Assembly (NCBI GenBank): GCA_020630795.1
Contig: JAHDIK010000005.1
Coordinates: 72,346-136,345, forward strand
Direction: 5' to 3'
Length of the DNA stretch: 64,000 bases
Source of the DNA: Colwellia sp.
Lineage (GTDB): Bacteria > Pseudomonadota > Gammaproteobacteria > Enterobacterales > Alteromonadaceae
Shown: piece by piece, positions 1 to 64,000 of the stretch
Position numbering within the stretch: position 1 is the stretch's first letter
Layout of the letters: every line of letters starts with the position of its first letter
Notes under the pieces: model-generated
What the model was told of the DNA's origin: nothing
The model's input: the letters and a program-made list of their open reading frames with translations, nothing else
The model's database searches: none
Made by a program: the position numbers and the translations under genes

Positions 1-474
1 CTCAAGTACTACTCGAGGATATACTGCGGCGGCATTAATGGTTCCGTAAAACAAACGTTCAAAGGTGATAACCTCGTGTTGATTGTTGAGAAATAGAACA
101 GCAAACACTTCTCTCACTTCGTTTCGTAGTTCACTAATTAGGTAGTTTTTTGTAGCTTGAGAGGATGTTAGGGCGTGCCCTGGTTTAAGTTGTTCAGATA
201 AATGTCGTTTAGACATTTCTAAGCAAGCTTGCAGTTGAACGTATTTAGCGGTTCCCAGCCCTTTTTGTTCGCAAAAGTCGGTGAGTGACGCTTGGTAAAT
301 TCCCGAAATGCTACCAAAATTACTGATGAGTTGTCGCGAAAGCTCAACGACATTGCAACCTTTTACACCTGTACGCAAAAAAATAGCGAGAAGCTCTGCA
401 TCGCTTAAGCTTGCAGCGCCTTGGTTTAAAAGTTTTTCACGGGGTTTTTCGTTGTTTGGCCAATGTTTTAACAT
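1..474 (-). CDS. radC: RadC-family JAB-domain protein (DNA repair protein RadC), 3' part outside window
   Basis: The first 158 residues of a RadC protein are read on the minus strand; the frame stays open to base 1. The start ATG lies at 474-472 and is preceded by an AAGGA-like ribosome site. The N-terminal part has the RadC helix-hairpin-helix region (PREKLLNQGAAALSDAEL, then LLAIFLRTG), and the visible end is the start of the JAB/MPN domain (FERLFYGTINAAAVYPR). The metal-binding HxHPSG motif would fall outside the window. RadC stands divergent to coaBC, the arrangement known from many gammaproteobacteria. The family is annotated as DNA repair, but its biochemical role is not settled. Confidence 0.93.
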   Translation of the reverse strand, partial: MLKHWPNNEKPREKLLNQGAASLSDAELLAIFLRTGVKGCNVVELSRQLISNFGSISGIYQASLTDFCEQKGLGTAKYVQLQACLEMSKRHLSEQLKPGHALTSSQATKNYLISELRNEVREVFAVLFLNNQHEVITFERLFYGTINAAAVYPRVVLE

Positions 475-572
475 GAGTGCATCCTTGCATTTAACTTCGT
501 CAGAGTTTTAACATATTAACGATTAATGGTATCTTAACAACCACTCAAATGTATTCAAGCGCATGTGTATCT

Positions 573-1787
573 ATGGAAAATCTAGCAGGAAAAAATATTG
601 TATTGGGCATCAGTGGCGGAATTGCTGCTTATAAAACCCCTGAGTTAGTGCGTCGTTTAAAAGAGCATGGCGCCAATATTCGTGTTGTGATGACCGAGGG
701 CGCGAAAGCTTTTATAACACCGCTTTCATTGCAAGCCGTATCTGGTAATGCGGTTTCTGATAGTTTGTTAGATACGGAAGCTGAGTTGGCAATGGGGCAT
801 ATAGAGCTTGCTAAATGGGCCGATATGATTTTAATAGCGCCTGCAACAGCAGACGTTATTGCGCGTATTGCCGCTGGAATGGCGAATGACTTACTTACAA
901 CTATTTGTTTGGCTACAGACTCTCCAATTGTAGTGGCGCCTGCAATGAATCAGCAAATGTGGCATAGCAAAGCGACACAACATAATATAGCTACCTTACA
1001 AGAACGCGATGTTACAATATGGGGGCCGGGAGCTGGCGAGCAAGCATGTGGCGACGTTGGGCTTGGCCGTATGTTAGATGTACCAGAGTTGGTTACGTTG
1101 GTTAAAGACTATTATGCTTCAGCCTCTAGTAAAGGAATACTAAAAGGGCAACATTGGGTAATTACTGCGGGCCCAACACGAGAAGCAATTGACCCTGTTA
1201 GATATATTTCTAATCATAGTTCAGGGAAAATGGGTTATGCGATTGCTGTCGCCGCAAAAAAAGCAGGTGCTAGCGTGACTATTATTTCAGGTCCTGTAAA
1301 CCTTGATAAGCCTCAGGGTTGTGACTTGATTAGCGTAGACAGCGCGGTAGATATGCACGAGTCTTCAATTAATCTTGCACCTGCTGCAGATGTTTTTGTG
1401 GCCTGTGCGGCTGTAGCTGATTATCGAGTGGCAAACGTTGCAGAACATAAAATTAAGAAAACCTCATCAAACGATAATATGACGATAGAGTTAGTTAAAA
1501 ACCCTGATATTGTCGCAAGTGTAGCTTCGTTACCAAACAAGCCATTTACTGTCGGGTTTGCGGCAGAAACACAAGATGTTGAACAATATGCGAAAGCTAA
1601 ATTAGCACGTAAAAAATTAGATTTAATTTGTGCGAATAATGTTGCGATTGAGGGGCAAGGCTTTAACAGCGATAACAATGCTCTTACTTTGTTTACTGAA
1701 AACCTAGAAATCGCGCTACCGTTTGCCAGCAAATCTGAATTAGCACAGCGATTAGTAACGGAAATTAGTACGTTAATCGCACAATAA
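573..1787 (+). CDS. coaBC: Bifunctional phosphopantothenoylcysteine decarboxylase / phosphopantothenate-cysteine ligase
   Basis: CoaBC makes 4'-phosphopantetheine for coenzyme A in two steps: CTP-dependent joining of cysteine to phosphopantothenate (CoaB) and FMN-dependent decarboxylation (CoaC). The CoaC half (about residues 1-185) shows [18 protein letters not shown] and the PAMNQQMW motif. The CoaB half (about 195-404) shows [27 protein letters not shown], the KIKK motif and a GFAAET segment. Length matches the E. coli enzyme. I chose the ATG at 573 because MENLAGKN aligns with the E. coli start; an in-frame ATG at 549 would add eight residues, and neither start has a clear ribosome site. 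The dut gene that usually follows coaBC is absent here. Confidence 0.96.
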
Positions 1788-1955
1788 ATATGCCTAATTT
1801 TATATAGGTTAGTTAGTAAACACATACTGTAAATATCAATATACAAACAATTCTCGATACAAAAATCTATTTAATACGTGTCGTGCAAAATGGTTGAAAG
1901 CGTAAAGATAAAACCGTTAGAATCGATATATTAAAAACTTTATCGAGAATGTTTG

Positions 1956-2540
1956 ATGCCAACCGCACAAAAACCCAACCGTAAACAACAAATTTTAGAA
2001 TGTTTAGCATTAATGCTAGAAAGCAGCCCCGGTCAACGTATTACAACGGCCAAACTAGCGGCTGAAGTTGGAGTTTCTGAGGCAGCGTTATATCGCCATT
2101 TCCCATCAAAAGCGAGAATGTTTGAGGGGCTTATCGATTTTATTGAAGAGTCTATATTTTCGCGTATCAATTTGATCTTAAGCGACCATAAAGAAACACT
2201 CGTTCGGTGTCATCATATTCTGCACGTGTTATTGATTTTTGCAGAGCGTAATCCAGGTATGTGTCGCATATTAAGTGGTGATGCGTTAATGGGTGAGAAT
2301 GAGCGATTACGTGCACGCGTTAATCAGTTCTTTGAAAAGTTAGAGTCGCAATTTAAGCAAGTATTGCGAGAACGCAAATTGCGTGAAGGTAAGGGTTTTA
2401 CAATTAATGAATTAGCTTTGGCTAACATTCTCGTATCTTATGCTGAAGGCAAGATCAGTCAGTACGTTCGTTCTGGTTTCAGTAAAAAACCAAGTGACGA
2501 TTTTAATGAACAATGGCAGTTTTTAATGGCCAGCAAATAA
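1956..2540 (+). CDS. slmA: Nucleoid occlusion factor SlmA (TetR family)
   Basis: SlmA binds specific sites spread over the chromosome and blocks FtsZ ring assembly over the nucleoid. The N-terminal TetR-type helix-turn-helix (about residues 26-60, [20 protein letters not shown] then [10 protein letters not shown]) is nearly identical to E. coli SlmA. The C-terminal dimer/FtsZ-binding region also follows the family ([16 protein letters not shown] near the middle, a DDF near the end). Length, about 194 residues, is normal. The ATG at 1956 is preferred; the TTG just before it is in frame but less likely. The 168-base gap after coaBC holds no gene. Confidence 0.95.
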
Positions 2541-2591
2541 ATATATAAAAACTAAAAATACAATTATTACAACAGCAAGGCAGAACATATC

Positions 2592-4064
2592 ATGGGTATA
2601 TTAGGGCATTTACAGCCAACAACATTATGGACATTGTTTGAAAGCATTTGTGCAATTCCACGTCCATCGAAACATGAAGAAAAAATACGAGAGTGGATTA
2701 AAAATTGGGCAGAAGATTTAGGTTTAGCGGTAAAAGTAGATGCCGTAGGTAATCTTGCTATTTCTAAACCCGCCACGAAAGGCTATGAAAATAGAAAAGG
2801 TGTGGTTTTACAAGCACACATGGATATGGTTCCACAGAAAAATTCTGACAAAGAACATGATTTTGTGACTGATCCAATCGTTCCTTATATTGTAACAGAG
2901 GACGATGGTGACTGGGTTACTGCAACGGGTACCACATTAGGTGCAGATAACGGTATCGGTTTATGTTCAGCATTGGCAATACTAGCGCAAGATGATATCG
3001 CCCATGGTCCGTTAGAAGTACTAATTACCACTGACGAAGAAGCGGGAATGACAGGTGCTTTTGGTTTGCAACCCGGTTGGTTGGAAGGTGAAATACTGAT
3101 CAATACTGATTCTGAGCAAGAAGGTGAAGTATACATGGGGTGTGCTGGCGGTATTGACGCAGAAGCCTCTTTTGATCTTGCTTTTGAATCTGTACCTGAA
3201 GGGTACAAATCGTTCAATTTATCAATATCGGGCTTAAAAGGCGGTCACTCTGGTGTAGATATTCATACAGGGCGAGCCAACGCAAACAAGCTTTTGGTTA
3301 GATTTTTACGCCAAGCAACAGACTTATTTGGTATCAAAATTACTGAATTAAACGGTGGAAGCTTACGTAATGCTATTCCACGTGAAGCTGATGCAAGCTT
3401 TGTAATACACGTAGATCAAGTGGATGCTTTTAAAGCAAGCATGAATGAGTATTTAGCTACACTTCGCAATACTTTAGGTACTGTCGAAACTGATATCGAT
3501 ATGCTGTTAATTTCACCTGAAACATTCACTGAATGTTGGGCGAGTGATACGCAAAATACTATTCTACGTGCGATTAACGCTTCACCAAATGGCGTACTGC
3601 GTATGAGTGACGACATTGAAGGTATTGTTGAAACGTCGTTAAACATTGGGGTTATTCGTTGTAAAGGTAACAAGTTTGTTGTGCTTTCACTTATTCGTAG
3701 CTTACATGATGACGGCCGAGCCGAAGCTCAATCTATGCTTGAGTCACTTTACTTGTTAGCTGGCGCAAGCATTAAGTTTTCAGGAGCTTACCCTGGTTGG
3801 AAGCCTGATACGCAATCAAATATCATGAAAGTTGTGCGTTCAACATACCAAGATTTATTTGATAAAACACCTGAGATTATGGTTATTCACGCAGGTCTAG
3901 AATGTGGGTTATTTAAAACGGCTTATCCTCATTGGGATATGGTGTCTTTTGGACCAACAATTAAGTTTCCTCATTCACCAGACGAAAAAGTACAAATTAG
4001 TACGGTAGATCAATATTGGAAACTATTAGTTGCTGTTTTAGAAAACACACCGGTTAAAACATAA
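2592..4064 (+). CDS. pepD: Aminoacyl-histidine dipeptidase (peptidase D, M20 family)
   Basis: PepD is a cytosolic zinc dipeptidase that cleaves Xaa-His dipeptides such as carnosine. The 490-residue protein aligns along its length with E. coli PepD. Visible metal-site motifs are QAHMDMVPQ, LGADNGIG, the catalytic TTDEEAGMTGA and INTDSEEEGE-like INTDSEQEGE; the lid domain has KGGHSGVDIH, and the C-terminal part has HAGLECGLF and HSPDEKV. The start ATG follows an AAGGCAG ribosome site. It is read alone, downstream of slmA and upstream of a response regulator, with no obvious functional tie to either. Confidence 0.96.
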   Translation: MGILGHLQPTTLWTLFESICAIPRPSKHEEKIREWIKNWAEDLGLAVKVDAVGNLAISKPATKGYENRKGVVLQAHMDMVPQKNSDKEHDFVTDPIVPYIVTEDDGDWVTATGTTLGADNGIGLCSALAILAQDDIAHGPLEVLITTDEEAGMTGAFGLQPGWLEGEILINTDSEQEGEVYMGCAGGIDAEASFDLAFESVPEGYKSFNLSISGLKGGHSGVDIHTGRANANKLLVRFLRQATDLFGIKITELNGGSLRNAIPREADASFVIHVDQVDAFKASMNEYLATLRNTLGTVETDIDMLLISPETFTECWASDTQNTILRAINASPNGVLRMSDDIEGIVETSLNIGVIRCKGNKFVVLSLIRSLHDDGRAEAQSMLESLYLLAGASIKFSGAYPGWKPDTQSNIMKVVRSTYQDLFDKTPEIMVIHAGLECGLFKTAYPHWDMVSFGPTIKFPHSPDEKVQISTVDQYWKLLVAVLENTPVKT

Positions 4065-4088
4065 CTATTAGCAATTTTTTCTATGTAA

Positions 4089-4141
4089 TTCATAAGTTTT
4101 TCTGATTTTCTGCTAGGCTAAAGTCTAATAAAACTTATGAA
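4089..4141. repeat. Widely spaced perfect inverted repeat upstream of crbR
   Basis: Two perfect 12-base arms, TTCATAAGTTTT at 4089-4100 and AAAACTTATGAA at 4130-4141, flank a 29-base spacer in the pepD-crbR gap. A TATACT element follows at about 4152. There is no T-run after the second arm, so a terminator is unlikely; a dimer- or tetramer-binding operator or an mRNA hairpin for the regulator gene is possible. The function is inferred only. Confidence 0.4.
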
Positions 4142-4189
4142 GTTACCTGTTATACTTTTTAGAGAGTACCTAAAGGAAATTGCAGCATT

Positions 4190-4849
4190 ATGATTCAGCC
4201 GGAAAAAATTATAATTGCAGACGACCATCCGTTGTTTAGACAAGCTTTACTCGACACACTGAAGCTCAAATTAACGCAAACATGCTGGTTAGAAGCACAA
4301 ACAATTGAAGAATTAGAAGCTCACCTTGCTAATCATGGCGACAGTGACCTTGTTTTACTTGATTTAAATATACCGGGTGCTCACGGGTTTAATACATTAA
4401 TTCATGTAAGAACGCATTATCCTCAAATACCTGTTGTTATGGTTTCTGCACACGAAGACAAAGAAACCATTGGTAAAGCAATGGAGTATGGTGCTGCTGG
4501 ATTTGTACCTAAGTCTACGCCTGTAGACAGTATATTTTCAGCGATTCAACAAGTGCTGGCTGGAAATGTTTGGGTGCCCGATGCTTATCAAGATTGCGGT
4601 ACTAAAAATGAAGATTTAGATATTGCAGAACGCGTGGCAAGCTTAACGCAACAGCAATATAAAATTTTAATGATGTTTGCTCAAGGGATGTTGAATAAGC
4701 AAATTGCTTACGACTTAAATGTATCTGAAGCAACCATTAAGGCGCATGCTACGGCAATTTTTAGAAAGTTGAATGTTCGTAATCGCACGCAAGCGGTTAT
4801 TGCTATCGCACCATTAGATATTGCGGAGCAAGACTACACCGAAAGCTAA
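4190..4849 (+). CDS. crbR: LuxR-family response regulator, CrbR-like (acetate switch)
   Basis: This is a 219-residue response regulator. The receiver domain (about residues 7-125) has the acidic pair at 11-12, the phosphorylation site Asp58 in LVLLDLNIPG and the conserved lysine in FVPKS. The LuxR/NarL helix-turn-helix follows (about 150-212: LTQQQYKILMMFAQGMLNKQ, then SEATIKAHATAIFRKLNV). In Vibrio the CrbS/CrbR pair turns on acetyl-CoA synthetase to take acetate back up; ErdR is the Pseudomonas counterpart. A CrbS-type kinase and an acetate-type symporter lie in the next 9 kb, which supports this name. The kinase is not directly adjacent: a diguanylate cyclase and a GNAT gene lie between, read the other way. 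No acs gene is in the window. Confidence 0.8.
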   Translation: MIQPEKIIIADDHPLFRQALLDTLKLKLTQTCWLEAQTIEELEAHLANHGDSDLVLLDLNIPGAHGFNTLIHVRTHYPQIPVVMVSAHEDKETIGKAMEYGAAGFVPKSTPVDSIFSAIQQVLAGNVWVPDAYQDCGTKNEDLDIAERVASLTQQQYKILMMFAQGMLNKQIAYDLNVSEATIKAHATAIFRKLNVRNRTQAVIAIAPLDIAEQDYTES

Positions 4850-4852
4850 GTG

Positions 4853-6454
4853 TTATAGCCATTGCACTTGGTTTCGCCCTAGCTCCTTGGCTTTATATAA
4901 CGCGGCGTCACATTTTTTCAGTGCGGTTGCTAATGTGTCTTCTTGAGTAACCGAAGCAACCCCTAAACTAAGCGTTAATGTAAATTTGAGTTGTTGATAA
5001 ACAAATACTTCGCTTTCTACTTCTTTTCTTAACCGTTCAGCTAAGTGAATAGCGTCTTTTTGATTTTTTTCTAAACAAATAATATTGAACTCTTCTCCAC
5101 CAATTCTTGCAGGAGTGTCTGAAGAGCGAGCATTAGATTGCAAAATTTCCCCTAAGCGTTTTAACGCAGCATCTCCTGCTGGGTGTCCATGTGTATCATT
5201 TATGTCTTTAAACCAGTCAATGTCGATGTAGATAAGGGAAAGCGCGAGGTTATTCCTTCTCGATATGGCTAACACATGTTCAAATGTTTCCATAAAAGAA
5301 CGACGATTGGCTATGCCCGTTAATAAGTCGGTTCGAGCATCTTTTTCTGCTTTCTCTCTTTCAATAGTGAGTTGTCTTGTACGTTCATTCACCATGCGTT
5401 TTAATCGATAATTGTAGAGCAATAACAACATGGCAATTGTGAGTATGGTTAAAATAACAATTGCCGTTAAATGTTTAGCAATAAAGTCGCTCCAATTATC
5501 GTTTGTATACTCTGAATAGAGAAAACCATCAATATCGATTGTTTTGTCTGTTAGATGCCCAGAGTTTTGTAATACTTTTGCAATGGCTAGCCAACGTTTT
5601 CGATGCATATAACCAATCGGGACAATGTCAGAATGAATTAACTTAATGAGCTCGTGTGCTTCAACGTCGAGTTGTTCGAATGATTTGTTTTGTGTGTTGT
5701 ATTTAGCTTGAATAAGCTTAATCATTTCAGTGGGATGGCTGATTGCATATTCCCAGCCTTTGAGGGTAGCGTTTCTAAAAGCCTCTACTTGTTCAGAGTT
5801 TTGTTTTATGTGTTTTTCGGTGGTGAGCAATATGTCGCCATAAAATGTTGCGTTGTTATTACGAGGAGAGAAATGATAGTGAGGAACGTTACGTTGCTTA
5901 AGCTGGTAAATTTCGTTAGTTATATAACCATTGTATGCATCGATATCGCCGTTAATAAACCCCTCGATTGACTGACTACTTGGAACGACTTCGTAGTCAT
6001 TTGACGCTAACCCGTGTTGTTGTAACAGCGTAATAATTTCAGCATTCATAATGCCTTTACTAAGCATTATTTTTTTGCCTTTAAGTTCGTTTATGTTGGC
6101 AAATCGACTAATTAATATCGAAGGTGTATGTTGATAAGTTGCCGCTAATGCAACGAGGGGGACGCCGTTAACTCTGTAGGCTAACGCACCTATTCCACCA
6201 ATGGCATAATTTACCTGACCTGTTATAAGGTGGTCGATAGGAGTAGGGCCAGGGAGACGTTCAATTAAATTAACGTTTAATCCTATGTTTTCATAGTAAC
6301 CTTGTTCAATGGCAGCGTAATAACCTGCAAACTGAAACTGATGCCGCCACTTCAATTGTACGTTTATGGTATCAAGTTTTCTTTCTGTGCCTTTAGCGGT
6401 CGCAAACGGATGCGTAAGTAGAGTAATGATTAAAAGCAATAACGTGCATTTCAT
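4853..6454 (-). CDS. Membrane diguanylate cyclase with periplasmic NMT1/THI5-like sensor domain
   Basis: The protein has a signal peptide (residues 1-20), a periplasmic NMT1/THI5-type substrate-binding domain (about 28-310: VQLKWRHQFQFAGYYAAIEQ, GYYENIGLNV, AIGGIGAL), one membrane span (about 328-347), a short linker coil, and a cytosolic GGDEF domain (about 370-533). The cyclase looks active: YIDIDWFKDIND, GGEEF at 452-456, and an inhibitory I-site RSSD at 443-446, five residues upstream of GGEEF as in feedback-inhibited cyclases. It likely makes c-di-GMP in response to a small periplasmic ligand resembling a pyrimidine or thiamine precursor, but the ligand is not known. It ends 3 bases after the crbR stop, convergently. 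A structured 5' leader lies upstream (6483-6575). Confidence 0.88.
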   Translation of the reverse strand: MKCTLLLLIITLLTHPFATAKGTERKLDTINVQLKWRHQFQFAGYYAAIEQGYYENIGLNVNLIERLPGPTPIDHLITGQVNYAIGGIGALAYRVNGVPLVALAATYQHTPSILISRFANINELKGKKIMLSKGIMNAEIITLLQQHGLASNDYEVVPSSQSIEGFINGDIDAYNGYITNEIYQLKQRNVPHYHFSPRNNNATFYGDILLTTEKHIKQNSEQVEAFRNATLKGWEYAISHPTEMIKLIQAKYNTQNKSFEQLDVEAHELIKLIHSDIVPIGYMHRKRWLAIAKVLQNSGHLTDKTIDIDGFLYSEYTNDNWSDFIAKHLTAIVILTILTIAMLLLLYNYRLKRMVNERTRQLTIEREKAEKDARTDLLTGIANRRSFMETFEHVLAISRRNNLALSLIYIDIDWFKDINDTHGHPAGDAALKRLGEILQSNARSSDTPARIGGEEFNIICLEKNQKDAIHLAERLRKEVESEVFVYQQLKFTLTLSLGVASVTQEDTLATALKKCDAALYKAKELGRNQVQWL

Positions 6455-6482
6455 GTGAACTACTTATTATCAGTATTATAAA

Positions 6483-6575
6483 AGCCGTTTATTGAGAAAT
6501 ATATTTATCACAAAAACGGCTAGGCAGTTTATTGAGTGGCACTTTTGAAGTGCCATATTGTTTTAATATGGCACT
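6483..6575 (-). promoter_or_regulatory. Structured leader with competing hairpins ahead of the NMT1-GGDEF gene
   Basis: Read on the minus strand, the gap between the GNAT gene and the NMT1-GGDEF gene has three linked segments. The segment at 6575-6565 pairs with 6559-6549 (11 base pairs). The same middle region, 6554-6548, also pairs with 6544-6538 (7 base pairs). The two hairpins cannot form together. Further on, AGCCGTTT (6521-6514) pairs with AAACGGCT (6490-6483), followed by TTTTAT, which looks like a weak terminator. A direct repeat GTTTATTGAG (6487-6496 and 6527-6536) overlaps. It may be the GNAT terminator or an attenuator for the cyclase; I recognise no known riboswitch class. Confidence 0.45.
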
Positions 6576-6605
6576 GTTGAATCATTCTAACAAGGCGAAT
6601 GTCGT

Positions 6606-7247
6606 TTATTTTTTATTCGATGTTAATATGCTAGACGGGCTAGCTAAATAAATATGATAAGAGAGTGGCTCGGCTAGTAATTTTTCATCGATTTCTATTG
6701 GCATAAATCCTGATTTTTTCCAGAAAGAATCCAGCTCAGTATTTGCCATAGTTTCTTCCGGTAAATTTAAGCTCTCATAGTACTTAGTATTGTCAGGGCC
6801 ATTACAGTACGCTAAATCTACAAACAAATTCATTGGCATACTCATTACATTGAGTGATTGTGCTTTAGGGTAGTGTTCAGCAATAGCGTGCAATAACTGT
6901 TTAGCAACACCTTGTTTTCTGTACGTTGGTTGCACGCTCAGTGCTTCAATCATGATATGCGTTTTAGCATTGGTGTCAGGCGTTACGTCTAATTTATCGC
7001 AATACTCTGGTATCAAATTTTGTTTTTTAAAATAAACACCAAATGGGATTTCCCAATCTGTAGCTTCTTGGTGATCAAGTAAGTCGTAGCTTTTGTTTGC
7101 GTCGCGGTGCTTGTTTAACGTAACTAATTCAATTTCAGCTTTAGCAATAACTTCGCCATCAGGTGTTGATACGTTAATTTCTTGGCTTAGTTGCCAGTCG
7201 TAAGAGCCTTTTATTTCTGGTTTTTGAAAGTCTATCGATAGTTCCAT
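6606..7247 (-). CDS. GNAT-family N-acetyltransferase of unknown substrate
   Basis: The 213-residue protein carries the acetyl-CoA-binding motif A of GNAT enzymes at about residues 106-120 (LSVQPTYRKQGVAKQLLHAI, with the R-x-x-G-x-A phosphate loop). The N-terminal 90 residues are not diagnostic. The C-terminal part (ELDSFWKKSGFMPI) matches the final strand of the fold. The acceptor substrate cannot be told from sequence. It lies between crbS and the NMT1-GGDEF gene in the same direction; gaps of 130 and 151 bases suggest it need not share a transcript with them. Confidence 0.7.
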   Translation of the reverse strand: MELSIDFQKPEIKGSYDWQLSQEINVSTPDGEVIAKAEIELVTLNKHRDANKSYDLLDHQEATDWEIPFGVYFKKQNLIPEYCDKLDVTPDTNAKTHIMIEALSVQPTYRKQGVAKQLLHAIAEHYPKAQSLNVMSMPMNLFVDLAYCNGPDNTKYYESLNLPEETMANTELDSFWKKSGFMPIEIDEKLLAEPLSYHIYLASPSSILTSNKK

Positions 7248-7377
7248 ATTGCATTAATAAACACTGTACATATGTAAGTTGATATAGGTAAGCGTTTAAA
7301 CCTTGTAGTTAACAAATGAGTATGGCGTTATTTTAAGGGCTTTTTGTGACAATTAATACATGAACAACGCTATTCTA

Positions 7378-10300
7378 TTATTCAAGGTATTTAGACTGAA
7401 GCTTGTTGGCAAGCATTGCGCTCATCATCGCCCTTAGTGAAGCTGGTTTTACGAGTTTACGCATAAAACCAACGTCAGCCGCTTCGGTTTTTTCTTCTAT
7501 ATCGCTGTCTGACGTGGCAGTTATCAGTATAGCCGGCACATAGTGATTTCTAGAATCTCGCAATTTACCGATTAAATGAATGCCGTTGTGATCATTGTCT
7601 AGCTGATAGTCTACAAGCAGTATTTCAATCTCATTTTTATGTAATTCGAACATTTGAATGGCTTCATTAAATGAGGCTGCGGCTAATACATTACATTGCC
7701 ATGCCGTTAACAGCTCAATCATGCCATTGAGTACTTGAGGGTCGTTATCAATACATAATACGGTAACGCCCGTTAATCCAACTTTAGACAGCGGTGCTTG
7801 ATATTTTGGTTTGAAAATCGGTTCGGCTTTTTCTACCGAAACAGTAAAATTGCAGCCTTTACCAACCGCAGACTTTAACGAGAGTGAATGGTTAAGTAAT
7901 TGAGATAAACTTTGCGTGATACTCAAACCTAATCCTAAACCTTTTTTGGTGCTTGATGGCTCAGACTGAAGCGGAGTATTTAACTGAGTAAACTGTTCAA
8001 ATACTGCTTTTTGCTTATTTGGTGGAATACCCGGACCATTATCGAGTACTTGTATCTCGACATTGTTTCCTACAACTCTAGCACCCAATAACACTTTTCC
8101 GGGGCTAGCATACCTAAATGCATTACCAATAAGGTTTTGTATAATTCGATGCAGTAAGTGTTTGTCGGTTTTTACCCATTGTTTAGAGTGAACGACTCTA
8201 AAGTCAACAAGCAACTCTTCAGCAGAAGCTGAAAACTCTTGTTCTAAATTGCTAAACAGTTCACTTAACTCAATTGATTCTATTTGAGGTTTGATATTTC
8301 CACTTTCAATACGGGCTATTTCACCTAAGTCAGACAATAGGTCGTTGGCGACTTTTAATGACTGGTCGATGTTATTTACTTGCCGCTTTTGTACGGCATT
8401 TAAATTATTCTGATCGGCAAGTGCAGAGGTAAATAATCGAGCAGCTTCTAAAGGTTGCATTAAGTCGTGACTACAGGCCTTTAAATAAAGACTTTTTTTA
8501 ACATGAGCTTGTTCGGCTTTCTCTCGTGCTTTTTCAAGCGCTTCATTCATTTGTATTAGTTTTTCGGTACGTTCTTCAACGCGAGTTTCTAGATCAAGAT
8601 TAGCTTCTCTAAGGACTTTTTCGGCGTGGCGATACGCTGTAATGTCTGAAAACAGCATAACGAATCCACCACCAGGAAGTGGATTTCCTTCAATTCTGAT
8701 CACCTGTCCGTCAGGTTGCTGACGTTCTGAGCTATGTGAGCTGCCTTGGCGTAAATATTCTAATCGTTTTGATACTTGTGCGGTTACTTCGCCTTCCCCG
8801 CATAGTCCTCGTTTAGCATTAAATGCAATAAGGTTTTCAATAGGGCAACCTCTATACACAAGACCTTCAGGGTAGTTAAACAAGTCTATATATTTTTTAT
8901 TCCATGCGACGAGTTTAAGTTCGTTATCTACGATAGAAATACCTTCACTGGCGTTTTCGATAGCACTTTGTAGCAGATTTTCACTGTATTTTTGACGTTG
9001 TAGAGAAGCGTCTTCAACTAACACCGCTAACTCATCTAGCGCGATTTCTCTGCCTTCTAACGCTGATGAAAGTACTAATCTTGCAGATGACACACCCATA
9101 ACACTAGCTAACGTATTTTCGGTGTGTTGTAGCAATAGTTGATTGTAAGTAACTGTGCCTAATTTAGGTTTGTTATTTGATGTTCTAAAGGCATTGAAAC
9201 TGGCTTTTGCTTTATCTTCACCAACAAAACGAGACACTAACAACTCAAGCTCTTGTGTATTTACGTGTTTGCTTTTCTGTGTTGCAAGTAAATTGGGAGA
9301 TTGCCACTCCATAAAAATAGAGGCTTGCATGCGCTCTCGAACACTTTGCCGGCTAATTTTCGACAGCGCCCACATGACAAAAATATTAGCCCCTAAACTT
9401 AATAAGCTAACAATACTGGTACCGGGTAATAAACCATCGTTAAATGGTTGTTCGTAAAACTCAAATTGCGGTAAAAAGTTTAAAATAAACCACAGCATAA
9501 ACCCGACAATAATACCGCCGTAAACACCCGTTAAGCTTGCTCTACGCCAATAAAATGCTGCCACAAGTGCTGGGGTGAGTTGAGCGAAGGCTCCAAGAGC
9601 GATTTCACCGAGTGAAGATAAAGTATCTGGAGATGCTAAGAAAAAGGCGCTATATCCGAGCATGATAACGAAAAACACCAGAGCTTTTCGAATATTTAAT
9701 AATCTAACCCTAAAGTTGTCGTAATCTGTTTCTTTGTGCTTGTCGGATTTAAAAAGAAGTGGGAATACAATTTCATTACTGAGCATTGTACTTAGCGCAA
9801 TAGAGGAAATGATTACCATGGAACTGGCTGCTGATATTGCACCTAAAAACGAGAATAAGGTTAGCCAAACTTGTTCTTGGTGCCACGGTAAAAATAATAC
9901 GTAAGCGTCAGAAGGCACCGAGTCGCCTAGCAATACATGACCAGCCAGCCCAAGTGGTGCAGCGAATAACGCAAAAACTAATAAATATAAAGGAAAAATT
10001 CGACGACCTAACCATGTGTCTTTCTCATTTTTTAATTCCACCACCATTACTTGGAATTGACGCGGTAACGATAAGAATGCAGCCATTACGATGATGAGCA
10101 TGGCAAACATAGACATAATATTAGGCGCGTTGAGTTGTTTATCTAGTTGAAGGTTAGCACCTGATTGATGCCAAATATCCATAGGTGAATCGAAAAGGAT
10201 ATACGATACGAATAGTCCTACTGCGAGAAAGGCGAATAACTTAACGAGTGATTCAAATGCTATGGCAAGCATCACACCTGGGTGTCGTTCAGTTACGTCG

Positions 10301-10827
10301 ATATTTCGAATACCGAAGACAATTGTAAAACTTGCTAAAAACAAGCTAACAACCAAGCCAAACCACCAAGTATTGAGCTCTTGGTCTGCTTGTAGTTGTT
10401 GAAAAGAATACACAATAGCTTTTAGCTGTAGCGCAATGTAAGGCATGGTGCCGACAAGAGCTACTAGGGTTACCACAATAGCGAGGTTATGAGATTTACC
10501 GTAGCGGGCGGCAAGTAAATCAGCCAAAGAGGTTAAATTAAGCTTTAAACTTACACGAATAATGCGTTGAATAAAGGGCCAAGCAAAGATGAATAGAAGA
10601 ATTGGGCCTAAATAAATAGGAATATGTGACAGTATGTTTGTCGCTGCTTGCCCGGCCGTACCTAAAAAGCTCCAAGAGGTACAATAAACACCAAGCGTTA
10701 AGCCATAAATCAGTGGTTGGCTATTTTTAAAAAGGCGATGTTTGTACTTATCACCAATGTGAGCGATAAGAAACAATAAGCCAATGTAGGCTAAGCTTAA
10801 TGTGGCTAATTGCCAAGTAGGAAACAT
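7378..10827 (-). CDS. crbS: CrbS-like sodium:solute symporter / PAS / hybrid histidine kinase
   Basis: This 1149-residue sensor joins a transporter-like domain to a hybrid kinase. Residues 1-490 form a sodium:solute symporter domain with about 13 membrane spans. A linker of STAC type follows (about 520-605), then a PAS domain (about 615-740), a coiled coil, and a histidine kinase with phospho-accepting His787 in the H-box ACSHDLMQP. The ATPase domain shows QNLIGNAFRYA, VLDNGPGIPP and GLGLGLSITQ. A receiver domain (about 1025-1140) has Asp1073 in LLVDYQLD. This order is that of Vibrio CrbS and Pseudomonas MxtR, which signal to CrbR/ErdR to control acetate use. Its partner is probably the regulator at 4190. 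Signal sensed is inferred to relate to acetate or its uptake. Confidence 0.88.
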   Translation of the reverse strand: MFPTWQLATLSLAYIGLLFLIAHIGDKYKHRLFKNSQPLIYGLTLGVYCTSWSFLGTAGQAATNILSHIPIYLGPILLFIFAWPFIQRIIRVSLKLNLTSLADLLAARYGKSHNLAIVVTLVALVGTMPYIALQLKAIVYSFQQLQADQELNTWWFGLVVSLFLASFTIVFGIRNIDVTERHPGVMLAIAFESLVKLFAFLAVGLFVSYILFDSPMDIWHQSGANLQLDKQLNAPNIMSMFAMLIIVMAAFLSLPRQFQVMVVELKNEKDTWLGRRIFPLYLLVFALFAAPLGLAGHVLLGDSVPSDAYVLFLPWHQEQVWLTLFSFLGAISAASSMVIISSIALSTMLSNEIVFPLLFKSDKHKETDYDNFRVRLLNIRKALVFFVIMLGYSAFFLASPDTLSSLGEIALGAFAQLTPALVAAFYWRRASLTGVYGGIIVGFMLWFILNFLPQFEFYEQPFNDGLLPGTSIVSLLSLGANIFVMWALSKISRQSVRERMQASIFMEWQSPNLLATQKSKHVNTQELELLVSRFVGEDKAKASFNAFRTSNNKPKLGTVTYNQLLLQHTENTLASVMGVSSARLVLSSALEGREIALDELAVLVEDASLQRQKYSENLLQSAIENASEGISIVDNELKLVAWNKKYIDLFNYPEGLVYRGCPIENLIAFNAKRGLCGEGEVTAQVSKRLEYLRQGSSHSSERQQPDGQVIRIEGNPLPGGGFVMLFSDITAYRHAEKVLREANLDLETRVEERTEKLIQMNEALEKAREKAEQAHVKKSLYLKACSHDLMQPLEAARLFTSALADQNNLNAVQKRQVNNIDQSLKVANDLLSDLGEIARIESGNIKPQIESIELSELFSNLEQEFSASAEELLVDFRVVHSKQWVKTDKHLLHRIIQNLIGNAFRYASPGKVLLGARVVGNNVEIQVLDNGPGIPPNKQKAVFEQFTQLNTPLQSEPSSTKKGLGLGLSITQSLSQLLNHSLSLKSAVGKGCNFTVSVEKAEPIFKPKYQAPLSKVGLTGVTVLCIDNDPQVLNGMIELLTAWQCNVLAAASFNEAIQMFELHKNEIEILLVDYQLDNDHNGIHLIGKLRDSRNHYVPAILITATSDSDIEEKTEAADVGFMRKLVKPASLRAMMSAMLANKLQSKYLE

Positions 10828-10859
10828 TAATTCTCGCTATTTTAAACGCATGATTTTAA

Positions 10860-11300
10860 TTATTTTAATGTTTGAGTATAAAACTCGGAGATGTATTGTC
10901 CACCTTTAATACTCGCGATTAATCGGAGTTTAGCTTTGTCTCCTTTATTACTAATTAGGCTACGAAGTTTAGTTTTGTTTTTCCAATAATAAGGGCTTTC
11001 TTTCATTCCAAGTGGATACGCTGTAGGTTCATCGTTTGAGTCGACGATAAAGAATGTAGCTTTGTCTAACGGAAAGGTAGAGTTAACCGTGGTTATTCCG
11101 TTTTCATCAAACACATTAACTTCAAATTCACCCGATTTAAGAATACATTTTTGATTCAATACGTCGCAATGCCCAAACGGAACCAAAGTAATTAACTTAT
11201 TTTTCTTTGCTTGATGTTCAACGTAAAAGTCTGAAGCAATATACCCACCTAAAATAAGAAAAGGGGCTACCATTAATGCAAGTTTTGTATGACGATTCAT
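10860..11300 (-). CDS. Conserved-context hypothetical protein with N-terminal membrane anchor
   Basis: I do not recognise this 146-residue protein. It has one N-terminal hydrophobic segment (about residues 8-24) that may be an uncleaved anchor or a signal peptide, and the rest should lie in the periplasm. Two cysteines close together (FGHCDVLNQKC) could form a disulfide. The remainder looks like a beta-rich small domain. It sits 32 bases upstream of crbS in the same direction, so the two may be cotranscribed. A role in the CrbS pathway is only suggested by position. Confidence 0.6.
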   Translation of the reverse strand: MNRHTKLALMVAPFLILGGYIASDFYVEHQAKKNKLITLVPFGHCDVLNQKCILKSGEFEVNVFDENGITTVNSTFPLDKATFFIVDSNDEPTAYPLGMKESPYYWKNKTKLRSLISNKGDKAKLRLIASIKGGQYISEFYTQTLK

Positions 11301-11405
11301 AAAATATCCTGATAAAACAAATAGTAATCACTTATTAATAACGCGTGTAATGCTGAAAAACAATGATCAAATGTTATTAATTACGTTTATTTATATGTAA
11401 ATAGA

Positions 11406-11432
11406 AAAAAGACTCCAAAGTGGAGTCTTTTT
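11406..11432. terminator. Bidirectional rho-independent terminator after the symporter gene
   Basis: An 11-base-pair stem (AAAAGACTCCA at 11407-11417 and TGGAGTCTTTT at 11421-11431) with an AAG loop is flanked by A and T runs on both sides. It lies 23 bases past the symporter stop codon on the minus strand and would end that operon. Confidence 0.85.
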
Positions 11433-11454
11433 AAAAGGTTACTGCGACACGCTC

Positions 11455-13191
11455 TTAGTGATCGTGTGCTGCACCTGCCCCGTGAGGAATACGGAAATTA
11501 TCTACCATTTCCTGAATATGTGCTGGCGCTGGACCTGTAACTTTTAATACAGCAAATGCTACACCGAAGTTAACTAATGCACCTACCGCACCAAATGCGT
11601 TTGGTGAAATACCTAGGAACCAGTTTGGACCCATGTCACCTAAGAACGATGTACCAGGGATAAACATAATGCCTTTGTGTTGGAATACGTAAAGCATTGT
11701 TACACCGATACCTGCACACATACCTGCAACAGCTGCTGTACCACTCATCTTCTTAGCGAAGATACCCATCATTAGTGCAGGGAAAATACTTGATGCTGCT
11801 AAACCAAATGCTAATGCTACGGTACCTGCGGCAAACCCTGGTGGATTGAGCCCGAGATAACCCGACACCAGTATTGCTAAGGTCATAACAATTCGACCAG
11901 CAAGTAACTCGTTTTTCTCTGACATGTCTGGTGTTAATACGCCTTTCATTAAGTCATGCGAAATGGATGACGATATCGCAAGTAATAGTCCGGCAGCGGT
12001 TGATAGCGCAGCGGCTAAACCACCAGCAGCTACAAGTGCGATAACCCAGTTAGGTAAATTCGCGATAGCAGGGTTTGCAAGAACCATAATGTCACGGTCA
12101 ACTTTAACCATTTCATTCTTTTCTTTGTCTGCTACGTATTGAATTTTTCCATCTGCGTTTTTGTCTTCAAATTTAAGTAAGCCTGTTTTTTCCCAGTCTT
12201 TAAACCATTGTGGACGTTCTGCGTAATCCATATTTTGACCAGCAGCCGGTTCAATAGTGTTCATTAAGTTAAAGCGAGCCATTGCACCAACAGCAGGAGC
12301 AACAGTGTAAAGTAATGCGATAAATACTAATGCGTAACCCGCAGAAGAACGTGCAGCTTTAACACTAGGTACAGTAAAGAAGCGCATGATTACATGAGGT
12401 AAACCAGCAGTACCAATCATAAGAGACATAGTATAAGCGAACATGTTTAATGAACCGCCCATATTATTGGTTGTGTATTCTTTGAAACCAAGTTCAGTAA
12501 CAACCATATCTAACTTATCAAGTAAGTAAACGCCACTACCGTCAGCTAATGTTGAACCTAAACCAAGTTGTGGGATTGGGTTACCTGTTAACTGTAATGA
12601 AATGAATATTGCAGGAATTGTGTATGCAAAAATAAGTACACAGTACTGAGCGATTTGCGTATATGTAATACCTTTCATACCACCTAATACAGCATATACC
12701 CAAACAACTGCCATACCAATGTATAAGCCATTGTCATACTCAACTTCTAAGAAGCGAGAGAATGCAACACCTACACCTTTCATTTGACCGATAATATAAG
12801 TTAATGAAGCAATAATTAAACAAACTACAGCAACAATACGCGCTGTTTTTGAGTAATAACGATCTGAAATAAATTCAGGTACTGTAAACTTACCGTGCTT
12901 ACGCATGTATGGCGCAAGTAACATAGCAAGAAGTACGTAACCACCAGTCCAACCCATTAGGAATACAGAACCACCGTAACCTAAAAAGGCAATTAAACCA
13001 GCCATTGAAATGAATGACGCAGCACTCATCCAATCGGCACCAATTGCCATACCATTTTGCATTGGTGTAACACCGCCGCCAGCAACGTAAAAATCACTTG
13101 TTGAACCTGCGCGTGCCCACCATGCAATGGCGAAATACATCGCGAATGAGCCGAAAACGGCGATATAGGTATAAAGCTTTAACTCATCCAT
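11455..13191 (-). CDS. ActP-like sodium:solute symporter, large subunit (VC_2705 type)
   Basis: This 578-residue protein is a sodium:solute symporter with about 13 membrane spans, of the type paired with a DUF4212 small subunit and tied to acetate or short organic acid uptake. It starts in the DUF4212 stop codon (TAATG) with the ribosome site GGAGGAG, so the two are made together. A hydrophilic insert at about residues 318-375 holds an EF-hand-like loop starting at Asp343 (DKNADGKIQY), although position 12 of the loop is Ala. The C-terminus is His-rich (GAGAAHDH). Location next to crbS and DUF294 supports acetate transport; the exact substrate is inferred. Confidence 0.88.
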   Translation of the reverse strand: MDELKLYTYIAVFGSFAMYFAIAWWARAGSTSDFYVAGGGVTPMQNGMAIGADWMSAASFISMAGLIAFLGYGGSVFLMGWTGGYVLLAMLLAPYMRKHGKFTVPEFISDRYYSKTARIVAVVCLIIASLTYIIGQMKGVGVAFSRFLEVEYDNGLYIGMAVVWVYAVLGGMKGITYTQIAQYCVLIFAYTIPAIFISLQLTGNPIPQLGLGSTLADGSGVYLLDKLDMVVTELGFKEYTTNNMGGSLNMFAYTMSLMIGTAGLPHVIMRFFTVPSVKAARSSAGYALVFIALLYTVAPAVGAMARFNLMNTIEPAAGQNMDYAERPQWFKDWEKTGLLKFEDKNADGKIQYVADKEKNEMVKVDRDIMVLANPAIANLPNWVIALVAAGGLAAALSTAAGLLLAISSSISHDLMKGVLTPDMSEKNELLAGRIVMTLAILVSGYLGLNPPGFAAGTVALAFGLAASSIFPALMMGIFAKKMSGTAAVAGMCAGIGVTMLYVFQHKGIMFIPGTSFLGDMGPNWFLGISPNAFGAVGALVNFGVAFAVLKVTGPAPAHIQEMVDNFRIPHGAGAAHDH

Positions 13192-13442
13192 TATGACTCC
13201 TCCACATTATATTTTTTATCCAGCTTATTCATTTGAGCTGAATACCAAAAGATTAACCCTAAAAAGGTGTAAATAGACCCTTGTTGAGCGAACCAGAAAC
13301 CTAGTTTATAACCGCCAAGTCTTATGGCATTTAGTGGTTCAACGAGCAAAATACCAAACCCGAATGACACTACAAACCAAATAACGAGACATATAAAGAT
13401 TAACCGCAGATTTTCCTGCCAGTATGTTGTATTACCTTCCAT
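13191..13442 (-). CDS. DUF4212 sodium:solute symporter small subunit
   Basis: The 83-residue membrane protein has two spans (about residues 12-32 and 50-70) and the family features YWQENLRLIFICLVIWF and GFWFAQQGSIYTFL. DUF4212 proteins accompany a large symporter subunit, here the gene that begins in this gene's stop codon. The operon probably starts in the 263-base gap shared with the divergent DUF294 gene, which is a likely place for CrbR control, although I see no motif I can name there. Confidence 0.9.
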   Translation of the reverse strand: MEGNTTYWQENLRLIFICLVIWFVVSFGFGILLVEPLNAIRLGGYKLGFWFAQQGSIYTFLGLIFWYSAQMNKLDKKYNVEES

Positions 13443-13705
13443 CCTCTTCTCCTAGCAATTTGAGCGTTTTGTTATGCTACGCCTATTATTATTACCCTGT
13501 ATGTATGAACGGCTGACTATGGCGTTATCATTGTTAAATTAACCAAACAGGAATACTCAAACCATTCTATTAAACACACTAGCAATCTTTTTCTAGCTAT
13601 CCTATTCAACTTTAGTCTAGGGTTGTTCGGAAGAGGTTGACTTTAAATAGCTATATCAACTACAACTCATATAACGGCTTATTTTCATTACCAAGAGAGT
13701 GAAAC

Positions 13706-15568
13706 ATGGACACAGCACTATCTGAAATTTGCACCTTTGTTGCAGCAATTCCACCGTTTGACAAACTGCCAAATGAAACGCTAGAAACTGTCATAAAAGA
13801 GATGAGTATTTGCTATATGCGTGGAGGTGAGTCGTTACCACCAAAAGGGATAACCGATCAGCGTTTATATATTGTGAAAAAAGGTGCGTTAAGTTACTTT
13901 TCGAGTGATGATGAGCTATTAGGAAAATACGCAGAAAGAGATATATGCAGCCGTTTTTGTCGTAAAAATCAAGCCGAAGAAGTATACGTGGTTACTGACG
14001 AAGATACCTTGCTTTACAGTATTCCATACGACCATTTTACCGAAACGGTGAAAGACTTTCCTGACGTTTTATCGTTCCTTGCCGAAACTTATGAAGAACG
14101 TTTAAACAAAAAAGTTTCTACGCTTAATGAAGAAGCTATTATTAATTCGTCGTTAATGAACACCACCATTGAAGACTTTTATCATGCCCCAGCAGCTACC
14201 GTAGAAGCTAGCACAAGTATTCAAAATGCGGCGATTAAAATGTCTGATCTCGGCTTTTCGTGTTTGGTTGTGGTGTCAGATGATACAGACCCAGTTAAAA
14301 ACAACCCTGTGGGTATTATTACAGATAAAGATATACGTAGGCGTTGTGTTGCCAAAGGGTTAGATATTAGTGTGCCAGTAACAGAAATTATGACCGCAGA
14401 CATGGCAACCATTGATATAGGCAACAGTGCGTACGATGCATTGATGATGATGACACATAAGCATATTCATCATTTACCGGTGACTGATGATGGTGTGCTT
14501 GCAGGTATGGTGACCTCTACTGATCTCATGAATAATGAGGGTCACAACGCGGTAAATATTACGAGTATGGTTCACAAAGCGAAAAGTGTAGATGCTCTTG
14601 TTGAAATAAGTGAGTTATTGCCCAAGTTGCAAGTGAGAATGGCTAAACTAGGGACTACGGCTGATCATGTTGGTAAAAGCATTAGTGCAATTACCATGGC
14701 GTTTACCATTCGACTGATCAAAATGGCTGAAGAAGTTAATGGGCCAGCTCCTGTTCCTTACGCATGGTTAGCCGCAGGTTCGCAAGCTAGGCAAGAGCAA
14801 TTTGCCCATTCAGATCAAGACAATGCATTGATTATATCGAACGAGATGAAACCGGAGCACGACGAATGGTTTTTACGGTTAGCTACATTTGTTAGTGATG
14901 GCTTAGACCGTTGCGGATTTATCTATTGTCCGGGCGATATCATGGCAACAAATAAACAGTGGCGACAAACACAAAAAATATGGGACACGTATTTCGAAAC
15001 ATGGGTAAGTAAACCTCACCCTAAAGCGTTGTTAAACAGTAGTGTGTTTTTTGATTTAACTACCGTTTATGGCGATACCTCGTTGCTCGAATCGGTGCGA
15101 GACAATATGTTAAAAGCAACGCAAAAGAATACATTATTTATCGCACATATGTCGAAGAATGCGCTTCAATTGCGTCCACCGTTAGGCTTTTTCAGAGATT
15201 TTGTTTTAGTACAAGATGGAGAAAATAAGAACGTACTTGATTTAAAGCATAATGGTATTGCTCCCATTGTCGATTTAGCGCGTATTTACGCGTTAGCGCA
15301 AGGTATTTCAGCCACTAATACTATTGAACGATTGCGAAAAGCAGCAGGTACATCTTCTGTAACTAAAGCTTCGGCGCTGAATCTGATCGATGCGTACGAA
15401 TTTTTAGGTATGCTCAGAATGCAACATCAAGCGCAGCGATTAATGGCAGGTAAAAAGCCGAATAATTACTTATCGCCCAAAAAAATATCTAAGCTAGAGC
15501 GAGAGCATCTTAAAGATGCATTTAAAGTGATTAAAACCATGCAAGATGCAAGACAATCGGCGTATTAA
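13706..15568 (+). CDS. cNMP-binding / CBS / DUF294 putative nucleotidyltransferase
   Basis: The 620-residue cytosolic protein has a cyclic-nucleotide-binding-like domain (about 10-135), two CBS domains (about 160-285), a GlnD-like nucleotidyltransferase domain DUF294 and a DUF294 C-terminal domain (about 470-615). The nucleotidyltransferase signature is complete: G358-S359, R362, E364 and S369-D370-x-D372. Proteins of this design stand beside acetate-type symporters in Vibrio, Shewanella and Pseudomonas and are thought to sense nucleotides and modify a partner; the target is not known. The start ATG follows AAGAGAGTG. The next gene starts 3 bases after the stop. Confidence 0.88.
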   Translation: MDTALSEICTFVAAIPPFDKLPNETLETVIKEMSICYMRGGESLPPKGITDQRLYIVKKGALSYFSSDDELLGKYAERDICSRFCRKNQAEEVYVVTDEDTLLYSIPYDHFTETVKDFPDVLSFLAETYEERLNKKVSTLNEEAIINSSLMNTTIEDFYHAPAATVEASTSIQNAAIKMSDLGFSCLVVVSDDTDPVKNNPVGIITDKDIRRRCVAKGLDISVPVTEIMTADMATIDIGNSAYDALMMMTHKHIHHLPVTDDGVLAGMVTSTDLMNNEGHNAVNITSMVHKAKSVDALVEISELLPKLQVRMAKLGTTADHVGKSISAITMAFTIRLIKMAEEVNGPAPVPYAWLAAGSQARQEQFAHSDQDNALIISNEMKPEHDEWFLRLATFVSDGLDRCGFIYCPGDIMATNKQWRQTQKIWDTYFETWVSKPHPKALLNSSVFFDLTTVYGDTSLLESVRDNMLKATQKNTLFIAHMSKNALQLRPPLGFFRDFVLVQDGENKNVLDLKHNGIAPIVDLARIYALAQGISATNTIERLRKAAGTSSVTKASALNLIDAYEFLGMLRMQHQAQRLMAGKKPNNYLSPKKISKLEREHLKDAFKVIKTMQDARQSAY

Positions 15569-15570
15569 CA

Positions 15571-16275
15571 ATGTGGCAAAATCATTCATTATTTAGTTGG
15601 TTATGTGGTTACGAAGCTCAACGAAAACAAATGTTAAAGCGAGCACCTGAAGGCGCTTTAAAAGAGTTTTTGTCGGTGCCTTTTCCTGCTGTAAACACAC
15701 CATATTCATCGTTAGAAATTCTTGCCGTTGACTTTGAAACGACAGGCTTGCACGCGGTTAACGACAAATTACTCAGCGTAGGCTTTGTTACGTTAAAAAA
15801 TAATCAAATAGCATTGGGCACAAGTTATCATCAGGTCATTAAAACCGTAGGAGACTTACAAGCCGACAATGTGCTTATTCATCAAATTACTGATGACATA
15901 AAAAATCGAGGGTTACAGCTAAGGTCAGTGGTAGAAAAGCTCCTCGAAGCACTTGCAGGTAAAGTGATGCTGGTGCATTTTGCTCGTATAGAAAAGCAAT
16001 TTCTTACGCAAGCATGTATTGAACTATATGGAATGGCACCGGTTTGGCCAATAATCGATACGTTAATGGTTGCTAAAAGGCGTATGGATAATCGAGATGT
16101 ATCGTATGACCCTTCGGAGCTCAGACTAACCCCTTTACGTGACAAATTCGGTTTGCCTGAGCATTACGGGCACAATGCCCTTAACGATGCAATTGCTACA
16201 GCAGAGTTATTAATGGTTCAGGTAAATAATATGCCAAAACCAAGCGAAGTAGAGTTAGGTGATTTGCTTTTATAG
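15571..16275 (+). CDS. DnaQ-like 3'-5' exonuclease (DEDDh, polymerase III epsilon type)
   Basis: The 234-residue protein has an exonuclease domain at about residues 50-220. ExoI is VDFETTGLHA with the catalytic D-x-E, ExoII lies near the IHQIT and LVHFARIEKQF segments, and ExoIII is HNALNDAIATAELL with the DEDDh histidine and aspartate. An N-terminal 45-residue extension is not diagnostic. It is translationally coupled to the DUF294 gene, with two bases between stop and start. This pairing recurs next to the symporter in related bacteria. It is not the main replicative proofreading subunit; its substrate is unknown. Confidence 0.85.
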   Translation: MWQNHSLFSWLCGYEAQRKQMLKRAPEGALKEFLSVPFPAVNTPYSSLEILAVDFETTGLHAVNDKLLSVGFVTLKNNQIALGTSYHQVIKTVGDLQADNVLIHQITDDIKNRGLQLRSVVEKLLEALAGKVMLVHFARIEKQFLTQACIELYGMAPVWPIIDTLMVAKRRMDNRDVSYDPSELRLTPLRDKFGLPEHYGHNALNDAIATAELLMVQVNNMPKPSEVELGDLLL

Positions 16276-16342
16276 CTAATCAATGAAGGAGATTAAAGAA
16301 AAATTTAACCAATAAAAAGGCTAGTATTACTCAATTTAGGGA

Positions 16343-16789
16343 TTAGCTTTTAGGGGAGTTCCCACTAGAAAGTGTGTTGAACAAATCGGTCGGTTCAAGT
16401 GTAAACCCATTTTCGTTTAGCCATGCTGCTGAAAGATTAAAATCATCGAAAACACGTCTTTCGTAATTACCTTCTTTATGAGGGATCATTTTATTTAACT
16501 GCATTCTTTTAGCGGCACTTCGCGAGTATACATGGCAATCGTGCGTACAGCCGTTATTAATAAACCAAGCAGCATGCTCGCCAATATGCTGTTCAATTTC
16601 AGGCGCTCCTAATTGCCAATCTTCAAGTACTGACAAAATTGCCCACGGGCTTCCAACAAGTTGAGATGCAGCTTCTCGAAATTCTTTTATGTATGTAATC
16701 GCAGCTTCTTCATTCCATGAGCCTTCAAACCATTGCAACATAACGTTGTTGTTTACTTCTATTTTCCAAGAACCATGAACGGTAAACAT
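16343..16789 (-). CDS. Hypothetical cytosolic protein, possibly STAS/SpoIIAA-like
   Basis: I do not recognise this 148-residue protein with confidence. It has no signal peptide or membrane span. The pattern of G-S-W at the N-terminus, a central helix (EEAAITYIKEFREAASQL) and then SPWAILSVLEDWQLGAPE resembles small SpoIIAA/STAS-like domains found as single proteins in Alteromonadales; that is only a fold guess. It stands alone, convergent with the exonuclease gene, with a 67-base gap holding no clear terminator. Confidence 0.6.
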   Translation of the reverse strand: MFTVHGSWKIEVNNNVMLQWFEGSWNEEAAITYIKEFREAASQLVGSPWAILSVLEDWQLGAPEIEQHIGEHAAWFINNGCTHDCHVYSRSAAKRMQLNKMIPHKEGNYERRVFDDFNLSAAWLNENGFTLEPTDLFNTLSSGNSPKS

Positions 16790-16872
16790 TTATCACCTCA
16801 CTAGTTAATACCCAATATAAGTATATGCGCTGTTGTATAGTTTGCTATTTAATAGAGTGATAACGTTTATAA

Positions 16873-18441
16873 TTACATCCACGAACGGGGCTTTTCTTCC
16901 ACTTCACGTAGAGTTTGGTTAATTAAGGTATAACCCGCTATTTCTTTAATGTATGGAATATTGATAGCGCCTGATGCCAAAATAAATTTTATAGTGCACA
17001 GTTGTCGTTTTTTTAAAAACACACTTTGTTTAAATTGTGTTTGTTGTACTTTGTAAATTGGGAAACAAAAATAGTCGATACCGAAAATACCTTTACGTAC
17101 ATAAATATATGTATCGTCTGACGTATAGCCCCACCGATACCACCTAAAACACATTAGTACGCTTAAAAATATGAATATTGGCGTGATCCAACTTAACGCT
17201 GATGTTTTTTCGATATATAGCATAAAACCTAATATAACCAAGTATATCGGTAATAATATGTAGCCAATATTGCGTAATAAAAAACGTTTACTGATAGGTG
17301 TGTACTTTAATCCCTCCATCTTATTGGTTGGAAATACATCGTTAATTAATGATTGGCATTCGTCAGGAGAAATCGACGGCACAATTATTTTGTTATTATG
17401 TGCACCTGGTTGAGCTTGATGGCCAATAGTATTGTTTTGCTCAAAGGTTAAATTAATGCGTTTCAACAGCATATCTAACCAATCTTGCTGGCGTATTACC
17501 ATTTGTAATCGAGGGAGCTTCATGGTGACTTCGTGCTTTGTCAGTAATCCACTTCGGCGTATATATCTGTCTTCTACTTTACTTAACGTGTAGTTGTAAA
17601 AACTAATGATGGAACCTGCTACTGAAAAAAGCGTAATAGGGAGTAAAATCATGAACGTAATGGTGATAGCCCATAAACTAATTTGCCACCAAGACTTATC
17701 AGCAATAGTAAGCAGTTGTTCTATGTCGATACCTATGTCATCAAAAAACTTTACAACAACTCTGCCAATATCATCAAAGAAAGGCGCCAAACCTCCTAAA
17801 AATATCCATACTCTGTTATTCGTTAATCCGTGTATTACTAAGTCTTTTACACTTCGAGTATTGAGAACAATTTCATTATTTAAAGATTGTGTTGGTAAGT
17901 CTGTATCTGCTGTTTTTTCTGGTGAATGTTGCGTGGCATGGCTGGCCAAAATTTCTTTCTTAAGTGCTTCGGCAAATTCAATATTAAGTGCGACGACTTT
18001 CGCTTCTTGTTTTGCTGAACCTGCGGTATCCAGTTGCAAACAGGTATAACCGAATGGGCGGTAATAAATTGGCTGTTCTAATTTAACGTTTTGAATGCGA
18101 GTAAATGGTAAATTGATATGCTTTTTAGAAAACACACCTGAACGAATTTCGATATGATCGTTAGCTAAACGGTATTTAAAAAAGTAAAAATTTAAAAACA
18201 CAGACAGTAAAACCAGGGCGATAATTACAAGTAGTATTGGTGTCCAAAGCCAAGGGTTTTCAGTAATGTGTTTATGACCAAAAATAACAGCCGGAACAAA
18301 AACAAATACATTACTGGCTAACACGCCAAGAAAGCTAACAAAAAAATACAACATGGCAATGGGAGACAGTCGCTGCCATTGTTCTACAGAAATAGATTTA
18401 GGAGCGTTTACTTGCTCCAACTCAGCGTTCAGGTTATCCAT
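16873..18441 (-). CDS. YdbT-like membrane protein with bacterial PH domains
   Basis: The 522-residue protein has several pairs of membrane spans alternating with bacterial PH (bPH2/DUF304) domains, as in YdbT. The first PH-like unit (about 65-165) has YRLANDHIEIRSGVFSKKHI and LPFTRIQNVKLEQPI; two further units follow at about 270-350 and 430-515. It overlaps the YdbS-like gene by 8 bases and is translated after it, so the two form a unit. The function of these pairs is not established; a membrane-envelope role is suggested by their structure. Confidence 0.82.
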   Translation of the reverse strand: MDNLNAELEQVNAPKSISVEQWQRLSPIAMLYFFVSFLGVLASNVFVFVPAVIFGHKHITENPWLWTPILLVIIALVLLSVFLNFYFFKYRLANDHIEIRSGVFSKKHINLPFTRIQNVKLEQPIYYRPFGYTCLQLDTAGSAKQEAKVVALNIEFAEALKKEILASHATQHSPEKTADTDLPTQSLNNEIVLNTRSVKDLVIHGLTNNRVWIFLGGLAPFFDDIGRVVVKFFDDIGIDIEQLLTIADKSWWQISLWAITITFMILLPITLFSVAGSIISFYNYTLSKVEDRYIRRSGLLTKHEVTMKLPRLQMVIRQQDWLDMLLKRINLTFEQNNTIGHQAQPGAHNNKIIVPSISPDECQSLINDVFPTNKMEGLKYTPISKRFLLRNIGYILLPIYLVILGFMLYIEKTSALSWITPIFIFLSVLMCFRWYRWGYTSDDTYIYVRKGIFGIDYFCFPIYKVQQTQFKQSVFLKKRQLCTIKFILASGAINIPYIKEIAGYTLINQTLREVEEKPRSWM

Positions 18442-18979
18442 GATCTTTAACGTCTTTATGCTCTAGAATAAATTGGCGTATAGCCTCAGCGTTTGAAAGC
18501 GTTAAGCCCGGTATTTCAAATGTATGCATTGCACCACCAGCGCTAAAAACTTGTATTTTTGCTAAGTTTACCTTTCTATCTATTGGACCTTGTTTAAGTT
18601 CTACATGTTGAATTCTAAGGATTGGTTGAGTAACGGTCTTTTTAAAAATTAAACCGGATGAAAAACTAATATCTTGTTCGCGTAATGAGTAACTTTTGCA
18701 AGCGTCTGCGAAAAATTGAAACACTAAACTAAAGAGTGTAAATACGGTTAGCATACTTAAAATAATGGTGATGACATTGTTTGGTTTGTCGGCAATATCA
18801 AAAAATGTTTGCACCTTAAAAAAGGCCAGTAAAGTGGCTAGCACGATAAAAATTACTGTGTTTAATATGGCATTAGTTTTTCTGTATTTTGGAGATAAAG
18901 GTTCAAACGTGAGTTCCTCTACTTGAGGCAATTCATTTGTTTGAATATAACTATTTGAGAACTCAGCATGACCGTCCAT
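18434..18979 (-). CDS. YdbS-like membrane protein with one bacterial PH domain
   Basis: The 181-residue protein has two membrane spans (about residues 36-56 and 68-90) and a bPH2 domain (about 95-175, with LREQDISFSSGLIFKKTVTQ and PILRIQHVELKQGPIDRK). This matches YdbS, the partner of YdbT. It is the first gene of the two-gene unit. Function unknown. Confidence 0.82.
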   Translation of the reverse strand: MDGHAEFSNSYIQTNELPQVEELTFEPLSPKYRKTNAILNTVIFIVLATLLAFFKVQTFFDIADKPNNVITIILSMLTVFTLFSLVFQFFADACKSYSLREQDISFSSGLIFKKTVTQPILRIQHVELKQGPIDRKVNLAKIQVFSAGGAMHTFEIPGLTLSNAEAIRQFILEHKDVKDHG

Positions 18980-19146
18980 TTAACAATTCCTACCCTGTAA
19001 TTTTGCTGTGACACACGGAAAAAGATAACGTAATTATTCACTATCATAAATAATATCTATGATTATGGAATCTTTTTACGAGAAAACACTGTTAGTAAAC
19101 ATGTCAAAAACGTATGACGGGCGAAAATGTTTATTTGAGATATTAA

Positions 19147-19180
19147 AAAAGGTAAATCAATTGTCATTGATTTACCTTTC
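19147..19180 (-). terminator. Rho-independent terminator of the hem operon
   Basis: A 14-base-pair stem (19166-19179 with 19148-19161) with a four-base loop is followed on the minus strand by a T-rich stretch. It lies 37 bases past the hemY stop and ends the hemCDXY transcript. Confidence 0.85.
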
Positions 19181-19216
19181 AAAGAAGTTATTAAAGCTTA
19201 TGAGCAGTACAAAGAA

Positions 19217-20404
19217 TTAACTATGTAGTTTTCTGTATACTTGCGTTGCTTTTTCGTGCTGAGATAGTTGCTCTAGTGTTTTCGCAAATGCTACTAAATC
19301 AATATCATCATAGTGCTTTTCAGGTAGCTCAACTAAAGCATTAAACGATTTTTCAGCAACGTCCCATTGTTTATTGGCAACCGATAAGTGAGCCAAACAG
19401 CTTAACCACATTGGGTTCTCAGCGTTTTTGCTCACATGCTTCTCAGCAATAGCAATAAGCTCTTCAGGCGCTTCTAGCGGTAACGAACGAATTGCTTTCA
19501 AAAATTCAACGTTATTACCTTTTTTGATAGCAGGTAACAAAATTTTGTTTAATGGCTTAACAATATTTTGCTCTGCAAGAACTTTACAATATGCCATAAC
19601 AACGGTTTCGCGTTGTTTAACTTTATTAGATAAGCTATTCCAGTAACGTGTTAAGTCTTCTTCATTTTGCTCGGTAATAAGTTGTTTAAATGCACCATAA
19701 AAGGCTACTTCTTCCCAAGCGATGATATCGTCATCAGAAATTGTTTTTTGTTTTCTCGCAATATCAATATTTTTAACCGCGGCTAAGTAACGCTTTTCAA
19801 TAATGCATAAGTCAATTTCTAAACGAAGTAATCGAGCATCGTGGCCAACAAATTTATGGTGGTCGTCGATCATCAATCTCGCTTTATTGTACTCTTCATG
19901 AGTAATAAGTAGTTTAATGGTTACGATAACCGATTCTAAATTGCCGCTTTTTACCGTATTACCAATGCCATCTAATAAACCTAGATAATGTTTAGCATTT
20001 GAACGTAAATCTTGTTTAGAGGCAGCAGAAGATGCTAGTAAGTAACCAATGCGTTCTCTTTTTGAAGGTTCTGAGCTTTTAGCGAGTAAATGTTCTGCCT
20101 GAACATAGTCTTCTAAAATGTATGCAGCAACGCCTTTGTCGAAGTCTTTAATACCACGACGTTGGCCTGCAAAAGCAACTTTTTTCCACGTACCTAAACT
20201 GAAATTAAAGCTGTCTCGCAATACTACAAAAACGAGAACTGCCACTAAAAATGTGAAAAATATCCAGAATACAGCGGTATATACGGTTAGTTCGTATATC
20301 ATTCCACCCATTGCTATTGAGATATAACCTGGTTCGTCAATCAGCATCGGGGTGACTGAAATAAAGGCAAAAAACAATAATAAAAGCAGGAGTAATTTTT
20401 TCAT
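19217..20404 (-). CDS. hemY: HemY, TPR-type inner-membrane protein of the hem operon
   Basis: The 395-residue protein starts with two membrane spans (about residues 2-20 and 38-62), followed by the family block DKGVAAYILEDYVQAEHLLA and a long array of TPR-like helices. It belongs to the gammaproteobacterial HemY family, which is unrelated to protoporphyrinogen oxidase HemY of Gram-positives. Its task in haem biosynthesis is not settled; a scaffold role is proposed. Its start overlaps the hemX stop by one base. Confidence 0.9.
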   Translation of the reverse strand: MKKLLLLLLLFFAFISVTPMLIDEPGYISIAMGGMIYELTVYTAVFWIFFTFLVAVLVFVVLRDSFNFSLGTWKKVAFAGQRRGIKDFDKGVAAYILEDYVQAEHLLAKSSEPSKRERIGYLLASSAASKQDLRSNAKHYLGLLDGIGNTVKSGNLESVIVTIKLLITHEEYNKARLMIDDHHKFVGHDARLLRLEIDLCIIEKRYLAAVKNIDIARKQKTISDDDIIAWEEVAFYGAFKQLITEQNEEDLTRYWNSLSNKVKQRETVVMAYCKVLAEQNIVKPLNKILLPAIKKGNNVEFLKAIRSLPLEAPEELIAIAEKHVSKNAENPMWLSCLAHLSVANKQWDVAEKSFNALVELPEKHYDDIDLVAFAKTLEQLSQHEKATQVYRKLHS

Positions 20405-22032
20405 TACACGCCCTCTTTTATTTCATTTGTTTTGTCTTCAATCGCTTGTTCTGTATCATTTGTGACAGACTCAATTGTGTCTTTAATCTCGTCAGCAGCT
20501 GATTTTACTTTATCTTCAGCTTTTTCTAATACAGCTTCTGTTTTCTCTGTTACTGATGCCGGTACATCTGACTCTAACGCTTCTTCAACGGTATCTTCTG
20601 CTGTCTCAATAGTTTGAGCAGCCTCGTCAATAACATTATCAACTTCAGATGGTGTATCTGTTACGTTTTGAACGTCTTCTGTTATTTCTTCTACTACAGT
20701 ATCTGTTAGTTCTGGTAGCTGTACAGGCACAGGTTCAATTTTTTCTCTGTCAGCTAAAATATCGCGAATAGCCTGTAATGACAGTAGCTTGTTTGATGTG
20801 TCAACAGTGATCGTTTTGTCTTTTAAACCATCAATGGTTTCGTTGAAAGACGTATTCTTTGTTTCTTCCATGTCGAAGTATTGTAGTAACCATGCTTGCA
20901 CGTCGTTTAACGATTTTACAAACAATGCTTCTTTACCTTTGCTTGCAGCCCATTGAGCTATTTGCAGTTTAAGACTTAGGTTTTCTTTTAAGTTTTCGCG
21001 TTGGTCAGCAGGTAAAATAGGCTCTAAGTCACCCATTCTGCTGTGAACCACAACAAATGTGTCTAAGAATCTATTCCATGTTTTTTGGATATTTTCACGC
21101 CATTGAGATACATCTTCTGATAGCTCAAAGTTATTGTCGTTCGCTTTTTCTTGCGGAACACTTAATGTAAGCAATGGTAAATCTTGTACTTGTTCACCTA
21201 AAGCAATTAACGACATAATTACTTCTTCTGTTTCTAACGTAGGAAGTGCTTTGATAGTCGCTATGTCTTGGTGAATGAGTTGTCTAACCGGCAGTACTTC
21301 TGGGTTGTTTAATTCTGTAATGCGGTCGTTCGCGTCAAGTAGTAATCCTACTGCTGCAGTTGCATCTTTTTCTAACCATAATGTACGCGACGCAACTCTA
21401 ACTAGATATTCTGCTTCGTGTACTAGCCAATCAGTTGGCTGATTTTGGCTGAACTTTTCAACCATTTGGTTGAGCTGCGCGATACGGTCAACAGTGTTGT
21501 TTTCCATATCTTTAACTGAGTCTTCAACTTGCATTGCTAGCGATTCTTGCTGCATTGTAAGTACTTTACTCATTTGTTCTTGAATTTCGATAGTGCTCTT
21601 ATTTGTCGCTTCTTTTAAACGAGCTTCTAGTGCTTCTTGTTGTTGCATATGCCAGTAATACAATGCAACAACGCCACCTACAGCGATAAGTGCGATAAGT
21701 AGAGCAAAAATAGCGAGTTTAGATATTTTTGATGACGATTCTTGTTTTGCTGGTTTAGTCGTTTTAGCAGCAGATGATGTTTTGGTATTCACGCTATTTG
21801 TTTTGTCCGTAGTATTAGGCTTGCTTGGCGCAGGCTTAGTCGGTGTGCTTTTAACTTCTTTTTTCGGCTCTACATTTTTTGTATTTGTAGGCGCTGTCGC
21901 TGAGCTTGGTTTCTCAGAAGTGGATTGCGTTGAAGTTTTAGCTGATTTGTCAGTAGATTTAGTAATAGTATTCGCATTTTTATTTTGCTGCGACTTATTA
22001 CTGTTTTTACCCGAGGCCGGTTTATCGGTCAT
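20404..22032 (-). CDS. hemX: HemX family membrane protein of the hem operon
   Basis: The 542-residue protein has a cytosolic tail of about 105 residues rich in Lys, Thr, Ser and Pro, one membrane span (about 107-127), a coiled coil (about 130-195) and the conserved HemX domain (about 195-400, including DWLVHEAEYLVRVASRTLWL). A long acidic C-terminal tail (about 430-542) of repeated T/E/D/V residues ends the protein and is longer than in E. coli. HemX was once called a uroporphyrinogen III methylase, but this form has no methylase domain. Its start overlaps hemD by 4 bases. Confidence 0.88.
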   Translation of the reverse strand: MTDKPASGKNSNKSQQNKNANTITKSTDKSAKTSTQSTSEKPSSATAPTNTKNVEPKKEVKSTPTKPAPSKPNTTDKTNSVNTKTSSAAKTTKPAKQESSSKISKLAIFALLIALIAVGGVVALYYWHMQQQEALEARLKEATNKSTIEIQEQMSKVLTMQQESLAMQVEDSVKDMENNTVDRIAQLNQMVEKFSQNQPTDWLVHEAEYLVRVASRTLWLEKDATAAVGLLLDANDRITELNNPEVLPVRQLIHQDIATIKALPTLETEEVIMSLIALGEQVQDLPLLTLSVPQEKANDNNFELSEDVSQWRENIQKTWNRFLDTFVVVHSRMGDLEPILPADQRENLKENLSLKLQIAQWAASKGKEALFVKSLNDVQAWLLQYFDMEETKNTSFNETIDGLKDKTITVDTSNKLLSLQAIRDILADREKIEPVPVQLPELTDTVVEEITEDVQNVTDTPSEVDNVIDEAAQTIETAEDTVEEALESDVPASVTEKTEAVLEKAEDKVKSAADEIKDTIESVTNDTEQAIEDKTNEIKEGV

Positions 22033-22778
22033 AATCTTGTTCCATAATTGATTATTGCTTTGGTTATTGCATCATCGTTTGCTCCATTAGCATTGATAAC
22101 GTTAGCTAAACCAAATTCTCTTGCTTGTTGGGCAATACGTTCACTCGCAACTACCCAAACACAGATGTTTTGCCAATACTCATCTGATGCAGTCACTAAT
22201 TGTACTATGCTTTTCAATAAAGCGTTACTAGTTATCACTATACAATTGACATTATTTCGTCGCCAATGTTGTGCAATATTGGGGCTTAATTGTCGCCAAA
22301 TGCGTTGATAAGCTTCAAAGTAGTGAGTTTTTGCACCTTTAGATTGTAACGCTTCTGCTAAAAATTCTCTACCTCCATCACCCCTAACAATAACAATATC
22401 TTTGTTATTTACGTGCTGTAATTCGGGTAAACTCAATAAACCTTCGCTGTTGTGTTGTTTAGGAGATTTGCATTCAATACCAATAGCATCAAGTGCTTTA
22501 GCGGTAGCAGCTCCAACAGCCAGTACGTTTTTGCATGGCCATTCGTTTATCGGGATTATATTGTTAGCAAATTTTACGGCGGCAACACTGATGAAGATAA
22601 TACTTGGTTGATGGGTATTCTTGAGTATTTTTGATAGTTCTTTTTGACATTGATTAGAATGATAATCAAACAAAGGTTGGCAATAACTCTTAACACCGAG
22701 TTGAGTTAATTTATTTGCAAGTACTCGCCCTTCATTATCAGGGCGAGTAACCAATACGGTAGGTGGGTTATTGATCAT
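22029..22778 (-). CDS. hemD: Uroporphyrinogen-III synthase
   Basis: HemD closes hydroxymethylbilane to uroporphyrinogen III, the common precursor of haem, sirohaem and cobalamin. The 249-residue protein has the two-lobed HemD fold. Visible features are [20 protein letters not shown] near the start, [18 protein letters not shown] and [15 protein letters not shown]. This family is poorly conserved, so the call also rests on position: it overlaps the 3' end of hemC by 11 bases. Confidence 0.92.
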
Positions 22779-23709
22779 AAACCTGTTTTAGAATTTTATC
22801 TGCGCCTTGAGACAGTAGAGTTTGGGCTAGCTGTTCTCCAAGCTCTTCCGCGTTTTCCACTGGGCCATTAACTTCGCTGTGTAAAATTTTGCTACCGTCT
22901 ACTGCGCCAACTAAACCTCGTAGATGTACAGTGTGCTGATTGTTTGTCGTTTGCAGTTCTGCATAGCTTCCAATGGGTACTTGGCAGCCGCCTTCTAACG
23001 CTTTGTTCATTGCGCGCTCTGCAAGCACACGAATACGTGTTTCGTTACACTCAAGTGGTTTAAGTAATGCTTTGATGTTGGAATCGTCAGTTCTGCATTC
23101 AATACCCACGGCGCCTTGGCCGTTTGCTGGTAGCATAACTTCTGGTTCAATAAATTCTTTTATACGTTCTGGCATTTCTAAACGTATTAGGCCAGCTGCC
23201 GCTAGAATAATTGCATCGTATTCGCCGTTATCAAGCTTCTTTAAACGCGTATTAACATTACCGCGTAGATCTCGAATATCTAGATCTGGTCTTAGCGCTT
23301 TTATTTGGCACTGTCTGCGTAAGCTTGATGTTCCAACAATTGCACCTTGAGGAAGTGACTCAAAGTTGCTTATTGTATTTGATACAAAGGCATCACGAGG
23401 ATCTTCACGCGGACAAATTACTTCAAGTCCTAATCCTTCTGGAAACTCAACCGGTACATCTTTCATCGAATGCACGGCAATATCGGCTCTATTTTCTAAC
23501 ATAGCAACTTCAAGTTCTTTAACAAAAAGCCCTTTACCACCTACTTTTGCAAGAGGGGTGTCGAGAATAATATCGCCTTTGGTCGTCATAGGAACTAGCT
23601 CAACGCTGATATTTTCATGAAATTTTTCAAGTTGAGCTTTTACATATTCTGCTTGCCATAAAGCTAAGGCACTTTTTCGTGTTGCTATGCGTACGACGTT
23701 TGTACTCAT
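22768..23709 (-). CDS. hemC: Hydroxymethylbilane synthase (porphobilinogen deaminase)
   Basis: HemC joins four porphobilinogens into hydroxymethylbilane. The 313-residue protein shows [26 protein letters not shown], the catalytic region [31 protein letters not shown] and the dipyrromethane cofactor cysteine in [14 protein letters not shown]. The ATG follows a GGAAA/GGAG-like site (AAAGGAAACTCC). It heads hemCDXY. The cyaA gene that lies divergent from hemC in E. coli is not present; cyaY directly precedes hemC here in the same direction. Confidence 0.97.
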
Positions 23710-23762
23710 TGGAGTTTCCTTTAATACTAATTAAGTATTAGTTGTAATAATAATGTCTAAAT

Positions 23763-24080
23763 TTATGGCTGAAGTGTTACGTCAGCTTCGGCTTGTTTGC
23801 TTACCGCTTGAGAGATAAATTGCCAAAACTCGTCACCAGCGCGCTTATCAATCCACTGGTTGTTTTCAAAATGAAAATGGTGGCCATTGTATTTAGTTGC
23901 TACCCAAACCTCATGTAATGGGGCTTGTTTGTTTAATATAATCTTGGTGCCATTCTTAAAGCTTAAGGTTAGCAGGCCGCCTACACCTTCATAATCGATA
24001 TCAATACCACAGTCTTCTATGGCTTCTTCAACAGCCAGTAAAAGCTCGTCTGTCGCAATGTTATATTCACTATCGTTCAT
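23763..24080 (-). CDS. cyaY: Frataxin homologue CyaY
   Basis: CyaY is a small acidic iron-binding protein that tunes iron-sulfur cluster assembly through IscS. The 105-residue protein has the acidic first helix (ATDELLLAVEEAIEDC), the middle strands (GGLLTLSFKNGTKIILNKQA) and the signature PLHEVWVATKYNGHHF. It stands divergent to lptM, as in E. coli, and 53 bases upstream of hemC. Confidence 0.95.
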   Translation of the reverse strand: MNDSEYNIATDELLLAVEEAIEDCGIDIDYEGVGGLLTLSFKNGTKIILNKQAPLHEVWVATKYNGHHFHFENNQWIDKRAGDEFWQFISQAVSKQAEADVTLQP

Positions 24081-24181
24081 TTATTGTCCTTTAAGTGGAA
24101 TTACCTAAATTTATTAGGATGGCTCTTATACCAATCTGATTATAAAACGTCTATCATGGGAAAAAAATCGAATAAATCAAT

Positions 24182-24352
24182 ATGTATAAACAAATTTCAA
24201 TTATTTTCGTCTGTTTTGTAAGTTTGTTCGCATTTTCAGGGTGTGGAATTAAAGGTCCTTTGTATCAAACGCCCCCTGAACAAGTTGATCCGAATAACGT
24301 AAAAACAAAAGCTAACGTAAATAGCAGCACTAATAAAAGGCAGGATAATTAG
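24182..24352 (+). CDS. lptM: LptM (YifL) small lipoprotein
   Basis: A 56-residue lipoprotein is encoded between cyaY and lysA. It has a short signal peptide ending in the lipobox FSGC, with the acylated cysteine at position 21, followed by the family core CGIKGPLYQTPPE. LptM binds and stabilises the LptD-LptE lipopolysaccharide translocon in the outer membrane. The C-terminal tail is polar and variable. The stop is two bases before the GTG start of lysA, so the two genes are coupled. Gene order cyaY/lptM/lysA/dapF supports the name. Confidence 0.92.
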   Translation: MYKQISIIFVCFVSLFAFSGCGIKGPLYQTPPEQVDPNNVKTKANVNSSTNKRQDN

Positions 24353-24354
24353 CT

Positions 24355-25599
24355 GTGGACTTTTTTAATCGTAAGAATGCTTCATTATACGCAGAAAACA
24401 CTCAAGTATCAGAAATTGCAAAGCAACATGGTACTCCGTTATTTATTTATTCAAGAGCTACCATAGAAAGACACTGGAATGCTTTTGATAAAGCTGCAGG
24501 TGATCGACCTCATATTGTTTGTTATGCCGTTAAAGCTAACAGTAACATTGCCGTACTTAACGTAATGGCAAGGTTAGGTTCTGGTTTTGATATTGTTTCA
24601 AAAGGTGAGTTGGCTCGTGTATTAAAAGCAGGAGGCGACCCTAAAAAGGTTGTATTTTCTGGTGTAGGAAAAACCTCAGACGAAATTGCTTATGCATTAG
24701 ATAAAGGTATTTATTGTTTTAACGTTGAATCTGCAGCGGAGCTTGACCGTATTCAAGAAGTGGCAAAATCGGTAAACATGGTTGCACCGATTTCATTGCG
24801 TGTTAATCCTGATGTTGACGCAGGAACACACCCATATATTTCTACAGGTTTAAAAGATAATAAATTTGGTATCAACATTACCGATGCGGAAGCTCTATAT
24901 GAGTACGCCGCTGGTTTATCTCATTTAGCAGTGAAAGGTGTTGATTCCCATATTGGTTCTCAACTTACTGAAATAACCCCATTTTTAGATGCTTTAGATC
25001 GTGTTTTATTACTAGTTGATAACCTTGCTGAAAAAGGCATTAAGTTGTCTCATATTGATGTAGGTGGTGGCTTAGGTGTTTGTTACGACAATGAAGAACC
25101 GCCTCACCCTGATGAGTATGCTAAAGCTATTGCTGACAAACTAACTGATAGAGATATCACGCTAATTTATGAGCCGGGTCGAGCGATTATGGCTAATGCA
25201 GGTATTTTAGTTACTGAAGTAGAGTTCTTAAAATCGAACGAAGATCTTAACTTTGCCATTGTTGATGCCGCTATGAATGATTTAATTCGACCAGCTTTGT
25301 ATCAAGCTTGGCAAGCTATTATTCCGGTAGAACAGCGCGATGAGCCTACGAAATTATACGATGTTGTTGGCCCTGTTTGTGAAACGGGTGATTTTTTAGG
25401 AAAACAGCGTGAATTAGCGATTCAATCTGGCGATTTATTAGCGGTTCGTTCATCAGGTGCTTATGGTTTTACAATGAGCTCAAATTATAACAGTCGTCCA
25501 AGAGCGGCGGAAGTTATGGTTGATGGTGACGATGTTCATGTAATTCGACAAAGAGAAACATTAGAACAGCTATGGCAAGGCGAAACGCTTCTACCATAG
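24355..25599 (+). CDS. lysA: Diaminopimelate decarboxylase
   Basis: LysA decarboxylates meso-diaminopimelate to L-lysine with pyridoxal phosphate. The 414-residue protein shows the PLP lysine in CYAVKANSN, the HIGSQL motif, GGGLGVCY, EPGRAIMANAG, and the active-site CETGDFL. It starts with GTG at 24355, with AGGCAGGA upstream as ribosome site inside the end of lptM. It is followed by dapF, the step before it in lysine synthesis, so the two probably share a transcript. Confidence 0.97.
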   Translation: MDFFNRKNASLYAENTQVSEIAKQHGTPLFIYSRATIERHWNAFDKAAGDRPHIVCYAVKANSNIAVLNVMARLGSGFDIVSKGELARVLKAGGDPKKVVFSGVGKTSDEIAYALDKGIYCFNVESAAELDRIQEVAKSVNMVAPISLRVNPDVDAGTHPYISTGLKDNKFGINITDAEALYEYAAGLSHLAVKGVDSHIGSQLTEITPFLDALDRVLLLVDNLAEKGIKLSHIDVGGGLGVCYDNEEPPHPDEYAKAIADKLTDRDITLIYEPGRAIMANAGILVTEVEFLKSNEDLNFAIVDAAMNDLIRPALYQAWQAIIPVEQRDEPTKLYDVVGPVCETGDFLGKQRELAIQSGDLLAVRSSGAYGFTMSSNYNSRPRAAEVMVDGDDVHVIRQRETLEQLWQGETLLP

Positions 25600-25645
25600 C
25601 TTGTTAATAATTAGATAGCTTAATGGCAACGAGAAAATAGAATAA

Positions 25646-26476
25646 ATGCTTGTAAACTTTTCAAAAATGCACGGTTTGGGTAACGATTTTCTAGTATTAG
25701 ACAATGTTACTCAAAACGTTTATTTGTCGAACGACCAAATAAAACAACTTGCAGATCGCAATTTTGGTGTTGGTTTTGACCAATTGTTGGTTGTTGAACC
25801 ACCTTATGATCCAGATTTAGATTTTCATTACCGAATTTTTAATGCTGACGGAAGTGAAGTGAGTCAGTGTGGTAATGGAGCGCGTTGTTTTGCGCGTTTT
25901 GTACGTTTAAAAAAGCTAACGAATAAAAATAAAATTAAAGTGTCAACGCAAACAGGGAAAATGACCTTGTTTGTAGAACGTGACGGAAACATTACAGTTA
26001 CTATGCCTGTGCCACAATTTGAACCAGCAAAAATACCTTTTACCGCGCAGAAAACAGAAGGTACGTATATATTACGTAGCGATGAAGAAACGGTATTGTG
26101 TGGTGCCGTTTCCATGGGCAATCCTCACTGCGTGTTAACAGTAGATTCGGTAAAAGATGCGCCTGTAGAAAACCTTGGTAGTGCGCTTTCTGTGCATGAA
26201 CGATTTCCTGAAGACGCAAACGTAGGGTTTATGGAAGTTGTGTCTCCTGAGTACGTTAAATTGCGCGTATATGAGCGAGGTGCAGCAGAAACATTGGCTT
26301 GTGGCAGTGGAGCTTGTGCTGCTGTGGTTATTGGACAAGTTCAAAAAAAGCTCGCTAAAGAAGTCACGGTTGAGCTTCCTGGTGGAAAATTAAAAATATT
26401 TTGGAAAGGACCTGGAAATCCCGTTAAGATGTCTGGCCCTGCAACACACGTATTTGATGGTCAGTTACATTTATGA
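25646..26476 (+). CDS. dapF: Diaminopimelate epimerase
   Basis: DapF converts LL- to meso-diaminopimelate, used for lysine and peptidoglycan. The 276-residue protein has both catalytic cysteine motifs, [13 protein letters not shown] (about residue 73) and [12 protein letters not shown] (about 217), plus KMHGLGNDF at the start and MGNPHCV in the middle. Its stop overlaps the start of the DUF484 gene (ATGA). Confidence 0.98.
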
Positions 26477-27195
26477 GTTCAGACTTAAAAAACAATAATA
26501 ATTTAACAGAGGCAGTTTGTATGCAATCTGATGAGCTGATGCTTTCCGACGAAATCGTGGTGAGTTATTTGGAAGACAATCCTGAGATTTTTTCTCGTCA
26601 CCCAGAATTACTCACCAGTATTCGTATATCAGATAGGCAGCGTGGAACAGTATCTCTGGTTGAAAGACAGCAGCAACAGTTAAGACAAAAAGTGCAATCG
26701 CTTGAAGAAGAGATAACGCACTTGATGTCAATCGCTAACAACAATGAACACCTATTTTCGTTATACAGCGACTTATACTTACGTTTATTAGACTGTACTT
26801 CAGCAACTGAATTACTTGATTGCTTGTTTAAGGCAACTACAGAATTGCTATCGCTTTCAGACTTAAAGTTATGGTTATGTAACGACGTGACAATTGCCCA
26901 CCACAGCATTGTAGGTAATGATTGTGGCGGAGTTATGCAAAATAGGCTGAGTAAAGACGACTACTATTTTGGTCGGCTACAACAAAGCGAACAAGAGCTC
27001 GTATTTTCTCAAGTAACAGCGGGATCTGTTGTACTTGTTAAACTGGCTCACAACTCAAAAACACTTGGCTTTATGGCGATAAGTAGTGAAGACGCTGAAC
27101 ATTTTGATCCGCGTATGGATACACTTTTATTGAGTCAATTTAGAAAGCTAATCGCTAAGCTGCTTGATCAACACCTAGAATTTACGCACGGATAA
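26473..27195 (+). CDS. DUF484 family protein (YigA-like)
   Basis: The 240-residue cytosolic protein has the DUF484 start ([19 protein letters not shown]), a coiled coil (about 60-85, [19 protein letters not shown]) and a GAF-like C-terminal domain (about 90-235). The family nearly always lies between dapF and xerC, and no firm function is known. Here it overlaps dapF by four bases and yigB by one base, leaving no room for xerC. Confidence 0.92.
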
Positions 27196-27923
27196 TGAAG
27201 TTTTATCGTCGTTTAACGCCCTTTAAAGCAATTAGCTTTGATTTAGACGATACGCTATATAGTAACTTTCCTATTATGATGGCGACCGATGAAAAAATGG
27301 TCGCTTATTTTGCGTCTATACTGCCGAACTACCTTTCAAATTCAGATCATACCACTACTGTTTATGATGCCCGATTTTGGATGCCTTTTAAAAAACAGGC
27401 ATTAAAAAATAATCCCGAGTTGATACACGATGTAGCTCAAATGCGCGTTGAGAGTTATCAACTTGGTATGACGTCGATGGGAATGTCTAACGCATTGGCG
27501 CGCGAAGTTGCTGTAAAAGCGTTAAAGCATTTTGAAATACACCGTAGTGACTTTGTTGTACCTGAGCATATTCATCGGTTATTAAGCCGGTTAGCTCAAA
27601 AATGGCCTTTAGTAGCCATTAGTAACGGTAATGTGAATACAAATACCATAGGTATTAATCAATATTTTACCTCGGTTTATCATGCTGATTCAGAGAATAA
27701 GCAAAAGCCATTTCCTGATATGTTTGAAAAAGCATGCAAAGCACTCAATATTTTACCCCACGAGCTATTACACGTAGGTGACTGTGGGCGTTCAGATATT
27801 CTGGGTGGAATTCTCGCGGGTTGCCAAACCGCTTGGGTGTCGAGTTACGACGTAGGTAAACCTTTGTCTATTTTGCCAAATATCGAATTATCTAATGTAG
27901 CTGACTTGCAACGCTTGCTATAA
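27195..27923 (+). CDS. yigB: HAD-superfamily phosphatase YigB (FMN/5-amino-6-ribitylamino-uracil phosphate type)
   Basis: The 242-residue protein aligns along its length with E. coli YigB, a flavin-pathway phosphatase acting on 5-amino-6-(5-phospho-ribitylamino)uracil and FMN. HAD motif I is SFDLDDTLYSN, motif II is VAISNGN, motif III is the KPFPDMF lysine and motif IV is HVGDCGRSDILGG. It starts within the DUF484 stop (TAATG) and precedes uvrD by 36 bases, as in E. coli where xerC would sit before it. Confidence 0.93.
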   Translation: MKFYRRLTPFKAISFDLDDTLYSNFPIMMATDEKMVAYFASILPNYLSNSDHTTTVYDARFWMPFKKQALKNNPELIHDVAQMRVESYQLGMTSMGMSNALAREVAVKALKHFEIHRSDFVVPEHIHRLLSRLAQKWPLVAISNGNVNTNTIGINQYFTSVYHADSENKQKPFPDMFEKACKALNILPHELLHVGDCGRSDILGGILAGCQTAWVSSYDVGKPLSILPNIELSNVADLQRLL

Positions 27924-27959
27924 TCTTACTTTTAATCTCCTCAACTGCTTGGCCTTTTT

Positions 27960-30134
27960 ATGGATGTTTCTGAATTACTTGATTCGTTAAACGAAAAACA
28001 ACGTGACGTTGTTGCTGCTCCCTTACAAAACATGTTGGTATTAGCTGGTGCAGGTAGCGGTAAAACACGTGTTCTTGTTCAGCGTATTGCATGGCTAATG
28101 CAGGTTGAAAATGCTTCTCCGCATAGTGTTTTGGCGGTTACCTTTACAAATAAAGCCGCAGCAGAAATGCGTGCTAGGGTTGAACAAACAGTTGGAGGCA
28201 ATACGCATGGCATGTGGATAGGAACATTCCATGGTTTAGCGCATCGACTGTTAAGAATGCACTTTCAAGAAGCTAAGTTACCTCAAGCCTTTCAAGTACT
28301 CGATTCAGATGACCAACTCAGATTAGTTAAACGTATTATTCGGTCGTTGAATATTGATGAAAAGCGCTTTCCACCGAAGCAATTGCAATGGTATATCAAC
28401 GGTAAAAAAGACGAGGGTATTCGTCCACAGCACATTGAAGTTTATGACGATCCAACAGAACACACCTTTGTTAAAGTTTACAAGGGCTATCAAGATGCGT
28501 GCGACCGTTCTGGTTTAGTTGATTTTGCTGAGCTTTTGTTACGTGCACATGAGCTTTGGTTAAATAACCCTGTGTTATTAGAGCATTATCAACAGCGTTT
28601 TAAACATATATTGGTAGACGAATTTCAAGATACTAACGCTATTCAATACGCGTGGTTAAATATTTTAGGCAAAGCGTCTAGTAAGGTCATGATTGTAGGT
28701 GATGACGATCAATCTATTTATGGTTGGCGTGGCGCTAAAATAGAGAATATTCAACGCTTTTTACAAGATTTTGATAATGCTGAAACTATACGACTAGAGC
28801 AAAATTACCGTTCGACAGCAAATATTTTGAATGCAGCAAACCAACTTATTTCAAACAACAACAATAGGTTAGGTAAAGAACTTTGGACAGAAGATAAGTC
28901 AGGCGAAAAAATATCTATCTATACAGCGTTTAATGAAATTGATGAAGCGCGATTTATTTCTGGGCGCATAACTGACTGGAAGAAAAACGACGGTTCGTTA
29001 GACGACGTTGCTATTTTGTATCGTAGCAATGCTCAGTCACGCTTATTAGAAGAAGCGTTACTGCAAAGCAATCTACCGTATCGCATCTACGGCGGTCAGC
29101 GTTTCTTCGAACGTCAGGAAATCAAAGATGCATTAGCTTATATGCGCATTATTAATAATCGAGATGACGACGCGGCGTTTGAGCGTATTATCAATACACC
29201 AACACGGGGAATTGGTAATCAAAGTATTTCAATTGTGAGAGACGCAGCACGCAGTTTAAATGTAACGTTATGGCAAGCATGTCAGCACATGTTAAACAAC
29301 GAAGAGCTGAAAGGTCGTAGCGCTAAAGTAATTAAAAACTTTGTCGACTTAATTGATCAGCTCGAAGACGATTCGTGCAATCTTAACTTAGATCAGCAGG
29401 CAAATTATGTTATTCAACATAGCGGGCTAAAAGCTATGTATCAGGCCGAAAAGGGTGAGCGAGCAGAAGCTAGAATAGAAAACTTAAATGAGCTTGTTAC
29501 CGCTTGTCAAACATATGAAATGGATCCCGAGCTAGAAGAAGAACAAACAAAACTCACCGCATTTTTAACGCATGCAGCATTAGAGTCAGGAGAGTCGCAA
29601 GCAGACGATTACGAACCTGCCGTTCAGCTAATGACGATGCACTCTGCTAAAGGATTAGAGTTTCCATTAGTGTTTATTGCAGGCTTAGAAGAAGGAATGT
29701 TTCCGTCTCAGCAGTCGGTAGAAGAAATAGGACGTTTAGAAGAAGAAAGACGATTGTGTTACGTAGGAATGACACGTGCTATGCATAAGCTATACTTATG
29801 TCATGCGGAAAGTAGACGTTTATACGGTCAGGAAAAATATCATAAACCGAGCCGCTTTTTAAGAGAGCTACCTAACGAGTGTACTGAAGAAATTCGGTTA
29901 CAAAATCAGGTAAGTCGACCTTCAACAAGTGGAAGGTTTTCAAACACTTTCACTACAGAAACATTTGACAACACAGGGTTTTCTCTGGGACAGTCGGTTG
30001 TTCATGCTAAATTTGGCGAAGGCGTTGTTCTTAACTATGAGGGTTCAGGAGCGCAAAGTCGTATTCAAGTAAATTTTGCAGAAGTTGGTAGTAAGTGGCT
30101 TGTTGTTGCCTACGCTAATTTACAAGCACTTTAA
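27960..30134 (+). CDS. uvrD: DNA helicase II UvrD
   Basis: UvrD is a 3'-5' superfamily 1A helicase used in nucleotide excision repair and mismatch repair. The 724-residue protein shows Walker A AGAGSGKTRVLVQRI, motif Ia TFTNKAAAEMRAR, motif II VDEFQDTN, motif III GDDDQSIYGWRGA, motif IV RLEQNYRST, motif V TMHSAKGLEFPLVFIAGLEE and motif VI RRLCYVGMTRA. The C-terminal tail has the Tudor-like segment with VVHAKFGEGVVLN. Length and order are normal. Confidence 0.98.
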   Translation: MDVSELLDSLNEKQRDVVAAPLQNMLVLAGAGSGKTRVLVQRIAWLMQVENASPHSVLAVTFTNKAAAEMRARVEQTVGGNTHGMWIGTFHGLAHRLLRMHFQEAKLPQAFQVLDSDDQLRLVKRIIRSLNIDEKRFPPKQLQWYINGKKDEGIRPQHIEVYDDPTEHTFVKVYKGYQDACDRSGLVDFAELLLRAHELWLNNPVLLEHYQQRFKHILVDEFQDTNAIQYAWLNILGKASSKVMIVGDDDQSIYGWRGAKIENIQRFLQDFDNAETIRLEQNYRSTANILNAANQLISNNNNRLGKELWTEDKSGEKISIYTAFNEIDEARFISGRITDWKKNDGSLDDVAILYRSNAQSRLLEEALLQSNLPYRIYGGQRFFERQEIKDALAYMRIINNRDDDAAFERIINTPTRGIGNQSISIVRDAARSLNVTLWQACQHMLNNEELKGRSAKVIKNFVDLIDQLEDDSCNLNLDQQANYVIQHSGLKAMYQAEKGERAEARIENLNELVTACQTYEMDPELEEEQTKLTAFLTHAALESGESQADDYEPAVQLMTMHSAKGLEFPLVFIAGLEEGMFPSQQSVEEIGRLEEERRLCYVGMTRAMHKLYLCHAESRRLYGQEKYHKPSRFLRELPNECTEEIRLQNQVSRPSTSGRFSNTFTTETFDNTGFSLGQSVVHAKFGEGVVLNYEGSGAQSRIQVNFAEVGSKWLVVAYANLQAL

Positions 30135-30152
30135 TGAAAAGGTCACCGTATT

Positions 30153-31406
30153 ATGTCTAAAAAGTTACTCGTTGTAGAAGACAGTAAACCCATTGCTCGC
30201 GTTATTGAACAAATCGCTAGAGCATTAAATTATGAAGTTACCATCGCGACCAGCTTAAAAGAGGTCGAAACCATTCTTCAAGGTAATACCGAGTTTTTTG
30301 CCGCTACCATTGATTATGCGTTGCCTGATGCAATGGACGGTGAAGCGATCCCTTGTGTGTTATCACACAAAATACCGAGCGTTGTTTTAACCGGGAAAAT
30401 GGACGAACAAACGCGTCAAAAAATTCTAGATCAGCCAGTAATTGATTATATTCCTAAGGAAAATAGCCAAGCGTTTTTGTATTTGAAGCGTATTTTACAT
30501 TGGCAGCTAATTAATAGTTCAAATGGCGTTTTGGTTGTGGATGACTCGTTATCAGCACGAAACCATGTTGTAGAGTTATTAAAACGTAGAAATTTTAATG
30601 TTTATGTTGCTGAAAATGGGCAAGAGGCTCTAGATATTTTAGAAAAACAAAAAGACATTAAACTTGTGATCACTGACTTAGAAATGCCAGTGATGGACGG
30701 TATTACCTTAAGTAATGAGATAAGAAAGAAATATACACGAGACCAATTGTCTATTGTTGGTATTTCTGGTGCAAGTAATGGAATGCATTCTGCGCGATTT
30801 ATTAAAAATGGTGCTGATGACTTCTTGCGCAAACCATTCTGTCCGGAAGAGTTTTATTGTCGTATTACCCAAAATATCGAAAACTTAAGTAATATTGAGC
30901 AAATACAAAAAGCAGCAAACACGGATTATTTAACTGAGTTACCAAATAGACGAGCGTTTTTTACTAACGCTGAGCAGCGTATACCTAAATATATTGAAAA
31001 TAATGTGCCGTATTGTTTAGGCATGCTAGATATTGATTACTTTAAAAAGGTTAATGATACGTTTGGCCACGAAGTTGGTGATCATGTGTTAAAAGTACTC
31101 GCGTTGTATATGAGAAAGCATTTGGGATCTGGTTTGTTAGCGCGCATGGGTGGAGAAGAGTTCTGCGTACTTATGCCAGGTGTTGATGAAGATCAGTTAT
31201 ATAACAAATTAGATGACTTTAGACGCGATATATCAGTTTCGCAGGTCAATCACGACGGACAGCACATTACTTTTACTGTAAGTATTGGTGTGGTTTTCAA
31301 CAGTAAAGAATCACTTGCTAAACAAATGGGTGAGGCTGATACCGCACTCTATGCTGCTAAAGAAAATGGACGAAATCAAATCAGCATTTCGGGTTCAGAC
31401 GAATAG
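30153..31406 (+). CDS. REC-REC-GGDEF response regulator, probable active diguanylate cyclase
   Basis: The 417-residue cytosolic protein has a first receiver domain with Asp54 (TIDYALPD), a second with Asp175 (VITDLEMPVMDG) and a GGDEF domain (about 250-415). The catalytic residues are present: LDIDYFKKVND at about 292-302 and GGEEF at 333-337. There is no RxxD inhibitory site five residues before GGEEF. It is PleD-like in order. It starts 18 bases after uvrD with no partner kinase nearby. A paralogue of the same length frame, but with a ruined active site, lies at 62353-63597. Confidence 0.9.
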   Translation: MSKKLLVVEDSKPIARVIEQIARALNYEVTIATSLKEVETILQGNTEFFAATIDYALPDAMDGEAIPCVLSHKIPSVVLTGKMDEQTRQKILDQPVIDYIPKENSQAFLYLKRILHWQLINSSNGVLVVDDSLSARNHVVELLKRRNFNVYVAENGQEALDILEKQKDIKLVITDLEMPVMDGITLSNEIRKKYTRDQLSIVGISGASNGMHSARFIKNGADDFLRKPFCPEEFYCRITQNIENLSNIEQIQKAANTDYLTELPNRRAFFTNAEQRIPKYIENNVPYCLGMLDIDYFKKVNDTFGHEVGDHVLKVLALYMRKHLGSGLLARMGGEEFCVLMPGVDEDQLYNKLDDFRRDISVSQVNHDGQHITFTVSIGVVFNSKESLAKQMGEADTALYAAKENGRNQISISGSDE

Positions 31407-31415
31407 TATGAATAA

Positions 31416-31448
31416 AGCACTCGTAGTTTAATTCTGTTTGCGAGTGCT
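31416..31448. terminator. Inverted repeat between convergent genes, possible bidirectional terminator
   Basis: AGCACTCG (31416-31423) and CGAGTGCT (31441-31448) are perfect 8-base arms around a 17-base loop between the GGDEF gene and the convergent thioesterase gene. There is no strong T-run on either side, so terminator function is likely but weak. Confidence 0.45.
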
Positions 31449-31451
31449 ATA

Positions 31452-31907
31452 TCAACCTACAATGTACGTACCTGTACCAAATGCAATATGTTCACCTTTT
31501 TCGTTGTGCATTTCCATACGAGCAACGGCAACACGTTTACCACTTCTAATAATTCTAGCCGTAACAATAAACTCTTCGCCTTTACCTGGTCTTAAGTAAT
31601 CTGTTCTTAAATCGATTGTCCCTAGTTTACTCAAGCTTTTGTGCATTATATCAGGCGTGATTTCTTCTAAGCTTTCAATAACATTTGCAGCAGCTACCGC
31701 ACCGCCAGCTAAATCTAAAGCTGCAGCTGTAACACCGCCATGTAGTATTTTGAGTATTGGATTACCAATTAGCTTGTCTTGCCACACAAAACGAACTTCA
31801 GAAACTTCTGCATTAAATTTTGTAATATTCAGCCCTAATAATGTATTAAAAGGCATTTTGTCATTCCAAAACTCAATTACTTGAGAAGAGACATCATTTT
31901 TATTCAT
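31452..31907 (-). CDS. Hotdog-fold acyl-CoA thioesterase, YigI-like
   Basis: The 151-residue protein is a PaaI/YigI-type hotdog thioesterase: MPFNTLLGLNI near the start, GNPILKILHGGVTAAALDLAGG (the HGG-containing active-site helix), a DLRTDYLRPG strand and a final IAFGTGTYIV strand. E. coli YigI hydrolyses medium- and long-chain acyl-CoA; the gene also lies near recQ there. Here it is divergent from recQ. Substrate range is inferred. Confidence 0.82.
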   Translation of the reverse strand: MNKNDVSSQVIEFWNDKMPFNTLLGLNITKFNAEVSEVRFVWQDKLIGNPILKILHGGVTAAALDLAGGAVAAANVIESLEEITPDIMHKSLSKLGTIDLRTDYLRPGKGEEFIVTARIIRSGKRVAVARMEMHNEKGEHIAFGTGTYIVG

Positions 31908-32036
31908 TAACTCATCCGACCTTTAGGTTATTATGATTTAAGAGTAGCAATTAATTACCGTATTAACAAAATAATCCTCTACCCATTCTTATAGCTAGGT
32001 TAAAATAACTAGACTTAAATTATTGTGTGAAAGCTT

Positions 32037-33851
32037 TTGTTAAACGACATTCAATCAAACATATCAACTGATACTTTACTTGATACCCTCAAACACCATT
32101 TCGGCTATAGCTCATTTCGTACAGGGCAAGAAACGATTATTCAAAATTTATTGTCGGGTAAAGATAGTTTGGTGTTGATGCCTACAGGTGGCGGAAAGTC
32201 AATGTGCTATCAGTTGCCTGCAGTGTTACTACCGGGTGTTACAATTGTTGTATCACCGCTCATAGCGTTAATGAAAGATCAAGTTGACGGGCTACTACTG
32301 CAAGGCATCAATGCTGCTTACATTAATTCGAGCATTGATAATGCAAAAATTACTCAAATTATGCAGTCGGCCTATCAAGGTAATATTAAATTACTGTACA
32401 TTGCTCCTGAAAGGCTAAGTAGTTATTACTTTGTGCAAGAGTTTATGCAGTTAAACATTAGTTTGTTTGCCATTGACGAAGCGCATTGTATCTCTCAATG
32501 GGGCCACGATTTTAGACCTGCGTATACAAAATTAAATACCATCAAACAGAACTTTCCGAGTGTACCTGTAATGGCGCTAACCGCTACTGCAGATGTAACT
32601 ACACGCAAAGATATTCTTTCTCAGTTAAATCTTAATCAACCGTATATTCACTTAGATAGTTTTGACCGTCCAAATATTCGATTAACAATGGCGGAAAAAT
32701 ATAATGGCGAGCAACAACTGGTTGGTTATATTAAAAAACGCAAAGATGAAAACGGCATTATTTATTGTAATAGTCGTTGGCAGGTTGAAAAGTTAGCAAA
32801 ATATTTAGCCGGCGCTGGAATTAACTGTGCTGCATACCATGCAGGTATGGAAGTTGATATTAGAAATACCATTCAAGATTCATTTGCCAAAGATAATATT
32901 CAAGTTGTTATTGCAACAATTGCTTTTGGGTTAGGAATTAATAAATCGAACATTAGGTATGTTATTCATTTTGAACCGCCTAAAACCTTAGAATCGTATT
33001 ACCAAGAAATTGGTAGGGCTGGTAGAGATGGATTAGACGCTGAGGCATTGTTTTTATATGACAGCAAAGATGTTGACCGCATAAAAAAGCGAATTAGTGA
33101 AGGAGAGAATGAACAGCGCGTTAATGTGGAATTACAGCGTTTCCAAGCCATGGTTGGCTTTGTAGATGCGCAAACGTGTCGACGACAGGTTGTTCTTAAC
33201 TATTTTGCTGAATACACAGAAACTCGATGCGGAAACTGTGATATTTGCCTTGATCCTCCTAGTCTATTTGACGGCTCTATTGCTGCTCAAAAGGTGTTGT
33301 CATGTGTTTACCGTATTCAACAGCAGGGCGATATTGAATATGTAATTGATGTTCTAAGAGGTGAGCATACAATCGCCATTAAACAGAAAAAGCATGATGA
33401 TGTTTCAACGTTTGGTATTGGAAAAGATAAAACGCCAGGATATTGGTTTGCAATTATTAGACAGCTTATTCATTTGGGGTATCTTCAACAAGATATTTCT
33501 CAACAATCCAGCTTATGTTTAACGGAAGCGTCACGTTCTGTTTTAAAAGCAGAAGAAGCACTGATGTTAGCAACACCTCGACTACAAAATGCGAGCTACT
33601 GGAAACGTCAGAAAGTTACTCAAACCTACGATAGAGCGTTGTTTACTAAGCTGCGCACTTTACGCAAAGAAATAGCTGATGCGGAAGACATTCCGCCGTT
33701 TATCGTGTTTAGTGATGCAACCCTGTCTGAACTTGCGAAGGTTAAACCGCAAAATGATCATCAAATGCTTACAATTAGTGGTATTGGAGATACTAAGCTA
33801 GCGAGATATGGACATCCATTTTTAGAGCTGATTCAGCAGCATAGTGGCTAA
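32037..33851 (+). CDS. recQ: ATP-dependent DNA helicase RecQ
   Basis: RecQ is a 3'-5' helicase of recombination and replication-fork repair. The 604-residue protein has motif 0 [11 protein letters not shown], Walker [20 protein letters not shown] box [17 protein letters not shown], motif [12 protein letters not shown], the zinc cysteines (QTCRRQ and RCGNCDICL) and an HRDC domain (about 520-600). The start must lie after an in-frame TGA at 32028, and TTG at 32037 is the first usable codon; no ATG occurs in frame until deep in the helicase core, so a TTG start is nearly forced. Confidence 0.96.
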
Positions 33852-33870
33852 CTAATAGGTTTATAAATAG

Positions 33871-33895
33871 AAAAAGCGCCAAAAGGCGCTTTTTT
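33871..33895. terminator. Bidirectional terminator between recQ and the cytochrome c gene
   Basis: AAAAAGCGCC (33871-33880), loop AAAA, GGCGCTTTTTT (33885-33895) lies between the convergent recQ and cytochrome genes. The A and T runs on both sides let it serve both. Confidence 0.9.
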
Positions 33896-33912
33896 AACGG
33901 CTAACGTAAACG

Positions 33913-34212
33913 TTACTTTAAGCTAGCGTAATACGCTGATATGTTAGCGATGTCTGCGTCAGATAAACCCATTGCCATTGGAGCCATTACAGGATCTTTA
34001 CGAGCACCAGACTTAAAGTCTTTAAGCTGTTTAGCAAGGTAAGCTGCTTTTTGGCCTGCTAAGTTCGGGTACATTGGAACTGCCGAAACACCCATTGCAC
34101 CATGACATGCAGCACACATAGCTGTTTTTGTTTTACCTGCGGCGATATCTCCGGCAAAAACTGGAGAAGCCATTAATGCTGTTAAAGCAACAGCCATAGT
34201 CATTCTTTTCAT
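33913..34212 (-). CDS. Periplasmic c-type cytochrome (single haem, c553/c4-like)
   Basis: The 99-residue protein has a cleavable signal peptide (residues 1-20, ending PVFAGD) and one haem-binding motif CAACH at about 33-37. The distal methionine is probably in the [12 protein letters not shown] segment. It resembles one half of cytochrome c4 or the small c553 family, which pass electrons in the periplasm to terminal oxidases or peroxidases. It is a single gene with its own terminator, with recQ convergent. Confidence 0.9.
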
Positions 34213-34387
34213 GGATTTATCTCTCTTAAATTATTAATACTGGTAACTAGACTACAACGATTATAGGGAAAAATACATCAATTGTCGTCGATTTTTTAAT
34301 AACAACATTAAAAATATGGGTATATTTAACTGCTTGAGCCATATAAAATGATAATGCTTATTATTCAATTATATAAATGAAAAACCA

Positions 34388-34702
34388 ATGCTAAATACGT
34401 GCGCTATAAAGACAGCAGAAATTGTTAGTTACAACAGCCTTCAAGTGATATTTGTCGCAGATTGGTATCAAGAAAACATCGTAAATTTAACTGAAAAGTT
34501 GTTTCAGAAACTTGATCACTGTCAAATAACTGAGAGAGTTTCTGGAGCAGATAAAGAATATGTTCGCTTTAACTGGAATAATGGCGCGTTTATTGTCAAT
34601 TTTGAGTGTTATAGTCAGTCTTGCTGGATAGAAAATGAAGTAGAAACAGAGGATTGTGAAGCTCACTTAAAAAAAATACGGGATTATTTAGTAAATAATT
34701 AA
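34388..34702 (+). CDS. DUF3630 family protein
   Basis: The 104-residue cytosolic protein matches what I recall of DUF3630, a small family confined to Alteromonadales and Vibrionales. Features are a mid-protein FNWNNGAFIVNFECYSQSCW segment and a charged C-terminal helix. No function is known. It stands between the cytochrome gene (divergent) and the GAF-GGDEF gene (127 bases downstream, same direction). Confidence 0.7.
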   Translation: MLNTCAIKTAEIVSYNSLQVIFVADWYQENIVNLTEKLFQKLDHCQITERVSGADKEYVRFNWNNGAFIVNFECYSQSCWIENEVETEDCEAHLKKIRDYLVNN

Positions 34703-34829
34703 AACTGTTTTTTCTTTATTACGAATAGTGTCTATACTTTTTGTTGTTTTATAAATTATGCAAAAGCATAACATTGATTAATATAACGGATAATTAAATC
34801 AGAATAATGAATAGTAGGAGCAGCTAGTA

Positions 34830-36434
34830 GTGAAGCTGCAACACAAGATTATATTGTTACCAATCAGCATTATCATGGTTATTTTCATGATTTGCATGGT
34901 AAGTATTGAATACCACTTAAAGAGATTGCTTCAAGAACGGTTTGAAAATGAACTGGGCACTATCGCGTCTTTTTCTTTGTCAGCCGTTGAGCTTGTTAGT
35001 TACGACTTCGATGTTAATTCTTTAGATTCCTCCTTTGATCTTTTAGCCGATCGCATTAGTAAAGCAAGTAATGCTCGAATTAGTTACTTAACTTATAAAG
35101 GTGTGTTGATAGGTGATTCAGAGTTAACATTTTCAGAGATTTTATCCTCACCGCCTCTTATTGAGCGTAAAGAAGTGATAGATGCCATCAATAACGGTAA
35201 CGGAACCGTAAAACGATATAGCCACCTAAACCAAAAAGAAACGGTTTATTTTGCCGTGTACAATGAAAAATCAGGCTTTATCGCACGAGTTTCAATGCCT
35301 GAGCATTCATTTGATAGCACTATTGTGAACCTTAGATTAAATTTTATTTTCATTATTTTGGCAACTATTGCTTGTATTGCCTTGCTTGGGTGGTTCTCTA
35401 TTAATCTAATTAAAAAGTCAGTTAAAAAAGAACGTGATAGGCAAGAAGTTCGAATCGTTAATCGCACGCGTGAAATTACGTATATGCAAACTATGACCAC
35501 GTTATTAAACGGTGCTGAACATTTAGAAGAATCCGCCCATATTTTGACTAATATTATGCCTAAACTGCTACCCAACTGCAGCGGCGCTATTTCTTTATTA
35601 GAAAATAATGAAACGGCCTACGAGTTAACACATTGGGGAGACAATTGGCCAAAAGAAGTGTCTTTATTACCCACACAATGTTGGTTAAAGAGTACATCGA
35701 ATCACGCTGATACAGAAACAGAATTTTGTACTAAAGAAGGTAATATTCTCTGCGTTAAACTTGTTAATAATAAAGAGTGTTTAGGGTCACTCCATTTAAT
35801 CGCATCATCAGGAAATGTTGATGACAATTTCAAACATCATGTCGATGAAATTGCAAAACAAATCAGCAGCGCATTATCTAATCTCATTTTAAAAGAGCGC
35901 TTAAAAAACGAAGCGACTCGGGACCCTTTAACAAATTTATACAATCGACGTTTCATGCTTGAGACATTTAAACAATCACTCAATAGAACTGAGCGTCATA
36001 AAGGGCATTTAGCTGTTTTACTTATCGATCTTGATCACTTTAAGTCTTTCAATGATGAATTTGGGCATGATGCTGGAGATATGGTGTTGTCTGAAGTCGC
36101 TAAATTATTTCAAACCAATTTACGATTAGAAGATATTGCGTGTAGATACGGCGGCGAAGAGTTTTGTGTTATATGCCCTGATACAGGGTTGAAAGACGCG
36201 TTTTTACTGGCTGAAAAGCTTAGAGAGCGAATAAATAAAGCAGTACTTACTTATAAGAATAAAACTCTATCTGCTATTACGATGTCTATTGGTATTTCAG
36301 TATTTCCAAATCATGGTGCTACAACGTCAGAACTTATCGCAGAAGCTGATAAAGCATTATATAAAGCAAAAAGAAATGGTAGAAATTGTACCGTAGTTGC
36401 AAATTCAGGTTCTCAGTATCAGAAACAAAAATAG
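34830..36434 (+). CDS. Membrane-bound GAF-GGDEF diguanylate cyclase
   Basis: The 534-residue protein has a membrane span (about 7-26), a periplasmic sensor region (about 30-168), a second span (about 170-192), a short coil, a GAF-like domain (about 215-350) and a GGDEF domain (about 360-525). The active site is intact: LIDLDHFKSFND at about 398-409 and GGEEF at 441-445. A RLED inhibitory I-site (432-435) lies exactly five residues upstream, so product feedback is expected. It starts with GTG at 34830, chosen because TAGGAG at 34815-34820 gives a good ribosome site. The sensed signal is unknown. Confidence 0.9.
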   Translation: MKLQHKIILLPISIIMVIFMICMVSIEYHLKRLLQERFENELGTIASFSLSAVELVSYDFDVNSLDSSFDLLADRISKASNARISYLTYKGVLIGDSELTFSEILSSPPLIERKEVIDAINNGNGTVKRYSHLNQKETVYFAVYNEKSGFIARVSMPEHSFDSTIVNLRLNFIFIILATIACIALLGWFSINLIKKSVKKERDRQEVRIVNRTREITYMQTMTTLLNGAEHLEESAHILTNIMPKLLPNCSGAISLLENNETAYELTHWGDNWPKEVSLLPTQCWLKSTSNHADTETEFCTKEGNILCVKLVNNKECLGSLHLIASSGNVDDNFKHHVDEIAKQISSALSNLILKERLKNEATRDPLTNLYNRRFMLETFKQSLNRTERHKGHLAVLLIDLDHFKSFNDEFGHDAGDMVLSEVAKLFQTNLRLEDIACRYGGEEFCVICPDTGLKDAFLLAEKLRERINKAVLTYKNKTLSAITMSIGISVFPNHGATTSELIAEADKALYKAKRNGRNCTVVANSGSQYQKQK

Positions 36435-36464
36435 TCAAATGTTACTCGTCAGTTATATGTAGTT

Positions 36465-36920
36465 ATGGATAAAATATTTATTAGTGCTTGTTTACTCGGC
36501 GAGAACGTTCGTTATGACGGTAAGCATCAGAAATTATCAGAAAAGATAGTACTTCAATGGCGAAAAGAAGGGAGGCTTGTTGGTGGTTGCCCTGAATGTT
36601 TAGGAGGTTTACCCGTTCCACGTGATCCCGCTGAAATTGATAGCAATTCAAAACAAGTTATCACGGTAAACGGAGAAAATGTAACGTTGCCATTTATGAC
36701 AGGAGCTCAAAAGGCGTTAGATTTGTGTGAAAAAGAAAATATTAAATTTGCACTGTTAAAGGAATCTAGTCCGTCTTGTGGTAGTAATAATATTTATGAT
36801 GGGTCGTTTTCAACACGCAAGATAACAGGCGAAGGAGTTACAGCTGCACTTTTGACCAGAAATGGAATACGTGTATTTTCAGAAAATACAATCAATGAAT
36901 TAGCTCAACTTATTCGATAA
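36465..36920 (+). CDS. DUF523 family protein
   Basis: The 151-residue protein has the DUF523 marks: ISACLLGENVRYDG at the start, GGCPECLGGLPVPRDPAEI in the middle and ALLKESSPSCGSNNIYDG, with several conserved cysteines that may bind metal. No function is proven for this family. It follows the GAF-GGDEF gene by 30 bases and is convergent with the riboswitch-controlled GGDEF gene, whose stop is 7 bases away. Confidence 0.88.
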   Translation: MDKIFISACLLGENVRYDGKHQKLSEKIVLQWRKEGRLVGGCPECLGGLPVPRDPAEIDSNSKQVITVNGENVTLPFMTGAQKALDLCEKENIKFALLKESSPSCGSNNIYDGSFSTRKITGEGVTAALLTRNGIRVFSENTINELAQLIR

Positions 36921-36927
36921 CGGTCGT

Positions 36928-37896
36928 TTAAATTAAAGCTCGACGCGTTTTATCTATGACCGTATTGACGTTTTGCGATACTTTAAATTGATTTACTCCT
37001 ACTGCCACAGTCATTTGAGGTAATCGAACGCCAGACTTACTGCTAATAAACCTTAATTTACCAACACCCTGTCTAATCTTTTCACCAATTTCGCTTGCGA
37101 TTTGAGTATTAATTTCAGGTAAAAGAATAAGAAACTCATCTCCTCCAGTTCTAACAGGTAAGCCACTATGGTCAACATAACTTTCAATTTTAGCGGCGAT
37201 TTTGGTTAACAATACATCACCAATTAACGAACCGAAGCGCTGAGTTACTTGGCTATACTGCTCAATGTTGATTACAATTGCAGCGACATTCTTATTGGGG
37301 TCTTCTTTAAACCATGTTTCAATATGCTTAGACATAGCTTTTCGATTGTGTAATCCGGTTAATGGATCAAGATAAATCTCTTTTCGTACTTGCTCTAATT
37401 CATCTTGTAAGTTTTTACTTTGTTGTTGGCATTCATGCAATTGTTCGGTCAATTGTTGTTGTTGAGTTTTAAATTTAAGGGATGCTTTTGCTATGTTGCT
37501 GTAGGCGGTGGATACTTTTTCTTCGTCTTTAGATTTTAACTCATTAATGTTGATGTCTAGCGCTGAAATAAAACCATCAACCGATGATGTAGATTGTTGA
37601 GTATTTTGTTCAACTGAACTGATAAGTTCATCAAAGTCGGTCAACATATCATCTCTAAACTTGCTCTGACCGAGCACAAATTGCTGATAAACAGCTTCCA
37701 TATAGAAGTTGTCTAACTTTTTACCTGTGGATAGTTGATATTTAATTGCAGTGATTAGTGCAGAGTTGTTTTCAGCAACAAACTCATAACCTACAGCATA
37801 GTTGATAGGTGTTGCGGCTAGGTGCCATAGTTCAAGTTGCTTTATTGTGAGCGCTAATAAATTATTGGCTTGTTTGATGGAATCTTGATATTTCAT
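36928..37896 (-). CDS. Cytosolic GGDEF protein under a c-di-GMP riboswitch; active site partly altered
   Basis: The 322-residue protein has no membrane span. Residues 1-130 form a helical region of unknown type, residues 135-172 a Gln-rich coiled coil, and residues 173-322 a GGDEF domain. The signature GGDEF is intact at 251-255, but the usual DxDxFKxxND block reads NIEQYSQVTQ from residue 210, so the first metal-ligand aspartate is Asn210 and the following Asp and FK are also changed. There is no RxxD I-site. Activity is thus doubtful; it may bind GTP or act as an effector. The 5' leader (37897 to about 38211) holds a GEMM-I riboswitch with its own promoter. Ribosome site AAAGGTG lies before the ATG. 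Confidence 0.88.
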   Translation of the reverse strand: MKYQDSIKQANNLLALTIKQLELWHLAATPINYAVGYEFVAENNSALITAIKYQLSTGKKLDNFYMEAVYQQFVLGQSKFRDDMLTDFDELISSVEQNTQQSTSSVDGFISALDININELKSKDEEKVSTAYSNIAKASLKFKTQQQQLTEQLHECQQQSKNLQDELEQVRKEIYLDPLTGLHNRKAMSKHIETWFKEDPNKNVAAIVINIEQYSQVTQRFGSLIGDVLLTKIAAKIESYVDHSGLPVRTGGDEFLILLPEINTQIASEIGEKIRQGVGKLRFISSKSGVRLPQMTVAVGVNQFKVSQNVNTVIDKTRRALI

Positions 37897-38053
37897 CTAA
37901 CACCTTTTGTTATTATTAATTAACATCATTTAAGTGAATGAGTATTACTTGAATCTCATTGTACCTGATAAAATTATCATAATTATGTTAAAGAATTAAA
38001 TTATTTTTGAAGAGATGAAATTTTAAAAGAAAATCAATTGAATTGAGGAAGGC

Positions 38054-38123
38054 CGCAAAGTTATCGGAGGTATTGAGATAGGTTTACTGAAAAATTAGAC
38101 AAGCCCCCACATATCTAATTTTT
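38054..38123 (-). promoter_or_regulatory. Putative expression platform of the c-di-GMP riboswitch
   Basis: Just past the aptamer, AAAAATTAGA (38123-38114) and TCTAATTTTT (38099-38090) form a perfect 10-base-pair AT-rich hairpin ending in five Ts. Further on, 38067-38054 (CCGATAACTTTGCG) pairs with the aptamer core at 38168-38155 over 14 positions with one mismatch. That pairing would consume GACGCAAAG and cannot coexist with ligand-bound aptamer. The assignment as expression platform is inferred. Confidence 0.55.
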
Positions 38124-38205
38124 GCAGTTCCGCTATCGTAGGTTGCCCTTTAGACCGGTAACTTTGCGTCTCTAGCTTTCGCTAGATTTGCCCTTAAAGA
38201 ACGTA
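38124..38205 (-). ncRNA. Cyclic di-GMP-I (GEMM) riboswitch aptamer
   Basis: Read on the minus strand, the sequence follows the GEMM-I consensus in order: GGGCAAA, then a hairpin TCTAG-CGAAAG-CTAGA with the conserved GAAA tetraloop, GACGCAAAG (38170-38162), CCGG, the tetraloop receptor TCTAAA, a second stem, and the downstream TAGCGG element. A short closing helix can form between 38202-38198 (GTTCT) and 38131-38127 (GGAAC). The spacing matches the Vibrio cholerae Vc2 aptamer. It lies in the leader of the GGDEF gene that starts at 37896, 230 bases downstream. Family knowledge: this class binds c-di-GMP and controls transcription end or translation. The direction of control here is not clear. 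Confidence 0.88.
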
Positions 38206-38217
38206 AGTTCCATGGTC

Positions 38218-38246
38218 ATTATCTTTGATAGTCGTTTGTTTGTAAA
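38218..38246 (-). promoter_or_regulatory. Sigma-70 promoter for the riboswitch-GGDEF transcript
   Basis: On the minus strand TTTACA (38246-38241) and GATAAT (38223-38218) are separated by exactly 17 bases, each one mismatch from consensus. Transcription would start near 38211, a few bases before the GEMM aptamer, which fits a leader beginning with the riboswitch. Confidence 0.75.
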
Positions 38247-38342
38247 GTTAAGCGTCACATTTCCTATATATCGTAAGGGTATTGGCAACGACCTTATTCT
38301 TGTATACTGTTTTTTGAACAGTTCCTGATAAAGTTTTCTATT

Positions 38343-40187
38343 GTGTATAAGTACATATTTTTAATATTGTTTTTTGTTACCTTGTCGAGTGTAGATGCAT
38401 TGGAGGGCAGTGCTGACAAGACCTTTGAAAACAAAGCCAACGAGATTGAAAAATTATTTCTTCTTCATGAAAATATTGTCAGTAATGACAAAGCAATAAT
38501 CACAGCCCAAGATGTAATTCAAAATAGAACGAAATACTCTAATAGTACAATTGCTAGGGCGTTTATAGTACTTGCCAACATTGCCTACAATAAAGGCGAT
38601 AGCTCACAAGCATTTCAATTTGCGTTAGACGGACTGTCTTTATCTGGTTTAAGTGACGAATTAAAACTTAATTTGATACTTAAAATTACTAAAGGATACT
38701 ACAAAGAATTACAGTTTGAAGAAGTACTGGAACACGCTGATTTAGCACTCAAACTCACTTACGGTATTGAGCAAGTTCCCACGAGAATAATCGCGTTGAG
38801 TTATAAAGCAATGGCATTATCAACGTTAGGTGAGCCTGAAAAAGCGAATACGATACTTAATAAAATAGAGTTATTGATTCAAAACAACCAATTCTTTGAG
38901 CACATTAGTGTTTTAGAAATTTTGGCGGATGCCTATTTGTTTCAGCGAGATTTTCAAACAGCAATATCACTCTATAACAAAGTGATTACATTGAAGTTTG
39001 ACCGTGCTCAATTGATTAACCTAGGCCATACATTTCTTAGTCTTGCAAAAGCGTACCATTCAAATGTTAAGTTGGATGATGCCTACAACGCATACTGGGA
39101 AAGTAGAGTGCATGCGGGAGAATATAATTTGCCTATTCAAGCCGCTTTGGCTGATCTTGGTCTTGGGCAAGTTTTATATCAACAAGAAAAATTCACACAA
39201 GCTTACAAAGTATTGAAAGAAGCGTACAGCGCTTTGTCTAAGGAGGATCTTGTTTCTTCTTACCTCGATACCCTTATCGCTTTGGCGATGACGTCTGAGA
39301 AAGTTGACTCTCGAGAACAAGAGAATTGGCTTGCAAAAGCCCAAAAATTAGCACAAGGAAGAACATTAACGTCTGAGCAAATAGTTGTTTTTAAGCTGTT
39401 AGCGGAAATGTCTTTTAAGAATGAAAAGTTCAAAGAGGCTTATTTTTATCAGGCTCGCTACTTATCGCTGTTTCAGACCCATTTTCCTATTCTAAAGCGA
39501 ACGTTAGCACCTAAACACACTCAAAAGTCGTCAGTGAGTAATAATCGACAATTAGTTATGAAGCTCTCGGATCACAGTGATTTAAGTGTTAACTACGAAA
39601 CAAAATTTAAGAAACAAGAAATGCTTATTTTTTGGTTGTCGTTTGTACTTATTATTGTGTTAACTGTATTAATCATAATTTGGGTTAGGAGAAATAGGAA
39701 GACTCATGAGCATTATTCTGGCTCAACAGAGTTTAATGGAAATACCATTGCATCACCTAATCAAACAAAGCAGCTTTACCAGTTTATGTTTAAAATGGCG
39801 AGAAAGTATCAATACCCTTTAACTATTAGCTATATAGTGGTGGAAAATTGGAACGAATTGGCATTTCACTTTGATAAAAAAACGGTGAGAGAAGTTAATA
39901 ACACTCTTTCTACACTTATCAGTGAATACATAAACGAATTCGATCGAGCTGGAAAGATTAACGATGGTGAATACATTTTAATGTGCCCGCATCAACATTC
40001 TAAAGTGATACAAAGCAATCTAGATAAACTAGCGGAAGCTTTAAAAGTACGTTTTTTCGCTAATATTGGTGATTTTTCTGTTAAGATAAAGTACAGCTGC
40101 GATATGCCAAGTGTTCAGGATATCGATCCATATTTATTTTTATCGCGATTAAGCGAAAGTCATTCGAAAACTAGTACAAAGAAGTAG
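38343..40187 (+). CDS. TPR membrane protein with degenerate C-terminal GGDEF domain
   Basis: The 614-residue protein has a signal peptide (about residues 1-19), a periplasmic TPR array (about 35-380), one membrane span (about 429-449) and a cytosolic domain (about 470-605) that keeps the GGDEF fold pattern but not its residues. The signature position reads NDGEY (540-544) in place of GGDEF, and the metal-binding aspartates are lost (VVENWNEL). It therefore should not make c-di-GMP; a signalling or scaffold role is likely. The start is GTG at 38343. It stands divergent from the riboswitch-GGDEF gene and only 7 bases before the next gene. The family occurs in other Alteromonadales. Confidence 0.75.
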   Translation: MYKYIFLILFFVTLSSVDALEGSADKTFENKANEIEKLFLLHENIVSNDKAIITAQDVIQNRTKYSNSTIARAFIVLANIAYNKGDSSQAFQFALDGLSLSGLSDELKLNLILKITKGYYKELQFEEVLEHADLALKLTYGIEQVPTRIIALSYKAMALSTLGEPEKANTILNKIELLIQNNQFFEHISVLEILADAYLFQRDFQTAISLYNKVITLKFDRAQLINLGHTFLSLAKAYHSNVKLDDAYNAYWESRVHAGEYNLPIQAALADLGLGQVLYQQEKFTQAYKVLKEAYSALSKEDLVSSYLDTLIALAMTSEKVDSREQENWLAKAQKLAQGRTLTSEQIVVFKLLAEMSFKNEKFKEAYFYQARYLSLFQTHFPILKRTLAPKHTQKSSVSNNRQLVMKLSDHSDLSVNYETKFKKQEMLIFWLSFVLIIVLTVLIIIWVRRNRKTHEHYSGSTEFNGNTIASPNQTKQLYQFMFKMARKYQYPLTISYIVVENWNELAFHFDKKTVREVNNTLSTLISEYINEFDRAGKINDGEYILMCPHQHSKVIQSNLDKLAEALKVRFFANIGDFSVKIKYSCDMPSVQDIDPYLFLSRLSESHSKTSTKK

Positions 40188-40194
40188 GGATTAA

Positions 40195-40710
40195 ATGATT
40201 GTTACAGGCGCAATTTTTACGTTTTTTTTAGGGATTTGTATTTTTTTGTTTTACCGAGCAGAAGGGCTGCAAAGTAAGTTAAACGCTGTTCAAAAAGAAG
40301 TGAAAACAACCAACAAAGCCAACCAAAATTTAATTGATATAATGGCAATAGTTGCGTTAAAAAATGAAGAATTTGCTGTTAAGAGACTGGTTGCTTTAAA
40401 AGATGAAGAGCCTGAAACAGCTCAAGATATAACAACAATAACGCCTTTTATTACGCATTACTCTATGATCATACGAGAAGTCATGAAAGGTAACGGTCAA
40501 TTAAGTGTTGTCGTTAATAAGCTTTATGAGGGAGCTGAAAAAGGCTCCTTTAAGCGCTTTACAAATTATATTAGCCGTCAAGACGCGTCAATTAAACGCC
40601 TATGGTCTACCAATAACATCGCAAGTTATATTTCATTAGTTGAAGCCTTATTGATTCATCTTGAAGAACAATCAGAAACTAAAGAAATAGAAAACAAAAA
40701 AGCCAGTTAA
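40195..40710 (+). CDS. Small membrane-anchored protein of unknown function
   Basis: I do not recognise this 171-residue protein. It has an N-terminal membrane span (about residues 2-20), then a coiled coil (about 22-50) and a helical cytosolic domain with no known motif. It starts 7 bases after the TPR/degenerate-GGDEF gene, so the two are probably made together and may work together at the membrane. A terminator overlaps its stop codon. Confidence 0.7.
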   Translation: MIVTGAIFTFFLGICIFLFYRAEGLQSKLNAVQKEVKTTNKANQNLIDIMAIVALKNEEFAVKRLVALKDEEPETAQDITTITPFITHYSMIIREVMKGNGQLSVVVNKLYEGAEKGSFKRFTNYISRQDASIKRLWSTNNIASYISLVEALLIHLEEQSETKEIENKKAS

Positions 40711-40736
40711 CTAGGTAGTATAGTTAACTGGCTTTC
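40701..40736 (+). terminator. Terminator overlapping the stop codon of the small membrane protein gene
   Basis: A 13-base-pair perfect stem (40701-40713 with 40721-40733) with a 7-base loop contains the TAA stop at 40708-40710 and is followed by TT. It ends the TPR operon. The T-run is short. Confidence 0.75.
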
Positions 40737-40753
40737 AGAAATTCGATTGTTAT

Positions 40754-41005
40754 TTAACGAATATTAATCGCCGGTGCTGTATTAATTTCACCATCAGATG
40801 AAATAGTAGCGGCGTTGTTATCGCATAATAATATAGCCATGCTTCCGTCTTGTTGTTCTCTAACGTAAGCTAAGTCGTAACCAAATTGTGTTAAACTACT
40901 CGCAGCAAATTTTTGTGCGAGAGATAATTTATCCCACAATGTAGCTGGATCTGAAACACTTTGCCTCCTTTCCAATAACGCCTCCCTTTCTAAAATCGCT
41001 TGCAT
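40754..41005 (-). CDS. Small hypothetical protein (83 residues)
   Basis: I do not recognise this protein. It has a charged N-terminal helix (MQAILEREALLERRQSV), then KLSLAQKFAASSLTQFGYDL and a short strand-rich end (MAILLCDNNAATISSDGEIN). It has no signal or membrane span. It begins with ATG behind an AAGGGG site (AAAGGGGTTATATTT) and has its own stretch of 207 bases upstream shared with tesB. Length and codon use look like a real gene; coding status is likely, function unknown. Confidence 0.6.
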   Translation of the reverse strand: MQAILEREALLERRQSVSDPATLWDKLSLAQKFAASSLTQFGYDLAYVREQQDGSMAILLCDNNAATISSDGEINTAPAINIR

Positions 41006-41212
41006 AAATATAACCCCTTTACGATCAAAACATAGAAAAGTATAGTCTATTGTTTTTCACATTACCGCACCCTGAATAATAATGCAACCATTGCGCGTTG
41101 AAATTCAAAGAGAATTTTATTTGGATAATTTACGCTTTTTTTAAGAGTTTTTGTACTTTTTTTTAAGGCTCTTTGTATAATTAGCGTAATTATTCTTGTT
41201 GAAAGTAGCAAT

Positions 41213-42070
41213 ATGAGCCAAGTATTAACGGATTTATTATCTCTTTTAGAGTTGGAAAAAATAGAGCACGGTATTTATAGAGGTCAATCACAGGACCTTG
41301 GTTTCAAAGCTTTGTTTGGTGGGCAGGTTATGGGGCAAGCGGTATCTGCAGCTTTAGAGACAGTAGATGAAGATCGTATCATACATTCGCTGCACTCTTA
41401 TTTTTTAAGACCTGGAGATGCTGAGAAACCAGTTGTTTATGAAGTTGAAAATATTCGTGATGGTAAAAGTTTTAATACACGACGAGTTAAAGCCATACAG
41501 AATGGTAAACCTATTTATTATATGACAGCATCTTTTCAACTTGCTGAAGAAGGGTTTGAGCATCAAGATAAAATGCCGATCGTCCCTCATCCAGATGAAG
41601 TTAGTTCGTATAGTGACTTTATTTTTGATCACCAAGAATTTATTCCAGAAAATATTCGCGGTAAATTCTTGTCTGAAAAACCAATTGAAGTGCGACCAAT
41701 TCAAAAGTACAACTGGGTACGCCCTGAAAAGTCAGAGCCGATTTGCCAAATGTGGATAAAAGCAAATGGCACTTTGTCTGATGCTCGTAAAGCTCACTTT
41801 TGCATGTTGTCGTATTGTTCAGATTTCCAGTTTTTGACTACGTCACTGATGCCTCATGGCGCTACTCATTGGGATCCAAACTTTCAAATTGCATCTGTAG
41901 ACCATGCAATGTGGTTTCATCGTCCATTTAGAATTGATGAATGGTTATTATATTCAACAGAAAGCCCATCGGCATCAGGTGGTCGAGGATTAGTGAAAGG
42001 TCAAATATTTAACCAAAAAGGGGAATTGGTCGCCTCAACAATGCAAGAAGGTGTTATTAGGCAAAGATAA
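41213..42070 (+). CDS. tesB: Acyl-CoA thioesterase II
   Basis: TesB hydrolyses medium- to long-chain acyl-CoA. The 285-residue protein is a double hotdog and aligns along its full length with E. coli TesB (LLSLLELEKIEHGIYRGQSQ, LFGGQVMGQAVSAAL, HSLHSYFLRPGD, SVDHAMWFHRPF). The catalytic residues lie in CSDFQFL (Asp) and STMQEGV (Thr/Gln). It is a single gene; a palindromic hairpin follows it. Confidence 0.96.
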   Translation: MSQVLTDLLSLLELEKIEHGIYRGQSQDLGFKALFGGQVMGQAVSAALETVDEDRIIHSLHSYFLRPGDAEKPVVYEVENIRDGKSFNTRRVKAIQNGKPIYYMTASFQLAEEGFEHQDKMPIVPHPDEVSSYSDFIFDHQEFIPENIRGKFLSEKPIEVRPIQKYNWVRPEKSEPICQMWIKANGTLSDARKAHFCMLSYCSDFQFLTTSLMPHGATHWDPNFQIASVDHAMWFHRPFRIDEWLLYSTESPSASGGRGLVKGQIFNQKGELVASTMQEGVIRQR

Positions 42071-42077
42071 TAAACAA

Positions 42078-42103
42078 GAGCTAATAGTGTTAACTATTAG
42101 CTC
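42078..42103. terminator. Hairpin between convergent tesB and mscS-family genes
   Basis: GAGCTAATAGT (42078-42088) and ACTATTAGCTC (42093-42103) form an 11-base-pair stem with a 4-base loop. There is no clear T-run, so termination may be weak in either direction. Confidence 0.55.
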
Positions 42104-42117
42104 ACACCAACAATTTG

Positions 42118-43350
42118 TTATTTTTTATTGCTGTGCCAATCATAACCTGTAGGGTGTTGAAAAATACGTAACCCAAATAATGGCGCCATAGCAAATATGT
42201 GATCAAAAATATCTGCTTGAATTGCTTCGTAGTTAACCCAGTTTTTGTCGTTACTAAAACAATATAGCTCTAGCGGTACGCCTGATTCAGATGATGCTAA
42301 TTGTCTAACCATACAGGTCATTTTATCGTGAATTTTGGGATGTTGCTTAAGATAGGCTTCTAGATAAGCTCTAAAGGTTCCTATATTAGTTAGCTGTCTA
42401 CTGTTAATAACGTCTGTGGGTTCTATGCCGGTGGCGATGCACGCATCACTTATCTCAATTTTTTTCTTATCTAAATAGGGGCGCAATAAGTTGATATGAC
42501 TTAGCTTTGTTAGATCATCGTCGTTATAAAATTTAATGCTAGCGACATCGATGATTACGGAGCGTTTTATGCGGCGCCCTCCTGAATTCATCATACCGCG
42601 CCAGTTTCTAAATGAGCCGCTAATTAGTGCATATGTAGGTACTGTTGTAATTGTATTATCGAAATTTTTAACTTTTACAGTATTTAAACCTATCTCTAAT
42701 ACATCGCCATCGGCTCCATATTTTGGAAGTTCAATCCAGTCGCCAGGAGCCACCATTTTATTGGCCGAAATTTGAATACTGGCGACAAGCCCTTTAATTG
42801 TATCTTGGAACACTAATAACAATACGGCTGTTAATGCACCTAAACCACTTAATAAGTAGAGTGGTGATTTACCTAAGATATATGAAATGGCGAGAATACT
42901 GGCAACCAAATAAACAATTAACTTAATTACTTGAATTGTTGCATTAAGGGGTAGGTACCTTTCTCTTGCCGTTCTTTTATATAAGCTTTTAACAACGTTG
43001 AGTAATGCATCAATACAGCGAGCAACTTGGAAGCTAATAGCAATTTTTGCGAGAGTCAGTAAAAAGTGACCTAATAAGCTTTCTGCGTCGATAAAGTGGG
43101 GTGTTAAAAACCATAAAAATAAGAAGGGAGTTAATAAGGCAATTCTAGAAAACACATGATGCTCAAGTAATACATCGTCCCATGTGTTTTTTGAATGAGC
43201 CACAATCTTGTTGATCATTACTAACAATTGATGTTTTGTTATGTAATAGCTAATTCCGCACAAAAGTACAATAATGCTAGTACCCACTAAAGGTAGGTAG
43301 TCTAGACTAATATTTTGCTCTACTAACCAGCTACTGATTGTTTCTATCAC
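42118..43350 (-). CDS. YbdG-like mechanosensitive channel (MscS family)
   Basis: The 410-residue inner-membrane protein has about five spans (residues 15-180) and then the MscS pore helix and beta domain: GLGALTAVLLLVFQDTIKGL, SIQISANKMVAPGDWIELPK and a long C-terminal vestibule domain. It matches YbdG, a miniconductance channel for osmotic downshock, in length and pattern. It starts 3 bases after the acyltransferase stop and follows it on the minus strand. Confidence 0.88.
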   Translation of the reverse strand: MIETISSWLVEQNISLDYLPLVGTSIIVLLCGISYYITKHQLLVMINKIVAHSKNTWDDVLLEHHVFSRIALLTPFLFLWFLTPHFIDAESLLGHFLLTLAKIAISFQVARCIDALLNVVKSLYKRTARERYLPLNATIQVIKLIVYLVASILAISYILGKSPLYLLSGLGALTAVLLLVFQDTIKGLVASIQISANKMVAPGDWIELPKYGADGDVLEIGLNTVKVKNFDNTITTVPTYALISGSFRNWRGMMNSGGRRIKRSVIIDVASIKFYNDDDLTKLSHINLLRPYLDKKKIEISDACIATGIEPTDVINSRQLTNIGTFRAYLEAYLKQHPKIHDKMTCMVRQLASSESGVPLELYCFSNDKNWVNYEAIQADIFDHIFAMAPLFGLRIFQHPTGYDWHSNKK

Positions 43351-43353
43351 GTA

Positions 43354-44253
43354 TTATCCCTCATACTCTTTGCGTAATGATTCAAAGGTAGCATCTTTCT
43401 CTTCCCACATTTGGTTTACGTGTTTTTGAAAACTTATTTTAAATGCTCTGTCGTTAAAGTAATCGCCTTTTAATTCAGGATCTATATCCGTTGTTTCGAT
43501 ATGCACTCTTACATCTTGAACCTTTCCACATACAAAATCTGAAAAGCTTGGAATACCGTCAGGATAGTAAATAGTAATGTTAACGGCTTTGGTTAAATGT
43601 TCGCCCATTGCATCAAGCACAAAACCGATGCCACCTGCTTTGGGTTTTAGTAAATGCTGGTAAGGTGAATTCTGTTTTCTGTGTTTTTCAGGGGTAAAAC
43701 GTGTTCCTTCGATAAAGCTCATTACGCTTACTGGTTTATATTTGAACTTTTCACACGATTTTTTGGTGGTTTTAATATCCTCGCCTTTTAAGTGAGGATT
43801 TTTCTTTAAAAATGCTTGGCTGTGACGTTTCATAAAAGGAAAGTCTAAAGCCCACCACGCAATACCTAAAAAAGGTACATAAATAAGTTCTTTTTTAAGA
43901 AAGAATTTGAGAAAGGGAATTTTTCCATGCAAAACACGCTGTAATACTAAAATGTCTACCCAACTTTGATGGTTACATAATACAAGGTACCACTCTTTCA
44001 TGTTCAGCTTGCTTAAGCCGTTTACATTAATGTTTGTTTTACAAAATAATTTTTGATTAAACGTGTTTACCGCGACCCAATTGCTTGCCATTTGATCGAG
44101 TAAATAGCTAAATATTTTTCGAGAAAACGTGAGTGGAATTATCGCTTTCAAAAAAGAAAAAAGAATAATAGGTAACAACCAAAAAATGGTATTGAGAAAA
44201 TAAAAAGAAAAGGAAATAAAACCTATAATCCAAGAAGGTAAAAAATTTAACAT
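43354..44253 (-). CDS. 1-acyl-glycerol-phosphate acyltransferase family protein (YihG-like)
   Basis: The 299-residue membrane protein has N-terminal spans and the PlsC acyltransferase signature: NHQSWVDILVLQ (the HX4D catalytic motif, about 92-103), FLGIAWWALDFPFMKRHS, and FIEGTRFTPEKH (the EGTR motif). It resembles YihG of E. coli, which acts as an acyltransferase of lyso-phospholipid type. It is cotranscribed with the downstream YbdG-like channel. Confidence 0.87.
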   Translation of the reverse strand: MLNFLPSWIIGFISFSFYFLNTIFWLLPIILFSFLKAIIPLTFSRKIFSYLLDQMASNWVAVNTFNQKLFCKTNINVNGLSKLNMKEWYLVLCNHQSWVDILVLQRVLHGKIPFLKFFLKKELIYVPFLGIAWWALDFPFMKRHSQAFLKKNPHLKGEDIKTTKKSCEKFKYKPVSVMSFIEGTRFTPEKHRKQNSPYQHLLKPKAGGIGFVLDAMGEHLTKAVNITIYYPDGIPSFSDFVCGKVQDVRVHIETTDIDPELKGDYFNDRAFKISFQKHVNQMWEEKDATFESLRKEYEG

Positions 44254-44662
44254 AATCGTACTCTATATCAATTCTCCCCACGACTAAACGAGCTAAAACG
44301 GTGTTGAGAAAAGTGTTTATTATTTTTTATAAAACTCCGCGTTTTGAAGGCTCAGCCTTAAAAGTGCTTTTAGCAATGTAAACACGTATACAATGTACGG
44401 TTAGTTTACATAAAATTGACTTTATTGACCAATACTAAAGGCTTGTAGCAATAATTTATATTGCGGTAAAAGCAACCAAAGCTAAATGTAAGCCCGAATT
44501 CCTTCGTTAAAACTTCCTATCGTCGTTATAAAATATCGTATGCATGCCTTATATGGACTAAACGTATTAAAAATAGCAATCTTGTCTAAAAACGAACAAA
44601 AAGTTCATTGCATATCTACTACCTTTTAGTCATTCTATCTGTGTGTACATTTAGGAGAACTG
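44254..44662. other. 409-base gap between the acyltransferase gene and proB
   Basis: This divergent intergenic region is AT-rich and must hold the promoters of both neighbours. I see no tRNA, repeat, riboswitch or leader peptide that I can support. Several short open frames (up to 29 codons) are unsupported. The ribosome site of proB is AGGAG, 6 bases before its ATG. Confidence 0.6.
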
Positions 44663-45766
44663 ATGAAATTCAATCGTGCTGTAATTAAAGTTGGAAGTGC
44701 GCTTATTGCACCAGATAATAATGGCTGTAGTGGTAAGTATATACTTGCTATTGCTCGTTTTATTACCGAGTGTCAGAAAGCGGGAAAAGAAATTATTTTA
44801 GTATCATCTGGTAGCGTAGCTGCTGGGCGTCAACTTATTCAACACGGCTCTCCCAACCCCTCTATCCCCACAAAGCAAGCAATGGCTTCGGTCGGACAAT
44901 TAAAAATGATGGCCAATTGGCAACGATTTTTTGATGTGCCATGCAGTCAATTGCTTATCACGCACGGTGATCTAAAAGATAGAGAACGTTACATCAATAT
45001 TAAAAATACTTTACGTATTTTGCTTGAAAACAACGTAATACCTATCGTGAATGAAAACGATACGGTTGCAACCGACGAACTAAAAGTTGGTGATAATGAT
45101 AATTTAGCCGCGCTGGTTGCATTAGTGAGCGAAGCTGACAGCCTGTTTATTTTTAGTGATATAAACGGGGTTTATGATGCTGACCCTCGAAGCAATCCAG
45201 ATGCTAAATTGATACCGGAAATTCAATCAATTACGCCAGAAATATATGCCATGGCGGGTAGCACGAATAATCACATCGCTACAGGAGGCATGAAAACCAA
45301 AATTCAGGCAGCAGAAAAAGCGGTTGAGAATGGTATTAACACGTATATTTTGAATGGTAGTGATAGCCAAGTATTTGAAAAATTACTTAAAGGTGAAAAC
45401 CCTGGTACGCACTTCTTTGCGAGCACAGAGTTTACGAAAGCTAAAAAGCATTGGCTAAAACATACGTTGAAAAGTAACGGCAAAGTATTTTTAGACAAAG
45501 GTGCTATAAACGCGGTTGTAAACAGTGGAGCGTCGTTGTTACCTTCAGGAATTAAAGCCTTATTAGGAGACTTTAATGCAGGCGATTCGGTCGAACTTAT
45601 TGATCATGATTCAAAGCAAGTTATCGCTAAAGGCATATGTCAATACAGTTCTAATGATTTAACACGAATACAAGGTAAAAATAGCGACCAAATTCAACGT
45701 ATATTAGGTTTCTGTCCAAGTAAAGTTATCATCCATCGAGACGACATGGTTGTTATAGCTACATAA
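44663..45766 (+). CDS. proB: Glutamate 5-kinase
   Basis: ProB phosphorylates glutamate in the first step of proline synthesis. The 367-residue protein has the amino-acid kinase domain (VIKVGSALIA, LVSSGSVAAGR, ENDTVATDELKVGDNDNLAA, FSDINGVYDADP, ATGGMKTKIQAAEKA) and a C-terminal PUA domain (about 280-360), as in E. coli. It is followed by proA after 22 bases, so the two share a transcript. Confidence 0.97.
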   Translation: MKFNRAVIKVGSALIAPDNNGCSGKYILAIARFITECQKAGKEIILVSSGSVAAGRQLIQHGSPNPSIPTKQAMASVGQLKMMANWQRFFDVPCSQLLITHGDLKDRERYINIKNTLRILLENNVIPIVNENDTVATDELKVGDNDNLAALVALVSEADSLFIFSDINGVYDADPRSNPDAKLIPEIQSITPEIYAMAGSTNNHIATGGMKTKIQAAEKAVENGINTYILNGSDSQVFEKLLKGENPGTHFFASTEFTKAKKHWLKHTLKSNGKVFLDKGAINAVVNSGASLLPSGIKALLGDFNAGDSVELIDHDSKQVIAKGICQYSSNDLTRIQGKNSDQIQRILGFCPSKVIIHRDDMVVIAT

Positions 45767-45788
45767 TTTCTAATTTTGAGTAAGTTTT

Positions 45789-47048
45789 ATGAATTCATCA
45801 ACATTTAATATGAACCAAATGGCAGCTAATGCAAAAGTTGCTAGTAGAGTTGTAGCGCAATTAACAACCACACAAAAAAATCAACTGCTCACCGCTATTG
45901 CCGCTGAAATTGAAAGTAACAGCGCAGTTATTATTGAAGAAAATAAGAAAGATATTGAAGCCGGTAGAAGTAAAGGCTTAAGTGAAGCCATGCTTGACCG
46001 CTTATTACTTACACCACAACGAATAATAGATATTGCTGACGCGATTAGAGAAATTGTCACCTTGCAAGATCCTGTAGGCGATATTAGTAATTTGTCACTT
46101 AGACCCAATGGAATGCAAGTAGGTAAAATGCGTATTCCTTTAGGTGTAATATCTATGATTTATGAAGCACGACCTAACGTCACTGCGGAGTCAGCAGCGT
46201 TATGCATTAAGTCAGGTAATGCAGTTATATTGCGTGGCGGCTCAGAGGCTATTCACAGTAACCTTGCATTAGCCAATTGCTTGCACAAAACCATAGAGAA
46301 TAATGGGATCGATAAGAATATTGTGTCTGTCATTCCAGACACAAGCAGAGAAGTTATTGAGCAATTATTAAAGCAAAAAGATTCTATTGATTTGGTTATT
46401 CCACGTGGTGGCGAAGGTCTTATCCGGTATGTTACAGAGAATAGCCAAATACCAGTTATTCAACATTTTAAAGGTGTTTGTCATTTATTCATTGATAAAC
46501 ATGCCGATTACACTAAAGCGATCAACATTCTCGTAAATGGTAAAACACAACGCCCAAGTGCTTGTAACGCAATTGAAACTGTTTTAGTACACAAGGCAAT
46601 TGCTGAAGAATTTTTACCTTTAGCTGCCGAGGCTTTAAAACCAGCAAGTGTGAAAATACACGCATGTGAAAATAGTCTTCCATTTTTTGAGCAAGCTGAA
46701 TTAGCAACTACGGAAGATTTTCACGCTGAATATCTAGCTCAAGAAGTAGCAATAAAAATTGTTGAAGGCTTTGATTCTGCAATATCGCATATTAATGAAT
46801 TTACGTCTGACCATACTGAAGTGATTGTTAGTCAAGATATTAGTCGTAGCCAGCAATTTATTAAGCAGATAAATTCGTCGGTTGTTATGGTAAATGCCTC
46901 TTCACGTTTTTCTGATGGTGGTCAGCTGGGGTTAGGTTCTGAAATTGGTATTTCAACCAGTAAATTACACGCCTATGGCCCAATGGGGCTTAGTTCACTA
47001 ACCACTGAAAAGTTTGTTGTGTATGGTGATGGACAAGTAAGAGATTAG
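45789..47048 (+). CDS. proA: Glutamate-5-semialdehyde dehydrogenase
   Basis: ProA reduces glutamyl-5-phosphate to the semialdehyde, using NADPH, after ProB. The 419-residue protein shows IPLGVISMIYEARPNVT, LRGGSEAIHSN and the active-site cysteine in RPSACNAIETVLVH, plus LGLGSEIGISTSKLHAYGP near the end. Length matches the family. Confidence 0.97.
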   Translation: MNSSTFNMNQMAANAKVASRVVAQLTTTQKNQLLTAIAAEIESNSAVIIEENKKDIEAGRSKGLSEAMLDRLLLTPQRIIDIADAIREIVTLQDPVGDISNLSLRPNGMQVGKMRIPLGVISMIYEARPNVTAESAALCIKSGNAVILRGGSEAIHSNLALANCLHKTIENNGIDKNIVSVIPDTSREVIEQLLKQKDSIDLVIPRGGEGLIRYVTENSQIPVIQHFKGVCHLFIDKHADYTKAINILVNGKTQRPSACNAIETVLVHKAIAEEFLPLAAEALKPASVKIHACENSLPFFEQAELATTEDFHAEYLAQEVAIKIVEGFDSAISHINEFTSDHTEVIVSQDISRSQQFIKQINSSVVMVNASSRFSDGGQLGLGSEIGISTSKLHAYGPMGLSSLTTEKFVVYGDGQVRD

Positions 47049-47260
47049 TTAAATTGCATTGAGGTTTTCAGATAAGTATGCGCTTAGTTACGTTACTATT
47101 TTTGTGTTGTAGCGTAACGATCTCTAGTCTGGATTTATTTTGACAATTTTAATTCGTCCAAACAAAGCATTTGCTTGTTTCTCTTCCAATTGTACGGATG
47201 AAATAGAGAGTACAACGCGTAATCCCTATTTTAATCCAGTATGATATATCTGTAGTTTTG

Positions 47261-47578
47261 TTATTCCGCTATATATGAACAACAATAATCAACCAAGGTT
47301 ATTGCTTTAATCTCGAATGACGAGTTAGCCGGTACTTCGAAAGATTCTCCGCCTTTTATTGTTCGCCATTGCGTTTCACCTGGTAGTAATATTTCACAGT
47401 CACCCGCGATGATTTCCATTAACTCTTTTTCTTCCGTTCCGAATTTGTAATCTCCAGCGGCCATTATGCCTAATGTCTTAAAGCTACCATCGGCAAATGT
47501 AATTTTTCTACTGGTTACTTTACCGTCGAAATATACATTGGCTGCTTTAGTTACGGTTACGTTGTTAAATTCAGTCAT
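47261..47578 (-). CDS. ppnP: Pyrimidine/purine nucleoside phosphorylase PpnP (DUF1255, cupin)
   Basis: PpnP splits nucleosides with phosphate into a base and ribose 1-phosphate. The 105-residue single-domain cupin aligns with E. coli YaiE/PpnP: FNNVTVTKAANVYFDGKVTS, TLGIMAAGDYKFGTEEKELM, GDCEILLPGETQW and FEVPANSSFEI. It is about ten residues longer at the C-terminus (VDYCCSYIAE). It lies 48 bases after the TSUP permease gene on the same strand. Confidence 0.93.
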   Translation of the reverse strand: MTEFNNVTVTKAANVYFDGKVTSRKITFADGSFKTLGIMAAGDYKFGTEEKELMEIIAGDCEILLPGETQWRTIKGGESFEVPANSSFEIKAITLVDYCCSYIAE

Positions 47579-47626
47579 AGTGTTCTCTTTTTCTATCTAA
47601 AGTTAATCATTGTTAAAATCTAGAGG

Positions 47627-48388
47627 TTATAAAAATAATGCGGCTAAACTGGCGACAATTGTCATTAAAAGCACCATTATTTTGAGTGTTTTTGGTTGAA
47701 TGTTTACTGAAAAGCGCACTGAAATCATTGCGCCTAAAATGCTGCCTATTGCGAGGTATATTCCTGCCATCCATGCGATTTGGTCACGAAATATAAAAAC
47801 AATTAATGCTATTGAAGTAAAAATGAGGGTTGCGACAATTTTTAGTACATTCGCTTTCAGAAGGTCATGGTTTAATACACCCACAAAAACAGCAATAAGT
47901 ACAAACCCAACGCCTGCCTGAACAAATCCTCCATAAAAACCAGCCATGAAGGTTGCGAAAAAACCCCATTTATTACTAAAGCAGCTCAATGGCGTACTGT
48001 TTGAATCTGCTGAATCGTCGCTTTTAAGGACTACCCAAAAAGAAACGCAGATCATTGTTGCGAGTAATAGAGGTTTTAAAATATCTACTTGTAAGTACGA
48101 TGCGATGAGTGCTCCAACAAGACCGCCTAACACCATAGGTAAAAACATATCCTTGGTAGCATGGCCATCAAGTTTTCCATGGGCATGGTAACCACGTGTT
48201 GCGGTAAGTGACTGCATAAATACAGCTACGCGATTCGTAGCATTAGCAACGTCTGCAGGCAATCCAACCATCATTAATGCAGGAAGTGATAAATTTGACC
48301 CACCACCAGCGAAGGTATTGATACCACCAGCGATAAAACCAATGAGTATGAGCATCGCAGCTTGAACAAAATCAACCGTATCTATCAT
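47627..48388 (-). CDS. TSUP-family permease (TauE/SafE)
   Basis: The 253-residue membrane protein has about eight spans and the family marks GFIAGGINTFAGGGSNLSLP and GFYGGFVQAGVGFVLIAVF. TSUP proteins export or import sulfite, sulfoacetate or other small organosulfur or carbonyl compounds; the substrate cannot be read here. It is downstream of ilvC on the same strand but a strong terminator separates them. Confidence 0.9.
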   Translation of the reverse strand: MIDTVDFVQAAMLILIGFIAGGINTFAGGGSNLSLPALMMVGLPADVANATNRVAVFMQSLTATRGYHAHGKLDGHATKDMFLPMVLGGLVGALIASYLQVDILKPLLLATMICVSFWVVLKSDDSADSNSTPLSCFSNKWGFFATFMAGFYGGFVQAGVGFVLIAVFVGVLNHDLLKANVLKIVATLIFTSIALIVFIFRDQIAWMAGIYLAIGSILGAMISVRFSVNIQPKTLKIMVLLMTIVASLAALFL

Positions 48389-48490
48389 GACGTTTTCTCA
48401 ATTGTGATGTATTAAATAATGCTTATTCGACTTGAGATTTATTCGCCGAAACGCATGGTATTATCTATTAAAAAGCGGTGAATAAAAGAT

Positions 48491-48527
48491 AAAAAAAACG
48501 GTATTGGCTCCAGAAACCAATACCGCT
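48491..48527 (-). terminator. Rho-independent terminator of ilvC
   Basis: On the minus strand CGGTATTGG (48525-48517) pairs with CCAATACCG (48507-48499) around a 9-base loop and is followed by eight Ts (48498-48491). It lies 32 bases past the ilvC stop. Confidence 0.93.
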
Positions 48528-48558
48528 ATTTTGCAATTAGCAAAAAACTCTTTTCAAA

Positions 48559-50043
48559 TTATTGATTAGATTCAACGATTTGTTTCATATCAGTCATGTA
48601 ACCACGTAATTCTTTACCAATTGACTCTACGCCATGGCTTCGAATTGCTTCGTTAACTTCGATTAAACGAGCGTTATCAACACCGTTAGATTTATCTTTA
48701 AGGCCTTCACCTAAGTCTTCTAATGTTAACTTGCTTGCGAAATCTTCTAATAATGGAACAGCTGCGTGAGCAAATAAGTAGTTACCGTACTCAGCTGTAT
48801 CTGAAATTACTACGTTCATTTCATATAACATGTTACGTGCAATAGTATTTGCGATTAATGGTGTTTCATGAAGTGATTCGTAGTATGCAGAAGCATTGAT
48901 AATGCCTGAATCAACCATCGCATCAAATGCTAATTCAACACCAGCTTTAACCATTGCTACAACGAATATACCTTTGTCGTAGTATTCTTGTTCAGAAATT
49001 TCAGTGTCACACTCAGGAGCTTGCTCAAATGAAGTTTCAGCTGTTTCTTCACGCCATTTTAATAAGTTAGCGTCGCCATTTGCCCAATCTTCCATCATGC
49101 CAGAAGAGAAACGACCTTCAATAATGTCGTCCATGTGCTTTTGGAATAATGGACGTAAAATTTCTTTTAACTCTAAAGACATATCAAACGCTTTGATTTT
49201 AGCTGGGTTTGATAAACGGTCCATCATGTTAGTGATACCGCCGTATTTTAAGCCTTCAGTTACACCTTCAATGCCGTACTGTAGTAATTTACGTGCGTAA
49301 CCAGAATCAACACCATTCGCCACTAATTGTTTGTGGCCTAAAATTGCAGCTGTTTGCAACATACCACAAAGAATTGTTTGCTCGCCCATTAAGTCAGACT
49401 TAACTTCTGCGATGAATGACGATTGTAAAACACCCGCTCTATCGCCACCAGTAGCTGAAGCGTATGCTTTAGCGATAGCCCAACCGTTACCTTGCGGATC
49501 ATTTTCTGGGTGAACAGCAATAAGTGTTGGAACACCAAAACCACGCTTGTATTCTTCACGTACTTCAGTACCTGGACACTTAGGAGCAACCATTACAACA
49601 GTAATGTCTTTACGAATTTGCATACCTTCTTCAACAATGTTGAAGCCATGAGAATATGCTAATGAAGAACCTTCTTTCATAAGCGGCATTACAGCTGACA
49701 CTGCTGAAGTATGCTGCTTGTCAGGAGTAAGGTTTAATACTAAGTCAGCTGTTGGAATTAATTCGTCGTATGTACCAACAGTAAAACCGTTTTCTGTAGC
49801 CCATTCCCATGATTGACGTTTCTCAGCGATAGCTGCTTCACGTAATGCATAAGAAATATTAAGGCCTGAATCGCGCATGTTTAAACCTTGGTTTAAACCT
49901 TGAGCACCACAACCAACAATAACAATGTTCCAACCTTTTAAAAAGTTACAACCGTCAGCGAATTCTTCACGCTTCATGAAACGACATTGGCCCAGTTGTT
50001 CCAATTTTTCACGTAAGCTTAAAGTATTAAAGTAGTTAGCCAT
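48559..50043 (-). CDS. ilvC: Ketol-acid reductoisomerase (class II, long form)
   Basis: IlvC converts acetolactate or acetohydroxybutyrate to dihydroxy acids with NADPH and magnesium, the second step of valine and isoleucine synthesis. The 494-residue length marks the class II enzyme with a duplicated C-terminal domain, as in E. coli. Motifs are [20 protein letters not shown] (NADPH site), [19 protein letters not shown] and [14 protein letters not shown] (metal ligands). It is divergent from its activator gene ilvY, as in E. coli, and has its own terminator. Confidence 0.97.
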
Positions 50044-50111
50044 TTTTGCTCTCCTAATCGAAAAACATTGAGTATTTCCGATTAATTTATCAATTAATTT
50101 CAGGGTAAATT

Positions 50112-50207
50112 GTCAGAAATATCTGACGATGACTTGATATTAATTCATGACGAGTATTGCTTAAAGTGATATATTTACATCGCTACGTTGCGTTTTATGC
50201 AATATTC
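50112..50207. promoter_or_regulatory. Candidate IlvY operator region between ilvC and ilvY
   Basis: The 190-base divergent gap holds several dyads. GTCAGA-aata-TCTGAC lies at 50112-50127. TTGCG-ttttA-TGCAA (50188-50202) is a LysR-type T-N11-A dyad with one mismatch. GAGTATTGC (50152-50160) and GCAATATTC (50199-50207) are inverted arms with one mismatch. IlvY of E. coli binds tandem operators in the same gap and needs acetolactate or acetohydroxybutyrate to activate ilvC. Which dyad is used here is inferred. Confidence 0.5.
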
Positions 50208-50233
50208 TTGGCGATGAATCACGTGGAGATAAA

Positions 50234-51124
50234 ATGATGGACATAAAATCACTAAAAATGTTTAGCCATCTTGCTAAGGGGCTACATTTTGGTAAAACGG
50301 CAGAAGCTTTTCACGTGAGCCCTTCTACGTTAAGTCGATCTATTCAGCGTATCGAGACTGAGGTTGGTTGCCCTGTGCTTCATAGAGACAATCGTACCGT
50401 TGTGCTTACCGATGCTGGAAAGCAATTACAGCAATATGCTGAGCAGCAAATAGAGCAGTGGCAGTTACTCACCTTGTCGTTAGAAAAAAAACAAGCTGTG
50501 CTCAAAGGTAAGCTTCATATTTATTGCTCGGTAACTGCGGCATATAGCCACTTACCGGCTTTGTTAGATCGGTTTAGGCAACAAAATCCATTGGTTGAAA
50601 TTATGCTGACCACTGGTGACGCGGCCGATGCATTTGAGCAAGTTGAACATCAATCGGTTGATTTAGCGATTGCGGCAAAACCTGAACATGTAGCGAGAAC
50701 GTTTCATTTTCATGAGTTGGCGCAAATTCCATTAGCCGTGATTGCACCCACAATGGTGTGTGGAGTTCAGCAACTACTTCAAGAAAAAGTACTGTCTTGG
50801 TCAAAAATTCCTATTATTTTGCCAGAGCATGGGCCCGCAAGAAAAAGATTTGAATATTGGTATCGCAAAAAGCAACAAGGTAAGCCGAATATATACGCGA
50901 CAGTTTCTGGACACGAAGCCTTGGTGAGTATGGTTGCGCTTGGATGTGGTGTGGGTATTGTGCCACAAGTTGTTGTGGAAAATAGTCCCGTGAAAGATAG
51001 GGTTCAATACCTGCCGAATGTTGGAGATATTGAACCTTTTGAACTAGGGGTTTGTTGTTTAAATCAAAACAAAGAACAACCGCTGGTTAAAGCGTTTTTT
51101 GATTCGATAGAAGCAAAACGTTAA
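50234..51124 (+). CDS. ilvY: LysR-family activator IlvY
   Basis: The 296-residue regulator has an N-terminal winged helix (FHVSPSTLSRSIQRIETEVG) and a LysR substrate-binding domain. It aligns well with E. coli IlvY, including HIYCSVTAAYSHLPALLDRF, TTGDAADAFEQV and GHEALVSMVALGCGVGIVPQ. It controls ilvC in response to the acetohydroxy acid substrates. Two ATG codons start the gene (50234 and 50237). Its stop overlaps that of the convergent yifB gene, so there is no room between them. Confidence 0.95.
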   Translation: MMDIKSLKMFSHLAKGLHFGKTAEAFHVSPSTLSRSIQRIETEVGCPVLHRDNRTVVLTDAGKQLQQYAEQQIEQWQLLTLSLEKKQAVLKGKLHIYCSVTAAYSHLPALLDRFRQQNPLVEIMLTTGDAADAFEQVEHQSVDLAIAAKPEHVARTFHFHELAQIPLAVIAPTMVCGVQQLLQEKVLSWSKIPIILPEHGPARKRFEYWYRKKQQGKPNIYATVSGHEALVSMVALGCGVGIVPQVVVENSPVKDRVQYLPNVGDIEPFELGVCCLNQNKEQPLVKAFFDSIEAKR

Positions 51125-52644
51125 ACCGCTACGGCACGAGTTAAGTGCCGTAGAATCCTATCCATCGCACGGTATGAAAGCGCTTCTGTAAGATGAGAAT
51201 GGTTAATATTATCTTTGTTGTCCATATCTGCAAGGGTACGAGAAATTTTCAAAATTTTGTGGTGAACACGGGTAGACAATCCCAGTTTTTCAACCGCGTT
51301 TTCTAGAAAATCATTGTCTTTTAAACTTAATCTACAGTGTTTTCTTAAGTCAGCACTTGTTAAATGCGCGTTGGCTGTACCTTGCCTTTTGAGTTGGCGA
51401 TCTCTGCATGCTTCCACACGAGCTCTTACCATTTCGCTGCTTTCAGCTTTTTGTTGTTCTTGTGCCCATAAACCTTTTGGTAAGCGAGTGACTTCAATTT
51501 GAATGTCAATGCGGTCTAAAAACGGCCCAGATAATCTATTCAAATACCGCAAAACTTGTTCAGGTGTACTACGATTGTCGTTGTAAAAACCTGTTGGGCT
51601 TGGGTTCATCGCCGCAATCAATTGAAAGTTTGCTGGAAAGGTTTGCTTGGTCATGGCTCTGGAAATGGTAACCTCTCCTGACTCCATGGGCTCGCGCAGT
51701 ACGTCGAGTACCTTTCTTTCAAATTCTGGAAGTTCATCCAAGAACAATACACCGTTATGCGCTAACGATATTTCACCTGGCTTTGGTTGACTGCCTCCAC
51801 CAACAAGTGCTGGCGCAGAAGCGGTATGGTGAGGCGCTCGAAAAGGTCTTGTTAACCATGACGAGGCATCTATAGCTTGGTGGCAAATAGACTGTATTGA
51901 CGCCGATTCCAATGCTTCTTGCTCGGTCATGGCGGGTAAAATACCGGGAAGTCGGCTCGCTAGCATTGTTTTTCCCGTACCAGGTGGACCAACAAATAAG
52001 AGATTATGGGCACCGCTTGCCGATATTTCTAATGCTCTTTTTGCCATGGGTTGTCCAACAACATCTGCCATGTCGAGTGCAGGTAACAGATGTTGATGCT
52101 CCATTATTTTCTCTTCAACGAATGGTAATGGTTGTTGGCGAGCAAAATGGGCGAATAATTGAGATAGGTGATCTACCGCGTGAATTTTAGCTTGTTTGAC
52201 CCAGCTAGCCTGCTCGGCGTTACGAGATGGAATGATTAACGTTCGATTACTTTTTGTGCTTGCAATTGCCATAGGGATTTCACCCACGATGGCGCGTAGC
52301 TCACCTGACAAAGATAACTCACCAGCAAATTCATATTCAGAGAGATTAATCGACGGTAATTGTTCAGAAGCTGCGAGTATGCCCACAGCAATGGGTAAAT
52401 CAAACCTACCGCCTTCTTTAGGTAAATCGGCTGGAGCTAAATTGATCGTGATGCGTTTTGCAGGAAATTCATAGCCGCAGTTGATAATAGCGCTTCTAAC
52501 ACGGTCTTTTGATTCTCGAACAGTGGTTTCTGGTAAACCGACGATGTTGAAGGCAGGTAACCCGTTGGCTAAGTGAACTTCAACGGAAACAAGGGGAGAC
52601 TCAAGTCCTACACGAGCGCGACTGTAGATACAGGCAAGCGACAT
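51121..52644 (-). CDS. yifB: YifB/ComM-like AAA+ ATPase (magnesium-chelatase-like)
   Basis: The 507-residue protein has an N-terminal ChlI domain (about 20-140), a central AAA+ domain with Walker A GPPGTGKTMLASRLPG (about 218-233) and Walker B VLFLDELPEF, and a C-terminal magnesium-chelatase-like lid. YifB is the ComM homologue, a branch-migration helicase that helps integrate foreign DNA in transformable Vibrio and Haemophilus. It is divergent from the ilvLGMEDA operon, as in E. coli. Confidence 0.95.
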   Translation of the reverse strand: MSLACIYSRARVGLESPLVSVEVHLANGLPAFNIVGLPETTVRESKDRVRSAIINCGYEFPAKRITINLAPADLPKEGGRFDLPIAVGILAASEQLPSINLSEYEFAGELSLSGELRAIVGEIPMAIASTKSNRTLIIPSRNAEQASWVKQAKIHAVDHLSQLFAHFARQQPLPFVEEKIMEHQHLLPALDMADVVGQPMAKRALEISASGAHNLLFVGPPGTGKTMLASRLPGILPAMTEQEALESASIQSICHQAIDASSWLTRPFRAPHHTASAPALVGGGSQPKPGEISLAHNGVLFLDELPEFERKVLDVLREPMESGEVTISRAMTKQTFPANFQLIAAMNPSPTGFYNDNRSTPEQVLRYLNRLSGPFLDRIDIQIEVTRLPKGLWAQEQQKAESSEMVRARVEACRDRQLKRQGTANAHLTSADLRKHCRLSLKDNDFLENAVEKLGLSTRVHHKILKISRTLADMDNKDNINHSHLTEALSYRAMDRILRHLTRAVAV

Positions 52645-52865
52645 AATAAAATTCCTTTTTATTTCTATTCCTAATCATTAGTTTAGCTTGTTCTAAAAAG
52701 AACTACCAATAACAGTTTAATAATTAAGCATATTTATACCTTTTAGTGATAATACTAAAGGCTAATATAACGAATAGCTGTGTGAGTAGACTAAAAAACT
52801 CTAATAAAAAAGCTTGCTCAAACTATTAGAGCTATGGTACTAATTTAAATAGGCTGCTTTACCGC

Positions 52866-52871
52866 TATAAT
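52866..52871 (+). promoter_or_regulatory. -10 element of the ilvLGMEDA promoter
   Basis: A perfect TATAAT lies 22 bases before the ilvL start codon. No good TTGACA is visible 16-18 bases upstream, so the -35 part is weak or needs an activator. The position fits a short leader in front of ilvL. Confidence 0.5.
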
Positions 52872-52893
52872 TTTTCAGAAATATTAAATAAAT

Positions 52894-52974
52894 ATGCAAA
52901 CATTAAACTCAGTGATTATTAACCTTCTCGTCGTGGTGATTATTAAATCATCGCAAGGGTTTTCGTTGAGCTAA
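52894..52974 (+). CDS. ilvL: IlvL leader peptide (attenuation peptide of the ilv operon)
   Basis: A 26-residue peptide begins at ATG 52894 and ends at TAA 52972-52974. Twelve of its residues are Ile, Leu or Val, with the run LLVVVII in the middle (codons 11-17) and VII at codons 7-9. This is the classic leader that senses charged branched-chain tRNAs. It stands directly before a terminator-like hairpin and ilvG, as in enteric bacteria. An 11-base direct repeat GTGATTATTAA occurs inside it (52912 and 52936). Confidence 0.9.
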   Translation: MQTLNSVIINLLVVVIIKSSQGFSLS

Positions 52975-52997
52975 AGTAAAGCAACATACAGATACGC

Positions 52998-53033
52998 AGA
53001 CCCTCGCTTCGAAAGAACCGGGGGTCTTATCGT
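52998..53033 (+). terminator. ilv attenuator terminator hairpin
   Basis: AGACCCTCG (52998-53006) pairs with CGGGGGTCT (53019-53027) over 9 positions including one wobble, around a 12-base loop, 23 bases after the ilvL stop. The tail TATCGTTT is T-rich but not a clean run. An antiterminator can form instead: AGGGTTT (52956-52962, in the end of ilvL) pairs with AGACCCT (52998-53004). A ribosome stalled on the Ile/Leu/Val codons would favour the antiterminator. Confidence 0.8.
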
Positions 53034-53162
53034 TTAAAGGGTATTCAAAATGTGAATATAGATTCAAACGGTATCAAAACGTAATTATTACCTAAAACTG
53101 ACAATGGAGAATACTGTTCTAATTTTTCAATAATGAATAAATTTTGAATAGTTTTAAAAAAC

Positions 53163-54827
53163 ATGGCTAGCGAACAAAAGCACACTGGTGGTTCATTATT
53201 ATTTTCTGTTTTACAAGAACACGGCGTAAAACATGTATTTGGTTACCCTGGCGGGGCGATCATGCCGATTTACGATGCTTTGTACGATAGCGAAGTCGAA
53301 CATTTTCTGTGTAGACACGAACAAGGCGCAGCATTCTCTGCGGTAGGTTATGCGCGAGCATCAGGCAAAGTGGGTGTGTGTTTGGCTACTTCAGGCCCAG
53401 GTGCGACTAACTTAATTACTGGTTTGGCAGATGCTTTGGCTGATTCGATTCCTGTTGTGGCAATTACTGGCCAAGTACCAACAGGTGCTATGGGATCAGA
53501 CGCTTTCCAAGAAATCGACGTTTTTGGTTTGTCTCTAGCTTGTACTAAACATTCATTTCAAGTAACTGATATTAATGATTTAGCTCGCGTTTTACACAAA
53601 GCTTTTGCAATTGCGCTTGAAGGAAGACAAGGGCCTGTACTTGTTGATATTCCAAAAGATATTCAATTGGCAGAAATTACCACTACGTTAGAAGACGTGT
53701 CTAAGCTTCGTAACAAAGTTAAGTTGCCACCAGTAGATGTTGGCCATGCCATTTCATTATTAAGTCACGCTAAAAAGCCTGTTTTATACGTTGGCGGTGG
53801 TGTTGGTATGGCAAATGCCGTAGATGAATTACGCACATTTGCTAAAACAACAAACTTACCAAGTGTTTCAACGCTGAAAGGTTTAGGTGCTATTGACCCT
53901 GAAGATGAAAACTATTTAGGCATGCTGGGTATGCACGGCACAAAAGCTGCCAATTTAGCCGTTCAAGAATGTGATTTATTGATTGCGGTTGGCGCACGTT
54001 TTGATGACCGTGTAACGGGTAAATTAGACGAATTTGCACCTAACGCTAAAATTATTCATTTCGATATTGATACCGCTGAAATTAACAAGCGTCGTTTTGC
54101 TGATGCAGCAATTTTAGGTGACTTAAAAGTTAATTTACCAGCACTTGCTATACCGTTAGCCATTGATGATTGGTTAGCAAGTTGTCAAGACAGCAAAATT
54201 ACTAATGCATGGCGATATGATCACCCAGGTGAAAACATATATGCACCTGCCGTGTTAAACGAAATTAGCCAGAAAATGCCTAAAAATACGTGTGTAACAA
54301 CAGACGTTGGCCAACACCAAATGTGGGCAGCTCAACACATGTTATTTAATGACCCAACTAACTTCTTATCAAGTGGTGGAATGGGAACGATGGGCTTTGG
54401 TTTACCTGCAGCTATTGGTGCTCAAGTAAGTCGTCCAACAGATTGTGTTATTGCAGTAACAGGTGATGGTTCATTTATGATGAACGTGCAAGAACTGTCT
54501 ACTATCAAGCGTTTTCAATTACCTGTAAAAATATTACTTATTGATAACGCAAAGTTAGGCATGGTACGCCAATGGCAAGACTTATTCTTTAATGGTCGCT
54601 TGAGTGAAACTGATTTATCAGACAATCCTGATTTTATTATGTTAGCAACGGCTTTTGATATTAAAGCGAAAGAAATTACTAAGAAAAGTGAAGTGAGTGA
54701 AGCGGTTGCTGAAATGCTTGATCATAACGGCCCGTACTTACTTAAAATTAAAATTGATGCGCAAGACAACGTATGGCCATTAGTTCCACCAAATACGGCT
54801 AATGATAAAATGATGGAGAGTATTTAA
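53163..54827 (+). CDS. ilvG: Acetolactate synthase II large subunit
   Basis: IlvG condenses pyruvate with pyruvate or 2-oxobutyrate, the first common step of branched-chain synthesis, using thiamine diphosphate and FAD. The 554-residue protein is intact, unlike the frameshifted ilvG of E. coli K-12. Motifs are [19 protein letters not shown], the catalytic glutamate in [37 protein letters not shown] and the thiamine-binding [12 protein letters not shown]. It starts without a clear ribosome site. ilvM follows after one base. Confidence 0.96.
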
Positions 54828-54828
54828 C

Positions 54829-55086
54829 ATGAATCAATATCAATTAAATATCAAAGCTGACGACAAACAAGTTGTGCTTGAACGAATTTTACAAGTTGCA
54901 CGCTACCGTGGCTTTTTGATCAGTGGAATTACCGCTAGCGTAAACACAGGTACCAATATTGGTGTGATTGAATTAATGGTGAGAAGTGAACGTTCAATCG
55001 ATCTTTTGGTTGACCAGATCAATAAACTAATCGACATCAAAGAAGTCACAGTAGACAATAGTGCGTCGCAAGAATGCAGCGCATAA
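54829..55086 (+). CDS. ilvM: Acetolactate synthase II small (regulatory) subunit
   Basis: The 85-residue protein has one ACT domain (NIKADDKQVVLERILQVARY, then GVIELMVRSERSIDLLVDQI). It binds IlvG and is needed for its activity. The gene starts directly after the ilvG stop, so the subunits are made in step. Confidence 0.92.
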   Translation: MNQYQLNIKADDKQVVLERILQVARYRGFLISGITASVNTGTNIGVIELMVRSERSIDLLVDQINKLIDIKEVTVDNSASQECSA

Positions 55087-55128
55087 AAAATAGTTGTAGC
55101 TATATACTGCGTTTTTGAAAAAACTTTC

Positions 55129-55160
55129 GTGTTAGATGACTTGTTGATTTTATCTAACAC
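55129..55160 (+). repeat. Perfect inverted repeat between ilvM and ilvE
   Basis: GTGTTAGAT (55129-55137) and ATCTAACAC (55152-55160) are 9-base arms around a 14-base loop in the 103-base ilvM-ilvE gap. No T-run follows, so a processing or mRNA-stability hairpin is more likely than a terminator. Confidence 0.5.
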
Positions 55161-55189
55161 AATGAAAAATATGAGGATTAGGAAAAATA

Positions 55190-56116
55190 ATGGCTAAAGT
55201 AAATGCAGAACTCATTTGGTTTAATGGTGAACTCATGCCGTGGAAAAACGCCACGGTACATGTAATGAGTCACGCATTGCATTACGGCTCTTCAGTTTTT
55301 GAAGGGATTAGAGCATACGAAACGCACAAAGGTACGTGTATTTTTCGTTTAGAGGAACACATTAAGCGCTTATTCGATTCAGCAAAAATTTATCGAATGG
55401 ATATTCCTTACACGCAAGAAGAAGTGGTTCAAGCGTGTAAAGATGCTGTCGTTAAAAACAACTTAAAGTCTGCTTATCTTCGTCCGTTAGCATTTTTAGG
55501 CGATATTGGTATGGGTCTTCGTCCACCAATTGACGCACAGGCTGATTTGATGATTGCCGCGTTTAGTTGGGAAGCTTACCTAGGTGCAGACGCAGTAGAA
55601 AATGGTGTTGAAGTGGGTGTTTCAAGCTGGAATCGTTTAGCGCCAAATACTATGCCTACTGCAGCAAAAGCAGGTGGTAACTACTTGTCTTCTCAGCTTA
55701 TTTCTACAGAAGCTGCGCGTCATGGTTACTCAGAAGGTGTAGCGCTTGATGTAAATAACATGGTGAGTGAAGGGGCAGGACAAAACTTGTTCTTAATTCG
55801 TAACAATATTATTTATACGCCACCAAGCACAGCGTCAATCTTACAAGGTTTAACGCGCGACGCAGTATTCTTCTTGGCAGATAAATTAGGTTATGAAGTA
55901 CGTGAAGAACCGATTTCACGTGAGTCTTTATACCTTGCTGATGAATTTTTCATGTGTGGTACTGCGACTGAAGTTGTTCCTGTTAAATCAGTTGACGGTT
56001 TACCAGTAGGTGCGGGTACACGAGGCCCTATCACTAAAGCAATTCAAGAAGCGTTTTTTGGTATTTTTAACGGCACAACTGAAGTACCAGATAACTGGTT
56101 AGATCCAGTAGAGTAG
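55190..56116 (+). CDS. ilvE: Branched-chain amino acid aminotransferase
   Basis: IlvE carries out the last transamination in leucine, isoleucine and valine synthesis, with pyridoxal phosphate. The 308-residue protein is fold-type IV and aligns closely with E. coli IlvE: HVMSHALHYGSSVFEGIRAY, YLRPLAFLGDIGMGL, the PLP lysine in PTAAKAGGNYLSSQL, and CGTATEVVPVKSVDG. The ribosome site AGGA lies before the ATG (GAGGATTAGGAAAAATA). Confidence 0.97.
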   Translation: MAKVNAELIWFNGELMPWKNATVHVMSHALHYGSSVFEGIRAYETHKGTCIFRLEEHIKRLFDSAKIYRMDIPYTQEEVVQACKDAVVKNNLKSAYLRPLAFLGDIGMGLRPPIDAQADLMIAAFSWEAYLGADAVENGVEVGVSSWNRLAPNTMPTAAKAGGNYLSSQLISTEAARHGYSEGVALDVNNMVSEGAGQNLFLIRNNIIYTPPSTASILQGLTRDAVFFLADKLGYEVREEPISRESLYLADEFFMCGTATEVVPVKSVDGLPVGAGTRGPITKAIQEAFFGIFNGTTEVPDNWLDPVE

Positions 56117-56147
56117 CTTAACAGAGTTATTCTAAAGTAACCGTTTA

Positions 56148-56187
56148 TAGAAGCTTACAGCACGATAATGTGAGCTTCTATTTTATT
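56148..56187 (+). terminator. Terminator-like hairpin inside the ilv operon, between ilvE and ilvD
   Basis: TAGAAGCTTACA (56148-56159) pairs with TGTGAGCTTCTA (56169-56180) over 12 positions including one wobble, around a 9-base loop, and is followed by TTTTATT. It looks like a real rho-independent terminator, 32 bases after the ilvE stop. It implies that ilvDA is read less than ilvGME or from its own promoter in the 187-base gap. Confidence 0.75.
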
Positions 56188-56303
56188 AATCCACAACCAA
56201 TTTTTAGCCCATAAATTATTATTTTCAAAGTTCATTTATGTTTATCCGCCAGTGAATTTTTAAAATAATACTTTTTCACACTCATAACCCGGAATGTAAA
56301 ATC

Positions 56304-58160
56304 ATGCCTAAATTAAGATCTGCAACTTCTACTCAAGGCCGTAATATGGCTGGCGCTCGTGCACTTTGGCGTGCAACAGGAATGACAGATGGCGATTTTG
56401 GAAAACCAATTATTGCTGTTGTTAACTCGTTTACTCAATTTGTACCGGGCCATGTTCATTTAAAAGACATGGGACAATTAGTTGCAGGGGCAATTGAAGA
56501 AGCTGGCGGTGTTGCAAAAGAATTTAATACTATCGCCGTTGATGACGGTATCGCGATGGGACACAGCGGTATGCTTTACAGCTTGCCATCACGTGATTTA
56601 ATTGCTGATTCCGTTGAATACATGGTAAATGCACATTGTGCCGATGCAATGGTGTGTATTTCGAACTGTGACAAAATTACTCCGGGTATGTTAATGGCGG
56701 CAATGCGCCTAAACATTCCCGTTATTTTTGTATCAGGTGGCCCTATGGAAGCTGGTAAAACTAAGCTTTCAGATCAAATTATCAAACTCGACTTAGTTGA
56801 TGCGATGATTAAGGGTGCTGATCCAACAGTATCTGATGAAGATTCTGACAAAGTTGAACGTTCGGCATGTCCTACATGTGGATCTTGTTCTGGTATGTTT
56901 ACCGCAAACTCTATGAACTGCTTAGCTGAAGCATTAGGTTTAGCACTTCCAGGTAACGGTTCAATGTTAGCAACTCACGCTGATCGTGAGCAACTATTCT
57001 TAAAAGCAGGTAAGCAAATTGTTGAGCTAACTAAACGTTACTATCAAGACAATGACGAGTCTGCTTTACCACGTAACATTGCAAGCAAAGAAGCCTTACA
57101 CAATGCTATGTGTTTAGACATTGCGATGGGTGGTTCAACTAATACGATTTTACATTTACTCGCAACGGCGCAAGAAGCAGAAGTAGATTACACGATGGAA
57201 GACATGGATAAATTGTCTCGCATTGTTCCACAGCTATGTAAAGTAGCGCCATCAACGCCTGATTATCATATGGAAGATGTGCATCGCGCTGGTGGTGTTA
57301 TCGGTATTTTAGGTGAGTTATCACGTGCTGGTTTATTAAATACCGATGTACCAAATGTACTAGGTACAACGTTAGCCGACGTTATTGCTAAATACGACAT
57401 CAAAGTTACTGACGATGAAGACGTTAAGAAATTTTACCGTGCGGGCCCTGCAGGTATTCGCACAACTAAAGCATTTAGCCAAGATTGCCGTTGGGATACA
57501 TTAGATGATGACCGCGCCAATGGTTGTATTCGTAGCCTTGAAAATGCCTTTTCAACTGAAGGTGGATTAGCGGTGCTTTCAGGCAACATTGCTATTGATG
57601 GTTGTGTTGTTAAAACGGCAGGTGTAAGTGACGATAACCTAACATTTACAGGTCCAGCTCATGTTTTTGAAAGTCAGGACAGTGCTGTAGCTGGAATACT
57701 AGACGGAAAAGTTGTTGCTGGCGAAGTTGTTGTTATTCGTTATGAAGGTCCTAAAGGTGGTCCAGGTATGCAAGAAATGCTTTACCCAACCACGTACTTA
57801 AAGTCTATGGGCTTAGGTAAAGCGTGTGCGTTATTAACCGACGGTCGTTTTTCGGGTGGTACGTCTGGTTTATCTATTGGTCATGTTTCTCCAGAAGCAG
57901 CTAGTGGTGGCGTAATCGCACTTGTAGAGCAAGGCGATATTATTGAAATTGATATACCAAATCGATCGATTCAGTTAAAAGTGTCAGATGATGAATTAGC
58001 TACACGTAAGGCAGCGATGGATGCAAAAGGTAAAGCGTCATGGCAGCCAAAAGATCGCGTTCGTCCAATCAGTTACGCACTTAAAAATTATGCAATGTTA
58101 GCAACGAGTGCAGACAAGGGTGCCGTAAGAAATCGCGCGCTTCTTGACGGGGAGGAGTAA
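56304..58160 (+). CDS. ilvD: Dihydroxy-acid dehydratase
   Basis: IlvD dehydrates the dihydroxy acids from IlvC to 2-oxo acids and holds an iron-sulfur cluster. The 618-residue protein has the cluster cysteines in [11 protein letters not shown] and [19 protein letters not shown], plus [20 protein letters not shown] near the end. Length matches E. coli IlvD. Its stop overlaps the ilvA start (TAATG). Confidence 0.98.
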
Positions 58161-59716
58161 TGACAGAAGCTGAAACTCAGCTATTGCATCAAGGCGAAGC
58201 ACTTGACTACCTTCGCCGTATTTTACTCGCACCTGTTTATGATGTTGCTGTTGAAAGTGAGTTAACACCGCTAACCAAGCTTTCTTCTCGTTTAAATAAT
58301 ACGCTTTATTTAAAGCGTGAAGATCAGCAACCCGTGCACTCGTTTAAATTGCGAGGTGCATACAATAAGCTTTCTAATTTGACTGAAGAGCAAAGTATTC
58401 ACGGTGTTGTGGCTGCTTCGGCTGGTAACCACGCACAGGGTTTAGCATTAGCTGCTCAAAAGCTAGGTATAAAAGCGACGATAGTTATGCCGATTACTAC
58501 ACCCGATATTAAAGTCGATAATGTACGTAGATTTGGTGCCGAAGTTAGGCTAGTGGGTAAAAGCTTTAATGAAGCTCAAACTGCCTCGGTACAATATGCT
58601 CAAGACGAACAAAAAACACTGATTCATCCGTTTGATGACGTAGATGTTATAGCAGGTCAAGGTACGGTCGCTAAAGAGATATTGCAGCAATTATCGAAAA
58701 TTGACGTGATATTTATTCCTGTTGGTGGCGGAGGCTTATTGGCGGGTATGGCTGTTTACTTGAAACAGCTTAAACCAAGTATAAAAGTAATTGGTGTAGA
58801 AGCTGACGACTCAGCTTGTTTAAAAGCGGCTCTTGAAGCAGGTCATCCTACCGATTTAGAACAAGTAGGTTTGTTTGCAGATGGTGTTGCCGTAAAACGT
58901 ATAGGTGAAAATACCTTCAAGCTTATTCAACAGTACTGTGATGACGTAATTACCGTATCAACGGATGAAATTTGCGCATCTATTAAAGACATTTTTGAGC
59001 AAACACGTGTTATTGCCGAGCCCGCTGGCGCATTGTCGCTTGCTGGTGTTACTAAGTATTGTAAAACAAGCCAAGGTAACGAGAGTATTGTCGCTATTCT
59101 TTCAGGCGCAAATATGAATTTTCATAGCTTGCGTTATGTGTCGGAACGTTGTGAGCTAGGTGAACAAAAAGAAGCGGTTTTTGCCGTATCGATCCCTGAG
59201 AAAAAAGGGAGCTTTAAACGCTTTTGCCACACCATTGGCGGAAAGGTTATCACCGAATTTAATTATCGTTATGTGAATACAACAGGTGCTCAAGAGCAAG
59301 CGAACGTTTTTGTAGGTGTTCGTTTAAATGGTGAAGAAGGCGAGCGCGAAAGTCTTACTGACCAATTAGAGTCTGAGCAATACAAAGTTGTAGACCTGAC
59401 AGAGAATGAGCTGGCTAAACTGCATGTGAGATACATGATAGGCGGACAATCAGCACCTGCTATTCAAGAACGAATATTTAGATTTCAATTCCCTGAATAT
59501 CCCGGCGCTTTAGATAAGTTTCTTGAAACATTAGGCGAGCATTGGAATATAACGTTGTTTCATTACCGTAATCACGGTGCTGCTTTTGGTCAGGTTTTAG
59601 CGGGTTTCTCCGTTGAAAATGATGACCAATTAGCCTTTTTTGAGCATGTAACTGCACTTGGTTACGAATGGAAAGAAGAAACAAATAACGAGGCGTATAA
59701 AGCCTTTTTGAACTAG
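58160..59716 (+). CDS. ilvA: Threonine deaminase (biosynthetic threonine ammonia-lyase)
   Basis: IlvA makes 2-oxobutyrate from threonine, the entry into isoleucine synthesis, and is inhibited by isoleucine. The 518-residue protein has the PLP domain (lysine in PVHSFKLRGAYNKL, AASAGNHAQG, the glycine loop PVGGGGLLAGMA) and two ACT-like regulatory domains at the C-terminus (about 335-515), so it is the allosteric form. It starts within the ilvD stop and ends the operon before a strong terminator. Confidence 0.97.
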   Translation: MTEAETQLLHQGEALDYLRRILLAPVYDVAVESELTPLTKLSSRLNNTLYLKREDQQPVHSFKLRGAYNKLSNLTEEQSIHGVVAASAGNHAQGLALAAQKLGIKATIVMPITTPDIKVDNVRRFGAEVRLVGKSFNEAQTASVQYAQDEQKTLIHPFDDVDVIAGQGTVAKEILQQLSKIDVIFIPVGGGGLLAGMAVYLKQLKPSIKVIGVEADDSACLKAALEAGHPTDLEQVGLFADGVAVKRIGENTFKLIQQYCDDVITVSTDEICASIKDIFEQTRVIAEPAGALSLAGVTKYCKTSQGNESIVAILSGANMNFHSLRYVSERCELGEQKEAVFAVSIPEKKGSFKRFCHTIGGKVITEFNYRYVNTTGAQEQANVFVGVRLNGEEGERESLTDQLESEQYKVVDLTENELAKLHVRYMIGGQSAPAIQERIFRFQFPEYPGALDKFLETLGEHWNITLFHYRNHGAAFGQVLAGFSVENDDQLAFFEHVTALGYEWKEETNNEAYKAFLN

Positions 59717-59746
59717 CTCGTATATTTTGAACGCAAGCCGAATAAA

Positions 59747-59775
59747 CAAAACCACTTAAATGTAAGTGGTTTTTT
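59747..59775. terminator. Rho-independent terminator of the ilv operon
   Basis: AAACCACTTA (59749-59758) pairs with TAAGTGGTTT (59763-59772) around a 4-base loop, followed by more Ts. It lies about 30 bases past the ilvA stop. Confidence 0.9.
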
Positions 59776-59846
59776 ACATTTATTCTTTATGATTATTTTC
59801 TGTTCTAGTTTATTGTATAAACATGTTATGAACGGAATCTCATAGA

Positions 59847-61292
59847 ATGTTAAATACTCCAGAAAATCAACAACCAAACCTCCCCACACCCTCGTTAAGC
59901 CCAATAGACAAACAAAACCGTATACATTCATTAGATATATTACGTGGTGTTTGTTTAGTGGGCATTTTGCTGATGAACATAGAGTGGTTTACTCGGGCAA
60001 TGATATCTCTTGAATTCCAAGACAAAAGCTTAACTGGTTTAGATCACGCCGTTGGCTGGTTGGTTCGATGCTTTGTTGAAGGAAAATTTTATAAATTATT
60101 TGCGCTTCTTTTCGGGATGGGTTTCGCCGTTATGTTACTCAAAGCAAAAGAGGCGGGTAGGCCATTTACCGCATGGTTTTCTCGAAGAATGATTGTTTTA
60201 TGGCTATTTGGTATGGCTCATATGATTTTTCTTTGGGGAGGAGATATTTTGCATAGCTACGCACTTGCGGGCTTTATTCTATTGTTTATTGTACTGAAGA
60301 AAACAAACCATAACCCTTCATCGTATCTAAAGTTAGCTATTGCTTGGCTATTTATCCCTATTTTTATCGTGAGCTTAATTGGCGTTATATGGGGGAGCGT
60401 ATTAGACCATAATCAAGCACAAACGATGTGGGCTGATGATTTAGATCTACACACAGCAGTAATCGAAGGAATGTCAGAACAAGGTGATGTTTATTTAGAT
60501 GAGAATAAAGCGAGTAACATACAAACACCTGCTTCAGACGAAAGTAGAGATATTGAAGAGTTGTCGGAAAGTGATTTTCGAGCACTGAGCATTGAAGACA
60601 ATATACGAGAACGCAATGAACAAAGCGCAGATATAAGCGAAGAAGAAAATGCTTTTACTCATGGCAGCTATTGGGAAGCAACGCTATACCGAATTAATTT
60701 TGCGGGTTTCATGATGATGATAACGCCATTTTTGGCGTTGTTTGAACTCATTCCTGTTTTTTTGGTGGGATATTGGTTGGTTACTAGTGAAAAAATTATT
60801 CGTTCAGAACAGCACCATAGCTTTTTTAAAACACTAGCCTATGTAGGCTTGTTGTTAGGTATTCCACTCAACATAATAAGTGTTTTACTTGTTCAACATC
60901 CTGCTTACGAAGTATCTTTGGACCTAGTAGTTATTGGAGATATGGTGTTTTATTTAGCCCAATTTGTTTTATCAGCAGGTTATTTTGGGCTTGTTGTTTG
61001 CGCTATTCATCATCGTAAGTGGAGTAAAGTGTTGTCGAAATTTTCTCCCATGGGACAAATGGCTCTCACCAATTACTTGATGCATTCGGTTATTTTAACT
61101 TCCATTTTTTACGGTTACGCAGGTGGTCAATACGGAGAAATTTCTCGTGCACCACAAATGTTGATTGTGTTGGGAATTATAGCGTTTCAACTCGTTGCTT
61201 CATCATGGTGGCTTTCTCGTTTTCGCTTCGGTCCAGCTGAATGGTTATGGCGTAGCTTAACGTATAAAAAAATGCAGTCGATGAAGCTATAA
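59847..61292 (+). CDS. DUF418 family membrane protein
   Basis: The 481-residue inner-membrane protein has about ten spans. The N-terminal region shows the family start (RIHSLDILRGVCLVGILLMN, LFALLFGMGFAVML), and the C-terminal DUF418 part ends with SRFRFGPAEWLWRSLTY, a typical signature. An acidic loop of about 90 residues (about 185-275) is inserted between spans. DUF418 proteins are related to membrane acyltransferases or transporters, with no firm function. It is a single gene. Confidence 0.88.
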   Translation: MLNTPENQQPNLPTPSLSPIDKQNRIHSLDILRGVCLVGILLMNIEWFTRAMISLEFQDKSLTGLDHAVGWLVRCFVEGKFYKLFALLFGMGFAVMLLKAKEAGRPFTAWFSRRMIVLWLFGMAHMIFLWGGDILHSYALAGFILLFIVLKKTNHNPSSYLKLAIAWLFIPIFIVSLIGVIWGSVLDHNQAQTMWADDLDLHTAVIEGMSEQGDVYLDENKASNIQTPASDESRDIEELSESDFRALSIEDNIRERNEQSADISEEENAFTHGSYWEATLYRINFAGFMMMITPFLALFELIPVFLVGYWLVTSEKIIRSEQHHSFFKTLAYVGLLLGIPLNIISVLLVQHPAYEVSLDLVVIGDMVFYLAQFVLSAGYFGLVVCAIHHRKWSKVLSKFSPMGQMALTNYLMHSVILTSIFYGYAGGQYGEISRAPQMLIVLGIIAFQLVASSWWLSRFRFGPAEWLWRSLTYKKMQSMKL

Positions 61293-61452
61293 ATATATGT
61301 GTTAAGTGAGCTTGATAGTCAGCAATAATTTGTAAGTCATCTATACTTACTGGGTTAACGAGCTTGAATTGATAGATTTAAGTTACTGTTTAATACATGA
61401 TTAAAAGTGACTTAACTCGGCATACTAAGGCGTTGAAGGATACCAGCAGTTT

Positions 61453-62307
61453 ATGAGTAGATGGCCCATAATTTTTTCGATGGTAATGATTATCTTTATA
61501 GATATTCGGGGCCTGAATGCGCAAGAAATAACGTATATGGGCTTAGGAGAAAAAAGAGACTTTTATCATACAGAGTTGCTTAATGAAGTGGTTAAACAAT
61601 TCCCTGATAAATCTTACGTTGTAAAGCGATACACTGACGATCTACCTCATCATAGGTCTTTTTCCTATCTTGAAGCCAACAAAGACATTGATATTGTTAT
61701 TGCTTACGCCACACAAGATCGCGATGAAAAATATAGAGGAATACGCATTCCTATCCTTAAAGGGTTAAATGGTTGGCGAACGTCGGTTGTACATAGCGAT
61801 AATATCGACATGTTTAAAAACGTAACGACCCTAGAGCAGTTTAAAGCCTTTGTTCCGGGTCAGTTTCATACATGGACAGATTATAAAATACTCTTAAAAA
61901 ATGGCATAACATCAGCTAGAGGCGCTAATTTTGACGGCTTATATTTTATGTTGCACAAAAAACGTTTTGATTACTTCCCTCGCTCTATTTTAACCATTGA
62001 TCAAGAATTAGCAGTATTTCAAACAACCAAAAAATTAAATGTGGCTTTAGAGCCTTATATATTGATTAAATACCCCACTGCGCTATATTTTTATGTAAAT
62101 AAAGCGAATGTTGAACTCGCTCAAGATATTAACGACGGTTTAGAAAACCTCATAGCATCTGGTCGCTTTGATAAAATATTTAATCGTTATTTTGGCGAGA
62201 TAATAGAAAGAATTAGATCGGAAAACAGAGAGGTTTTTGACTTAGAAAACCCCTTTCTCCCAGCGAGTGTTCCATCAGAACGAAAGGAACTTTGGTTAAC
62301 TTATTAG
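61453..62307 (+). CDS. Periplasmic solute-binding protein (family 3 type), no transporter nearby
   Basis: The 284-residue protein has a signal peptide (about residues 1-23, ending NAQ) and a fold resembling extracellular solute-binding family 3, with a beta strand ITYMGLGEKRDFYH at the start and ANVELAQDINDGLENLIASG then RFDKIFNRYF at the end. No permease or ATPase gene is beside it. It lies 45 bases before a REC-REC-GGDEF gene in the same direction, which suggests a sensing role rather than uptake; this is inferred from position. Confidence 0.75.
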   Translation: MSRWPIIFSMVMIIFIDIRGLNAQEITYMGLGEKRDFYHTELLNEVVKQFPDKSYVVKRYTDDLPHHRSFSYLEANKDIDIVIAYATQDRDEKYRGIRIPILKGLNGWRTSVVHSDNIDMFKNVTTLEQFKAFVPGQFHTWTDYKILLKNGITSARGANFDGLYFMLHKKRFDYFPRSILTIDQELAVFQTTKKLNVALEPYILIKYPTALYFYVNKANVELAQDINDGLENLIASGRFDKIFNRYFGEIIERIRSENREVFDLENPFLPASVPSERKELWLTY

Positions 62308-62352
62308 CGTAAATATACGCCATGTAACTATTTATTAGACAAGGGAAATGTT

Positions 62353-63597
62353 GTGTCACAGAACTTACTTATCATAGAGGACAGCCCTGCAATTTCGAAA
62401 GTTATTGAACGCATAGGTGTTTCTTTAGGGTATCAAACGACAATTGCGCATTCGTTTGCCGACGTAAAGCGATTACTTTCAGACAATCCTGACTATTATG
62501 TGGCAACCATTGATCTAGGTTTGCCTGATGCTCCCAACGGAGAAGTCATACCATACGTATTAGAACATAAAATACCAGGCATTGTGATGACCGGCCGAAT
62601 GGAAGATACCACGCGTAAAAAAATCCTGAATTTGCCGATAGTTGACTATATAACGAAAGAAAATGCGCAGGCGTACCATTACTTACTTAGAGTTTTACAT
62701 TGTCAGCTTACAAATAAAGATATTAGTGTATTGGTGGTTGATGATTCTTTAACGGCACGAAATCATACCTGTCAGTTATTAAGGCGCAGAAACTTTACAG
62801 TGTATGACGTGCCTGATGGAACCAAAGCACTGCAAGTACTTGAAGCCAAACCCGAGATTAAAATTGTGATTACCGACCATGAAATGCCCGGTATGTCTGG
62901 TGTTGAACTACTGCAAAAAATAAGAAAACAACAAGCCAATAATGAACTTATTGTGATTGGTGTTTCTGGTACTGATAGGGATATTAACTCTGCGAAATTT
63001 ATTAAAAATGGTGCCGACGACTTCTTACAAAAACCTTTGTTTCCTGAAGAGTTTTATTGTCGCATTATGCAGCATATTGAAAAATTACAATATCTTGAAA
63101 AAATTGAGTTAGCGGCAAACCAAGACTACTTAACAACATTATACAATCGACGTTACTTTTTAGATAAAGCCACAGAAATTATTAAGTGTGCCATCGATAC
63201 GCCGGAGACTTATGTGCTGGCTTCAATCTACATAAACGACTTTAAATCTGTTAATGAAAAGCACGGCCATGAAACAGGCGACGTTATGCTGAATGAATTT
63301 GCTCAGTTACTGAAAAAAGACCTCAAAGGGCATTTAACCGCTAGGTTTGGCGGCGCAGAATTTGCAGCGTTTTTAACAGTAGAAAAGCTTGAAGAAGCGA
63401 AAGCTTTACTTGAAGAAGTTAGTAAAAAGGCGCAAAGCCTGAGTATAAAAGGCACCAATATTAAAGTGTCAACCAATATAGGCGCTATGCCTGTCGACAT
63501 TGAAAAATCAATGAAAGAGTTATTAAAAATTGCAGACAGCACATTGCAGCAATCAATCAAGCAAGGAGTCAATAAAGTGTTAGTTGCGCCAAACTAA
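62353..63597 (+). CDS. REC-REC-GGDEF response regulator with ruined cyclase site
   Basis: The 414-residue protein aligns without gaps to the protein at 30153-31406 over the first 340 residues. Both receivers keep their aspartates (Asp54 in TIDLGLPD, Asp175 in VITDHEMPG). In the GGDEF domain the metal-ligand aspartate is Tyr293, the next aspartate is Asn295 (IYINDFKSVN), and the signature reads GGAEF at 333-337 instead of GGEEF. It should not make c-di-GMP; it may bind nucleotide or partner the active paralogue. The start is GTG at 62353, behind AAGGGA. It follows the solute-binding gene. Confidence 0.88.
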   Translation: MSQNLLIIEDSPAISKVIERIGVSLGYQTTIAHSFADVKRLLSDNPDYYVATIDLGLPDAPNGEVIPYVLEHKIPGIVMTGRMEDTTRKKILNLPIVDYITKENAQAYHYLLRVLHCQLTNKDISVLVVDDSLTARNHTCQLLRRRNFTVYDVPDGTKALQVLEAKPEIKIVITDHEMPGMSGVELLQKIRKQQANNELIVIGVSGTDRDINSAKFIKNGADDFLQKPLFPEEFYCRIMQHIEKLQYLEKIELAANQDYLTTLYNRRYFLDKATEIIKCAIDTPETYVLASIYINDFKSVNEKHGHETGDVMLNEFAQLLKKDLKGHLTARFGGAEFAAFLTVEKLEEAKALLEEVSKKAQSLSIKGTNIKVSTNIGAMPVDIEKSMKELLKIADSTLQQSIKQGVNKVLVAPN

Positions 63598-63636
63598 CTA
63601 CGCTGGCGCACTACTAGTACAGCTTATAGTTGAAGC

Positions 63637-63888
63637 TTAATCGTTTGTTAATTTTGCTTCAATTTCCGCAAATTTTGCTTCTAGCTCTGTTAATTTAGCG
63701 CGGGTTTTTATTAATACCTGCGTTTGAACATCAAATTCTTCACGGGTTACTACATCAAGCTGTGATAGCTTGCGCTGTAATACAACTTTTGTTTTTTCTT
63801 CAATGTCTGTTGCAACATTTTTTAAGCTAGGTGGAATAGCATCTGTTACTTGTTGAGCTATTTCTTCTATTTTTTTCGCATTGATCAT
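63637..63888 (-). CDS. ubiK: Ubiquinone biosynthesis accessory factor UbiK (YqiC, BMFP family)
   Basis: UbiK helps assemble the soluble ubiquinone-biosynthesis complex with UbiJ under aerobic growth. The protein has MINAKKIEEIAQQVTDAIP at the start, LSQLDVVTREEFDVQTQVL and a C-terminal coiled coil, matching E. coli UbiK, though it is shorter at the C-terminus. The ATG at 63888 is preferred because MINAKKIEEI aligns with the E. coli start and GAGAG lies upstream; an ATG directly before it (63891) is also possible. A longer in-frame reading exists but is not supported. Confidence 0.93.
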   Translation of the reverse strand: MINAKKIEEIAQQVTDAIPPSLKNVATDIEEKTKVVLQRKLSQLDVVTREEFDVQTQVLIKTRAKLTELEAKFAEIEAKLTND

Positions 63889-64000
63889 CATTACTCTCAA
63901 TATATTACGAACCAAGTCATTATCTATTGTAAACATTTTTCGTTGATGAGTATAAAAATATTCAGATTAATCGACAAAATTGTTATAAAATCTCCGCCTA

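Follow-up and report, generated by a model that had tools for sequence, protein, structure and literature searches.

The window, a stretch of 64,000 nucleotides from the genome of a Colwellia species (contig JAHDIK010000005.1, positions 72,346 to 136,345), holds on its minus strand a c-di-GMP-I riboswitch aptamer preceded by a promoter-like site and followed by a gene for a GGDEF-domain protein, with a gene for a TPR protein diverging on the other side. The features of the locus, including those that emerged from the comparison with relatives described below, are:

36928..37896, minus strand: GGDEF-domain protein of 322 aa, the next gene after the riboswitch and on the same strand (PF00990, 93.3 bits)
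38037..38050, minus strand: pyrimidine-rich tail, where the RNA may end, eroded in the window (TTCCTCAATTCAAT); judged by purine count, with conservation ending about here
38049..38067, minus strand: putative anti-aptamer segment CCGATAACTTTGCGGCCTT, with complementarity to the core of the aptamer, ACGCAAAGTTACCGG, and to the GGGC that precedes it
38091..38124, minus strand: hairpin P4, with GTGGGGGC in its loop at 38110..38103, from loop conservation and stem pairing
38120..38202, minus strand: c-di-GMP-I (GEMM-I) riboswitch aptamer (RF01051, 77.7 bits, full length)
38198..38211, minus strand: 5′ hairpin P0 (GGAAC-UUAC-GUUCU), predicted at the inferred transcription start near 38211
38218..38246, minus strand: putative sigma-70-type promoter, TTTACA-17-GATAAT, with 10 of 12 consensus matches
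38343..40187, plus strand: divergent TPR protein of 614 aa, the usual upstream neighbour (TPR hits)

The GEMM-I aptamer that the initial annotation had placed on the minus strand was borne out by the covariance model: in a cmscan search of the whole window, RF01051 matched 38202..38120 with 77.7 bits against a gathering score of 35 (E 1.5e-13), over the full length of the model (1-87 of 87), and no other Rfam family matched over threshold. By aptamer class the element is a c-di-GMP-I riboswitch, for which ligand binding is predicted. The promoter annotated together with it, with its two boxes 17 bases apart, is likewise present at 38246..38218, where it is the best of four such sites in 37800..38450, a region for which shuffles give 2.3; taken alone, it would be weak evidence. 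A similar pattern precedes the aptamer in 82 of the 85 related RNAs introduced below, against 4 of 259 control windows, and its family form in the alignment, across both gene layouts, is GTTTACA-N-TATAAT; the −10 box reads TATAAT in 77 of the 85 RNAs and GATAAT in the window. From this conserved sequence, the RNA would start near 38211. The only other c-di-GMP-I riboswitch over threshold in the genome (L002, G000:C1:49452-49543, 69.6 bits) has a conventional sense layout, directly before an ORF of 119 aa, with a similar ORF of 117 aa upstream on the same strand; by eye, both ORFs begin like secreted proteins. We also observed that a genome of the same genus (G084) carries two c-di-GMP-I riboswitches on one strand about 960 bases apart (C1:35798-35891 and 36757-36850).

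The next gene does encode a GGDEF-family protein, as had been annotated, and starts 223 nt after the aptamer end. Its GGDEF motif is intact, the metal-binding Asp site, which we take to correspond to D327 in PleD numbering, is occupied by N, and the window protein has no I-site residues. Among 78 GGDEF sequences compared, that site holds N in 48, S in 19, D in 7, K in 3 and C in 1, and the GG of the motif is often replaced; the protein is possibly nucleotide-binding without cyclase activity. A second GGDEF protein is encoded nearby on the opposite strand (34830-36434), with 175 bits and an intact RYGGEEF motif. By eye, the C-terminal stretch of the TPR protein resembles a worn GGDEF domain (FDRAGKINDGEYILMCPH), in a place where Pfam reports no GGDEF.

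With the window's GGDEF protein as query, 180 of 395 genomes of the family match at 1e-40. From these we compared 77 ortholog loci, chosen mainly by score, together with 3.5 kb upstream of each. RF01051 is found over threshold in 64 of them, always on the strand of the GGDEF gene, and in 13 no aptamer over threshold was found. One of these 13, L104, carries what looks like a decayed remnant of the RNA between its TPR and DUF885 genes (1356-1433 in GGDEF orientation), with the aptamer gone, the P4 loop broken and AACTTTGCGCG kept. The 64 loci and the window give 65 GGDEF-linked RNAs, which together with 20 further loci make up the set of 85; all counts over this set are qualified by a selection in favour of high GGDEF scores and pattern hits, and by the non-independence of related genomes.

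The 65 GGDEF-linked RNAs fall into two layouts. In type A (24 loci, the window among them), the GGDEF gene starts 191-422 nt past the aptamer; in type B (41 loci), it lies 2.0-2.5 kb past it, with an opposite-strand gene of about 590 aa accounting for the added distance. The product of this gene is a DUF885 protein (PF05960) in all six cases scanned, and all 41 intervening proteins align over at least 572 residues, at no less than 53% identity, with another of the six scanned. The distance from the aptamer end to the stop codon of the opposing DUF885 gene is 56-226 nt. On a tree of the 78 GGDEF proteins, built with a quick method and showing some long branches, the layout changed at least 8 times, with no loss in the aptamer, whose median score is 80.3 in type A and 79.4 in type B; the tail motifs are also undiminished in the 24 loci without a facing DUF885 gene. 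On the other side, a TPR homologue diverges from the RNA in 61 of the 64 ortholog loci.

Alignment of the RNAs shows that both layouts are conserved alike, from the promoter to about 80-95 nt past the aptamer, with little conservation beyond. For this alignment we used 53 of the 65 RNAs, leaving out five at ≥90% identity and two as divergent (L135 and L132); five more stood outside it for a variant spelling in the motif search, and all five carry the motif. The interval 38120-38246 given in the initial annotation thus has the right coordinates for aptamer and promoter and falls short of the conserved element, which extends from about 38246 to about 38040. Its parts follow in the order promoter, 5′ hairpin, aptamer, hairpin with the GTGGGGGC loop, segment complementary to the aptamer core, and pyrimidine tract. 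The P0 hairpin, at −1 kcal/mol or better, is predicted in all 53 aligned RNAs, with varying stem sequences. The GTGGGGGC loop is found in 84 of the 85 RNAs, and in 64 of the 65 for which it was not a selection criterion. Pairs 1-5 of the P4 stem are formed in 83, 74, 82, 83 and 78 of 84 RNAs, respectively, and the outermost sixth pair in 42; L135 was excluded from the counts over 84 RNAs (stem, tail and folding). The stem shows compensatory changes from A-T to G-C at pairs 1 and 3 and from T-A to C-G at pair 2, as well as a change from G-C to A-T, and pair 2 is unpaired in 10 of the 84.

At the 3′ end, the anti-aptamer motif [CT]TTTGC occurs in 84 of the 85 RNAs, and in 64 of the 65 GGDEF-linked ones against 647 of 3250 (20%) shuffled downstream stretches, and the 14-nt tail has at most 2 purines in 78 of 84 RNAs. 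As natural controls, we took seven further aptamers of the c-di-GMP-I class from the family (L006, L007, L012, L018, L025, L029 and L031), an eighth (L002) having been left out since its core motif did not fit. Both 3′ elements are absent at the conserved place in all seven of these usable controls, and in all seven a sense ORF starts within about 200 nt of the core; in L031, where this first ORF is short (61 aa), a TTTGC is present much further downstream. The window's own copy departs from the consensus in its weaker −10 box, in one A missing before GTGGGGGC in the P4 loop and in a tail with 4 purines, and because of these departures the RNA may be decaying in the window's lineage.

A canonical intrinsic terminator after the aptamer was found neither in the window (37800..38450) nor, beyond expectation, across the set, where 5 of 65 loci have one against 7.4 expected from shuffles. 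Given these null results we dropped the canonical terminator and describe the 3′ end instead as a long-range hairpin followed by a pyrimidine tract. Also rejected was a conserved small ORF downstream of the RNA, as no frame was kept, by eye, in the part of the sequences compared; in type B loci the longest sense ORF outside DUF885 and before the GGDEF gene has 64 aa, with a median of 27.

Folding predictions, with energies for naked RNA at 37 °C, suggest how the 3′ segment could act. The first 121 nt of the window RNA are predicted to form the aptamer together with P4 (−33.6 kcal/mol), and in the 178-nt RNA the 3′ segment is predicted to pair with the aptamer core and the preceding GGGC (−56.8 kcal/mol). 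Of the 84 RNAs, 75 are predicted to form P2 and P3 when only the 5′ part is folded and 81 to adopt the anti-aptamer at full length, with 73 doing both. The RNA would thereby have, as a prediction, a segment that competes with the aptamer, as in an expression platform, in 81 of 84 cases against the 38 of 252 in which a shuffled 3′ part captured the core; with the anti-aptamer masked, the fold is less stable by an average of 15.4 kcal/mol, as computed for 64 RNAs. A swap test gave no sign of covariation between anti-aptamer and aptamer (−19.0 kcal/mol for an RNA's own duplex, −19.3 for swapped ones), because the aptamer core is itself near-invariant, and we dropped covariation as proof of the pairing. 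The predicted pairing draws on invariance, on the refolding predictions and on the shuffled controls, and from it we infer that c-di-GMP would decide between an aptamer with a free tail and an anti-aptamer with a hidden one.

The RNA is also found away from its usual neighbours. A pattern of the aptamer core plus GTGGGGGC matches 95 of the 395 family genomes, 5 of which, by reading, hold chance matches only, leaving the RNA in 90 genomes from 19 genera of the family; the pattern is exact and misses variants such as L135. Wherever found, the RNA is present in one copy per genome. In a class-wide sample of 369 genomes the pattern occurs in 7, where by reading it marks the RNA in 2, both within the family, and chance matches in 5. 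We examined 20 of the pattern-hit loci, mostly from genomes outside the ortholog set, covering about 5 kb after the RNA. A c-di-GMP-I family match is present in all 20 (17 to RF01051 and 3 to RF03167), and no GGDEF orthologue follows the RNA within the 5 kb in any of them, the one GGDEF hit there, at L189, being a 28% match. Of these loci, 17 have an intact DUF885 gene facing the RNA, one (L183) has it in pieces next to an intact RNA, and two (L180 and L196) lack it, so that over the whole set an intact DUF885 gene faces the RNA in 58 of 85 loci (41 + 17). The TPR gene is present at 15 of the 20, and in four genomes with RNA and DUF885 another divergent gene replaces it; the one that was scanned, at L192, codes for an acyl-CoA thioesterase. 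As for the two loci lacking DUF885, the genome of L180 (G038) keeps the RNA, with an aptamer of 78.0 bits, and yields neither a DUF885 match nor a GGDEF orthologue at 1e-40, and in that of L196 (G331) the whole unit, promoter and tail included, stands before a UvrD/Rep helicase gene, while its own GGDEF locus (L112) has no aptamer over threshold.

Seen across these loci, the RNA has no constant sense target after it (in 41 of 65 loci an opposing gene separates it from the GGDEF gene, and 20 loci are without a GGDEF orthologue), nor a constant opposing gene at its 3′ side (DUF885 is absent from 24 of 65 and 2 of 20 loci, and broken in 1 of 20). No neighbour is constant across the loci examined; the RNA is. 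By its architecture, as judged from the comparison across relatives, the RNA would represent a new free-standing variant of the c-di-GMP-I riboswitch, and simply switching the GGDEF gene on or off is probably not all that it does.

What the initial annotation proposed was that the second messenger probably controls a gene of its own pathway. The position of the RNA before the GGDEF gene, on the same strand, holds; control of that gene is unsupported by the comparison across relatives. Within 130 nt before the GGDEF start, 16 of the 24 type A loci and 27 of the 41 in type B carry a box of the form CTA[GC]A[GCA]AAT, which 21 of 3250 shuffles contain; since its rate is the same in both layouts, most GGDEF genes seem to have a promoter of their own in either. 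The box (loci L066-L142), which roughly two in three of the 65 RNA-bearing loci have, resembles TAGCACTTT...ACTAGAGAAT. It was not found in the window nor in the two same-genus relatives that we found, L066 and L067, which keep the GGDEF gene without the RNA and have other RF01051 matches elsewhere in their genomes. The absence of the box from the window leaves room, in this genome, for read-through from the riboswitch into the GGDEF gene.

We give about even chances to the reading that this element is a self-contained c-di-GMP-sensing small RNA of ~180 nt, which functions mainly as an RNA itself instead of serving the GGDEF gene as its dedicated leader. Transcription would begin at the 5′ hairpin, from the RNA's own sigma-70-type promoter, as conserved sequence suggests, and the first ~120 nt would fold into the c-di-GMP-I aptamer and P4. 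The last ~55 nt include the segment with complementarity to the aptamer core; once complete and unliganded, the RNA would refold into a long anti-aptamer hairpin followed by the pyrimidine tract, and bound c-di-GMP would hold the aptamer and leave the tail free. The RNA would most likely be a regulatory small RNA in which c-di-GMP determines whether the C/U-rich tail or the G-rich loop is exposed; run-through into the next gene may be a further output. The more specific form of this proposal, a c-di-GMP-gated small RNA acting in trans, in which the bound messenger frees the C/U-rich tail and frames the invariant G-rich loop for pairing with target mRNAs and in whose absence the tail is locked into the aptamer, we put forward only tentatively, as a possibility short of an even chance. 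In that form, the second messenger would directly switch a regulatory small RNA on or off.

Two observations speak against independence from the neighbours, and each has an explanation of its own. The intact DUF885 gene facing the RNA in 58 of 85 loci fits antisense control better, in which c-di-GMP would let transcription pass the tail into DUF885 and the antisense RNA would lower its expression, loci without the gene, such as the window, being leftovers or re-used. This accords with the 56-226 nt spacing in 41 of 65 GGDEF-linked loci and with the gene being intact in 17 of the 20 others, including the four genomes with no TPR gene there, as well as with the finding, in the accessible part of its source, that c-di-GMP riboswitches are the family most often in antisense orientation (152 antisense, 2,554 sense), one example being the uncharacterised Colwellia gene A3Q33_07785 (PMC9943018). 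Against it, aptamer score and tail motifs do not drop in the 24 loci without a facing gene, the RNA persists in G038 and beside the broken gene of L183, and the two DUF885 matches in the window's genome are both on other contigs; the survival of the RNA where DUF885 is lost counts against a role confined to antisense control, and we consider this explanation unlikely, if deserving of some weight. The other observation is the window's GGDEF gene on the same strand, a plausible pathway partner, whose read-through (into 36928-37896) c-di-GMP would alter in a classical cis-acting riboswitch with pathway feedback. Here the 223-nt spacing, the type A layout shared by 24 of 65 loci, the missing promoter-like box in the window and the predicted anti-aptamer hairpin and tail, which could be a terminator, are to be set against the 41 loci with 2.0-2.5 kb and an opposing gene in between, the equal frequency of the GGDEF box in both layouts and the same-genus relatives that keep the gene without the RNA, and we regard cis control as unlikely too, a shade more so than the antisense reading. 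An abundant RNA that merely soaks up the messenger, as proposed for merRNA in what is accessible of its description (PMC3627812), would account for the conserved promoter and 5′ hairpin; for such a sponge, however, the aptamer alone would suffice, which leaves the invariant GTGGGGGC loop and the refolding tail unexplained and makes it the improbable one among these explanations.

Returning to the self-contained small RNA, its relation to known systems is one of partial likeness. Its aptamer is that of RF01051, which the window and 81 of the 84 other RNA-bearing loci match at full length and above the cut-off, the remaining 3 scoring best with the sister family RF03167. Rfam types RF01051 as cis-regulatory, a leader of a sense gene, whereas the present group has a fixed 3′ domain and mostly no sense gene after it. 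Riboswitch RNAs with a second life in trans, as the present RNA would work, are represented by a trans-acting Listeria riboswitch, which we take to be SreA. The Listeria trans-acting riboswitch RNAs are terminated leaders of a sense gene, unlike the present one, for which action in trans is hypothetical.

In the accessible portions of two publications we find the nearest precedents for the remaining traits. The merRNA of Bdellovibrio bacteriovorus is described there as a free-standing c-di-GMP riboswitch RNA of 445 nt, massively expressed, unconserved outside the Bdellovibrio lineage, with no conserved ORF after it and a proposed role as reservoir, and the same paper cites the work on a trans-acting Listeria riboswitch (PMC3627812). 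The present RNA shares with merRNA, as far as that account goes, its free-standing state, with a promoter of its own and no conserved ORF after the aptamer, though type A loci do have a sense gene following; it differs in being ~180 nt long, spread over 19 genera instead of one lineage, and equipped with a refolding 3′ domain. The antisense-acting precedents cited in the accessible part of the other publication, the SAM riboswitch of C. acetobutylicum and the cobalamin riboswitch of Listeria (PMC9943018), converge on the 3′ end of a gene, as the RNA does with DUF885 here; going by what that part tells, they are unlike the present RNA in that the latter is kept where the facing gene is absent. 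No description of the present 3′ domain was found in the literature searched, a search beyond whose reach lay most subscription papers. The DUF885 layout may be part of the published antisense c-di-GMP riboswitch signal.

For annotation, the locus cautions against taking the gene that follows a riboswitch for its target in every case, and the published excess of antisense c-di-GMP riboswitches might in part consist of free-standing RNAs with changing neighbours. If the self-contained reading is true, these bacteria would have a c-di-GMP-reading RNA without a fixed link to any single downstream gene, and riboswitches have rarely been described in such a role.
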